Source: Chaenocephalus aceratus (taxonomy: Eukaryota; Chordata; Actinopteri; Perciformes; Channichthyidae). From it: a DNA stretch of 64,000 nucleotides. The stretch's first letter is position 1. Every line of letters begins with the position of its first letter. The stretch is from assembly GCA_023974075.1 (NCBI GenBank), contig CM043785.1, positions 23,687,169 through 23,751,168 of the forward strand, in the 5' to 3' direction. The position numbers and the translations under genes are program-made. Below the pieces are notes generated by a model. The model ran no database searches. It was given only the letters and a program-made list of their open reading frames with translations, and was not told the DNA's origin. Positions 1-64,000 of the stretch are shown piece after piece.

Positions 1-171
1 ATATACACAAAATAACCATTTCTCTCAAATATTGTTTTTTCAGATTTGTGAACAATATTTGAGAGAAATGGTTATTTTGTGTATATAGAAAATGTTTTAG
101 ATCTTTGAGTTCATCTCATGAAAAATGGGAGCAAAAACAAAAGTGTTGCATTTATATTTTTGTTCAGTGTG
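1..171. mobile_element. End of a fold-back DNA transposon/MITE, cut by the window edge
   Basis: Positions 1-36 and 51-86 are perfect reverse complements (36-bp arms, 14-nt loop at 37-50). The right arm continues to about 169-171, where the sequence ends in TGTTCAGTG, read inward on the minus strand as CACTGAACAAAAATATAAA. That terminus is one I associate with a common non-autonomous teleost DNA element; I cannot name the superfamily safely. The inner part is present twice in opposite orientation, so the other terminus should lie just left of the window, giving a hairpin element of roughly 330 bp. The palindrome is seen directly; the family and the missing half are inferred. Confidence 0.6.
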
Positions 172-2824
172 TATCACCAGACTTTTAAACATAGCTTTTC
201 TTCTAAAACATATCTGCAGTGACATTTTATTTTTCCTTATACTCTTGTAGTTAGTCCAACTAAAAGGGGCTCTTAACATATTTAACACCCAAGGATCAGT
301 TAACAAGGAGTACCACTTAGCCTCCTTTTGGTAGAAATCTGTTTCTGGCCCCAAATTCCATGTAATTTTAATACTAAATCGTTGGAGAACCTCTTAAGCA
401 GCAGAGACCACTACAACAGATTAACATTGCCAGTATTACTACTGAATTTGGCAGAAAAGTAGGCCATGAGCAATGATGATCTCAAGCAGCAGAAGCTCAA
501 ATGTGTATGTTGTTTGGCTAAACCTTTGCGTTGGGTAAGTGGTTGGGGTTTCAATCATCAAAGTGTCTCTAAACAAGACAGTACACGAGTTATGTTCTAA
601 ATACATATGTAAATCAATGTAGGTATGTATGTATAGCAACACCATGTGGCCATTCATAAAGCACTTTTTTTATCTGGCCGATAATTCTGAAGCATGGATG
701 CATGAATATAGCAACAACAACAACAACAACAACTCAGAGATTCACTTTGTGTTCATTATGCATACAGTATAACTCGCCACCAGCCACTCAGCATGACTGT
801 CTGACACTTCATCTTTTGAATAACAAAACAGACTATACAGACAAATATTAAAATTAATGATTAAAATAAGTGTGTGACCTTCTTGGAGATATGCATTCTG
901 AATGCCTTTTAGCTTGACTACACTTATTAGAGGTTTGTTTTTGGAGTTTGTGCTGCATTGGATATTGATTCAAAGTAATATATATTTGTCCTTCTTTTGC
1001 ACCCACTGACTTGAATACATAATCATACTTGTTAACATTTTAGTCCTCAAGCATTTGCATGACTTGTTAGTGTGTGGATTGAATACATCATTCACTTCTG
1101 TCTCTAATAGTGATTTATGGCTTACAGCCTTTAGTGGCTGATAAAAAATAGACAGCTCACTGGTCTGCTAATAATCTGCCCCTAATAGGCTACACATCTC
1201 TAACACTCTGTATACTCCAAAAATAATAGCGGGTATTGTAGACAGTATTCAATGTTACATGTCTAATATATGTCATTTGTAATGTAAAGCGCATTGAGCA
1301 TCTGGAAAAGCGCACACATAATTGTTATTGATTATTGTTAGTATGTAAACAAACCCTTCCAGGCTCCATGTTAAGATTTGAATCCTCAGCAGTAAATAAT
1401 GGCAAACTGTTATAAACAGAAATCTGGGTGTGATTGAGACACACAAAATCAAACATAAATCTTTCAAACTGTTTCTGTTTCTCTCGCCAACCGAATAAAA
1501 GTGGTATGGGTAATGTCTGAACTTTTTGTTTTTCTCCCCTTCAGCTCTTTGATAAAAGTCGCAATTTGTGAAACAGACAGACCTGTGAATGAAACCCTAC
1601 AACATTCATGTTTAATTCAGTATATTTATATTGCTCTAAAATTCAATAGATGCTGATAATTGTTATAGTTTACCAACTATAACACTGATTAATGTTTTCT
1701 AAACACACTTGAGGACTACACATTTCTGTACATGAGGCACAGGCACTTTTTTTAATTATATTTTTGTTTGACATGTAAACTCTGCACATCACATGTGGGT
1801 ATTAGTTTGATATTTGACTGATATGATCAGCCATGCACACTTGTTTTATTCAGCCCATGAGCCTCTAGCTGCTGCTCAAAAACACACTTGCTTAACGTGT
1901 AACCAGGTCATGCCACTCAGAACCATGTAGCATAATGGGTTTAATTATGAAAGACAGTCAGTCAACTCATTATGCAACATAATCGGATCTAATTCATATG
2001 ACGTGTTATTAGTCAGAATGTGGGGGTTTGGAATAAGTGAGTGGTGCTCAAGCTGAGCCTGGAGAATGTAATATCTAGATACAAAAAATAAATAAATAAA
2101 AAAGGCAATTATCCATATGTGTAGTTCATGTATATACATAAACTTTGTAAATGGCTTAATGCCGTTCTGTTTCATGATGCAAGTCCATTTGAAATAGGTC
2201 TGTTTCTGCCTGTGGGCTACTGGATAACAACCATAAGCTGAAAACTTAACTGATGTTGTTCAGTTGGGATTAAGGTTGTCAGTAGAACAGCAGTCAATCT
2301 TGCCTCCTGCTTAATCATTTATTTAAAATGTGTCATAATCATAGCCTTGGGTGCTGTTCCTGTGACCCAATGTCTATCTCTCAGAGGAGATGCAGTCATG
2401 ATGGCTGACAACATTTGCCATTCAAAACAGTCAGCATTATTGTAAGATTTCTTTTTTTTAAAAATAGGTTCCTTGATGATTACCTGGGTGTTTTCAGGCT
2501 CTATTTTATCTCTAAAATATTTTTATATTTGATGTTAGTCGGTGGCTCTGTTGCTTTTCTTGGACAAAGAGACACCAAATGTATTATATTAATGTCTCAT
2601 TCATGTCAGCGTGCACTTACCTTCAACATACCAAGGAAATAATGTATGTTTTCATTAATGCTGTTTTGGGGTATATGTCTGGATAGAACATATCCAGCAG
2701 GATTAGATGTCCAACCCTTCATCATGTAATTTATTTTATGAAGGACAGCCAAATATATTGTGTTGTTCGTGTGGCATTAGTTATCCATGTCCCAGACATT
2801 AATTAGGCATACATACACATAAGC
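172..2824. other. No gene recognised; A/T-rich unique-looking sequence
   Basis: Only short chance open frames occur, with no splice-framed or family-like protein. It holds a small (CAA)n array at 712-733 and otherwise nothing I can identify. Confidence 0.6.
712..733. repeat. (CAA)n microsatellite
   Basis: About seven uninterrupted CAA units. Confidence 0.9.
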
Positions 2825-3172
2825 CACGTTCACACCTCAGTACTTTTCCCACTTTAGTTCCAATATAGTTCTGAAATGTCGCGTTCACACCAAAAAGAGC
2901 CGGAACTAAAATTAGTTCATCAGAACCTTTTTACCCCCTTAAAAAGGTTCCGATGTCTGATTAGCTCGGCGGATTGCAAACCACGCCCGTGAAACTCCGA
3001 CAAGGTTTTGTGAAGCCGCCATTTTATTATCCTCACATTAGCATTATCCTCACATTAGCATTATTATTAGCCCAGTGCACAAACGCAGAGAGACTGACTT
3101 ATGGCATCACAAAATAAAACATGGGAGCGGTGGAGATGAGGAGGTGTCGGCGTTCTGGCGATTTACTCGGAA

Positions 3173-3219
3173 GGCTTCAGTAGAAGCTGCTGGGAGTCCC
3201 AGCAGCTTCTACTGAAGCC
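3173..3219. repeat. Perfect palindrome, 23-bp arms
   Basis: Arms 3173-3195 and 3197-3219 are exact reverse complements with a single-base spacer at 3196. It sits in the middle of the MITE and could extrude as a cruciform. Confidence 0.95.
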
Positions 3220-3390
3220 AGTCCCCAACTCCGGGGATTTCCGGCCGGGGACTTCGGGTGGCAGTATACGCCGTGAAGTTGTTTGCGGCCTGCCAGCAAA
3301 ACCAAAGCAGAAGAAGAAGTGACGTCAGCGGCTTAATTTGCCTTATCCTTCCCCAGGGACTTATTCCGGTGTGAACGTGATCTGTACTTA

Positions 3391-3420
3391 GTTCATGAGA
3401 ACTAAAGAGTTCTCATGAAC
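3391..3420. repeat. Perfect palindrome, 13-bp arms
   Basis: gttcatgagaact at 3391-3403 and its reverse complement at 3408-3420, with spacer aaag. It lies just inside the right end of the same MITE. Confidence 0.95.
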
Positions 3421-3452
3421 CTTTGTGGGAAAAGTATTGCGGTGTGAATGCA

Positions 3453-4299
3453 CCTGTAGATGGTGATACATACAATAATGGAAGATTCCATCAAACAATA
3501 TCTCTATTGATGTTTAAATAAGAGTTCAGAAATGCACCCACTGCCCTCACCCAGTCCACCTAGAAGCACCAGTAACACTCAAAAATAATTAGGGGTGCCA
3601 TTCTGAGCAATTATGGAATTTATTGGTCACATTGTCAGAATGATTTGGCCAGAGAGGAATGATTCAATTAATTCATCATGGGTCATTAGTCATGTTCTCC
3701 TTTGGCCAGCGGAAGAGGCAGTCCTGAAGGTACCAATGACCAGTAAAGTGGAGAGTAATGCAATTTGATTTTAGAGTTATTAGATGGTGAGAGAGAGAGA
3801 GAGAGAAGGAGAAAGAGACAGAAAGACTGACAGATAGACTAAGACAGACAGATGTAGTACCAGGACTAATACTTTCTCACTTTTTATATATGTATCTATC
3901 TATCTAACAATGCAAACAATGCCAAGCAAAGCGCAAGCACAGCTCTAACAGAAATAATTTAAAGCAAATATGCACCATTGACACCTGTCTCTTTACGATA
4001 AATTACATCCACTATCGTGCATCTTTTTGGCAGCAGGTGGGGACATATATATGCTGATGGCAGCCGGGATGCTCCCTGATGAGAGTTCATTAAACTCTGA
4101 TTACCTTTGCCCCAACTGTTCGTCCCCTCACCGGGGCAGGCAGACGGGCAGAGGAAAGTACAATACTGTTCTAAAACTGGCCTAAACAAGTTGATTTATT
4201 TCACAATGCCTGCCTTCCCTTTCATGACTTATTGTTAAGGATCTTCTGATATAATAAACAATATTTAATTGTATTTTACTCTGTTCTATGTACATGTGT
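3453..4299. other. No gene recognised; short GA array
   Basis: Contains (GA)n at 3789-3806 followed by purine-rich sequence and a short tatc array near 3893. No credible coding sequence. Confidence 0.6.
3789..3806. repeat. (GA)n microsatellite
   Basis: Nine uninterrupted GA units, then degenerate purine sequence. Confidence 0.9.
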
Positions 4300-4614
4300 A
4301 TAGACTTCTGCATTTACTTGGTAACTTACAACATTCTCTGCATTTTTTAGCTTATTGTATGTATTTATTTTCCTGACATGTATAAAGTTTACTTCATCTC
4401 CATTACTCGCACATTGGTCTGCAACATAATCTGCACTATTCTATTCTAATCCGTTTCTTCTTGCACTATTTTTGTTTTTTAATGTGTTTTATTGTTTTAT
4501 GCCTTATATAACTATGTTGCATATTCGGAGGAGCTCGGGACTTAAGATTGTCATGGCCATTTACACACTGTAGTGCATATGATAATAAAGCCTTTGCATA
4601 TTTGAATCTTGAAT
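4300..4614 (+). mobile_element. LINE 3' untranslated end with polyadenylation-like tail
   Basis: A T-rich segment with scattered 'gcactat' strings leads to GATAATAAAGCC and a tail with two near-copies of a TTGAAT(C/A) motif (ttgaatcttgaatatt). This layout matches 3' ends of teleost non-LTR retrotransposons and resembles the tail at 55640-55802 (..caataaac..cttgaaatcttgaaa). No coding remnant is visible, so this is a severely 5'-truncated copy. Clade is not resolved. Confidence 0.5.
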
Positions 4615-6748
4615 ATTATTTTTGTGAATTTTTGCAGGTTATTTTTAGGTCAACACACACTGTAAAATCAATTGTATGGCACATCAGAATTTCTGGGAAA
4701 TGTCTAATGACAATTAGTAAAGCCATGCAATATACAACACAAAAAAAAAAAACCTTTGATAGGAAAAATGTAAGTAGTAAGTAAGTGATTTACACGTCAG
4801 AGCCAGACAGTATATCCTCAGAAACACTGTGACCCGACTAGAATTAAAAGCTTTGACCCGTCAACAACCTCTTAGTAAGGAGGTCAGATTATATTATATG
4901 TTAAATAATGAAATCCTCATTAGTGTATGCTTGGTTAATCATGTAGCTTGCTGAGCCTGAAGTGCAGGAAAGTACTGGCAGGGTTTTTTTCTGCTATTTA
5001 TGATTGACAACAAATCAGTTTTACTCCAAGCCTGCTTTCCTTGAAGAGATAGCTAACATCACTGTCAATGTCTTAAAATAGTACCTTTGAGCAGCATTTT
5101 CAGCTATTTATTGGGACGCGAACAGTAACTGAGAAACTGGGCAAGCTACAATAAAAGATAATCCAAGCTATGTTTAGTACACACTGTTTTAAATCAGCCA
5201 AATGTGTTCAAAGTTGGAAACAACATGAGGCACTGCTTATTATGTTTATATATCCTGAAATCAATAAACAACCTAATTCTAAAAGAAAAATAAAACAAAA
5301 GGAAAGTTACGTATGTGTGCGAGTGTGTGTGTGTGTCTTTTTCTTCATTCTATATGTTCAGGTGCTGGACAGATGAGAAAAACACACATTTACTTTTGGC
5401 AATCAGGATTTAGTGGTGAGCATGTGGAGGATAATTAAGGCCTATTGGGCTCAGGCTTAAGCACACATGGTACTGTTAAGTGAATGCTTGAGATGTCCAG
5501 GCCCAATGAAACTTCTCATTTAGCTCCTGAGTCTAAAGGCACTCTACATCTCAATCTCCAGAGCCCTCCGAGGGGTCCTGCTGGAGCAACTATGATTAAA
5601 ACAAAAGTAATCCTCCGTTAGGGTAGAGCGAAAACTATCACAAATTCCCATTTAACAGAAGGACTGTGGAAACATGGCCAATTGCAAGCTACAGGCTTCA
5701 TACTTATATACTTTCATTTTAAGAACACATCATCAGAAGGTCTGCTGATGTCTGTGGTTAGAAAGGCAGAAATGACCAGTGATGACAACCCCCTTCATAC
5801 ACACGACCAACACATATCTGTGCCTCTTGCCCTGGAGCATGCCAACCTAGCAGCTGGCAGGGAGCTGATGAATGGCATACGACCAGCAGCTGAGGCAAAG
5901 CTGCTCCTCTTTCTACAGTGCAGGAAGTCTTGCTGAGTTGTTTTCCTATTTCTAGTTAGTCATCGCTAGGCACTGTACTTTAAATGTTTCTGCCTCTTAT
6001 AGAGCTTTTTAAATTAGTCTACTCTCATGGAACCAATCTCATCCAAGGATGTAACAAGGTGTTGTTGCATCAAGCATTTAGTCCAACTGCTGCAACCCCA
6101 CGCTCCCCTCACCATCAACCCATCCATTCTCCTGCTAAACAGTTTGCCCCCTTCGCCCTCCCAGTTGGCAAGTGTCCTCCATTTCCTCATTCCTTCCTGT
6201 TTCTCTGTGGGGCCTCCGTTCCTGCTGATGTCTGTGGTTTCGACCCATGGCGCAGCCCCCTCACAGCTAGATGTAGCTGAGCCATCACAGGCATCAAATC
6301 AGAGTAAAGAGCAATCGATAGCGTGCGGTCTAATGTTTATCAAAGCAACACACATCCATCTGCACTGTAGAGCAAAAACACTGCAGTGGTTAACATACAC
6401 AGAGGCTGCTGCTGTTGTCCTGGTTGTAGAAATGAGGGGGAGAGAGATTGTGTGAGATGCAGAGAGATGCTTATTTTTAATTATGCATTTAGTTGAAGCC
6501 GGGAATGCATACTGTGGGCTGTGTTCATGAAGGGAAAGTATAATGACAAGTCAAAATATATTTACTACCCCCCACAGAAGAACATATGTTTACACAGGGA
6601 CTAATTCACATTAAGATTATATCCCCCTAATTTCTTTTGAAACTGCAGTGCTTTGATCTTGTGTAGGGGGCAATTTACATTCAGATGCTATACTTTGGTT
6701 TATTTCGGAACAACAACGCTTTGAAGTTATGTGTCAGTGAAGATTGGC
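4615..6748. other. No gene recognised
   Basis: Short open frames near 5682-5936 and 5984-6455 have no recognisable motif and overlap in two frames of the same strand, as chance frames do. A brief GT array lies at 5323-5336. The segment 6290-6480 is more GC-balanced, but I see no exon signals. Confidence 0.55.
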
Positions 6749-6754
6749 ATTTAC
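6749..6754. repeat. Left target-site duplication (atttac)
   Basis: Identical to 11050-11055 and abuts the inverted repeat exactly on both sides. Confidence 0.75.
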
Positions 6755-7324
6755 TATGAGGGGCCGTGTAGGCCAACATTCAAACTCACCTTGCACACAC
6801 ACTACTGAAAACCTCTGGCCTTGCACACACACTACTGCAATACTCTCACATTCACTACTGAACACCTCACACACACACTACTGAAAACCTCTGGCCTTGC
6901 ACACACACTACTGAAATACTCTCACATTCACTACTGAACACCTCACACACACACAACTGAAAATTAAGCCTCACATATATTACTGAAAATTAACCTCACA
7001 CACACACAACTGAACATTAACCTCACACACACACTACTGAAAACCTCTGGCCTTGCACACACACTACTGAAATACTCTCACATTCACTATTGAACACCTC
7101 ACACACACATTACTGAAAATTAACCTCACACACACACTATTGAAATCCTCTCACATTCACTACTGAACACCTCACACACACACACTACTGAAAATTAACC
7201 TCACATACACGCAACTGAAAACATTTTACTGGAAGGTTCTTAGTAGGGAATGTGCATGTGTTTCACCTATGTGTGTGAGAGGGGGATTCTTGCTGTAACG
7301 GAAGTTATTGTAATGTAACAGAAC
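6755..7324. repeat. Left terminal inverted repeat of the 4.3-kb element
   Basis: The outer ~40 bp and the inner ~100 bp (7225-7324, through ctgtaacggaagttattg) have near-identical inverted counterparts at the right end. Between them, 6795-7222 is a variant tandem array of 23-30-bp units built on (ca)n plus ACTACTGAA. Units end variously in aacctctggcc, aatactctcacattc, aacacc or aattaacc. Confidence 0.85.
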
Positions 7325-7843
7325 TAACAAAGAACAATGCTGCAGTGATACAGTAGGTGGCGATAATGCTCGTCTGGTTGCAAGTTGCCATTAAAGAAGA
7401 AGAAGAACGAAAACAGAAGGTTGAATTGAGCATGGATTTATAGAGAAACAGCACCGCAGCCTTAGTCTGGACCCCGGGCCGAGCGGTCTACAAACTGAGA
7501 CGGTCTGGTCTATCGAGGTGTTCTTGTTTACATCACCTGGCGCAGCTCGTGATGTGGCCTAGCAAGTAACCCGTTAGCAACATGCACAGCTGCAATAAGC
7601 TAACAAGCTAATTGAGCCAGAACGTTTCCTTTTTTTTGTTTTAACATTTATTGAAGTAATTGATATTTCAGGCTGAGAGGACAATGGCCTGTTAAATATG
7701 GTTGATTAATTGTACTTCTAGCCAACAGATATGTTAGCATTAGTTAGTTAACAGTAAGTAAATATAAGACTAACCTATCTACTCCAGCTAGCCGGCTAAC
7801 CTACATTTGTTGCTCCCGGTCTGCACGTTTTACGTTGCTTAAG
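7325..7843 (+). promoter_or_regulatory. Promoter-like edge with a strong splice donor (plus strand)
   Basis: Inside the left arm comes gtaggtggcgataatgc, then ccattaaagaagaagaagaa. Next is a GC-richer, CpG-containing stretch (about 7440-7600, e.g. accccgggccgagcgg) that stands out from the A/T-rich surroundings. It ends in a textbook donor, cttaag|gtaagtg, with the exon boundary at 7843. This fits a 5' untranslated exon transcribed inward from the left arm. No TATA box or start site can be assigned. The function is inferred from base composition and the donor only. Confidence 0.4.
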
Positions 7844-8214
7844 GTAAGTGAACATGAAACTATTCAGCAAAACTTTCAATAATAATCTAAGGTATTGAGT
7901 TTTGGGATATTACTTGCATACAAATCTATAAATGCCTTCAGGTTTCTAAAATATACAATATGTGGTAAATTCAACAGTGGACCCAGCAAAGATTCACATT
8001 TTTGCATGATTTTAGTTATTGATTTGTTGCTGTTACTTAATTATACTTTTAATAAATTCAAGTCAAGCTTAGTTACATGTGATTGTAGCTAGTTAGTGCT
8101 CTTACCTGTGTGCCTCCTCCACAACCAGACTGTATTCAAACTCTTAAGTACCAGTTCTATCTACTTTAAACAATTAAAAAGACAAAATCAACTACATGTA
8201 TTGATATACAAATC

Positions 8215-8220
8215 TTTATT
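8215..8220 (-). terminator. Possible polyadenylation signal (minus strand)
   Basis: AATAAA on the minus strand, about 440 bp downstream of the stop codon of the putative minus-strand gene; another lies at 8352-8357. The hexamer is common by chance in A/T-rich DNA. Confidence 0.25.
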
Positions 8221-8494
8221 TTTGGGGCCTCTTCTTCTTTTAAATTAAACTTTCAGACGTGAGATATTGAAATACAGCAATAGTTTTGTCTATTTAAAAA
8301 AGAATGAGCCATTCCTTACAGTTAACTTCATATTTCTTATTGTCTAAAGCATTTATTACACACATTTCCCCCTCATATTCACAGTGTGGATCAATTGGGA
8401 CAGCGTGCAGAGACTTTGGGAGAAACCTCAGCGTGACGGACGTCCTGTCTGTGGGTTTGGCTGGAGAGGACTGAGGTGGAGAGGTCTTTCTCTG

Positions 8495-8534
8495 GGAGGA
8501 GGACCAGGCCTGATGGAGGAGGACCAGGCCTGAT
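8495..8534. repeat. Tandem duplication, 20-bp unit x2
   Basis: ggaggaggaccaggcctgat occurs twice head to tail (8495-8514, 8515-8534). It lies in a GC-richer patch (8390-8650) that is open in two minus-strand frames. A 20-bp period shifts frame between copies, which argues against strong coding constraint there. Confidence 0.9.
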
Positions 8535-8661
8535 GAAGAAACCACCTAACTGCATCTGTGAGCCCATACTGGGCACAGCTGTCACAAACAAATGATGGTC
8601 CTGTTTGACCTTCTGTTCACAATAAAAGAGTAGTTTCTTAGTGAATGTCATGTATTGGTCT

Positions 8662-10315
8662 TTAATCTGATATCAGCTTTTCCTTTTCTTCTGGCCCCTC
8701 TAAGAAAACGGTGAGGCAGTCGTGTCTTTCAGGCATGTCCTTTCCTAACAGAAATGACAAGAAACATCAAACCTATGACATTATTGCAGAGTAAGTGTGT
8801 TATTTATGAAAGAGGTGTTTGTTTATTTAGCGGCTGTAGAAATAAAAAACATTTTTATTTTAATGTGTTTTTTAAATTCATCACTTTGTACTACAAAGAT
8901 AATCAGATTATGAATGAAAAGTCTGCAGTTAATCAACATTAAAAGATATGTTATTATTAAATAATATTCAACTGTTATCAGAACTTAGTGTAAATGTAGT
9001 GTCATGCTGTTCGGTTGTCTCACTGCAAGAACCACTTTTACCACGTCTTGTAGAGACACATGGTACTAATTCTCACAATGTAAAATAATAATTTCCTTAA
9101 ATACATTGAAATGTGAAAGCTGATTATAGTTGTTACTTTATCTATTTAAACCAGAACGTTTCTCGATTCTTTGTAAAGTATGAAAGGAGTCTTTGTACCT
9201 TTTAGTCCATGCTGAAGTTCACTGATGTTAGAAATAGGTCTGTGTATCGTGGTCAGCATCCTCTGGTCTGTCTGCATCACCTGGAAACTTTAAACAAACA
9301 GATATATGAAAAGTAACAATGTGTTGGTCACAGACTTTTTTTACATGCAAATGTCATGTGATAATCTTTTTGTTATCCTTAAAAGTGCTGGATATCACAG
9401 CCCTTACTCTATCTTATCAGTTGGATTGTGTATTATTGTATAGTTGGGGTCCTTTTTATTTTACTGTTATTTTGGAATCGTTTTTCATGAGACAGTCAAA
9501 TGAAATATATGTCCTATGCCATATTCACATTCATTTGTAACACACATGTAAGGGTAAAAGACAAACATCTTTAACAAATGTAATGCAATGAATAAGCTTA
9601 ATTGTCACAGAAGCACACATAACGTCATATCTAATATTTAAACAAATAATTTCCTTGTCCCTAAAGCCTTGACTACGCTCTAGTCCTTAAAGGCAGGCAT
9701 TACGTTGTATGTTCACGTTCTGCTGCCACAATAAGTCGGTTTCTCCAGTGTAATGGTAATAAAATGCTAAGTAAGTATTGGTAATAATATTAATAAAAAC
9801 AACAACGTTTGGGTTCGTTCGTTTGATATGATGAACGTTAACCAGTAAGCTTCAATAATCAACTCCAGCTCAACAAACCATATTGCAATATCTACGTCAA
9901 CGTTATTTCTGGAACCAACTGGAAATGTGAGATTCATATTTTTAAGATACACAGATCTTATAGTGAGGTTAATCTCATACAGTACTCTGCTCTTCAACAC
10001 TAATGTGACGCTAGCTGTCTGCATCGTCGAGCATAGCTGTTTTAAATTAACAATACCAATGCATACAGTTACCTAACTAGCAAACTATCTAATGTACAAG
10101 CATGACCTTATTTTATCAACCTCACCGAGAAGTATTTTGTTCTACAGTATAATCTTTCTTAAGGATATACACTTCTCTATTATGTTTGAACTTGTATGCT
10201 ACGGATAGCATCGTTAGCACAGATGTAGCTTCGTCTCGCTCGTTAGCTGAAAAGCTAAAAAAACAAGTAACAAATAAAGTGCTTGAATTTCACTTACCGA
10301 ATAAACTGCATTCAT
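8662..10315 (-). CDS. Putative three-exon mini-gene inside the 4.3-kb element (~60 aa)
   Basis: Read on the minus strand. Exon 1 is ATG at 10315-10313 to 10298 (MNAVYS) and ends at the donor g|gtaagtg. Exon 2 is 9280-9199, after tttccag and before a good donor aaaag|gtacaaag; it encodes 27 residues starting VMQTDQRML plus one base. Exon 3 is 8744-8662, after tttctgttag, and encodes ...KDMPERHDC... to ...EKLISD and a stop at 8664-8662. The phases agree (0 then 1), and both joins keep the frame. Exon 1 lies in a GC-richer, promoter-like patch just inside the right arm. I do not recognise the product: exon 2 is mildly amphipathic and exon 3 is acidic at its end. Exons could be missing between 9281 and 10297. 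Exon 3 overlaps a competing plus-strand splice signal, so the model is tentative. Confidence 0.35.
8752..8790 (+). other. Possible small plus-strand exon
   Basis: The acceptor tcctttcctaacag| is followed by 39 bases and the donor gcaga|gtaagtg. It would encode MTRNIKPMTLLQ from an ATG at 8754. Both splice sites are strong by eye. It could pair with the donor at 7843. It abuts, on the opposite strand, the acceptor of the minus-strand model (8745-8747), and at least one of the two is likely coincidental. Confidence 0.25.
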
Positions 10316-10470
10316 GGACGGTCTGTTTGAACCGCAGAGCCATAAGATAAGTGCGATATTTCAATGAAGAATACTCCACCAGGCATCAACACAACAAACA
10401 CGTCCGAGTAGCAGCCTGGAGCTAATGAAGCTAACGGGGCTAGCAAAGAGACCACTAGCAGAGCAGTTTG
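10298..10470 (-). promoter_or_regulatory. Promoter-like edge beside the right arm (minus strand)
   Basis: A CpG-containing stretch (cgtccgagtag, ctaacggggctagc) next to the inner end of the right arm leads into exon 1 of the minus-strand model and its donor at 10297-10291. It mirrors the plus-strand arrangement at the left arm. Confidence 0.3.
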
Positions 10471-10491
10471 GTACTTCCGTTTCATTACAAT

Positions 10492-10603
10492 GACTTCCGT
10501 TTCATTACAATGACTTCCGTTACAGCAATAATCCCCCCACACACACATAGGTGAAACACATGCACATTCCCTACTGAGAACCTTTCAGTAAAATGTTTTT
10601 CAG

Positions 10604-10642
<39 letters not shown>

Positions 10643-11049
10643 CGTGTGAGAGAGGTTTTCAGTAGTGAATGTGAGAGTAGTTCAGTAGTATGTGCGTGAG
10701 GTTCATTTATAGTTGCATGTGTGAGGTTTAATTTTCAGTTGTGTATGCGAGGTGTTCACTAGTGAATGTGAAAGTATTTCAATAGTGTGTGTGTGTGGGG
10801 TTAATTTTCAGTTGTGTGTGTGTGAGGTTAATTTTCAGTTGTGTGTGTGTGTGAGGTTAATTGTCAGTTGAGTGTGTGTGTGAGGTTAATGTTCAGTAGT
10901 GTGTGTGTGACGTTAATTTGCAGTTGTGTGTGTGTGAGGTGTTCAGTAGTGAATGTGAGAGTATTTCAGTAGTGTGTGTGCAAGGCCAGATGTTTTCAGT
11001 AGTGTGTGTGTGAGGTGAGTTTGAATGTTGGCCTACACGGCCCTTCATA
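10492..11049. repeat. Right terminal inverted repeat of the 4.3-kb element
   Basis: Inverted counterpart of 6755-7324. The inner part carries a 20-bp unit (acttccgtttcattacaatg) repeated at 10473-10492 and 10493-10512 with a third partial copy; the left arm has only one. The array at 10606-11020 consists of gtgtgtgtgaggttaattttcag-like units. It opens with a pure (GT)n run at 10606-10639 absent from the left arm, so the arms have diverged by repeat slippage. Confidence 0.85.
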
Positions 11050-11055
11050 ATTTAC
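11050..11055. repeat. Right target-site duplication (atttac)
   Basis: Matches 6749-6754. Confidence 0.75.
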
Positions 11056-14016
11056 GCTGGTCTTGTATCTCTCTCTTAAAGCAGTGGACATCATATTATC
11101 AACAGAAGTATCACTGTAATATCATTTATCACATCTTAAACTGAGGACAACAAATACATACAGTCATATTCAGAGGTACTGCATAAGAGACACCACCTTA
11201 TATTCCCTTAGCTCTTTGAGCCATAATCCAGTATCCAAGGACATGAGCCATTTTAGAAAAGCACAGGAGGATTTTGAAGGCTACAACTGGAACTTTGTAT
11301 TCTGCTAGGCTGCTTACTCACACAGTAGCCTCTAACCCAGGACTTATCAAGCTGGAGAGGTTCATGTTTTTTTTAGAGTGCTTTAAAGCTACATAAACAT
11401 GAAGAGAGAATGCTCTCTCGTTTATTGTGTTGGCATATAGGAGGGCAACAATGTGAATATAAGTATCCAATGAATGTATCACATGAGCATTAGCTCTTTA
11501 AGTAACACAACACAGCAGCCTTGGTGGTGGTGGGTTGCAGCAGGATACAAGCCCCTGGGTCCCTGTCAAGTATTATTATTTGCTGCAGTATGCTGTCTAC
11601 TGGCCGACAAGTAAATAACCATATGAGAACATATCCGCTCTCCTGCATGTAGTCCCTCATACTTCTTTCATGCTCCCGCTGATTTCTCTGTTAAAAGTTA
11701 ACAACAATTGTGTCGTTGGCGGGTGGGGGTGCAGCTGTTAGAGAGAAGACATGCACTTGTGTGCGCACGTTTTGCATGTGCACAAGCACACATCTGTTCA
11801 TACACTGTTTGTTAATATAAATGCCCAAGGCTAACTTAAAATGGCAAATAGGGTCGGTTGCAAGACGCAGAAAGAGTGAGGGATATATTAAAGGGAAGCA
11901 TGCAGATGCACAGTTTTCTGGCTGCGCACGACCCACATGATGTGGACCACTTTCTCAACAGCAGACAAAAAGCAATCATTATTTTAGCACTAGGGTGGAT
12001 TAGCAAGGCTTACTAGGAATGTTATCACTCTCCCATAATGTGCTGCATGGTATTAGCATAAAGCGAAAAAATGATTAGACACCCTTTATCTCTGAATCAT
12101 GTAGGGTAACTATGCAATTATTAATAGGAGCTGTCACAATCATGCCATGCTTTTTGTGGAGCTTACCATTACACTTTATACAAAATAAAACATGTTTGTT
12201 GAAATGTAAGGACATAATCAGATACAAATAAGTTTAACTGTTTAGAAAAACAAAAACTCGGAAATCTTTTGAAGCGCTGCCTACACTTATTCAAACTGCC
12301 CCCCTTACTGATTACATGCATATGCTTCAGTGGTTTTCTTTAACATTGGGATATGAATGATTTAACTCAAGTTGTAAAATGATTTGATTTTAAGATTCAA
12401 ATGCTTTAGATTTCGGTAAATATCCTCAGTGTTCAGAGAATCAGGGAGGGCACGTTAGACACTAGATACTAGATTATTATTATTATTAATAAAACTAAAC
12501 TATGGTTTAATATTCTCTCAACCTCTCAACTGCAAGAAATACAATATTTAAGGTATGACTTTTACATCCCAACCCTACACTCATTGATACACATAATGCA
12601 GGTGTTTCTGGATTCTAGCTGACAATCAGACTCTGCAACACTTGCTCTGCCTTGCCTTGTTGCACTTTCATTAAATAAGCAAGATGAAACGGAGACTATA
12701 TTTGTCAAGTGAAGTGTCACGAAAAAAAAAGAAAAAAGACATTGCCTGAAATTATTGTGGCAGCTTCAAACTTGTGTTTGTAACCATGAAATGGAGCATA
12801 ACAAAGACATCAAAACACATGCTTGATTATACTGTATGCTTACAACATAAATGTAACAAACACCATGAAAAGTACCTTGGGTTGACTAGAAAAATATTGA
12901 AAGTGACAAAATCTGTTGACAGAACACAACGACATTAGCATATATTTCGAAGACAGCAAGACGACAGGTTGTGTTTTTTCCCTCCTACTTTTCCTCCTTT
13001 CTATGTGCTGTGAATTCTGATTCCGTTGCATTTCAGTGATTTTTCCCGAGCTTAGCTTTCATCACTGGTTGGCCGTCTGTCGGACTGACCTGTCTGAGTA
13101 AAGGTGAGCGGCATCACATTGGGCCCAAGGCCAGTTTCACAAAAATACGAATGATTAAAGAGGAGGCAGAGAGATCCAGCAGCAAGCAGTCTGCAGCATC
13201 AGCCCTCAATTTATTTTTCTCGGTCTCCACCTCTTACTCACTAATTCACACCTCCTTACTAATGCCCTTCTCAGCACCTTTCTATCCACTGGTTAGATCT
13301 TCAAAATCCTTTGTCTTTCTTATTTTCACACCTCCTCTGATCAAACTATTCCACCGTTCTTTCTGTATAACCTCCTTTGCTCAGTCAGAAGCAAAGATGT
13401 TTTTTGTAAAGAGTTTGTAAAGTGTGTTTTAATGTAAAGCACGCAGCAGTGCATCCCGATGCAATATGTATTATTGTTTTATTACATACCTAAAGCTTCA
13501 ATATTCTCAAATCAACAACTATTCACATCACATTAATACAAACCCATGACATCAATGATCATGGTTCAACAGACAATAAAGATCAGTTAGAAACATATTA
13601 ATAGCAAGCTGCAGCAACATAAATAACTAAGGTCTATGTGGAATGACTCATACTGTAACCTATAAACATGGTGCAAAGGAAAATGTGTCACAAAGCATAG
13701 CAGGAGCAGTGCATAGAGATGCAAATGTGTTGACTGGGGCTTCTTAGTTTTGCTAAGTAATCCTTGACAAAATATGGATTTGAAATTGTTTCTACATTCT
13801 TGTTGCAGTGGATATCAGATGAGTCATATCATAAAGTATGCAAATGATGGCCATTTTGTTGGAGGATAACATTGTTGTCAATCTTTGTGCAATCCTTTAG
13901 TATGTTTCTTGAGTTGCCTCACACGTGTTTATATATAATGTATTGTTAATTGTTAAGTACAACGTCCTAAGTTAGTAAATGAAATGGGACCATATGTGCT
14001 TCTTACATTTTAGGAC

Positions 14017-14034
14017 ATATATATATATATATAT
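14017..14034. repeat. (AT)n microsatellite
   Basis: Nine AT units. Confidence 0.9.
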
Positions 14035-15623
14035 TTGGATAAAGCATTTTAGACAAAGTTCAAAACGAGACTATTAGATTAGTAAATCTGAGTTTTAAAT
14101 CTGACTGTAGATATACTATAATATATAATATCAAGTCACATTTTCTCACTTAACATATCTACTAATGTAGGTTTGTTCTTTTATCTCAGAAATGTTGTTC
14201 CCATTTTCAAGATTCAATGTTGAGGAAGTTGGAACGAGAAGGTATTAAATCATTTTGCTTGTTATCTTTCTTTAGACTTCATAATGTTTAAGTGCATGGG
14301 AAAACATTACATTTGACAACATTTTTCTTTACATTTCTTACATTGTTACTATCTCTTTTTCTAAATGTGGCTAGGGGGAATGAGACAGTGACACAAATAT
14401 ATTTACATCAAACATAATTTACTAAAAAGTAGCTATAAATATATAATGTGATGAAAGGATATAACCAAGGGTTGCACAAGTTTCAAATTAAATAGATCTA
14501 TATGCAATGCATCTAGGGACAGCGGAATGGTAAATTGAGTTATACGAAAACAACCATTCATATAAGCACAAGTATATACATGGATTACAAAATATGTCCC
14601 CTGTTTGCTCCTATTATCGCTGCAGCTACTGAAGATGAAAGGCAGCAAAACTAAAAGAAGGAAAAAGCGCCATAACAAGGTTGCAAGTTAGCATTTTGAA
14701 TACAGAGAAAAGAATAACATTCACAAGAGACGGAAAAAAAGACTTTTGAAAACTAGTCCCGGGTGGATCTAACATTATACGGCATCACAGAATCTGAACA
14801 TAAAGCTTAAACAGATCACCCCACATGAAAGTAATGAAATTATTTTAGAAAGAAAGAAAGGGGGACGCGTGGAGAAACAGACAGAAGACAGAGACGAATG
14901 AGGCAATGCTTTACAGAGCATGGTTAAGTATGGATCAACTGATTGATTAATGTCACTTTTGGGGTATCAGGGAATATGGATGAGTGCAGACTGAGGCCAT
15001 TTGGTATTCAAATGTAATGCGATTACCATTACACACCAATATATTACAGCAATTAAAGCAGAAGTATTGGTATAGTCAGGGGAAAGAGAAGAGTCAATCT
15101 TAATCAAAATGGGAGTCTAAACTATGCAGGCCTGTCTAGCATGTGTAACTTTGACAAATTGTACGACAGTTTTCACAGACACAAGTGTAAAGATGTGAAA
15201 ACAAGTTGTTAATCAGGACTGACGTTTGAGATAGTCAGACTATTTTTCGATAGATGCCGTCATCAAAGCTGGTTATTCTGGCAGCATAAAACTTGACGTA
15301 TGACAGGCTGGAGTTACTAAGAAAGCCTTTATTGAACATGACTGCTACTGTACATACTGTACTTATACATGGCGTCAGGCAACTCCTAAATAAAGTAGAT
15401 ACAACTGACCTTGTATGAGTTCTGTGGAGAGGAGGTATAAACAATAACAGCAGTTGGCTAAGTCAGCACTCAGCAGAACTTGGCCAATTCTAGTCATCCA
15501 CACTGAGGTGGAGGGAAAGGAAAAAACAAAGAAAGATAGTCCAATTCAGGACCACTGGAGCATGGACGAGGCTGTATAGAGCAGCTTATATATGGCCCAT
15601 TGGACATATGGTTGCATGCATGC

Positions 15624-15625
<2 letters not shown>

Positions 15626-15661
<36 letters not shown>
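15626..15661. repeat. (GT)n microsatellite
   Basis: About 18 uninterrupted GT units. Confidence 0.95.
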
Positions 15662-15663
<2 letters not shown>

Positions 15664-18005
15664 GAGATAGGTGAGAGGACGGCAGAGATGGAGCTTGATA
15701 AACAGAGTGATTTCCAATGGGAATCCAACTACTGACTTAGAGCTAAAGCTTATATAGATGCTCATTGAATAATTATATGAACGTAAAACATAAATATGTT
15801 TACCAAGTTGTTAGTTTGTTCATTTATAAACTGCACGTATACCTGTAGTATTATTATAATGTATCCGTCATGTTGTCGTTTTTAGAAGACGCCTGCTGGA
15901 CTAACTGTCTTGGGCTCTGCAGGAAGGGTTTATACTCGTGGTTTTTACAACAACAAAAAATAAAAAAATTGCACAAAAAAAAATATATATATGTTTGTGT
16001 CTATAAGGTTGAAATTCCAGTAACATTTGAGAAACCATTAAATATAAATAAAATATCCTTGATTTAAGTACAAGGTAGTTTTTTGAAGTTTGTTCTGAGG
16101 AGGTTTTTAAGGACTAAGAGTTGTTGGGTGGTATGGAAAAAGTGGAAGGAAGGCGATCATGGTAGAAAAATCAGTTCTCCAGTTTTGCACCTGTCCCCCT
16201 CGAGGGTCTTGGAAAATTCACAATTTCAATGACCTTGCCATTAGCTTTGGAGTAAGGTGGTCATAGCTATGTTAAAGTTGTATTTTCTAAATCCCGTTAT
16301 CATACTTTAAGTTAGTGTCCTTATTTTTCTCTCTGACTATACCTTTTCTTAATAGTTCTGCCTGCTTTAAAAAAGCGAGGCTGTTATTGTCCCCTATACT
16401 GTAATGTGTGCAGAATAAAAACAGGTTACAAGCTGAGATACATTTCAAATACAATTCAGTCTCAAAGATTTTCCTTTTCTTAAGAAAAGTGTAATGATCT
16501 AGGAGGTGCTCTGTTTGCATGGTGGGCTTATAGCTCTCAGCTTTCTTTATGGGACATATACCATATCATTTCACTCAAATATATAGTTAAATGGAACATG
16601 TTTGTCTTTACGTTAATATTTATACATTTTCAGAGGGAGAGATGGTGCAACCGAGAGTGTGTGTGTCTGTGTGTGTCCACATGCTGTGTCTAATCCCATA
16701 CTGTGGCCAGCCCTAGTGGCCCCTCTTCTCTTCCAAGCCTACATGGAACAGGTCAAAGCCGGAGCCTCTCTGGGCCGGCCTCACACCTCAGCGGGGCCCA
16801 CACTTAAATTGGCTTCTTCTCCTGCTGTTCCACACCAGTAATTACCCTCCCTCGCCGCTGCCAGGAACAGGAGAAATAAATGTAGACAAATAAACAAATA
16901 AATAAAATGCCTTGGGACAGGGTCACAGTACTTTGCACCCACTTGTTCAACTGTATAGAGGTATGGCAATTGGTGGGGCTGTATGGGGTATCACAGCTGT
17001 TGCATGCATGCAAACACATGTGCACACACACACGTGCATGCATCTATACTATACTGCACACTGGGTTTCACATTCTGGGTTTTATCTCACAATGTGTTAC
17101 ACAACATGATATTTTGCCAAAATAAGTCTTGTACAGTTTGATACAATAGAAACCTCAATATGGCATCTTTGCTGAACGTTTCTTGTCAAACAGCAGAAGT
17201 AACAGCAATCATCACTTTTTCGCAAGCGGGGTTTTAGGAAATGAGCATGAAAGCCTTTGTGCCTCTGCAGCTGTGAGGAGAGCAATATCCGAGATACCTG
17301 CTGTGCCCCGTGTCAGAACAACCAAAGTCACATGATGACTCACATATGTCCCTCTGCTCCGGGCTGTCAACACACTCTCTGTCTAGCAGGCTATCCATTT
17401 TCTCCCTTCAGAGTGTGCCATTAACTTAGACAGGCCATGTTTAAAGGGCTTTGCACACGTCACTGACACCCTGTCAAAGGCTCCAAGATTACCTTTGTCA
17501 CCTGCCTTTCTGTGAAAGACCTGATGGCATGCATGACACAGTTGAGAAATAATATGGTAACAAAGAGGCAAAGTGAGAGAGAAAATTGAGAGCGTTAACC
17601 TATTCATACTGAGAGAAGTAGGATCTTGGTGCTTTGCATTATCAGCAAGCCGTGGTCATATAAGTTGCATATTTTCGTTTTTCTTAAGGTCTTTACAATG
17701 TTTTTTTTATTAAAGCTTTTCATGACAGAAATAAGGATTATAGTTTTGCAAAATAAATCGGATATGCCCTCTTGTCATTACTTTAATACTGCAGTCATTA
17801 ACACAGACGGAGGATGGCAATTACTAACACTCAAAAACAACTCATGTACAAAACAAATCTAACTAGGCTCCTGATACCCCAAGACATGTAAACAAACAGC
17901 ACAGCTGGATGTAAATTATTTCTGCTCTCACATCTTCAAAATGTTGTTTAAATCTCTTGCCTGAAACAATAACAAAACGCCACATAATCGTGTTTTAATC
18001 TGCCT

Positions 18006-18059
18006 TGAATATCATTATCAGCTGGCATCAGGACTGATGCCAGCTGATAATGATATTCA
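18006..18059. repeat. Perfect isolated palindrome, 25-bp arms
   Basis: The arms 18006-18030 and 18035-18059 are exact reverse complements with spacer ggac. No flanking transposon ends are visible. The 4-nt loop is short for a microRNA precursor. A recent template-switch event or a tiny fold-back element would both fit. Confidence 0.95.
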
Positions 18060-18869
18060 TATTCATTGGTGTGTTTCATTGACAAAGGCTTCCTAAATCA
18101 GGGTTTGCATCAAAACCTCAAGCCAATGATTCAGAGAGTTTGAGAAAGCTTGCAGGGAGAATCTGGCAGTGTTGCGGGGGACGGTCGGATGGGAGGGGGG
18201 GGGGGGGGGTGCGATGCCAATTTGAACCACCCAAGCTTCACAATCTGCCCATCCAGATTGCTCTATTGACCCATTTGCCTTTCAATTGGAGAATAATATA
18301 TGAGGTGACAGTGGAAAATGGAGTGTTACTGTATCATAATATTATACAACAAACAGTAAATATACAAGTGAAAAACTCAAGCTAGTTCAAACACCATAAA
18401 TTAGTTGATGTAAATTCTAAGAAAACATCTGCAGAGTTAATTAAAATAAAATCATTGTGGATAAGGTAATGGCAAAGTCCAAGTGTGGCTTACTGCACAT
18501 CAAATGTCACTTACTATGACTATAAACAATGTATGAAAGTTCACATTGCCAGAGACCAAGTCAATGCATCATTTTAAACTCGTAGAAAACACAAATGTAA
18601 ATAACAGACATTGGACATATCTTCTCTGATACAAGTTACTGCAAGTTAAACTTAACTCAACAAATATTATTGTTTTATCAAACAAGTATGTATATGTCAA
18701 TAGACATGGACACATATGTGTAAAGCTATCAGAACCAGCTAAATCTGTGCAAATAGGCCACATGTCTGATCCTATACCTCCCTGTGTTGTTGCCAGAAAC
18801 ATCCTTCACAGCTCGTTATCACAGGAAAGGTGTATATGTGTCGCTAAAGTTTCATCACTTGCTCCCTAG
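18060..18869. other. No gene recognised; poly-G tract
   Basis: Contains a run of 15 G at 18195-18209. Otherwise A/T-rich with no supported gene. Confidence 0.6.
18195..18209. repeat. Poly-G tract
   Basis: Fifteen consecutive G, preceded by gggag. Confidence 0.95.
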
Positions 18870-19186
18870 CGGCCCGTCCACACAGCGGCGTGCGTTGAAG
18901 CTTCCAACGCTTCTGCCCATTCACTTTGAATAGGGTGACATCACTTTTAGCCCAACTGCATTTTGGGAAGCGACGTGGAGCGTTGCTCGCTTCAAAAGTT
19001 GAGCAATGTTCAACTTTTGACGCCTCGGCAGAAGCGTCAGCCAATCGAATCATATGCCAGTACAAGCTCTAGCCAATCAAACCGCTGCTTGTGTGTCAGG
19101 GGCGGGAGATTCATGTGATTGGTTGTTGGTCGAGTGTCAGACACGCGCCGGCAAGCGTCAACGCACGCCGCTGTGTGGACGGGCCG
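18870..19186. mobile_element. MITE with 29-bp perfect terminal inverted repeats
   Basis: 18870-18898 (starting CGGCCCGTCCACACAGCGG) and 19158-19186 are exact reverse complements. The 317-bp element is GC-rich against A/T-rich flanks. It has an internal perfect 11-bp palindrome (18992-19002 and 19010-19020, around gcaatgt) and no coding capacity. Flanks read ccctag and tacggc; no convincing duplication can be assigned, so the superfamily is open. The perfect ends suggest a fairly young insertion. Confidence 0.85.
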
Positions 19187-20876
19187 TACGGCTGTGTGAG
19201 GCTGGAAAGCACCCAGAGTTAAGAGTTCAAATTAAACTATTTAATACTTTTCCTAAATAGCTTACAGGAGAAACAGAGCTCCTTGCATACTTTCTGCACA
19301 CCCTACATGTCGGCTCACAATACAAGGTGCAGATATGTTGAACCACCAGTTTGTAATAGAGTGGTGTGACTTGCTTGATGAGGCTGGACCTGTTTCATTT
19401 GATACTGCTGTATAGCTAAATAATGAAAAAAGGAGCTCTAAAATTACATTTACAAAACCAAAGTGAAGCAGACACCAGCATTGCACTATTTTCCATTACT
19501 TTCACTGTGTATTTGAATTATGAACTGATAAACTGAGTGAAAAAAATGCACACCTACAGCCTAGACTCCTGATTGACAGCAAGCAAGATTTCAGTTGAAA
19601 TTGCCAATTTGCCAGTACCAGATGTTTTACTTCTCCATTAGCAATGAAGCTATCTCAAACAATTACTTCTGACAGATGGCAACTCCTTGACATCTTTCGA
19701 ATGAGTAGTGCCCAAAACTGTATATTACTGTAATATATTTACCTATGACTCCCCCTTATATCTTTCCTTTTTTCTAATAAGCTTGAGGCAGCGGTAGTAA
19801 AACTAATTATTGAATGCATAGGTTTGCCATCTACTATCGTACCAATTGTTTTTATAAAATGCGTCAATTTGTGATATTTTATGTAACTGACTGTTTCACC
19901 ATATGAGCTGATAAGAAAAAACCCGGAAATTGATAGTTATCAATGACGGACTGTTAACTACAACAATGTATTCTCATTCAATGTGTGATAGGATACACAA
20001 GGGATTTTCTCCTATTGTGTGTGGTTCCCTGTGACTGCACTGTGTGTGTCTGTGTGTGTTTGTATGCGTCGCTGTGATCTTGACTGATAATTAGCTGTCT
20101 ACCCAACATGTGGCGGGCATGACATGAAAAACAACAAGCCCTCTCCTCCAGGCAAAGGCTCACACACATTGTGAACAGTGATTCAATATGCGCAAAGGTA
20201 GTAACACATCAAGATGAATGACATGTTAAAATGTGTGTGGCATAAATTAAATAGCTTTCTATCACAGCCAGCTCTTTAAGTGACACTATCCAAGGTAACA
20301 ATTACAAACTGGTTAAGAATAAAGGGACATTTGTGTTATAAAGCCCCCGTCGGTCATACACAACCACAAACAACTGATTTAGCTGCAGGCTTTCACCTAA
20401 GCTTCATGTCATTTTGTAAACAATCTCAGGGAGCATGTGGTGGCTAGCCTGTTGCCTGGGTTACAGTCTGCTGTAGAAGTTCAAGCCCACCAGGCTCATT
20501 ACTGATGCCAAGGTTGTCCACAGGTTGGCCAGGAGCTTTCAGAGTACCCGCCTCCCCCAGAGACGGCCATACGGCACACTGGAGTGGATCCAGGGCTTAA
20601 ACAAACCCTCTCTCGCCGACAAGGAGGTGCCCTTCTCTTCTTCTGACAGCCCTCATCCACCAGCAAGGAATCACAACTCAAAAACACCCCTCCCCTGACC
20701 TTCCTCATTTGAGAAGGTCAATCTGTCATTGACTTTTCTTACTATGCTTCATTGGCACCATGTGATCTCTTTTGGTAACCTCCTCTGTCCCTTTGTTTCA
20801 GCTGGCAACCATGATATATCAGAACACCTCCTGCTAATCACTCGCATTGTAAAACACTCCACTTACAAAGTCACTC

Positions 20877-20895
20877 GGGGGGGGGGGGGGGGGGG
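20877..20895. repeat. Poly-G tract (19 G)
   Basis: Nineteen consecutive G between tcactc and tggtagc. Confidence 0.95.
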
Positions 20896-21238
20896 TGGTA
20901 GCATGAAGAGGAAAATGGTCAAATACATTTTGAGAGAGGAACTAAATGGGTTTAGGTCACATCCCCCACCTGCAGTCCAAACCCTGCTCATCCACTCCCA
21001 CTCATAGCTACACCCACCCTTGCTCTGGCAGTAAACGATTCTGCTTGAATCCCCAAGATGTATGGTGTGTGGTGGGAGGGCAGACCATTTAGGCCATATT
21101 TCATGCATTTCAGTTGCCACGGTGAACAAAATGGATTTGTGAGCTTCGCCTACTGTTTCAGTGTAGATGTAACAGCATATTTCAAGATAGATTTAAGGAA
21201 TTATAACGGTGCACTGCTTCATTATTTAATTTAATATA

Positions 21239-21270
21239 CTTTATTTGGATCCCCATTAGCCAAAGCAACA
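21239..21270. mobile_element. Possible short retroelement remnant
   Basis: The string ctttatttggatccccatta resembles a sequence often found at ends of teleost retroelement copies. The match is from memory, only about 25 bases long, and nothing around it supports it. Confidence 0.25.
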
Positions 21271-22826
21271 ATTCACAATATAAATATTTGTGGTATTATT
21301 TTCAAGATAAATAAGCGTTTTGATGTGTACATTTCAATGTTTTACTTGTTTGCATTAAAAACTTGATATGTGAATTATTTTTCAAAACGTTTTCTATACT
21401 GTAGAACCATGTTCATGATGACTTGAATATGACGCTCATCTGTAAGCTGACCATTGTTCAAAACGGTGGCTGGACACTCAATAAACAGTTATGTTTGTCA
21501 ATGTTCAATGTATGCATTATTAATAAAGCTTTAATTTCCAATCAAAAATATTCCTTTACAAAGCGTGTTTTTATTTTATCCCTATAAGGTTATCTGATAT
21601 TATTAGATTGTGCCCTGAAACCTTCACCGTGATAGGTTAGTGTCTGTGCCGGCCCACTCCCAGACTTATACAGAACGGCCTGTACAATCACACTCTCTCC
21701 CTCTCTTTTCTCATTGCAGCACGGAGGCAGACAAGATCCTCCATCACCCTGACTTAGGTAGGACGAGTGGATCTATGGGCTGTAACAGGGCTAGTGGCCA
21801 GACACATCTCCCTTTAGATCAATCACATTTCCCCTTTTCTGTCCTTGAACCTCCCTTCTGTTACTTTCCTTCTCTCCTGTCCTATTTAAAGAGAAGAGAT
21901 GTGTGATGGGAAAGTTCAGTTCAGTTTCAGTTTCTCAGTTTCAGTTTCCCCCCAGTTATTTTAAAATATGTTGATTTCACCTGACTTTATGTGGTCGGTT
22001 TCAGTTAGCTTTTGACCGTGTGGGTTTATTGTCTTTGCGTTGTGCGCATACATGTGCCCAAAAGCCAGCGTGGCTGCTGTCGAGAGTTGCATCAGCAGCT
22101 TTGAGTGATCATTGTTGTGTCGACACACTTGACTCTGGCACTGCCACTCTAGAACCAAGGAGCCATAAAGCATGGCTGTCTGCCTCAAAGCACCCATCCA
22201 TCCAGAGGCACTCAACACTACCTGAACTATCTGATCTTTCACAGAGACCCAATGTCTGAGTGGCAGCGCTTACAATGCTAGTGATAGTGTGGCAGCAGTG
22301 GAACACAATATGGCACACACAAGTGCAATCATACAGACTCATTTTTACATCTGTAATATCTCAACATGCAGGCATGATGTATTTCAGTGTATCAACTGAA
22401 ATGTATGCCAGAAAATAGGTTTTGATTCAGGTTACATATTTACTAATATTTAAACAACCAAATAAGGCTTTTGCTTGTTTTATATGGGCAGGCAAAATAT
22501 GTCTTACAGGTAAAGGACTAGTTTTAACATATTTATCAATACCATTTTATCAATATCGCACTGCAAGTCAGAAACCAACAATCATGCATGCCATGTTAAA
22601 CTCCTTGATACCAAAATACACAAATTATCAGCCTGTTGATTTGAATAATATCAATACAGGTTAACAGTGAGCAGTGTGATCACTTATCTATGACTGATGG
22701 CCAATATCCAACGCACACGACCCCTCATTACCATACTCATACAGAAAGAGATGCTAATTGTATTGCTATTTTCCATAGAAATTGGTAACACAGGCAGATA
22801 TTGAACTACTGGTTAAGCGCGTCCAT

Positions 22827-22985
22827 CAGTGGCGTAGCTATCGACGGTGCAGCCGGTGCAACGCACCAGGGCTCAGAGCCGGCCAGGGGCCCATGCAAAA
22901 ATAAAAATATATATTTATTTTTTCAAAACAAATGTTGGGGCCCCAATGGCACTATAGGGTCCTTTAGCTGTTATCACATGGCTGA
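22827..22985 (+). mobile_element. Probable hAT-like terminus fragment
   Basis: It starts CAGTGGCGTAGCTATCG, which fits the CAGTGGCG-type start of many hAT elements. A GC-rich segment (gtgcagccggtgcaacgcacc) and then an A/T stretch follow. No matching inverted end and no 8-bp duplication is found nearby, so this is a broken end. Confidence 0.4.
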
Positions 22986-25900
22986 GGTTTGGTGTTTCCT
23001 GACCAATTATAACTTTATAATTTGGCAGGTCAGCTGATTTGAATAGAGCTATTACCCCAAGGGCAACTGTATTTGCAGTAAAAGTAATTTGTAATTAAAA
23101 CGGGAATTTTTCTGTCGGAAATGGTCTGTATCACTGTTCAAAGGATTCACAAACGGACAGACACACAGAAAATGCACATTGACTTGCATATAGAAGAAGG
23201 ACTGAATTGAAAGTAATCATGATGCACAGCGGAACATAAGGAGAGAGTAGAAGAAATGGAGGATTACTATGAAATGCAAAATTGAGCTAAAAATATGACC
23301 ATTGTTGGTAAATAGCAATTTCTAAATGTAAGTTAAATATGTTGACTGCTCCCTTCTGCTACTATTAATGCAGTCATATGGAAACCCGATATCAAATCTG
23401 GATACATCCTAAACCACCATAAAGAAAATATGGGAATCTATATCATTATGGTACAATATTAACACACTCATGCCTGTATACTTCCACCACCAGATATCCC
23501 AGTGCTTCTAGAGTCATGGTTGGGAGATCTGAGATTTGGAATCACAGTGAGAAAGACAACTATTCAGATGAGGGCATGAGAAAGCTAGGGTGTGAATTCT
23601 GGAGGACCAGGTTTCTATATCTTGTTTGCTTTGATTTTTGGCTGAGTCCCATTGATTGAGCATTGTAATCCAGGTCAGAGCCCTGAACTGACAGCCACAG
23701 AAGCTACCCAAGCAATGAGCCAGCCAGGTTGAAATTGATCTGGTCTCCTGAATCAAATAGTGTCCAAATCCTCTGTGCCATGCAACATGCCGATACAATC
23801 TTGTGTTTGACCCCAGTGCAAAAAGGGACCTTGAAGGAAGGAAGGGAAGAAATAAATAAAGACTATAGCTTGTTGTTTTGTCTTAGACCCGCAAGAAACA
23901 AAGCTAATTTTAGCTAATTTGTGAATAAATGACAGCTGGTACAGCTGCTTGATTGGTGTTATATAACTGCTTTACCAGAACAACTCTCAAGCATCACAAA
24001 TCACTTTGCTGACCAACACAATTTGATAATAACAAACCTCCAGGTCATACAGAGAACAACAGAAAACCTTTGAGATTTGAGATGAGTCATATAGTATGCT
24101 ACATTAGTTTAACCTTGTATAATTAACATATAATTGTGAATGGATATTACCCTACTAAGGATACAAAAAAAAAACATAATTTAACTAAAAGCCCACAAAA
24201 TAACTCACAATCAGAGACAGCTGAGACAGACATCCATGGAGTTTAAAAGCTAGTTGGAATCTTACTTATCGTATTCGCTGTATCCTGCTAGACACACGTG
24301 ACAGCACATTAGAACTGTGTGAAAAAAGAGCATATATGAACAAAAAATGCCTGAAAAAATATATATCACTGCATATTGTATTGTCCAAGAAAACGTGAGG
24401 AGGTATATTCTGCAAAAGAGAATAGTTCACTCTCAAAAGGAACAGGACAAGTAAATATGTTATACTAAGCTCAGAAAGTTATATGGAAATGCAGAGTTTG
24501 ATGTCAATTATCATTGGGTTCGGGAGTGTTATCCCTCTTTTCATATTACAGGGTAATTTGTTGAAATGTATATATCAAAAGCATCTCTTCATGTAATGGA
24601 GCTTTTGAAAATGTGAAAATCAGGAGCAGCCACCACTGATGTCTTAATGGACCATAGGGGCCTTTACTTAGGGAGCTTACTGATGTTTCATCCCTTCTTC
24701 TTTATACTTTAATATCAGACATAATAACACTTTTAACCCAAACATAAACCCACAAAGCACCACTGGCTATGTTTATTTGTATCTTCTCAGTACACAACCA
24801 TTCAGACCATGTTCAAACAAAAATTGAGGAAAAGATTGCTCATAAAACAAGGTATAATGTTGCTTCCTAAATAAGGCATCATAACTTATTTACCCAGGCA
24901 GTGTCAGAATGGACAGCAATAACCTCTTCAACAATCACAAATTTGATCCCCTGATAAAAAATAAAAGATATTTAGTTTATATGAATGCCGTTCAATTAAT
25001 TACTTATGAATGCCCTGTGTATTCCGTAATTGCAGAATTTTCAAAGGACCACAATTCTGCAGTCCAAAATAATATGCACTCTTGAGACAGTAAATTGCTG
25101 GGCATGGTTTTCGTGCTCTCATCTAGAATGATGCCAGATACGACACATCTTTAATGAGAGCAACGATGTGCTTGGTGTGGGAGAGCATACTGGCAGACTC
25201 CTCCTGGGGCCTCGTCGTTCTTTTTCTTGGCTGCAACCTTGCTTTTAAGTAAAAAAGTTCTAAATCAAATTGCTTTATTTTAACTTTGTGAGAACACAGA
25301 TTATGCAGGATCGAAAGGCTTTCACTTGCTTTGTGATCTCCATCCATGTCATTTTATTGGGAGGTTCAAACGTAGTATTTTGTCTGTAACATTGGTTGCA
25401 AATGAAAATATGAGCAGTATGAATGGTTTAAATCTTAACACTTATTTTTAAATCACGAATGTGTGGAAGACTCGGGACGGAAACCTGTTTTACTGGACTG
25501 TGTTCACTTGTCACAGACAGGACGGGATGGAATTCAAACTCACAATCTCAACAACATACGTGGGCAATAAGGAAATTATGGTTAGGATGAAACGGCACTA
25601 GATTCCTAAGAACTGTAGAACACATATGCATACAGTGTGAAGAAACCCACACATGAGCGTAGGCTGTTTCAAGTACAGGTTTACAAGTTATCTATACTTT
25701 AACTGTAAGAACAGAGACAGAAATTGAAAACCCAAGTTTCTAATTCTAGCTGGTTGATACTTGTATTGGATGCCAATGTTAACTTGCCTCCCAAATCACA
25801 CACACGACTACCATAGGAGCATAGATCCCTTAACTGATCACATATTACAGTTGCCTTAAAAAGTTGTGTACCTTTACAACTGAAAAACAAATTATTATGG

Positions 25901-28239
25901 AGCTCACTAATAACGAATGCATTTATTATCTGCTGTCAACGCATTAGTTATTTCAAACTGTTACTTACATGTACATCGTTTGACAATACGATGACATGCT
26001 TACAACTAAGGAGCAAATCAATGCACTGTAATCTATCTATGTGTAGGCTTTTGTTCTGGCTCAGGAGAAGGTCACTTTTAACAGGGCCATATACACCATG
26101 ACAACAGAGTAATCCCATAAGTGTGCATCAGCCTGCAGGGTGTATCTGCAGGCTTCTCAGCGCTGGAACACTCCACATTGATTGCTGTCCATGAGCAAAT
26201 CCTGGTGTCACAGCAAGTAGAACAGTGTGGTATGACCTTTGTGGTTTGAGGGGCAAACAAAGTACCCCAAAACGATCAATGTAAACAAAACTGTATTCAG
26301 TGTACTTTTAAACTGCTGATATATTGTTGTCTTCATCAAAATAGCTTTCTCCATCTTTATTTATGATTCCCTTCAGGCCAAAACATATCTTAAGGATAAC
26401 TGTAAGCAGTACGTCATTTCAAATGCATGTGCGCATCACGTGTTGTATATGTTTTGGTTGAGTAATCACTTTACTATTCAACTATTCTCGCCTTAAGTAA
26501 GAGTTAAGCTAACTCGTGGGCTGCCTGTAGTAAGAGAATGCAAACATGATTTAATGACATGAAGGAGACATGCAATAATTGGTGCATGTCAGAAGAGGAC
26601 ATCAATTATTATTTTGCTCATACAGAAATCCTATGCATTCATATTTTAGAGCAAGCAAATAACAGAGAACTCCTTCAAACTGAATTGTCTTTTGTAAATC
26701 TCTTTCAAATAAGAAAGAAAGCATACTTATAGTTCTTTCTTGTCATGCCCTGCAAAGTTAATTCAAATTCAAATGAGGCCTTCCAACTCTCTGAATTAAA
26801 CTGCAGTATTTAATAAACAAACTCATCAGCATGCACCCAAAGTGTGTATATGTAGCATCCAATAATTAAATATGAAGTTCCCTCATCTATACGCTTGAGT
26901 GTTCTTGTCTTAATTGCAATGAACACAAGCGTGAAGTCAAGGAGAGGAAAGAAAAATGTGTGACAGTTGTGTTGATTTTCTGAAAATAAACATATAAAGG
27001 TGATCTCTGTGACATTGTCGCTAAGGCAACATTAAAGCAACATCAACACCTTTCTGTCTTTCTTCTTCATAATGCAAGGACAACACAGTAAAAGCAGATA
27101 AAAGCCTAGCTGTGACCTAAAAGATCAGAGAAGGTGAGATAATCTTGGATGTGCACTGGCGCCAGACTATGTTTACACAACGTTTGAGACTCTGTATGTT
27201 GTACTATATCTGATATGTGAGAACCTTAATAATCATTTGCTTAAAACATTAGAAATGAGGCTCAACAAACCTGAAGCGTGACTGAGCTACTTATTGTAAT
27301 AGAACGCAAACTGGATTTTTGATTTTGATGTTTTGCATGTATAGTCAGTGGCCTGAAAATATGTAGACCTACAACATATAATAATGTAATGCTACCAATG
27401 AAATAATACATCATATACATATGGTGACAATGTGGTGTTAATTTACTGCAAATCAGATTGTTTGAGGACACAGTTAAATCCCCCGACATCATATAGTCAT
27501 ATAAAGCTATTCATGAGATGATATTTGGACAGTGTAAAAAGCAACACTTTCATGCTGTTTCATGCAGTGGCCACTATTCATATTTGGTAAAGGAAAACTA
27601 TTATGTATCCCCTTTAAAACCCCCACTGCTAAGGCGAATTACCAAAAAGATAACCATGGAACATCAATACCTGATTCCTAAGTGCACCGTCAAATATCTC
27701 AGCTAAGCACCTGCTGCCTCAAAGGTGCATATTCCTGACACACTTGATATACTTTATGTAAGCCATCTCTGCATCACGTTGGTTTTAACCAGTGTTGTTA
27801 TGTTGCACATGGCTTGCAGGGATGAGTTCAAAATACAAATCAGCTCTCATTTTAAAAGAAGGCCAAGGGATAAAAGTGCCTCCATCACAGTGTAACTTAA
27901 AGTCATGTGGAGCAACCTATTCATCTTCGCTCTCACTGATGAATCCCCAGATTTGCGGCAGCAACAGGCAACCATTATTCTTCTTTCATTCTCCGGCTAA
28001 CGTGATGTATTACTGAGGCAAGGGCCAGTCTGAGCCCAGTGTGTTTCATTAAGAATGAAATATGTTTTATTCTGTTCTGTGAATTATGGTAAAGATATCA
28101 TTCTGGGAACAATTATATGTAGGGAACATCATGTGGTTCTACCCAAATAGTTCCACAGGCATGACTGTATAGCTGTGCGTTCACATTCACATCATAGACT
28201 ATATATACAGGTTCACATAAAATGAAGCTTAGCGCAAGT

Positions 28240-28710
28240 TCAGACAGGAAGACCTATCACTCCGTATTGCACGTCATGGCAATACTCGCTCCCTTCACTA
28301 GATGACAGGGAGCGCCACTCCTTAGCCAACCTATCACTTCCCTCCATTCATAAGCCTAATTATCGCACCTGTTAATCCCTCCATATATGCTCTCCCCTTT
28401 TCTATCAGCCGTCTTTCAGGTGTCAGCGCGCAACCCTCCTCCACCCCTTCGCCTCCTGCTTCCAACTCAGGGCCAAGCTTAACCTTCTCCCTTCTCCCTT
28501 CCAACCAGACCTAACCACTTATCACCATCACCAGTGTCTAGACCCGGGGGGGTTCATCGGAAACGGTTATTTCCCTTCCGGAATGATATCCTACAAAACC
28601 TGGGCCTAATCGCCAAACACCATTTCGCTCTCTTGTTATAAACTGTCATCATTATGTTTCATTTATATAATGTGACCGATAATAAACATGTATTCCATAC
28701 ATTACGTCTC
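28240..28710. other. Unassigned pyrimidine-rich segment, possibly a retroelement end
   Basis: C/T-rich with CpG sites, unlike both flanks. It contains agacccgggggggttcatcg and ends near ataataaacatgtattcc, which looks like a 3' processing region. I see neither LTR ends nor a coding remnant. A solo LTR, a tyrosine-recombinase retroelement end or ordinary sequence all remain possible. Confidence 0.25.
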
Positions 28711-29062
28711 TCCTGATTGAAATAAGTATCACATACAACAATGTCAACTTCATTGAATACATTTTAAATGTTACATGTGTTACATTCTATATGATTTGTG
28801 CATTATTCAGGGACAGTCTTTACTGGATGAAAATGTGATTCCTGATGAAACTGTGTCCATATTCCAATTATCAAAACAATTATTTTAAAGAAATGTTTCA
28901 ATATTTGTCCCCACATGTTTTATGTTTTACTCTAGTTTTGGTTTTGCTTTCATGTCTTCCCCTTTGTTCAGCAGCTTTTCTGTTGATACACTTGTTCTTC
29001 TTCTTTTATTTTGTCATGTTTTATAAATAAGCACATCTTGGACACTGCTTTCTCCCTCAATA

Positions 29063-29771
29063 GAGAACCGCAGTGACGCGTCCTAAAACCCAGAAGTAAG
29101 TTAGAATTTTTACCACGTCCGGTTCCTTCGATAAAAAGCAATGCAATTTCTCCATAGGATTTTGGAAAATAGCTCCAAATAAGGTCTGTGTTTGACACAA
29201 ATTGAAGAGACAGATCACGTTTTGTTCTACGACATTAAATACATCTGCAGTGACCCCGCTGGCGAGTTTACGTGTCTGAAAAACGATGGTTGTTAACATG
29301 TGGCTGAATAGGACTACAGAAGTTGTCCAGGCCGTTTTACGTCATTACACCGAACACGTAAAACACTCCCGCTAAATTTGTTTGCCCTGTTCTGCTTGAA
29401 AGCAAGTACCTGCCTCCTGCAAACTGTTCAAACAAACACTTCAATTTGTACCATTTACAATCTCTATGTTTGAATATGGATCTTAAGTTGGCGTGACGTT
29501 GAAGCAGCGACCCTGCTGTAGTTCCTTTATAGCATAACGTTAGCATGTTGCTTCTTGCGACTAGATTTATGCTTCGAAAATTATAAAAGTAGGATAGACA
29601 TGTGGATATTATCCGGCTGAACAAAACGTGATCCGTCTCTTAAATGTGTGTCAACCACAGACCTTATTACGAGCTATTTTCCAAAATCCTATGGAGAAAT
29701 TGCGTTGGTTTTTGACGAAGGAACCGGAAGGAGTTTACATCCGGGTTTTAGGACGCGTCACTGCGGTTCTC
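29063..29771. mobile_element. TA-flanked MITE with ~160-bp inverted repeats
   Basis: 29063-29227 is inverted at 29619-29771 with high identity. Both termini read GAGAACCGCAGTGACGCGTC, and both share a TTTCTCCATAGGATTTTGG stretch. The element is bracketed by TA dinucleotides (29061-29062 and 29772-29773), as for Tc1/mariner-type insertions. The ~390-bp core has no coding capacity. Stubs of open frame in the two arms are mirror translations of the same repeat and not genes. Confidence 0.85.
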
Positions 29772-29773
29772 TA

Positions 29774-32700
29774 TAGCCACATATTATTTGTTGGTTATAC
29801 CTTTATCAGCTTATTTGAACCTAACTCACAGAGGTTCTGGAGGTGTTATGTATTCAACACTTATAGAGTAGACACTTTCCCCAATTACAGGGCGTGATGA
29901 TTTAAAAACAATATTATGCAAATGGAGAATATACACAATTTGTCTCTTGTCCGATGAGGTAAAAAAGGTTTAGTTGATGAAATGAATGGCATTTCTAGCA
30001 TGTGCTGTTATGTGTTAGTGGAAATAAGAGCAGCACATATGAAAAGCTGTCTGTCTAGCAAGATGCTGACCAACAGTTGGAAAGTATTGTTCATCATGGA
30101 TTGAATTACATGCAAGACTATTTCGTTATCAGAAAACCTCCCCACAGATCCGATCTGACAGTTTGCCATGAAATATCAAACAATACCAAAACACTTTTGG
30201 ACCAAGAGAAAAAGACTAGTGATACTCTGTTGACAGAACAACATGAATGCATCTGATCTGAGAACACCTGTCATATCATATCATACACTCCCTGTGTGAC
30301 TGTCACAAACACAGGGGCATGGAGAGTGATAGAGGTGCGTCAGGGTGTTAATGATAATGGCTTCATATCAAAAAGGGGGTGATACAAGCTAAGAGTGCTG
30401 AATCCAGATTCACTTTGACATTATCATGAGATACAACCACAGTGGTTATTGATTTAGCATATTATTAAAACACTTGAAATATATACATATATGTATCCTT
30501 TGTGTTATGTGTTTTTATCCCTTGGAAATATAACCAAAAAACAGGAGTCACACTACAACTGTGTCAATTTAGTAAGATAACACTTAAACGTCTCAGATAG
30601 AAGGTGTGGGCTTAGAGAGAACGTTCAAGGTACAAAACAAATACAAATAAATACATTCTCAAATAGTCTCTGTCATGTTCAACAGGGGAAAGAAAAAGCT
30701 TAAAAAATGTTTCTGGCCCTAACCCTAACCCTGACATTTGATTTATTATGACATGGGTGTCTAAAAGAACCAGTAAGGTAATAAGCACACTGAAAACATA
30801 ATACACACCTTAGATTCACGGTAGTGTATAAATGAGGTGAGATGCAAACTGACAAAATGTATTTATTTACAGAAATATTATTTTGTATGAACCGGCTTTC
30901 AGAGGCTGATTAAATCAATGTGAGTACAATTCTACTTCTACATCCTACTGCAGAGCAAAGATAGCAGCTACACAGTTATGCTAATAACAGTCAAGATGTA
31001 TTTAGTCAAGCGTCGGACTTGACGTGATGTTCAGACTGTTTAAATCCGGACCTCAGAAGGACGACCAATATATATTAGTATTGTTTGTGTTAACACCAGA
31101 TTGTTCTATTTTGGGAAATATCTGTCAATTTCCCTTTCAATCAATATACAACAAAACGTATTTTTACTCTGTTGGATGAAGTAATCTAAGGCACTGAGAT
31201 TTACACATTACTTTTGTATTCTACAAGCTTTGTATATAGAGACTTTTTCAATTTTTGTAATTGATACCAAGGAAAGTACCAACATATTCAAATGTAGACA
31301 TAAAATGGCCAAAAAGGACCAAATATCCATAGCAGCCTAAGAGGATATATAAAAATAGGAATCTAGGGCTTTGCTTTGACAGCAGCTTCTTCGAGAATTT
31401 TATAAAAACCATGTCAGGAAAAAGAAGAAACGAGCTCGTTCGACCTTTACCATTCATCAATCACAGTATGTGAGTCTCGGGCTCAGCTTCCTTACAAGTT
31501 GATCCACTTCCTTTGTCTGTCTTCTAACAAGGTGCAAAAGTGTAGATGTAACTTGTAAAATTCTACCTTTTTTGAAACCATTGCATTTTAGGTGAACAAA
31601 AAGGAATCCCCCACAGGGACAAGCAACTACAGTATATCAATAAAATGTTCCTGTAAGTGGGGGGCCACAGCTGCTCTTTATAATTTTAAGAGGTGTGGAA
31701 CATATTTTTAATTACAGATCACTTCTAGAGGAAACCATGTGTGGCAGAAAATGCTCCCTTGAAAGCCTTGTAAATAACTAAAGGCAAGTTCTCTAATTAA
31801 ACAAGAAGTGGCTCTCATGCAATAAGCATGATGCCCTCTTTTATCCCTCAGCCTTTTAAGAGAAAGTGTGCCTTTAAGTTAGAAGTATTTTTCTAAAAAT
31901 GTGCTTTGAAAACTGTGGACATGGACATGTATTAATAAATGCCCACTTAAAGCTCAACAAAAGTCAGCATAACCCTCGGGTCATTAGCAAAGCACTTGTC
32001 TTTTAAGTTTCAGTTAAATTATAGATGCTGCAAAAAGGTGTTCACAGCAAGAATCAGAGTAAACTGATGGACCCAATATGGATCACAGTGTCTACTCAGA
32101 CAATCCACCCACACCTTCTCTTTTCCATTACAGTTCATTGCATACAAAACGGTGTATTTTATGTATGCAAAGCCCAGAGTGCAAAACTGACATTACAGAT
32201 GTTCTGGAAGTCTGCTTTTGAGTCACAGCAATGAAAGACAGACGCTCAGTATTGACCTACTTTAGGATAGCTGGGAAAAACACAGATGGGTATACAAGAA
32301 AAGCCATCTCAGTGATGTAAAGAGAAAACTGACCTCATTCATAAAAGATTGACACAAAAGATTTTACAGGATTCATCGATAATTATTAGAAATGTGTGTA
32401 AGGTCAGGGTTATTTTGTGCAAAATAAATATGACATTTCAAAGTATAATACATAACTAAGTACATTAACGTGTAAACGATGCAATTATTTCCGCGTGGAC
32501 ATACCTTTACTTAAACTTAATCAAATCTATGTTTTGCTATATTTAGTATGACACATAATGACATTTAAAGCAACATGTTGACTGAAGGTGCGGTTTCATA
32601 TAAATAAGGGTCCTAATTTGCTTGTAAACAAATCAGATACAGTATTCTCTACCCATCATTAAAAAAAAGAATAATCATAATGAAGACTCAAAGAGGCACT

Positions 32701-34059
32701 TATCCCAACTGCTTATTACAAAAGACTTGTAAGCTTCTAGCAATTGCCCATAGATTGTGCCCATCCTGTTATAGTCCGCAGAACAAGAGTTGAGACGATG
32801 GCATTGACTGAAGAGGAATAAACGGACAGACGGACAGGAGGATAGATATAGCAGAAAGATAAGATTTTATCGATAGATGATTTGTCTGTTGTTTAGAAGA
32901 CAAAAAGCAGTGTGCTGTAGGGTACAATGGCATCTGGTGCACTGCACAGCTTGTGTGAAACTCTGAAAGGCACATCATTGAAATGTATATTGTTCATCTT
33001 TTTATGTTATTGCACCTATTACAGACATCTGATAGAAAACTCTGGGCATGGTAGGGCCCATTGTGTGAAGAAGAGTGCTCTCATTTTTGTTTCACGGCTC
33101 TGCGTTCATGCTGACTCTGAAAAATACAAAATGTACTGTGGTGCCTTTTTTTAAGAGAGGAATTAAGGTAGAAGGTTGAAGAGGTTTCTCTTGTGAATTA
33201 TGGTGCAGACCTTGACCAAGACTCATTGCTGACATGGTCCCAGTGTTTGCACCTCTATTACTTTTACTGCGTGGTCATCATCGGAATATGCTTGTTAAAT
33301 AAATAATTAACTTGTTTGCGGCACATAAAAAACAAAAACTTCAGTCCCACAATTTGTTTTTATATATTTTGTGGAAGGGAAGGAACATTCTGCATAAGCC
33401 TGCTATTCTGGGTAACATCAAATCTATTGAAGTTACAAGGACTGCATTGAATATGCTAGCATTTAGCATAATAAACCAATTTGGCATTAACTGACTTTGC
33501 AGAGGGAGGGCTTCGGCTGAATGGCCAGCCTGCTCAGATGGGCCATTAGAGACAATGAGGACTCTATTCAGTTTTACTCATCCATTAAACATTGCAAATC
33601 AAAAACACAAAGACCATAGTTTAATCTATTTTTATAATCCTCAAATTCAGCAGCAGAGTGACTGGCTGTCAGTGGGCAAAAAAGGTCAGCAATTCCAGAC
33701 AATGGATGCAGTACATTGACAAAAGGTGATTTTAATTAGAATATGGCTCAAAGCAATGAGCACATTTGAATGAGTTATTATGACATAATGTTTATTAATG
33801 TGTTTGTATTCTGGCTCAAACAGCCCATCATGCACAATGCGTGTTATGTCAAACAGAGACAGACAACTGGAAGCCTCTTGAGACCATATTCTTCATCCAC
33901 ATCACAGACTAGTGGAGAGGAGCTGAGGGTTATCTCAAAAAGGTGAATGTACAAACTGTAGAATAAAGCAAATGCAAATCTTTTTAAACAACTAAATAAT
34001 AGATGCAAAAAGAACAGCCATCTTATAATACACATACTCTATGCAAGATACACTGATGA
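29774..34059. other. No gene recognised
   Basis: A/T-rich sequence with chance frames only. A short telomere-like run is at 30717-30732. No transposon ends or exon signals could be supported. Confidence 0.6.
30717..30732. repeat. Short interstitial telomere-like repeat
   Basis: ccctaaccctaaccct, 2.7 units of the vertebrate telomere repeat. Confidence 0.8.
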
Positions 34060-34315
34060 AATCAAGAACCGAAAGAATTGAACTATTCATATCTTAGACT
34101 GCACTGTAACTTTTATCTTTTAATGTTTATTTTATTAGCTTTTCTTTTTAATGACTGATTTTAAATGCCATTTTATTAATGTCTTTCATTTTTTGTTTTT
34201 CTTTTAATGTTTCTTTTATTATCTTTTACTGTTTTTAAATGCTTTTCATCTTTGTAAAGCACCTTGATTTGCCTGGTGCTGAAAGGTGCTATATAAATAA
34301 ACTTGCCTTGCCTTG
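34060..34315 (+). mobile_element. LINE 3' end (L2-like tail)
   Basis: T-rich sequence with repeated ctttta/tttatt strings leads to gtaaagcaccttgatttgcc, then GTGCTATATAAATAAA (34286-34301) and a tail with a repeated ttgcc 5-mer. This tail layout is characteristic of L2-type LINEs and their dependent SINEs in fish. No coding part remains, so the copy is strongly 5'-truncated. Confidence 0.6.
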
Positions 34316-37300
34316 ATGGCTTAATAGTTATATTGTATAGTAATGTGTCAACATGAACACATATAGGGTTGTGTCCTCCAGTTGTGGATGCACGTATCCA
34401 TATGAATTAAATCTCAGTGTTCCATCACACTTACCCAGAGAGCGATGCTGAATCAGGCATTCTGCCAGCGTTAGCACTGAACCAGATGACTGACTCCTAT
34501 CTAATGGAAGCATTCCTTTCAAAACAAACTCAATATGCACCCTTCCTCTGGGACCCCCTCCATACAAACAAAAATGAAATAGCTGGCTAAAATCTGAAGG
34601 GGTACCATTCAGGGTCCCCTTCGATTGAATCTAAAGTCTGATAGACTCTGGCAGGCTGTATATTTCTTTACTTTAGACTTGGCCCAAGCATGGCCGATTG
34701 ATATCCACTGAATATAATACTGGCAGGAAACGCTATTCTAAATCCCTGTAAGGATTGTGATGGAGTGTCTAAACAACAAGTAACCAAATGAGATTCATGA
34801 CAACCTCAGACTCACCAATTCACAGCCCTGACTCTGAAATGATCTTTCATGAGAATAATATGAAAGGGAATAACTGTCAACCCAATGACAATAATTCATC
34901 TCCATCAGTTGGTCCAAACTGCCTGTTGTCTAATGCTTATGTTCAACAGAGTCATTTAACAACACTTAGTTGCCTATTTGGTGCATATTTTTACACTCTC
35001 ACCCTAACTCTGACCTCATCCAAACTTTTAAATCCACTTTATATGGTAAATGTGACTCTAACGTACTGCAATAAAACATTGTCATCCAGCAAAAACATTT
35101 AAGTTAATAAACAAACACATTCAGACGTAATGTAGCACGTGCAATGTTTGGCTCTATGAAACCTGATGTACTTATATGATTCTGTTTTCTACAAGGTTGT
35201 ATCTTCCTGGTCGAATGTACTTATTGTAAGTCGCTGTACTCTGGAGTCATCTTGCATTCACTGCTGAATTCAAATGTATTAAAATAATCATAATCCAGTT
35301 AAAAATACCCCAAATGATTAAACTACACCTATTAACATATATGAATGTGTATGATGATCAACCTAAACACAGTAGGGTACTATACTTCTGAGCAAGATTA
35401 ACACCTATCTGTGCACACAGCTCAGCTCAAACAGTATGCTGCTATTACTTTCATCTGACATTCAAATAATTGTAACTCTCTAACCCTGTAGAATAAAAAA
35501 CAGTAATACTTCTCAATACACTTTCCTAATTGTGGACCATGATTATATGTACATTTAAAATAAATACATGGTATTATAGAATGAAAGTAGAGTATACACA
35601 TTTAATATGTATCGTTGAAGGAGCCACAAACATTAAATAGCAACCAATAATGTGTTTTATGTACCAGTGAATCCTTTTTGTATTATACACCTCTATTTTG
35701 TTAGCTGAACAATAAAAATATAATCATCCTGATGAAAATATTACATTTAAAATGATTAGTTGTCCTTCCTTTGTCAAACCTAAATTACAAATGGCAGCTG
35801 TGACCAAGCACCAAGCATGCCATTGAAACTGTACAAGGTCTGACATGTGCTTATCAAACAGCAAAGCATTGATCGTAAAAGCCTGACTGCTGCACTTTCC
35901 ATGAAACCAACAGTACAAATATCATCAACATCAGTTTTGTTCATTCAAAAACGTGTTAATCCCCAGTGCTTTTGTAGTAATACTGTTGGTCTCACAACAG
36001 ATAACTCTCCAGCGCACATATTACAGTTTAAATAGTCGTACAGGCTAGTTGCTTCGTTTGGTAATGGCGGTTGGCTCTCATAAATGTCAGCTGTAGAATC
36101 CCTATGTAATTCCACTTTAGGGCTGCAGCTGCATTGGGATCAGATTTGTAAGCCAAAACCAACATGTAAAAAGTGTAATTAGCTGCTAACAACAGATTAA
36201 CCATCTTTAAAATGTTGGGCACCAATTGCAAATGTTGTTCGATGTGAATCATAATGGTAAATATGATCATGTGTTTGCAAATGTGTAATATAAAACACAA
36301 AGTAGCATTCCCAAACTACAGCTTGTATGCTAAACTATTAGCTTGTACTTTTATTGCAGAATGCAGCCTACATGGCAGTAACGAGGGATCTTTGAATGGG
36401 AACCTCGCTGTAAGAGGACCAATAGGTTTGTTTTGGCCAATGGGTGTATCTCTTCAGACTTAGTTTAACGGAATTATTCAAGATCCTCCAACATTCAAAA
36501 TAAAAGTAGCAGTGTTTCAGACGGCTCTTTAAATACTACAGTATGTAATCCCGTCTGACTCACTATTAGATTGTATATATTTTATTATGTAGTAAAGTAC
36601 TGTTAGTGTAAAAGGACATAACTGCAAGTAGCATGAACTGAATATGTTTCAATACATGCTCACTTTGCCAACAAAACATAATGTAATGACAAATCATTTC
36701 AAAAATGAAATAAAAACAATCCCCATGTTAATAGTGACCTCTTTATTTTGTATGTTGTGTGCAGCTCAAAAATATATCAAAAGAAAACCCTATGCATCTC
36801 TTAGGATTGCCAAAGATGATGAGCTCAGCTGGGAGACAGAGGCCTTGAGCTGTCTTGAAAAAAATGACGCTTTGACTCTTGAATATGTAAGGCTTTTATA
36901 TTTAAAAGGCTACTACATTTCTCGATTCTCCCTGAATAATTCTTCAAAAACAAAAAATAACTTATTTGAAATATCCCAACTTCTGCCTGCTGTAAGAAGT
37001 TAACAGCATTCGGGTCATTTGGGTCAAGTCTCCCATGTGTAGAAATGTATTGAGATTACAGCATCTTTCAAATTAATCTGAAGGCAAAAGTGTGAGACAC
37101 TCCCAGTGGAAATTGGTGCAGTATGTGAGTTGCTTCCAGCAAGTGGAATCAACATCTCTGAGGGATGAGTTAAGATCGAAGAAACTATGTAATCTACTTG
37201 GCTTTGATGCTTTGAGCGTCTGGTCATAATCATAGTTCACAAACATTGCACCGTGACTGTGCATGCTAGTAAAAAAATGAGCTTTCAGGAATTAAACTTT

Positions 37301-40027
37301 TCAATATAAATGTGGACAAACGTTGCTACTCCGGCATGACATTAATAATAAATAGATGGATACATTATACAGTAGGTTGGCAGAAACAAAAGATGAATAC
37401 CGTACACTGATAACTGAAAAAGACACTTACCTTTAATTGATAACAGAGTTGAAGTCAAACAGCACATGTGGAAGAAGAAAGAGAACATACATTAGCATTT
37501 ATTTTTATTTCCCTAATGTTTTCACACAGATCAGATGAGAGATTATTTTCCTGCTGCATTGACAGCAGAGGACAAAATAAACACGGCTGTGATTGGGCCC
37601 AACAGTTAAATATTGTACCACGATTTAAAAAGATAAGTATTTGTGTGTTTGTCTCAGACGGAAGACTTCTCTGTGCCGTGTTAAGTACGGCTCTGTTGAC
37701 ACACGGAGGCTGAATCAGCATCGCCTCTTCAGACAAAGTTTATATGTATTTTTAAACATTTCACCCAGCAACGTGATGATAAGCTCGCAAAATGCACTCT
37801 GAATAGTCTATTTAATTTAACAATCCTTAAAACACTCACTACACCCTGCAGCATGCGAGCCCCCCGCAGCAGCTGAATGACTTTAAAGTTTGGGCAGACC
37901 TCAGTCACTGTTATAGTCCGTCAAAATGATTATTCTCTGTTAGGATCTGCATGACTTTAGAGAGACAAATTAAAGAATGAATGAAACATAGTTATGGCTT
38001 TTCGGACACAACAATACTTTTTGAAAAACGGTCAAAGATCAATTTGGAGTTTACAAGATAACATTGGCTATTCTGCATGTGGATAATGTAGTGCTTTGTA
38101 ATGCCATTAAAACAGGGTGTTGCTTTAGTTAGTCTTTAATTATGTATCTAATTAGTGTATCTGATATGGTAAACTTCTCTGGTTTAACACCCTACAAGCA
38201 ATGACACAATATATAATTGTATGGAACAGGATTATTAAGACATGCTATTTACAGTCTCTCAAATATCAAAGCCTGAAATGCCAGAACAAGATGCCTTCAA
38301 TGGCATGACTCACTGATTGACTAAAAATGGGCATACGCCTAGGTGTGATTACTGCAGTAGAAGAAGCTTCACTGTGACGTCAGTCTCAGACTTGTTCAAT
38401 ACATATTATAGAGGAAGACAAAGACAGGCATCTTTACACAATGTGAGAAGGAGGAAGTACACATGGGTACAACATAATTGGGTATTCTGCGGTTGTAGAC
38501 AATTCCCTCTAAATAATAACCTTTTGAGTGCTGACAAGAGACAGGTGGTGCAGCAAATGTAATTTCAGTGGATTTCACGAGTTCTGTTCTCCGTCCTGAG
38601 GAACATGTTGTGGCTTTCAACATTGCTTGGTTTCATTTTTTCATTCAATAAAGCTGTCCAAATAGCTAATCAACAAATGCATCTATTCATCACTTAGCTT
38701 CTGGAGACTGGTCTGAAAATGGCAAAGAAGGAAACTTTCTGAGCAGCGGGGTGCTGATTGAGAAATAAGCCATGATTTGTCAAGCAGAAAGGGACAAGCT
38801 CTCCCTGACAATCTCACCGTTCATTTTTCGACGGTCTAATAAAGAGAACTCACATTAGAAGCAATGGCCTGAATAAGGAATACGAAAATTAGAGTGTAAT
38901 CGAAATGAAACTAGACACATGACACATGAATAATGACAAAGGTACAAGGGAAGAAATTAGGTTTGGACAAATAAAAGATCCACATGCATGAGTGTGCATG
39001 TGCCTGTGTGTAACTGCATCATATCTGCAACTATCATAATATTTTAATGATCTGCCAATTACTTTTTCAATGGTCTTTATAGTCTCAGAAAAACTGTTTC
39101 CATGGTGAAATATAACATTTTACTAATAGTCTAAAATCGAATCATATACAGTTTAATATCACAAATGAAAAAGAAAATAATTAAGTTATCATGTTTGCTG
39201 GAACCAAAAAACATATGGTATAGATTGCCTACAAACTAACTGTTATTTTATTGATTTATACAACCAAATGGGTCAACATATTTTTAGGCATATGGAAATT
39301 GCATATAATAATGTCAAGGAACATTGTCTACATATGAAACATATCCTACTAGTTATTAGGCATAAGTATGCGCATGTATTACTTATCAGACTAATATAAC
39401 TATGAAAGTTAGAAAGTATCCAGCCTATGCAACAAAAAACAACTCAAATAGTCTGAAAAAGCCATTATGTATAAATATTCAGAATCACAGAGCTTTATTA
39501 TCCCCACACACTAATGGAGTTAGCTTTCATGTTTCACTTGTATCCGTCTGTTTCATGGGGCAAATACTTTTCAATGTTTGTTTTAAATGTAAATAGCCTA
39601 CTACCCTATGTGTACAAATACACATAGGCTACTTATAAATCCAACGACTTCATTCACCTTAGTGAGTTCACAGTATGTATTACTACCATGTGACCTGATG
39701 TCATGCTATCCCGTGGGGGAAGACACTGTCTATGCAACCACACAGGAGTTAACAAGAAATGATTAAGATCCCTCTCAGGCAGAGCACAGATTGTCTCCAC
39801 TGATTATATTCAAATTGTTATTCTTACCTTAGAACACTGGGCATCAGTGTTTTCGCAGCATGTCTGAAGTATTAAGCAGCCCATGCATCAATTAACAATA
39901 ATTGGGAGGAAAACGGAAAGATGTGAGACACTGTGAAAAAAAGCTGAGGAGCAATTTTGGCTGGGCCTCTGCAGCTCTAAATGAGGCTGGATCATTTGTA
40001 ACGGAGCCAGATCATTTGGTCTGATAT
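34316..40027. other. No gene recognised
   Basis: Open frames at 34788-35102 and 36644-37003 (104 and 119 codons) have no recognisable domain, composition bias or splice context. A short SINE/LINE-tail-like string is at 35205-35245, and a 10-bp palindrome (cctatgtgta) is at 39605-39628. Nothing else can be supported. Confidence 0.55.
35205..35245 (+). mobile_element. Possible retroelement tail remnant
   Basis: cttattgtaagtcgct is a string I associate with 3' regions of abundant teleost repeats. The following sequence has decayed, so the assignment is weak. Confidence 0.3.
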
Positions 40028-40930
40028 TAGGAATGATGACGTCATCCCGATAAACCCGATAAAAGTATTAATAGCCCCGATAATATACAATATATTTTTT
40101 GGGTAAAAAAAAAGAAAAAAATCCTGCGGTGTGGGTGGATTGGGATGAGGGGCGCTTGTTTTTTACTCGGCTCCTCCCGTTTTGCCAGTACTGTGTGGTG
40201 GTTTAGGAAGAGGGGAGTTTTTCACAAATCCAGCGCTCCCTAACTCATGCCTGGCTGTGACGTAAATGGTGTGCGGCCGTGAAGCCAGGACAGTAAACAA
40301 ACATGTCGTCAGTCGTATGGGACTATTTCAAAGTTTCAGAGTTAGATAGTTCGCTTGCTATTTGTATTAACAAATGCAATGCAGAAGTTCCACGAGGAGG
40401 GAAAAAGGCAACGAGCTATAATACTTCCAACCTGATTAGTCACCTGAAACATCGCCATTGCTACGATGGTGTGTTAAAAGCGTACGAAGACGCCTGCGCT
40501 GCTAAACTAGCGGCGAATCCAAAGCTAGCTGCAAATGCACCGGGGCTTTTACCTATCGACGAGGCTTTTGAAAAAGGCAAGAAGTTTGCCAGAGTAATGC
40601 CAGGTAATAGTTGTTTCCATTTCTTAATATGGACCACTCATTGTTCACTCATTGTTCAGGGAAACTCATTGACATTGACTGATTGACTCATATTGAACAA
40701 ATATGGTCACTTTGAAGAGTCAAAACTGTTCTTGGCTTTGTTTTGTTCAGAGTAGTAATGCTCATGTCATTTGCTCACTACTAGTCTTTTTTTTACCACC
40801 AGGTGTGCAAAAACTACAGGTACATTTAATATATATATATATATTATATTATTATCGGTTATCGGTATCGGTCTTGAGAAGCAGGAAGTTATCGGTATCG
40901 GTTTAAAAAAAACAATATCGTGCATCCCTA
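40028..40930 (+). mobile_element. Collapsed hAT-family DNA transposon
   Basis: The right end, 40913-40930, reads caatatcgtgcatcccta, the reverse of a TAGGGATGCACGATATTG-type hAT terminus. It is preceded by the 'ttatcggtatcggt' strings typical of subterminal hAT DNA. The left side has cccgataaacccgataaaag and a possible degraded terminus, taggaatgatga, at 40028. Between them lies one BED zinc-finger exon (40303-40603). The DDE and dimerisation regions of a hAT transposase are absent, so the element is an internal-deletion derivative. No 8-bp duplication can be recognised. Confidence 0.7.
40303..40603 (+). pseudogene. hAT transposase N-terminal exon (BED zinc finger), remainder deleted
   Basis: The start MSSVVWDYFKVSELDSSLA fits the aromatic lead-in of a BED domain (W6, Y8, F9). 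The likely metal ligands are C21, C25, H47 and H52, with KKATSYNTSNLISHLKHRH around the histidines. BED fingers bind DNA and are usual at the N terminus of hAT transposases and ZBED proteins. The cysteine spacing is C-x3-C (CINKC) rather than the usual C-x2-C. The exon ends at 40603 with donor cag|gtaata. An alanine/lysine-rich segment (residues about 68-85) follows the finger. The catalytic exons are missing downstream, where the element's right end begins within 300 bp. ATG at 40303 follows the GC-rich 5' region and is the natural start. Confidence 0.75.
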
Positions 40931-41537
40931 GTTATGATGCAGTTATACTCACACTGCCACACCCTCCCCTCTCCTGTACCACTTCTTCTCTCACTCTCAT
41001 GTCAGTGATATTGACTACACAGCAAAGTACAATGACATCAAATGGAATATGGCTTTGGATCTGGGTAGGATCGGATGCTTTCTGCCACTCCTTTCACATT
41101 TTCCTGTCAAACATCAATCACTGGGCGTCGCTTTAAGGTCAATATGAAGAATCAATAAGTCTCATATTACAGCTACTTCCCTCTCGCTGCTATTTTAATA
41201 CAGAGTTGTGTTTTATTTATGTATGACTGTTGTGGGCCAAAACGATAACAGTGTGCAGTTTCATCCAGTTTGTTATGCTTCAAGTTTGAGACATCGGTTA
41301 TCATGGTTTCATTTCAGGCAGCGCATGTATTTATAACTAGATTGTTCATTCTTCATTTATTTGAACATGGCTTTTCACTGTCTCTCATTCAAGAATTTTC
41401 AAAATATAGATTTTTAACTACCACAGAGAAAAAACATCTATAGTGTATGCTTGTATCTGCATCAATGTTTAATGTATGATCTGGTGGAGGCCTCAGACAC
41501 CCTACCTCTCAAGAAATACACACACACACACACACGC

Positions 41538-41580
<43 letters not shown>

Positions 41581-43324
41581 TAAATAAACATATTCTGAAT
41601 TCAGCTTCTTAAAGGAATAACTTCTGTGCTCAAATCCATCAGAGCCTAAACAGAGTTAAAGCTTCTCTTCCTGCTTGCAATGACAGTTCTGCCAGCCAGA
41701 ACACACACTTTATGAAGGCCATGGTAATTCCACTCTCACTTTACCAAAAGATTCTCCTAACGGGAACGCTCTTGGCACAGATGTCACACAACGGCATGTA
41801 CAATTCAGCAGGTGGGTGTGAGATAATCAATAGCACCATCTAAAGGAAATGTAGACAAAAGCATCAATTGTAAATAAATGCATCCATATTCTATTACACT
41901 ATTTGTGTGGATCATCCGAGGAAAATTACTGTAGAGTCCCATATAATAGACATGTTCTGTCATAAAATACTTTTAACATTTCACAGGGTGCACAACATTT
42001 AAATAAAATATGTTTGTCCACTTTAAATTAGAAAAGTCATTGTAGATCAATTAATATGGCACAACAGTGGTTTACAATGTTTAAATTAGGATGATAATTT
42101 ACAGGATTTTTAATTGACCGTGCCCTTGAACATACCATTAACAAATGATGATGAAGTGAAGTCAAAGCATTTTTTTATAGCAACCAGCAACTTGAAAATT
42201 ACAATTGTTTAAAAGTGAAACTGAATACTTTGATATTCATTACATTTTGAACAGCTTAGTTGTTCTAAGTGGGAGCATGACATCAGTCTACCATCTCCTT
42301 CAAGATCTATTAAACAACGCACATCATAACTTTGAGTTATTGCTTTAGCTGTACCCATGTTTCATGATAAATCTCTTGTTGAAGGTGTCTCTGGAGAGCC
42401 CTTGGTTAGGATGTCAGAGGCTGTACGGACAGGAACTGTAATGGAAAGGATGCGATTTATGGATGCACGCTTAGTAGACAAACAACCCATGGAACTACCT
42501 CATGACTCTGTATATTATTTTTTTTAACAACACCTATGTGTGATGTTAGGAGAAGAAAAAAGCAGCTGGGTGTTTGTCCAAGGAGATGTCGATTGTTCAG
42601 AGGTGAGAATAGGGCAAGCAGAGCGCTATTATTTACTCCTGACTGTTTACCTGTGGCAGAGCGATTCAAGCGGAGGGGTTAATAACTTGGTGTGACCTCA
42701 GATCAACAATAACAGCCCACTTTCCGTCTCTCTTACTTTACTGTTCTACACTTAACTGTCCTTTCAAATAGATAAAAATAGTGATTAGAATAATGAAAGC
42801 TGTTTTCTAATAATCATGAGGCCAAAACATCAGTTTTCAACTGATGTCACACAAAATATACATGTTTTATTGTTATATAACTTCCTTTAATACAGTGAAC
42901 GTTGTGGAAGAATGTTTAATATTTGTTAATTTTGTATGATCAATCTGATTTTCTCCACGAAGGTGAAAACAATTGATGGGTAATTTCAGGCATTATACAC
43001 TTCAAAGGGTCCTACACTGAAAGCACAGCTGTGGCTCCGACAATACGTCTCTAGGTTGAATTATAAAGTCTATAATGCAATGCTGACCCATTATAAGCAC
43101 TTATAACTTACATTTAGAAACAAGAAGGTCAAGTACTGCCATTCAGAGTATTTTTGCGGAAGCATTTAGGAAATAAGAGTAATAAGTGTAGGAGGTGTTA
43201 ATGGATACCCAATAGGATTTGTATTGAAAACCCTTCTTTTGGGTCAGAAAAAAGACTAATTCCAACAATGTTCACTCAACCTGACTGAAAAACAGAAGGA
43301 CATCTATTATCAGAGCACGCATTC
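40931..43324. other. No gene recognised; CA microsatellite
   Basis: Contains (CA)n at 41518-41578. Other frames are short and without features. Confidence 0.6.
41518..41578. repeat. (CA)n microsatellite
   Basis: About 30 CA units with two CG-containing interruptions. Confidence 0.95.
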
Positions 43325-45229
43325 AGCTTTGCCTCTGGTTCTTTGTAATGTCCTCAACTCTATCATTAATCCATGTGATGTTTTTTCAATTGTGCAATTT
43401 ACTCTCTGTGATAAGTTTCTTACATCTGCTCTTAGGCTAGCCCACACAAGTGCCACGCCAGATCCTGCTCCTTTTCTGTGCCCTGCTATCCTCGACCACT
43501 TTGAGCCTGTATCCCTCTCTTCTCTCTCGGATGTAGTCAAGCACCTGCGGCCGACAAAACTGCACCTCAGATAGCATTCCCTCTCGCCTTCTCAGAGATG
43601 TTTTCGATTCAGTTGGAGCAAGTATTTTATTACTTATAAACACCTCTCTTAGCTCAGGATGTGTCCCAGCAGCCTTCAAACATGCCGTGGTGCAGCCACT
43701 ACTTAAAAATAAAAATCTCGACCCCTCCATTCTCACAGATTTTAGGCCCATCTCAGCTACCTTTTTTATCTAAAGTCCTGAAACGAGTAGTCTATGCCCA
43801 GCTGCAGTCTTTTTTAACCACGCATGGCATTCATGAACAGTTTCAGTCTGGCTTCAAACCCATGCACAGTACTGAAACAGCCCTTTTAAGAGTTTTTAAT
43901 GATCTGCTCCTAGCGGCCGACTCAGGTAGCCCAGCTTTCCTGGTGCTGTTAGACCTGACAGCTGCCTTCGACACTCTGGACCATAGCATCCTGTTGTCAC
44001 GACTTGAACAGTCCACAGGCATCACAGGCTCTGCCCTTGCATGGTTCAGGTCCTACCTGACAGACCGCAGCTTCTCAGTGCAGCAAGGTGCCTTCTCCTC
44101 TGCCAAAGCCCCTCTTACCTGTGGGGTTCCCCAAGGCTCTATTCTGGGCCCCATCCTTTTTCTACTGTACATACTGCCCCTAGGTTCAATTCTCACAAAA
44201 CACAACATCCCCTTCCATTGTTATGCCGATGATGTACAGATCTATCTGCCTCTCAATTCTAATGTCAACTCATTACAGCTATTGATGGACTGCTTGACAG
44301 AGATCAAATCCTGGCTGAGCCAAAATGTCCTCAACCTCAACGAGAGCAAGACCGAGGTCATCTTTTTTGGACCCCAACTTCCAGCCTCTCCAGTTGATAT
44401 TCTGGTCTCCCTCAATAAAAATATCCTCCCCTCTGTCATGAACCTTGAAGTGACCTTCAATAGCGCTTTTAAATGTGATAAGCAGGTCAGCACCGTAGTC
44501 AAAACCTGCTTTTTTTAAATATGACTATTGGCCAAGACTAAGTCGTTTTTATCTTTTAAATACCTAGAAAGGGTTATTAATGCCTTTGTAACCACAAGGC
44601 TGGATTATTGCAATGCTCTATATGTGGGTATGGACCAGGCGTCAATTAGACGCCTGCAGCTAGTGCAGAACGCAGCTGCGCGTCTTCTTACTGGCCACAA
44701 AAAGCGTCACCACATCACCCCAATTATGGCCTCATTGCACTGGCTTCCAATTAGGTTCCGAATTGATTTTAAACTCCTTTTATTTGTTTTTAAAGCACTA
44801 AATGGGCTGGATACGGCTCATATAGCAGAACTCCTCCATCGCTACACCCCAGCCAGAGCTTTAAGGTCTGCTGACCAGCTGCTGCTGGTAGTGCCCAAGA
44901 CCAGGCTCAAAACCCGAGGGCACCGAGCCTTCGCAGCAGCTGGCCCTAGGCTCTGGAACACTCTGCCCCTCCATATGAGGTCAGCCCAGACCCTAGGGGT
45001 TTTTATATCAACACTAAAAACTCACTTCTTCTCCCTGGCCTTCTAGTCAGAGCGGAGCATGACTCATGACATTTCCCTGTGTTTGATTTTTATATTTGCT
45101 GTTGTAATTTACTGTATTCTGTTTGCGATTGTAGTAATGTGTTATTTATTATTTGCATGTACAGCACTTTGGCTCGACCAAAACCCTTTTTTTAAATGTG
45201 CTATATAAATAAAACCTGATTTGATTTGG
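43325..45229 (+). mobile_element. 5'-truncated L2-type LINE
   Basis: The copy starts in the linker between endonuclease and reverse transcriptase, carries most of the RT and C-terminal region, and ends in GTGCTATATAAAT (45198-45210) plus a tail with ttgatt repeats (cctgatttgatttgg). The endonuclease and any first ORF are missing, the usual outcome of target-primed reverse transcription. No flanking duplication was found by eye. Confidence 0.85.
43329..45046 (+). pseudogene. Reverse transcriptase and C-terminal region of the L2-type LINE (decayed)
   Basis: Non-LTR reverse transcriptase, which copies the element's RNA at a nicked target. Conserved blocks in order: FEPVSLSSLSDVVKHLRP (about 43500), SSGCVPAAFKHAVVQPLL (about 43650), LPFLSKVLKRVV, FQSGFKPMHSTETALL, LLDLTAAFDTLDHSILL, CGVPQGSILGP (about 44120) and the catalytic YADD (codons 44221-44232, within FHCYADDVQIY). 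A C-terminal domain with RLDYCNALY and RAFAAAGPRLWNTLP follows. The reading frame changes at about 43570 and 43753, and two stops (44516 and 44522) interrupt the frame before LAKTKSFL. The stops are consistent with C-to-T changes at glutamine and arginine codons. The catalytic core is intact, but the protein cannot be made whole. Confidence 0.88.
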
Positions 45230-45549
45230 TAGTTATCAAACTATGATATACTGTACATTTCATGTATTGTGTTGTTGGAATTGCCTGTGTCAAATCTGAA
45301 ACACTCTTGACTTTAACCTTGAACTCTAAATAAGAACATGTTACAGAAAACATAATGGCCTATTTTACAGCTCATGCTTTTGTTCTTACATGTTTGCAAC
45401 ATAAGAGTGATGTCAAGTGGCACAGCTGAGTGCATCTTTAATTTGATGTGATGGCACAGCCCAACTTAGTATGCTTTTGACATGCAACTGAACTTGCAAG
45501 TCCACATCTTGCAAGATTTCTAATTGGCTGTAGAAACAGTAGAATATAA

Positions 45550-45730
45550 ATTAAAGAAAGAAAGAAAATGACCCAGAAAATGATGCAGAATATGACGACG
45601 AAAAAGAAAAAAAGAAGGCGATGATGAAGAAGAAGAACAAGAAGAGGAATATGGTAAAGAACAAGAAGACCCGTTGAAGAAGAAGAAGAAAAATGGAGAA
45701 GAAAAAGAAGACGACAACGAAGAAGAGGCA
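45550..45730. repeat. Purine-rich (GAA/AAG) low-complexity tract
   Basis: About 180 bp that is nearly all A/G on the plus strand, made of degenerate gaagaagaa units with occasional gacgac. The long minus-strand frame here is a by-product (poly-Ser/Phe). Confidence 0.85.
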
Positions 45731-47682
45731 TGTTCAAATAATTGGCGTAAGTTAGCACAAATTTAAATTGAACCCTTGTATTTGTGGTGAGTTTGCCTCT
45801 CATACTTTGATTTAATTATGTAATTACTTAACAGCAACTTCGAATTATTCTTTTGATTAGGGAGAACTGTACTGGGCTGGATGGATGATTGACCCCCATA
45901 TTATTATGCAGAAGTGATAGTGTATGAGTACCAGTGTCGGTTAAATACACCTTTCTGACCAACAATCCAGCCGGGTCGCTTTTGCATGCTGTTTCTGACT
46001 TTCAGAATGTGCTGTGTGTTCCTGAATCTTTGAATTATGCATGCTTCATCATGATGACATTACATTAACTCTGCACTTATGTAAATGTCATCTCGAAGAG
46101 TCATGTAAAGACAATAGTATATGTTCTATTACTTTTGATGGCAACGTTTTCTTCTGCTTCAGGCTCTTCATGGATTGGATAATTATCTTCAGAAACACAA
46201 TATAAATTCTACATACAGGCACATTAGAGTGCCTGCTTTTTGCTGCATATTTTGGTGCTGAAACTTCCCATGGCTTTCCTGAAACTGAAGCACATTTATT
46301 TATTTTGTCTGGCCTCTTTTTTATTATGGTAAGGCATTTGTCTGCTCTGTGACAGCTGTAATGTTCTATCATGATGTTTCTTCACACAATGCATTAACAG
46401 TAAGCTACTCAATTACATTTATTTATAAAACATGACTTGTCACTGCCATGCAGAGAGGATCTAGCAATAGCATGTTACTGTGCATTTATGAGAAGATGAT
46501 GTGCAATTTAGCCAAGAACGCTAGTATCTGGACAGCCTTACCTGCTAACAGCCTACATAATAAGCCCCACACCTAAGAGAAGACCGTAGCTTTGGCCAAA
46601 TAACTGAACCTGGCTAATAGCCTCAATTTTAGCAATACGAATGGACTGAATTGGTTCTTAAAAATTGAAAATGTAGGAAACATTTATCACAGCGTGAATC
46701 AGTTGAACATGTGACATAGTGACAGACAGCCTGTGCATTTTTTATGGCCTGCCGCAGTTGAACAATAACCTGCTGTTTTATTTACTTACATGCATGCACA
46801 CGTATTCAGGACATGATTAATTCATTACTATAGCATTGTCCTTATATGCTTTCTGTATGCATCAATACTTTAGTCAACTTGGAACATCTACAAACCTTAA
46901 GAGTTGTACTTATCAGTTCTTATCTCATGATGATTGTGCATTAACACCATGTGTATGTACTGAGGTCAGACATGTCCATAGATGCAATGCAAACCAATGA
47001 TGAGACTTTTCAGTAAAACTAAGCATTAGCTGACACATTCTCTTTGATATATAGGGCACAGGAGGGTGTTTACTAATCTCTACAGGAGAAGCTCTCCATA
47101 ACCAGCTGATAGCTAAAAAATGCAAGAGAACTAAAAATATCAAACTTCCCCCAATGTTTATTTTAAGCATGACTCATCTATTTTAATAGATGAAAAAACC
47201 ATTTATCTGAATGCCCAGGGGATTCCGGCACATCCTGCTTTAACTAGTAGCATGCGTATTAATAAAGTATTGTTTAATTGTGCATTATTTCCACAATTAG
47301 GAAGGTGAGACTTATTCATTCCACCCCAGAGCAGTAAGCAGCATTTTAATTTAAAAAATAACGACAATGCTCCACTTCACAATGCTTGCATTTGATGCCT
47401 CATATTGCTAATGAAGTTAGTGCTGTAATTAATGAGATAAGCAAAAGAGACTTTTGAAGAGGCTTGCATGTGTGACTGTGTCTGAGGGCGCTGTGGGCCC
47501 ATCTGTAAGAAGGCTGCAGCCTTGAGGTGAGTGATCACCCACAGGGTGTTTATATGAGAGCGGCCTTCTTCAAGCCATTAATTAGATATCTTCTCTACTT
47601 GCACTAACCCCAAGGTAGGTCACAGGAACTGCAGCTTCTCCCTGACCCAATGTCGGTTCCTCTCCAGCAGCTCCTTGTTTCA

Positions 47683-47704
47683 CCCCCCCCCCCCCCCCCC
47701 CCCC
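47683..47704. repeat. Poly-C tract (22 C)
   Basis: Twenty-two consecutive C. Confidence 0.95.
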
Positions 47705-50700
47705 TCCTTCCTTGCTCCCCTGGCATCCGATCTCTCCCATTCTCTGCTTACCCATGGCCCTTGTTTGGCTCAAGGCTCTCTGGGTTGTAGAGGACTCTGG
47801 CCTATTCTCAGTGACATGTCCTATGGCAAAACAAGGCAGTGAGCTGCAGGCTCCAGCATATAATACACACAAAGTTAATTTAGTATACAAGTAATGTGCT
47901 CAAGCCTGATGAAATCAACATGACACAATTATGGACATATTATATTGGATATTCAAAAGAGCTCTGCCTATGATACAAAAACAGTCTGCCGGTAATGAAT
48001 GTATTATATTTATAGCAATAGCTTTCATGTGCAAATACTTAATAAGCTTGATTTAAACAATGTACAGGGGTCAAAAAAATGTGTATATTGCAAACAGATA
48101 GATAAACATGCTATAAATGATGCTGTGTGTCAACCTTAGACATGTAATGTCAAGGTAAACTGTGTTACATGTAGCAACTGTTGCTAAAAAATACAGTATT
48201 AACTAAGCACCATTTGCAGTATAAAATTCTTAGCACCTTATCACATACATAAATATAACATTGTTCGTATCTGTAACTAATAGAACACTAAATGTAAGTG
48301 TAGTTTATCCATTGGTTAATGTCAGACAACTTACAATTCTTAAGGCTACAGGAAGACCAAGATGGCTGTATAATTAAATAATACAAATATGACAAATAAC
48401 TACATATATAGAAACAATGACACTATACACAGTATCAAACACTCTCACCTTCACACCATTACTTTGTGCTGTACTGAACCACCGTGCCTACCTCACCATT
48501 TGTCATTGCATCTGAAATGCGGATTTCCTTTTCACAATCAATGTCAATGGGAAACTGGAAGATGGAAAAAAAAAATCGTCTTTGTTGAGCTTTCCTTTAT
48601 ATTCCACTAATCGGTTTTCAAGGTAAAGGGTTCATATATGCATAACTATATGTAAATACATGCACAAAGCAAACTTGTCCCCTTATAGGGTTGGCTTAAT
48701 CCTCTCCACTCAGTATGCACTGTAACTCCAGAGCTGCCCACAGGGGAGAATAATTGATGTCCCACTGTATCTGCCTCAGAGGTAGCATGTACGGATTACT
48801 ACAACAGCGTTTTGCATGGGTGCAGAGAGATGAGGGGGAGCAGGCATGATAACAGCGTTAAGTGAGGAAACTAGATTGATATGCAGTGTAAACCATGAGG
48901 GCTCTTTTTGGGGATTTTTGTAATTGTGTATGTAAGTGTGACTCTTATGTGTGTTCTGAATAAATGCATCAGATAATTTGTCTTATATAATTTGCCTTAT
49001 ATTTGCAAGGCTCACATTAAGCTGTTAACTAAGAAAGAAGCCTTGCGTTTTTCCAGTTGTTCACAGGATTTGAAGAATAATGTATCACTTCTGCAACTAT
49101 TATGAGTGTAGCGGCTAGAAAATGACAGAATGGGATTGACAATAATGTGAAATCAAGTTGCTTATAATCTCAAAAAGTCTAAATGGATTTATATTGGGAC
49201 ATGTTTGCTTTTTAGAAACAGGAAACAACTAATTATACATTTATTTTCATTATATATATTTACTTTTAAAATACTGGGATTCCAAACAGATTGACTACCC
49301 TCAAATCACCATGTCATTATTTAAATGTGTGACACCTGTGAAACGTGGGTGTTCCATTCAAATGTTTTTCTAACACGTTGTACTTATTGTGTGTGTTTGT
49401 GTCTGTGACTGCACTGTCCAAGTTGTAATAGTGAATACATTTTAAGTAATTGTTGCTGTTGCAAAATATAGCCTGCTTTCAACCAGAGTCGGTAAATAAA
49501 AGGGGCTTAACAAAGCCCAGGAAGCAGTTTTAAATAAACTGGAATAAAACATGATGAAACTAAGTTGCTGAGATGGGTTTCAGACTTTTTTTTAAATACC
49601 TCTAGACTAGTCGATCAGATGTAACGGTGTAGTCAAGCCTGGTGGGGTAATCAATCAGTGTGCCCATCATATGCCAATGTGAATACAATTATTTAGACTG
49701 CAGGGAAATCGAAAACCCATTTTGTAATTATGTCAGTTTTTAATGGATATATCCTTCCAACTCTACTGAGAGAATACTCCAAACTAAAGGGTAAGCACTG
49801 CTGACTCTATTCGTATCACTGCTTTGTGGTTTCAAGTTGTTGATCCAACATTCACCTAGTCATATAGTACACACATGCTATTCATTTTGCAGTAATACAT
49901 ATTTAATACATACTGTATGTATAAGTCAAATAATATATTCAATATAAGGCCACACATTTACAACCAGGCAAAGACAACATATTTGTTCTTCTATGTAACT
50001 TATCTTTCCACACACCTGATAATGATAATGTATGTTACAAAACACAAGTGTTATGTTTACACTGTTAAACAAGAGGCACTAGAACTCTCCTGGGGAAAAC
50101 AACGCCTACTCTACATCCTGCACTTTTCTACTGGCATTTCATAAGGGAAATATGTACAGTGATTATGAATACAGTACAAAGAGTCTTTTTATGTGTCCTT
50201 AAGTTGAAAAAATATGGAATTTGGACACCCAAAGCTTTGATCTTGTTCTTTATTATCTAATGCAGAAGATAGCAACAAATATTTCTACCAGCTTTTTGGT
50301 TTTTGGTAAATTCTCTTATTGAAGTCCTTATTTTTGAACCAATTTGTTCTCCTGTTTACCAATGTATCACCTTTTGTGAACTTTTCAAAAATGTTGGTGA
50401 AGTTGAAAATATGTATGTACTGTAGTTAAACACAAAAACAAGTGTACATGTAAAAATAAGTACAGTCCGGTTTCTATACATCCGTGGGCTGAAGTCAAGT
50501 GGATTTGTTCAACCTGTGTGTTGGTATTACACAGTTTGCTGTGAGCCATTGATGGGGACTAGTATAACACACACTATAACACTAGTAGTAAGTGAGGCTG
50601 TAAAGCCATGCATAATATAATCCAAGCTTAAACTTAAATGTAATCAAGACAGACCTAGATTTGTGTTGAACCATGTACAGTAAGCCATACTCACAGGATA

Positions 50701-52675
50701 TGAGGGAATATATTGCTTACATGTACTGTAGTTAGCACTGTGAAGGTATGAGACACATTTCACACCAACATTTGTCAAATTGTCTTTGGTACCTAATCAA
50801 ATTCCATTGGACCCACTTTTGTAATCACATGTAGGGACTCTATATTAGAAACCTACCAATACCCACTGCTTTAATTTGTTCATTGCTTTAATGTTGCAGC
50901 TTCCAAATCTGCTGCTTATATGCAATTATGTATATGAGCTACATTGTTAAAACAATATTGAATTGATGAGAACATTTTATGAATAAACTATATGGGATTA
51001 AACATAATAAATATGACATTAACTGATGGATCTCTGATGGATTGTGTTGACATAGCAGCAGTTTGTGAAAGCTGTTTACTAAAAATGCATTAAACTTGAG
51101 CATAAACTGTGTTGGTCTATTAAAAAGTGCAAATCCCTGCAATATTTGTGATTAAGAATGGATGGAAAAAAATATTATGGTTGCAAATTTGAAAACTCCT
51201 GGAGGGACTGTTTCAATGTAAACTCCAGCCTGGAGAGTTCTCTTGTCCTACTTAGGGCCAAGCTCGCTGCCGCTGAGCTGTGCTTCAGACAGTTTCTGTT
51301 TCACTCTGCTTGCACTTGTAAGGTTAAACTATCTGACAGCTCTCATTTCACTGCAAACAACACAGATCCTGAGGACGATTTTCACATAATTAGTGGTGGG
51401 AATTATCACATGCTCCGTTTATGTTGATCACACATGATTACACTTGATTATGTGCTGCCAAGCAAAACGGGAGTGGTTAGAAGTTATCCAGGCAAAAGGG
51501 AAAATTACATTTAAGATATCTGAATGTGCATATAGATCTTAATAGGATTTGCATGTGCTGTGTCTTGTTTACGTGAATGTTCAACCTAAAAAATAGTGCC
51601 TGACATTTACAAAAATGTTGGCAGCTTTGAGTAGCACTGTTTATTATAGCTCCATTGACAATGTGTATTTTTTACTTTTACGTGGTGCAGTCTTTTCTTT
51701 CTGTCAATTAAGGCTGGTCAACATATCACCCACTCTTTCAGAGGTTCCCCCCGTCAACGTATTCTGGCCTCCTACCTGTGTTTACCGTATTGTTTACACG
51801 CATTACTTTTTAACGACACATACTGTAGATAACCTCTCTATAGTTGAACGCTGGGTTTTATGGCAGTTGTGTTGTATGGTAGTGTGGTCTGACAGGCTTG
51901 TGTTTTGTTTGGTTCAGCTGTTCAGCCGGTGTGAGCCAGTGGGAGTTTAACCATTTAGGAAGCTTCTTTTGTTTTTCTTTTTTTTTGTAATTTAGCTGAA
52001 TCCACAGCTGTTCCTTTAGTTCCAAGCCTCACCTGTCTCCTAATTGTGTAATCTTTATTTTAAGCAGTATGCTTAACAGTACATGGCAGTGTTTGCCTGA
52101 CTACATAAGCAGTGTGTTACTTTTTTTTCACCTACAGGTTTTCTAACAGCTTCAAGTATTGCATTGTTACATTTGATTAGTATGTTACAAATAACTTCAA
52201 TAGTGTTTATTTGAAGTATAAAACAGTGAAATAAAAGTGTGGTTATAATATTAGCTGCAATTTAGTTCACCTATCCGTAAAAGAGACTGTCAAACCTAAA
52301 AAGTTATTTCTCTATTTCTGTCAATTCTTCAGATTGTCTATCCATCGCTGAGAATATCGTGGTTCAAATAAATGAGATTCTACCCTAATGATTATGCTGG
52401 GCTGAATAACTGCCAACTGTCTCATAAATGTTCAGCAGAGGAAGATATGATACAGCTGCATAATGAAAACGCTTTGGCCTTTTTTCTCCTACTCTCTCAG
52501 CTGTTTCATTCCAAGCAGGAGCTGCAGCTGTCTTAGTGATTGAGCTTAAATTATGGTATTAGTCACAGAGTATTTTCATATAAACTACGGGATCACATTC
52601 AAATACGCCATTGGGTTGTCCTAATCCCAATCAATAATTGATACAGGTACCCCCTCGTACCCCACAAAGCCTTTA

Positions 52676-52848
52676 CAATGGTAAATGGATTCCATTTATA
52701 TAGTGCTTTCCAACAATAGCCACACATTCATACACTAATAGCAGAGGCTACGACTTTCTCATCGGTAGTGATAAACATTCACACACACTCATGGGAGGGT
52801 ATCAAACCAGCGACTTTCTGCTAGAGAGTTCTACCTCCTGAGCCACAG
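52676..52848 (-). mobile_element. tRNA-derived SINE with L2-like 3' tail
   Basis: Read on the minus strand, it begins with GTGGCTCAGGAGGTAGAA-like sequence (pol III box A, 52831-52846). A box B-like GGTTTGATACCC follows (52808-52797), then a body with a tgtgtgtgaatgtt stretch. It ends in GCACTATATAAATGG and tccatttaccattg. The A-box/B-box pair plus a LINE-like tail defines a tRNA-class SINE. This copy is shortened: the segment usually found between box B and the tail is partly missing. Confidence 0.7.
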
Positions 52849-55639
52849 ACACTTGAATGGTCCTGGGAGTTTACTTTGGCATATGGTTTTCTCTCTATGT
52901 CATGCTTGAGTGTGTTTGCAGGGTTTATGGTTGACACAAAATAAACAGAGACAAAATAATAAGGCAGAGTCACAGGTCAAAACAGACTAAGGCAGCATTG
53001 GCACAAACTAATAAATTATCACAGACAGAAGACTCCAGTTCTGGCCTCATTTTACAAATCCTTTCATGCAAATTAGGTCATCACCATTTCAGTATTCTCT
53101 GAGGAGAGGGATGCACTTGAAAGACAGCAGCAGGTAGAGGGAAATGTACACAGAAGGACTTGTTACTCTGCTTAATATGAGATAAGTCAAAATGCAGGGA
53201 AAGGAATAAAATAAGGTAAAAGCTACTTTGGACCTAACATGGTTTTGAAAAACGAATAACACACAACCCACACGATTTGCACACAGACATTACATTTAAT
53301 TCAAACTAGACCCAAGGTGAAGCTGTTATGGCTTTACAAAGTGTCCCTATCAGACCCAATCAGGCCAATAAGTGCAGTTTTTTAATGCCAGAACACAGTG
53401 CCAAATGGTATCCTGGCTGTAGGGCAGGGGCCTGCCACTTGGTTCGGCCATGAGCCAGCATGGTTCACTGGGGGGCCAGCAGAGTGTTATGCGCGCAACA
53501 GAGGCAAATGTCTGTGTTTTGATGGTTTGTTTATATATGGTTTTTTTTGTATTATTTCCCGTATGAATTTAATCAATATGAATTGTTTGGTTGACTTTTG
53601 ATGTGGTGCCATTTAAGCTTCAGTCCAAGTCCTGGCCTGTGTAATCAGCCAGAATGGACTTAGTCGCTGCAGTTTTCCTACACTTAAAAGCTATGACAGA
53701 TGGAACATTACCTCTTTGAACAATTTATTAGGGCTTCCATTAAGCTAGGCTACGGCCAAAGCGTTGTGATAAAATACATCATGTATTTCTGAAAATTGCA
53801 AAGGAAATGGATATAATGAAAACTCCATTTCAACACCATACACCGTGGAAGTTTTAAAGTGCCATAAAAAGGTTCAAAGATTAAAATGTGGTTTTCTTTG
53901 TCAAACCCAAGGCAGATAAACCAAAAAATAATAATGCACTGTAAAATAAACTTGTTTTTACAGGTTATATTTCTAGGCTTTGTGCACCAGATTTAGCAGT
54001 GCATCAACCTTGTGTTTTAAGGCTATCTCTGTGGCTTCAGGCTTGATCGCCGTTCAAATGACAGCGTTGGTTTCCCCAAAAGTGGGCGGGGCTGTAAAGT
54101 GACGTAGATTTTACTCTCATCTATTATTCAAAACCATTCTATTTATTCTAACGTAAATTACATGCCAGTGTTTTATGTTTTTATTTTAAATCGTATAATG
54201 TCGGACTTTTTTTCCCGTCTGTGAGGAAAAGAAATGGGGCTTAGAGCCTCAAAATACTGAAAACTGTATTTTTGAAAATCTTTTTTTCCTTATTTACTCA
54301 ACAATAACACACAATTATCCTTGTTTATATTTATTCGTTTAATTCTATAATCTTGGGCTTTTTAGCCGTAAATAAAGTCACCGGAAACAGACGTAGGCCA
54401 AAAAGGGACATTTCGAGGATACACACAAACCCACTGAACAGATTACCCAAGATCCTCAGCTTGAAGCTCGTTGATTGGATGTTTAGCCGCAATGCATGTT
54501 GGGATATGATGTTAATGCGATATGATATCCGGAAAAAAATAAAATAATAATAATAATACTTTATTCTGAGTGTTCTTGCTTTTCTCTTTGAAAGTCATCA
54601 CATAACGTCATTGTAATACACAGTTCGGCTGCATTACATATTACACATCTGCTGTAGTTCTTTATTTATAGAGCCCTGATGAGAAGACTTCTGGACAAAC
54701 AGGAGAACTGCTGCCAAAACTAAATATGTGACGTGGATCATAAATATATCAACAATTAAACCACACCTTGCATTTCTTTTCACAAAATACGTCTCCTTGC
54801 AGTATCAATACTAATTCGGCTGACTTTTATATTTGATCCAATTGGTAGATAGGTTACATTTACACCATAACGGTGCACAACTGATAGAAAAGGACTGAAT
54901 GTAAATACTGAGTTGAGAGAATAGTCAGGGAATTTGGGTGATGGGAGACACATATATGGAATCACAATTTCAATAGCTTACCATTAAATGACGGATATGC
55001 CTTTCTGTCTGTGATGTTTTACAAATCAAATATTAATGTGTCGAAGTAAAGCATGAGAAATAGTATAGCAATATCCTGTAAAAGTATGTAAAAACATGAA
55101 TAAAACTACACATCTTCAGATGTTATACATAAGTGTCCTAATACAAAGTTATTATTAGTATGCTGTGTGTACCTTGTGTGCACCGCCTAGTGGTTAAAGC
55201 ACGTTATTGAATTATTTTTGTTGAATAATGTTATTTTTGTTGAATAATGTTATTTGATGAAAAAAATATTAAGAGTATATACTTTCATAGGGGGAAAGTA
55301 GAAGGTCTGTGATAGAAATATAGAATAGAAAATGTCAAGAAGATACTCAAATGATATCTAAAGTAAAACAGTTTAGTGCCTGATAGGAGGATGTGCTAAC
55401 TAATAAGGCTTTATTTAAACATTAAAGAATACTTTAGGTTAAGGTCTTCTTTTAAATAGCAAAAAAGCTTTGGGGGTATCTATCTACAGATAAATATTAA
55501 GCCTGACAAAGTCTAAATTGCAGTGGTTTGTTTTGGAACTTGACAATCAACTTTCCTGCAATGTTAACTATGTTGAAGTACTTATTTTAACTGATATTAT
55601 ACACATTAATTATCTTATGTATGTAGATAGTATAAGAAA
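52849..55639. other. No gene recognised; one odd CpG-containing segment
   Basis: Mostly A/T-rich. Segment 54040-54545 is unusual: it contains agtgggcggggct, several CpG-bearing strings (ccgtaaataaagtcaccgg, gccgcaatgcatgttgg) and ends at an (AAT)n run (54543-54558). It resembles a dispersed repeat, but I find no ends. Confidence 0.45.
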
Positions 55640-55802
55640 TGTGCAGAATATGACAGTGTAATGGTGGAAGTATACACACATTGATAGATGTCTTGTAATG
55701 CACTGTTGAGGAACCTGTGACCCAAGTTTTTCATTCATTGCATAACTACACTGTTGTGTATATGATATGTCAATAAACCTTAGAAAATCTTGAAATCTTG
55801 AA
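55640..55802 (+). mobile_element. LINE 3' tail fragment
   Basis: The motif gcactgttgaggaacctgtg, then caataaacc and a ttgaaatc repeat tail (aatcttgaaatcttgaaa). It shares the motif with 56370-56395, so both come from one LINE family. Coding part absent. Confidence 0.55.
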
Positions 55803-56084
55803 AGGGATGTGCAAAATAGCAATTATATACAGTCTTTAATGAACTATTAGAGAATAACGAGTAATGAATATGCTTTAAACGGATCTGCAGATAAATATTT
55901 AGTCTTCTCAAGCACCAACTATCAAATATCTCGCCTGATTGTTGGCACTTGACAATCACCTTCACTGAATTTCACTCAGGTGTAACAAAAGTCTGATTTA
56001 AGGGTTGTTTATATTTCACATCATTAATCCAAATCTGTAAAGTAACTAAAATAAATGTAGTGGAGTAAAAATACCAGGTTAACC
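55803..56084. other. Spacer between two LINE fragments; nothing recognised
   Basis: A/T-rich sequence without identifiable elements. Confidence 0.5.
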
Positions 56085-56400
56085 TTAAAGAAAGCCCTCA
56101 GGATTATAAAAGACCCCATCACCCCAGCCACAAACTGTTCTGTCTGCTGCCGTCTGGCAGGCGGTACCGCAGCATCCGGACTAAAACCACCAGACCCAGG
56201 GACAGCTTCATCCCACAGGCCATAAGACTATTAAACACCTGAACTTAGAAATAACATTCAGCTGGCTGCTACTTATAAATTATTTATATAATATATCATA
56301 TTCCAATCACTTGTATAGACTCTTATTGCACAATTTCACTATTTTTTCTGTGTATCTGTTTTATTGCGTAGCACTGTTGGAGGAGCCTGTGACCTGGGGG
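56085..56400 (+). mobile_element. LINE C-terminal coding end plus 3' untranslated region
   Basis: Positions about 56107-56241 translate to a short C-terminal segment with HPSHKLFCLLPSGRRYRSIR and DSFIPQAIRLLNT before a stop. That layout is the usual end of ORF2 in several teleost non-LTR retrotransposons. The 3' untranslated part repeats the gcactgttggaggagcctgtg motif seen at 55697. The copy is cut by a G-rich run at 56396-56418 where the tail should follow. Confidence 0.6.
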
Positions 56401-56418
56401 GGGGGGGGGCGGGGGGGG
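56396..56418. repeat. Poly-G tract with one C
   Basis: Fourteen G, one C, eight G. It marks the break in the LINE 3' end. Confidence 0.95.
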
Positions 56419-57119
56419 TTCGATTCCTGTTTTGAATAGTGTGCCGTCGATGGGTTTCATTCCATTTCAAGTCCTTTTTGACGCTCTGTGTAAACTTCGC
56501 ACATCCAATCACAGAGGTTGAGGACTGATCACGGGGTTTGTCAAGCTAAGCACATGGTGTAGTCCCAAACGATAGCTGAGGATTCTGGGTAGTGTAGTGT
56601 CTTCGGCCATCCTAAAACTCCGAAAAAATATTTGTTTCTCCGAATCGAAGGGGGAAAATACAAAAGCATTGTGCACAATTCAAACCGATCAATGTTGTGT
56701 AATTAACAAGGACACTTTGGTGTTTTTTAGTCGATGAGTAGTGCAGATATCACTGTAAAATCAATCGACAGTAAGGAGAATACTTACTTCCGGGTGTAAA
56801 ATTATCCGTTATCCAGTGGGAATGGACGCTCGTAATACAATACAAGGGACATGATCATTATCTTTTAAATAACGTTAACTAAAGGGAACAATATATTTGA
56901 CACAGCTGAAGTTCTGGCCTTCCTTAAAAACTAACTAATTTAATAAAAATCACAGTTGCATTACACACAATGCACTGTTTTTTGAGAACACAAATTCGTA
57001 ATTAATGTAATTTTTACATTCTGACGAAAAATAAAAAAAATTATGAATACAAATAAAATAAAAGAAGCCTCCCGTGAGTTACTACAAGCTATAAAGTAGA
57101 TTTAAAAAACGTTTTATAG
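56419..57119. other. No gene recognised
   Basis: Some CpG-bearing sequence (about 56440-56830), then A/T-rich. No ends, exons or RNA genes seen. Confidence 0.5.
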
Positions 57120-57656
57120 AATAAAAGCTCACTGCGGGACGTTGTAGAAATGCGTGTGTGCACACGACAAAGGAGCCTCATTCACTTTACATTGGGGTTG
57201 TTTGCGTGGTGCCGACACGTAAATGTAACAAAGTTCGTGGTGTTAAGAAGTCGTGGTGGAGTCACGCATTCTGGTGAGATCAGGTTGGATTTCGCTCTAT
57301 TTTGCTCTCCTCCAGCCTGTTTTTGCATGCGCTGCAGCTGACCACGCCCCCCTGCAAAGGAGGGGGCCGGGTTACGAGCGTCATGTTACCACGCTGTTAC
57401 CATGCTGTTACCATGCCACGGCAACCTCTCATTCCCCTGATTGGTGGAGAGTTGGCCATATAGGCGGAGCTCCTCGTCACTGACGTCAGACTATTTTCAA
57501 ATCTGTATCAGTCTGTATCAGATCCGTTAAAGCCCTGTTTTTAGAGATTTGGGTATGTAGGAAAAGAGAGAGGGTTGTGTTTTCTGACACACCGGGGACA
57601 CATATTCATGTATAAAATACGTACAAAGGTGCATTTTGCATGATAGGTCCCCTTTA
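57120..57656. mobile_element. Right end of a teleost MITE, left end missing
   Basis: The segment ends in gcatgataggtcccctttaa, the reverse of TTAAAGGGGACCTATCATGC, a terminus I know from abundant teleost non-autonomous elements. It is GC-richer than its flanks and includes ttaccatgctgttaccatg (a 12-bp duplication). No matching left terminus is found, so the copy is truncated. The small frames at 57150-57483 are by-products. Confidence 0.5.
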
Positions 57657-57878
57657 AAAATAGGTTTCATAACAGAGGCACATTCCTACATGTATCATGT
57701 ATCATGTATCTGTATCTGTTGCTTTTAACACTTTATTGGTCCTTGTGAAAGTTTTCAAATAAAGGTGGGTAGAAAGCTTTTGATTGGTAAAATTGGTATA
57801 AAGCAAGCAGCATAACTGTGGAAATGATTGTAACTTATAAATACCTTCTTTAATGCAACATTAAGCACATGAATCAAT

Positions 57879-57880
<2 letters not shown>

Positions 57881-57932
<52 letters not shown>

Positions 57933-57937
57933 TGTGT

Positions 57938-57994
<57 letters not shown>
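57881..57994. repeat. (GT)n microsatellite
   Basis: About 114 bp of GT units with a short tacgtg/gcgcacg interruption near its middle. Confidence 0.95.
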
Positions 57995-58000
<6 letters not shown>

Positions 58001-59396
58001 CACTCTGGGGATTCCATTTACAGCAACACCAAATGAGTAGACTATAACAGAGCTAGAGATCAAGTGCACACTATTTCCAGCTGTGTCCCTATCTGGTCTA
58101 AACTAGGGTATGTTGTAAATGATAACATAATGACAAATAATAATAATAAACCAACCCTATAAACTAAAACACACAAACAATAGGTGATTTTCCACGAAAA
58201 AAAATCCAAGTGGTTCAAAATCTAGCGAAGGCAAATTTCCAAGCATTCCTATTTGGTAGAAATCCAATTGTAATGTGTCATTATTAAAGACTCAATACAA
58301 CAACAAACAAATACATAATTGTTCATGTCCATCCATTTCTAGAGATAACAATGCAAGTGCTTTTGTGGCCTTTAAATAGAGTAATAAAGCTAAAGAAAAA
58401 TCAATAATGCATTATAAAAGAACAGGCAATAACTTGATGTAAAGAGTATATTCCTTAACAGAACAACAATCTATTTCTTTAAAAGGTCAGTAAGCTATAA
58501 AGCCTGCACTCACCCTCTGTTTCTTCCCTGACACTATAGTCACTCATATTGTCAACATACTTCAGGGAATTATCACCCAGAAGCCATGAAAAAGTATTAA
58601 AGACCTTTTCCCCGTCTAACTAATCACTTTATTAGTGATACGAAGAGGAGTTTGTGTTTTTGTATGGATCCAGAGGGTGTAATGAAATTTGACTCTGCTG
58701 CAGTCGCAATATAATAAGAGCAGAGGGAGGCAAATAATCAATATGATACACGCGCTGTCTGTTTGTCTGTACCTCTATGAATGTAATTAACTCATGGGAT
58801 AACTTGAGTTGGTAAATTGATTGGTAATCACACAAAAAAGAACATACAGTAACTTCACTTTTCTAACTAAATGGAACCAATCGGTAAGAGAAAATGTGAA
58901 CACAAATTCAAAGCATTTTTATTCGAGCCTATCTTAGTTTCTTGAAAGCTCTAAGACTGTGGTTTGAGGTTATGTTAAATAAGAATGCAAAACAGCCTGC
59001 ACTAAACATTGTGTTTTATAATTTCCTTAATCACCTCTATTATTAAAGCCTGAAGTGTATTAGCACATCACATTTACACTCAATTGTTGTTGATCCAGAC
59101 AGTAATCATTAGGGGGCAGCAGTTTTCACGTATCTTCTCTTTATGATAGAAAATACATTTTTTGCTACAATTACTTGATACCATTTCAATTGTTTTCGAG
59201 TCTTCATTTATTTGGAGTGGATCATACAATGCTTAAAACATAGCAAAACAATTGTTAGTCAAATCATTTGACGATTGAGGCGTTTAAAGACTTGTAGACA
59301 TCACCAAAAGCTGACAGTAGAACAGAAGCTCAATATAAGCATCTAACTGTGATTCCTCAGTGGGGTAGTCAGCTGTTTTGATTGACAGGGAAAAGC
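57995..59396. other. No gene recognised
   Basis: A/T-rich, chance frames only. Confidence 0.55.
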
Positions 59397-59408
59397 TTAG
59401 TATTGTTA

Positions 59409-60261
59409 TCTGTCTTGACACACAGATTTACTTTCAAACTACCCCGGATGAACATCTGGCACTTTCAAATGTCTCAAGATGCCTGGAACACATACAACAC
59501 TGGATGAGCAACAACTCCCTCCAACTAAAAAGCAGCAAATCAGAGGCCAGTCTGATTGGAATACCACATCAAACACAAAAAAAGGATATCCCTCATATCA
59601 CAATCAATGGCCACTCCATTCCCCTCTCTCCACTTGTAATGAGCCTAAGGGTGAAACTGGACTCATCCCTTTCATTCTAAGCACACGTTAAGACGGTCTG
59701 CCAAGCCTTGTACTACCACCTGAGGAACATCTCCAAAATGCGACACTCCCTCACCAAACCGGATGCAAAAAAACTGGTCCATGGCTCCATCACCTCCCGC
59801 ATTGACTACTGCAATTATCTGCTTGCAGGCATTCCAACAAAAACCACTCAGAGACTGCAATATGTTCAAAACTGTGCCTCCTGGATACTCACAAAAACAC
59901 GCAAATCAGAGCACATCACCCCCATCCTTCACTCACTCCACTGGCTCCCTGTAACCCATCGGATCAACTACAAAGTCCTCATACTGTTCTTCAACGCCAT
60001 CAACCACACTGGCCCCGGCCCAACTACCTACAGGAACTGCTAACCAGACAACATTCCCATACCTCACGCACACTCAGGTCAGACAGCTCCAATCTCCTGG
60101 CTGTCTCCCGGACAAAACTGGTCACCATGGGAAACCGTGCTTTCTCCTCCCTGGGTCCACGTCTGTGGAATCAGCTTCCAGAGAACATACGGACCTCGGC
60201 ATCACTCACAGTTTTTAAGAAAAGCCTCAAGACCCACCTGTTCCGCACCACATTTTACTGA
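59409..60261 (+). pseudogene. C-terminal part of an L2-type reverse transcriptase (decayed)
   Basis: Readable blocks are DTQIYFQTTPDEHLALSNV, WMSNNSLQLKSSKSEASLIG, LRNISKMRHSLTKPDAKKLV, SRIDYCNYLLAG, HITPILHSLHWLPV and, after a frame change near 60015, GNRAFSSLGPRLWNQLP to the stop at 60259-60261. The order matches the C-terminal half of the LINE at 43325 (compare RLDYCNALYVG and HITPIMASLHWLPI). Frame changes also occur at about 59680-59708. Of the YADD motif only the last aspartate is recognisable (ICLDTQIY), so the active site is lost. Confidence 0.8.
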
Positions 60262-60452
60262 CTGTCCTTTACTTTATTTATTTTAATTTGAACCTTTTAT
60301 GCTCTTAACCTTTTTTTTTTTTATATTCCCACATTTTATTCAATATGTTCCTTGGATAACTTTTTATTGTATTTGTTTTTATTATTTTCTCCTGATAGCA
60401 TTGTGAAGCACCTTGAGATGACGTTGTTTTTAAAGCGTGCTATATCAATCAA

Positions 60453-60454
<2 letters not shown>

Positions 60455-60489
<35 letters not shown>
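60455..60489. repeat. (ATT)n microsatellite at a LINE 3' end
   Basis: About 11 units directly following the LINE tail. Confidence 0.95.
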
Positions 60490-63400
60490 GGGGACCACTA
60501 CATAAAAAGATGGTTCCTCAAAGAGGGCTGCAAGTCAGAGTAAGGGATGTGACGGAATAGAGAGAAAGAGGGATACATCTAAACGAAGATATGAAAGATG
60601 GAAGCAATAGTATTGTATAATAATATCTACTATATCTCATGCTGATGTCTATTCCACAGGGAATTAGCTTTTAAAGACTCATAGCTTGAATGTATGCCGG
60701 AAATACACAACCTAGAAGAAGTTGATTAAACTTCACAGTGCTCGACAACTTAATTTGATAGTGTGAACAGAAACCTTCGGAGCACAATATGAGTAGAATA
60801 TTACTTCACAGTGGCACACTTTTCTGTAAATCAATACTGTGCGCAAAGAAATGTGTTCAGAAAACCGCAAAGCAGAAGCAATGTTTGAACTGTGGGATAC
60901 CTTCAGTGGGAGATAGAGCTGTTTGCTATACTATAACAATATATTCAGCTCAATCACAAACTGAGTCTGAATTAATATCCTAGTTTAAACATTGATTAAA
61001 GTAAAATAGATGACTCATTGTTCAGACAGTGTCTTCTGCAAACTAGATTACTGTGGGGATGTTGAAGAGAATATGCAAAACTGTGAGGATTACAGAACAA
61101 TGACGTATCTACTCAAAAATAAGGTTACAATTGTATTTATTCCCCATCCTGTATTTTTGATTCATGCAGACTCTTAAGTTGTTATATCTTGGAGAACAGA
61201 AGACAAACTAGTATCATAAATATGTTCTATTGAATTTGGATGACATGATTGACAGGCTGGCCTAACAGCAAACCTTAAACATGAAGGTGGTAGAGTTTCC
61301 TGGTACAAACATGAGAATGACTAGAAGATATTTAATCAATTGTGCTAACTAATACCAAATCCTTTGGCAGCATTAGTAAATAACCACATTTTATTATGTA
61401 GAGTTCAGTTATTGTTGTATCATGCTCACGGTCACATGTGGATACCATGTATAACCGTTTATTTGAAAGAAGCAGTAGAAAGATAGATGGACATAGGCAT
61501 GTCTTACCTTACTTAAATAAAACCTATGAAAAGGTATCTGTTATGCAACAAGATACCGGGTCGGACATTAATGCCTTATCAATGTTAAAAGCAAGAAAAG
61601 ATAGGCAGGAATCCCCTTCATAAGCCCACGTGTGCACATACACGTGCATTGGCACACATACTCAGAAGAGCACATCTCAAAGCACAAAGGTCACACACAC
61701 ACACACACAGTCAAATTGTGGCTTGCATGCTTGATTTCCCAATGCATTTAGCCTCCTGCATCCATAACCCTAACATATGTAGCAGCTAATACAGTTAGAG
61801 CCCAGGTCTTGCTTCCATGTCTACTCACTTAATGCTATTAGGGTTGATTCTATAGTTTGATCCAGCTATCAATGTCAATCATGTTAGCGCTGCTCAAAGT
61901 AGCAAGCCCTTGAGGGGGATTGGCATTGGAGGGAGGAGGACAAGAGGAGAAGGGCAGGCAGCTTTCTAATGCAATAGAGCTGCCAGATCTGAGAGCTTTT
62001 TATTACATTAATATGTTCCTGGATAATTATATCTCGTCTCCTAATATGACTTAGCCTAAAAACCCAATTAAAGTCTCATTTATCGAATCACCTCAATCGT
62101 AGCTGGTGACACAGGGGCGTTCAGACAGCCATGTGATAGCTTGCTTCCGCCTACAGAGGATTGTGTTTCTTCTCGAGCCATATCAAAGCATAATTGGAAT
62201 GGATAGTATGGCAGGCAGCTTTATGTAGCTGGAATTATAGCTACCACTTTCACAATTGGTAAGCGAACAGACAAAACAAGAGCCGCATCTTGGGGCTTGT
62301 TGTTATCAGATGAATGACGAGGTGTTACGCAGATCACTTCATAAACTTTAGGTGAAATAATTAACTATGAAATGCAGTGAGAGGATCCAAATTAAATGTG
62401 ACTTAAGCTGGACATTAGTACACTTAATAATTAAGTCTAAATTACTTTGTGGTCAATGATCTTGATTATCATTGCTTTGGAATTCCATTTGGCAAGTTTT
62501 TGACAAATTTAGCGAAAAGCCTGCCAGAATCAATTGCTGTGATCAGTCCAACCCAACTTCATTCAATACAGACGGCAAGAGTCAATAGATGGATCCTTCA
62601 CCCATCAAATTACTCTGTATATGATACTTATTTTATTGGTCTGCACATTGGTGAACATAAGGAAGTGAGACACCTCTGTCATTTATGCTTAGCATATGTC
62701 TTGTATTAAAAAGTATGTGTGTGCCCAAAAGAGCGTAAGTGGTAGGTTTATCTTCTGTTGCAGGATTGGAAAAATGCTATAATTATTCACAAGCCCCGCA
62801 AAAAAAAGAAAGAAAAGAGATTGGTCTTGAACCTTACGGGCAGTTAGGAGAGTGTTTCACAGCAGGGAGCCTCTTTTGAGCTGGGCTCCGTTCACAGAAA
62901 GGTGGCCTTGTTATCTCAGTGGAGGACATTCACTGTGGGTCAGTTGCTTTGGTTGTCTCTAACTCACTCCCCGACTGAAGTAGTGGGAATAAAGGAGTAA
63001 TTTGAGTCTCCAGAGGGCCTAAAAGAGACTTACAGTTTTTACCTGGGCCTTCTGGTCAATCCCCTTCAGGGGTTATGTCATTGAGCCAGCCTCCAATGGC
63101 TGAGAAAGCTACGTTGTTAAAAGTGAGTGGTTTTTTGGTGCACAGTGGATTGCAGCTTGTTGTGTGGAGCATTAGGTGTTGACAGATGGGAGGGAGGGCA
63201 TGGGACGCTGTGGGGAACCAATGATGTATTGCTTGGCCTGGGACACTTAACGGGGTGTAAGTGCTGAGTCTGGAGGGGCATGATGTGAGAAATAAACAAA
63301 AGGAATAACTAAAAAGAGAGAGGAGTTGCACATTTGCTCACTAACCATTAAAGGAAGATTTTTGATTAATTCTGGCATTAAAACCACTGCTAAATGACTG

Positions 63401-63859
63401 TCCTGTGGAAACATTTGCACAGTTGCAGCTAGACAATCATGTGCTTCTCTGAGGAAACCCTTTGGTGTTTACTATTGAGGATTCAGAATTAAGGAGGAAA
63501 ACACAATTTATTCATTAAATGTTATTTGCATTTATACAACACTCATGTAACCAACTACCTGACTGGAAATAAAAGAGGAAGAGAGTAAGCAGTGAGCAAG
63601 GAAGATGAATTAACGGGGGGGAGGGGGGCACGGAGACACAGCAGGCAACAAAGTAGTGGGCACGTGCAGGCCAACATAATAGCTCCGGGTACTGGTGAGT
63701 TACCTCTTTACACGGCACATGTGGATTCTCACTGAACACATGTCTACTGGTGTGATGAGCGCTGCACTAGATCAAAAACCCTGCTTTTCCATTTGTTATA
63801 CTAACTATTTAATTGTGATACGACAAACTGTACCATTCATTATTGTTATGCAAATCAGT
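60490..63859. other. No gene recognised; possible conserved non-coding DNA
   Basis: Contains (CA)n at 61692-61709. The segment 61940-62330 has a balanced composition with several TAATTA/ATTA-type strings and little low complexity, as enhancer-like conserved sequence often has. This is an impression only. A poly-purine patch lies at 62800-62820. Open frames here are unremarkable. Confidence 0.5.
61692..61709. repeat. (CA)n microsatellite
   Basis: Nine CA units. Confidence 0.9.
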
Positions 63860-64000
63860 ATTTTAGTTTGCAGAGTATCAAATATATTGAAATTTATTTT
63901 ATTTGCAGATGACACTAATATGTTTTGTTCCGGTGACAATTTGAAAGAGCTAATGGAAGTGATAACAGCAGAAATTATTAAAGTAAAACATTGGTTTGAC
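63860..64000 (+). pseudogene. LINE reverse transcriptase fragment, cut by the window edge
   Basis: From 63875 the plus strand reads VSNILKFILFADDTNMF and then CSGDNLKELMEVITAEIIKV, ending in HWFD at the last base. FADD is the catalytic reverse-transcriptase box, and the spacing to the xxWF motif is typical of non-LTR retrotransposons. It differs from the L2-type copies in this window (FADDTNMF versus YADDVQIY), so it is another LINE family. Upstream of about 63860 the homology fades, which suggests 5' truncation. The remainder lies beyond the window. Confidence 0.8.

Follow-up and report, generated by a model that had tools for sequence, protein, structure and literature searches.

Within a 64,000-nucleotide stretch of Chaenocephalus aceratus DNA (the whole stretch analysed, hereafter the window) we identified a transposon copy that probably, at a rough probability of 80%, belongs to the IS3EU (IS3EU/GingerRoot) superfamily of DNA transposons as a non-autonomous member. 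The family to which it belongs is real but fairly ordinary, being a member of a known transposon group. The assignment is based on ends and target duplication, because no transposase of the family's own was seen in the interiors of the 15 two-ended copies examined. The step from these ends to a superfamily relies on the literature and on no transposase of this genome. The copy and its boundaries are as follows.

6749 to 6754, unstranded: target duplication, left copy (ATTTAC)
6755 to 11049, unstranded: transposon copy of 4295 bp, here called B-type (our own label)
6755 to 7325, plus strand: left inverted arm with terminus TATGAG, inner limit read from the alignment
6787 to 7221, plus strand: minisatellite within the left arm (four overlapping tandem-repeat rows)
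10492 to 11049, minus strand: right inverted arm; its terminus, as read on the minus strand, is TATGAA, and the inner limit was taken from the alignment
11050 to 11055, unstranded: target duplication, right copy (ATTTAC)

The stretch from 6755 to 11049 is a single transposon copy with the inverted ends TATGAGGGGCCG / TATGAAGGGCCG. ATTTAC directly flanks TATGAGGGGCCG...CGGCCCTTCATA on both sides as an exact 6-bp duplication, and no longer exact duplication was found at the flanks of this copy. A 21-base piece of the end occurred twice in the window and not at all in 100 shuffles (up to 3 mismatches). The window copy is thus confirmed as a real DNA transposon with respect to both its boundaries and its 6-bp duplication, and the inverted ends and abutting 6-mer reported in an earlier note on this DNA are exactly as described there. 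The same note had described inverted ends of about 560 bp filled with tandem repeats, which agrees with the minisatellite-filled arms of about 560-570 bp each that we found. Strong similarity between the arms stops at about 7325 and 10492, and they are identical at 115 of the first 120 aligned bases. A tandem repeat in the left arm (6787-7194) has a period of 76 and 5.3 copies, and the right arm contains a GT repeat (10606-10648) and repeats with a period of 27-29 (10777-10940). Many of the 136 inverted-repeat pairs found match minisatellite against minisatellite.

The ends are widespread in the genome, with 215 occurrences of a 27-base end compared to none for reversed-pattern controls (up to 2 mismatches). 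Both ends were examined at 23 distinct two-ended loci; the pattern that detected 12 of the pairs included the terminal bases (2 mismatches allowed), and for 10 loci the second end was picked up by a pattern lying further inside. TA was present at each terminus in all 23. Exact 6-bp duplications flanked 13 of these loci, five had a six-base duplication with one mismatch, three an exact 5-bp duplication, and two had none. At the base composition of the window, the chance probability of at least 13 exact 6-bp duplications among 23 loci is about 1e-39. The 13 exact duplications differ in sequence among themselves, and two are of low complexity (AAAAAA, ATTTTT). Different boundaries or a missing duplication in other copies, which the earlier note had set against its own reading, were not the rule, as 21 of the 23 loci share the boundary and a duplication of 5-6 bp (five of them with the one mismatch).

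Empty sites gave further evidence for the boundaries. The insertion at locus L028 sits in a repeat present in many copies. The empty site of this repeat carries a single CATATG, and the joined flanks of the insertion with one CATATG matched all 40 scored places (out of 290 candidates) at 96-98%. All 120 query bases aligned to exactly 120 subject bases at 35 of these places; of the remainder, two had one extra base and three were short by 1-2 bases at the edge. Weaker evidence came from locus L013, where 38 of 40 scored places (1217 candidates) crossed the junction, with matches that began just 6 bases ahead of the duplication, and the other two were the locus itself and its duplicate.

The family ends in TATGA..TCATA (also given as TATGARGGGCCG) and shows the features of IS3EU/GingerRoot elements, namely TA..TA termini, a duplication of usually 6 bp, and inverted repeats of more than 30 bp. 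In the available part of a published survey, complete IS3EU families always have TA..TA termini and target site duplications (TSDs) of usually 6 bp, and GingerRoot has a 6-bp TSD and mostly TA..TA termini (PMC10045372). Fungal IS3EU elements are described, in the sections available, with ends TAYGG..CCRTA, 6-bp TSDs and terminal inverted repeats (TIRs) of over 30 bp (PMC12730594); our family shares the third terminal base Y with them, whereas its fifth base is A and not G. The superfamily is on record in teleosts, being tabulated for one of four species, zebrafish as judged from the genome share, in the part of the source at hand (PMC4746887). In the accessible text on Styx, an IS3EU-related element of the fungus Zymoseptoria, movement in a pedigree with 6-bp TSDs is reported, including that of a copy with a broken, non-functional integrase (PMC10853768). 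Styx has the 6-bp TSD in common with our family and differs from it in being 7.9 kb long with four coding sequences (PMC10853768, same text), whereas we found no supported coding sequence. Unlike autonomous IS3EU members, the copies here showed no transposase gene in the interiors of 15 of the 23 two-ended loci, and this counts against the assignment together with the three 5-bp and the two absent duplications. A further difference may lie in the arms, which are filled with minisatellite and measure between 0.56 kb and more than 1 kb.

The same observations could also be explained by a superfamily not yet described that resembles IS3EU by chance in its TA..TA ends and 6-bp duplications. That no transposase of the family's own was found in the interiors examined would suit such an origin, which we nevertheless consider unlikely since both features diagnostic of a known superfamily are present and DNA transposon copies that lack a transposase are common. 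The earlier note had singled out the element as the window's best candidate for something undescribed, which our analysis does not support. Of the two possibilities it offered, a non-autonomous copy belonging to a known superfamily describes the element best. The note weighed only Polintons and Dada and missed IS3EU, with which the termini and the duplication length agree as published. Transposons of the hAT group carry the terminal motif YARNG, and the termini TATGA do not fit it. The duplication lengths are compatible with a non-autonomous member of the subgroups hAT5 or hAT6 moved by a hAT transposase, as these have TSDs of 5 and 6 bp, respectively, in the part of the source available (PMC12730594). 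A hAT-like frame of 780 aa was found in the stretch adjoining the one-ended copy L026, with a Pfam hAT dimerisation match (E 0.0064) below the cut-off. This frame, the only hAT-like one seen, has its own CAGTGCTGGAAT/CAGTGCTTGAAT ends and is flanked by ATGACAAC, a duplication of 8 bp that scored best among the 8-bp pairs in the scan, and therefore looks like a separate element. A hAT origin seems improbable, marginally more so than an undescribed superfamily.

A small Polinton/Maverick derivative is much less probable again. Polintons have AG..CT termini, long inverted ends, and genes for polymerase B, integrase, protease and ATPase, so that the long inverted ends agree with our family while its TA..TA termini do not, and neither do the frames around the copy, none of which exceeds 101 aa and among which no Polinton protein was found in the eight of 50 scanned. 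Their TSDs of 6 bp, as given in the available sections of the survey, are the second point of agreement (PMC10045372). Least probable of all is a Dada element, for which the accessible parts of the literature report TSDs of 6-7 bp, matching the duplication here, and small RNA genes as targets of many families (PMC3706591; PMC8869645). Dada-U6 and Dada-U1 are described there as lacking TIRs (PMC3706591), whereas the inverted ends here measure about 560 bp; we detected no Rfam match between 6500 and 11400 and no tRNA between 6000 and 12000, and the sequences of the 13 exact duplications are all different.

We return to the preferred reading, a non-autonomous IS3EU member, with the coding content of the copies. 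The earlier note had seen no known transposase in the interior. In line with this, the longest stop-to-stop frame between 6600 and 11200 has 101 aa, and none of the eight frames scanned among the 50 listed for the window region reached the Pfam cut-off (best E 0.24). In six two-ended copies, ten proteins from frames of 104-173 aa also remained without a match at the cut-off (best E 0.007). Three exon-like pieces in the window copy join into a frame of 60 aa:

10298 to 10315, minus strand: exon-like piece 1 (ATG...GT splice donor)
9199 to 9280, minus strand: exon-like piece 2
8662 to 8744, minus strand: exon-like piece 3

Coding by this spliced frame is not supported by the sequence comparison. 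Exon 3 is frameshifted in copies L016, L020, L022 and L027, i.e. in four of 15 other aligned rows (among the 15 are L015, a duplicate locus, and L042, which is partial). A frameshift in exon 2 occurs in L017, and L021 is without the ATG. Most differences between the window and A-type (typical) copies alter the residue, as judged by eye. The frame had no Pfam match, and its match to a ryanodine-receptor chimera in PDB (whole-sequence E 1.5e-4) came from two repeats with single-domain E values of at least 0.36 and weakened to E 0.49 with the A-type version.

An autonomous partner was not found in genome searches with rve_3 and rva_4 or in the 15 of 23 two-ended interiors. The top matches to rve_3 (PF13683) lay on unplaced contigs and looked like bacterial genes of IS481 type; six further loci held integrase frames that resemble the gypsy type, as judged by eye. 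The search with the integrase core rva_4 (PF24764) gave 153 matches from 150 scored places among 445 candidates; among those listed (150 places, 146 ends), none was nearer than 33 kb to a family end. At one rva_4 locus (L062) the DNA downstream of the gene matched the window interior (E 5e-28) and first resembled an autonomous partner. The link was rejected, as the matching stretch proved to belong to a dispersed repeat, with 1199 candidates at first look and 40 of them scored: at C18 its two pieces lie 6 kb apart in opposite order with no rva_4 gene near among those listed, and a second rva_4 locus (L063) has only the gene core in common with L062. Two other frames were rejected as partners. 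A 735-aa DDE-like frame in L017 lies within a separate inserted element, about 6.7 kb long and flanked by an 8-bp duplication of its own, GTATTATC. The one-ended copy L024 contains a gypsy-type pol frame whose integrase core (rve E 8e-14) stands beside reverse transcriptase and RNase H, and this frame belongs to a retroelement. Pattern scans of viral contigs and of genome contigs gave 0 matches each.

We propose that the family has no transposase of its own and depends for its movement on an integrase-like DDE transposase that another element would supply in trans. This enzyme might recognise the motifs repeated along the arms and cut at the TA termini, the ends would then be joined to the target strands with a 6-bp stagger, and gap repair would produce the duplication. 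The family gives no evidence for a new transposition mechanism. A transposon that looked like an orphan can now be placed in a probable superfamily by means of its ends, its target duplication and an empty site, and is thereby classified as far as is possible without the enzyme.

Beyond its arms, the window copy has the following interior parts, set against A-type copies:

7331 to 7804, plus strand: left interior marking B-type, present also in L009 and L011; L010 has 224 bp of it, at 83%
7805 to 9874, unstranded: unique interior shared with A-type copies, facing either way with respect to the ends (identity of the pieces 82-93%, mostly 87-92%)
8347 to 9318, unstranded: interior part related to a separate dispersed repeat
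9875 to 10456, unstranded: 582-bp segment, once in the window copy (right side) and in A-type copies an inverted pair with one near each end

The B-type left interior was not found in A-type copies. The interior occurs in both orientations relative to the base that separates TATGAG from TATGAA ends, and the arms of A-type copies, at over 1 kb, are longer than those of the window copy; the family has therefore been rearranged. If the long inverted arms recombined or underwent gene conversion with each other, this could account for the two interior orientations and the A-type and B-type arm structures. More tentatively, and less likely than not, the long minisatellite arms may have served as recombination partners through which the interior was repeatedly swapped or inverted between TATGAG and TATGAA ends, giving new end-interior combinations (B-type, A-type, both orientations) while mobility in trans was kept, so that one transposase may spread several internally different passengers. 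With its large arms, a conserved base difference between the ends and interiors lying both ways, the family offers a usable case for studying rearrangement of non-autonomous copies. The relation of the interior part to the dispersed repeat (L064 and L065) holds in pieces, at 67-81%.

The earlier note had described a transposon at this place in the window, and its observation was borne out: the copy has defined ends, inverted arms and a target duplication, ATTTAC, at 6749-11055.

Features of the window copy
6755-11049: element, 4295 bp (6749-11055 with the duplication)
each side of 6755-11049: target duplication ATTTAC, a 6-base direct repeat

The element begins with TATGAGGGGCCGTGTAGGCC... and, on the opposite strand, TATGAAGGGCCGTGTAGGCC..., and its two arms are identical at 115 of 120 positions over the first aligned bases. 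Their likeness is clear as far as about 7325 on the left and 10492 on the right, with tandem repeats of unequal copy number filling the gap between outer and inner conserved blocks. All stop-to-stop frames in window 6600-11200 were of at most 101 aa, a Pfam scan of 8 of the 50 frames of the element region gave none at cut-off, and Rfam and tRNA searches around the element gave no match. Within the left interior, in the part that marks B-type copies (below), window 7350-7409 reads ACAGTAGGTGGCGATAATGC...GAAGAAGAAGAACG, which resembles a motif frequent at fish gene starts and partly a CTCF core.

The host assembly comprises 1.06 Gb in 3032 contigs (C-numbers). A query of the element's initial 246 bases gave 317 candidate places, 40 of them scored. 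The 27-base end occurred 215 times with up to two mismatches (100 forward, 115 reverse) and a variant with A replacing C at base 23 occurred 228 times (106 and 122), with 0 in controls for both; 100 places were listed for each. As a first sample we fetched 20 stretches (L-numbers) beginning at high-scoring ends. The second end was contained in, or for L017 reached from, 11 of these; in the other nine, read over about 9.9 kb, no second end appeared. L015, with the same flanks as L013, was left out as a duplicate. The remaining 10 loci, 12 end pairs picked by eye from the listed 27-base-end places with both ends read, and the window copy made up 23 distinct two-ended loci. Interiors were read in 15 (window, L013, L014, L017-L022, L027, L028, L042-L045) and the remaining eight were read by their ends only. 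Further pairs were present among the matches listed (C1:11314482, C5:17683439, C4:28955119, C5:5916827), as were additional ones among those listed for the base-23 variant. At L024 and L025 the family end recurs after about 9.8 kb next to the same 20-base flank, and the DNA enclosed has gypsy-type pol frames; this is either a tandem duplication or a retroelement-carried end, and the two loci look like a single place that was assembled twice.

Target duplications at the 23 two-ended loci (contig positions in Mb)
exact 6 bp, 13 of 23: window, C1:39.8, C3:1.45, C4:24.3, C7:25.0, C9:33.4, C1:6.4, C8:25.8, C3:20.4, L013, L020, L022, L028
6 bp, one base mismatched, 5 of 23: C6:1.97, C1:8.1, C4:8.0, L014, L021
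exactly 5 bp, 3 of 23: L017, L018, L027
none, 2 of 23: C6:24.1, L019

The probability of at least 13 exact 6-mers in 23 loci by chance is about 1e-39; two of the 13 are of low complexity (AAAAAA, ATTTTT). When the flanks of L028 were joined with one CATATG, all 40 scored places (290 candidates) matched at 96-98%, 35 of them with the 120 query bases on exactly 120 subject bases, two with one extra base and three short by 1-2 bases at the edge. L028 is therefore inserted in a repeat that exists in many copies and that, where uninterrupted, contains CATATG once. The joined flanks of L013 were crossed at the junction in 38 of 40 scored places (1217 candidates), the other two being L013 and its duplicate; these matches reach back just 6 bases ahead of the duplication, the point from which the flank is alike to the repeat.

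The best reading of the window element is that it belongs, as a non-autonomous member, to an already described superfamily; its ends and target duplication, on which this membership rests, point to IS3EU/GingerRoot. Polinton and Dada, the two superfamilies weighed in the earlier note, have the same duplication length as this family. Polintons also resemble it in their long inverted ends, but their termini are AG..CT. Dada-U6 and Dada-U1 are described in PMC3706591 as being without terminal inverted repeats. The family studied has TATGA..TCATA ends and mostly 6-bp duplications; by comparison, PMC10045372 gives TA..TA termini in all complete IS3EU families with usually 6-bp TSDs, and 6-bp TSDs with mostly TA..TA termini for GingerRoot, and PMC12730594 gives TAYGG..CCRTA ends and 6-bp TSDs for fungal IS3EU. 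Among fishes, IS3EU is listed in tables for one of four teleosts (PMC4746887) and for killifish (PMC12763893).

The most unusual point of the family is its rearranged arms and interiors. Base 6 is G at one end (TATGAG) and A at the other (TATGAA) in 21 of 23 loci, the exceptions being L019 (A/A) and L017 (G/T). A 582-bp segment is single in the window (9875-10456); in A-type copies of 5.0-5.8 kb (e.g. L027, L022, L020, L028, L013) it occurs twice, once close to either end and in opposite orientations, and their arms therefore measure about 1.1-2.0 kb from the end to its inner edge. In place of the left segment the window copy, a B-type, has a 474-bp stretch (7331-7804) common to L009 (96.6% over 355 bp), L011 and partly L010. 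The family also includes two short copies, L042 and L043, with lengths of 1205 and 1274 bp. With the G end as reference, the unique interior (7805-9874) has the window's orientation in the window copy, L009, L011, L012, L013, L018 and L042; it is reversed in L014, L016, L017, L020, L021, L022, L027, L028, L044 and L045. Orientation was read by the author from the alignment; L009, L011, L012 and L016 are one-ended (L012 by its A end), L019 was unscorable, the duplicate L015 was omitted, and L021, with pieces both ways, was scored by its left piece. The two orientations would most simply have arisen through recombination between the arms, or gene conversion, but an indistinguishable pattern would result if the one diagnostic base had been converted repeatedly.

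No transposase belonging to the family was recognised among the frames of the copies and stretches read. Leaving aside P0006 of a nested element, no frame in the two-ended copies whose interiors were read was longer than 173 aa; ten frames, of 104-173 aa and taken from six such copies, were all below the Pfam cut-off (best E 0.007). Another ten, from the first 20 stretches, showed domains of reverse transcriptase, endonuclease or RNase H, a gypsy-type pol with integrase core (L024), a weak hAT match (L026), or nothing. Unaligned DNA is interposed among family segments in L044 and L018. L017 is 11.8 kb long because a separate element, with an 8-bp duplication GTATTATC, is inserted in it.

L017 with L029; C6:17062766-17069448: nested element, about 6.7 kb, ends CAGAG.../CAGTG...

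Its 735-aa frame P0006 has, by eye, DDE-like spaced motifs (HIDYAENW, SDGP, LEAGHGKG) and gave no Pfam match at cut-off and no NCBIfam or PDB match.

Since no enzyme was found in the window copy, the element would have been moved in trans, by an IS3EU-type transposase, which would recognise the TA ends and join them to target strands staggered by 6 bp. Movement in trans is supported for this superfamily by an IS3EU-related element of Zymoseptoria: PMC10853768 reports that it moved within a pedigree, leaving 6-bp TSDs, and that a copy whose integrase is non-functional moved as well. An rva_4 profile search of the host genome gave 445 candidates, 150 of them scored, with many relatives.

L062:1782-3026, minus strand: rva_4 integrase-core gene, related copy at L063

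The L062 gene has an apparent intron (WHLDGNHK, then RWRIVIHGGIDGYSR... DHGGEN ... HNQRIERLW). The host's rva_4 genes, whose proteins presumably belong to IS3EU, would most plausibly supply a transposase of integrase type. An autonomous partner was not found among the family-copy frames read or among the rva_4 places and family ends listed (150 and 146), the nearest being 33 kb apart.

L062 was rejected as a DNA link to the family, the shared stretch being dispersed repeat DNA, found with L062 as query (1199 first-look candidates).

L064, C5:7364066-7365417: dispersed repeat copy
L065, C16:22178485-22179836: dispersed repeat copy, 95.6% alike to L064

Window 8347-9318 shows piecewise relatedness (67-81%) to this repeat, and the family therefore has an older or sister relative.

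Elsewhere in the window, frames at 43640-45046 and 59681-60261 resemble LINE reverse transcriptase fragments, as judged by eye. Many rve_3 matches of equal or similar score lay on unplaced contigs (C40, at least 0.9 Mb long, C188, C1986, C2148, C2227, C2960, C3016). Six of these loci, fetched from C40 and C188 (L030-L035), had 30-34% G+C, and L032 has a 318-aa frame judged by eye to be IS481-like; the contigs probably come from a contaminating or symbiotic bacterium that was assembled along with the host.
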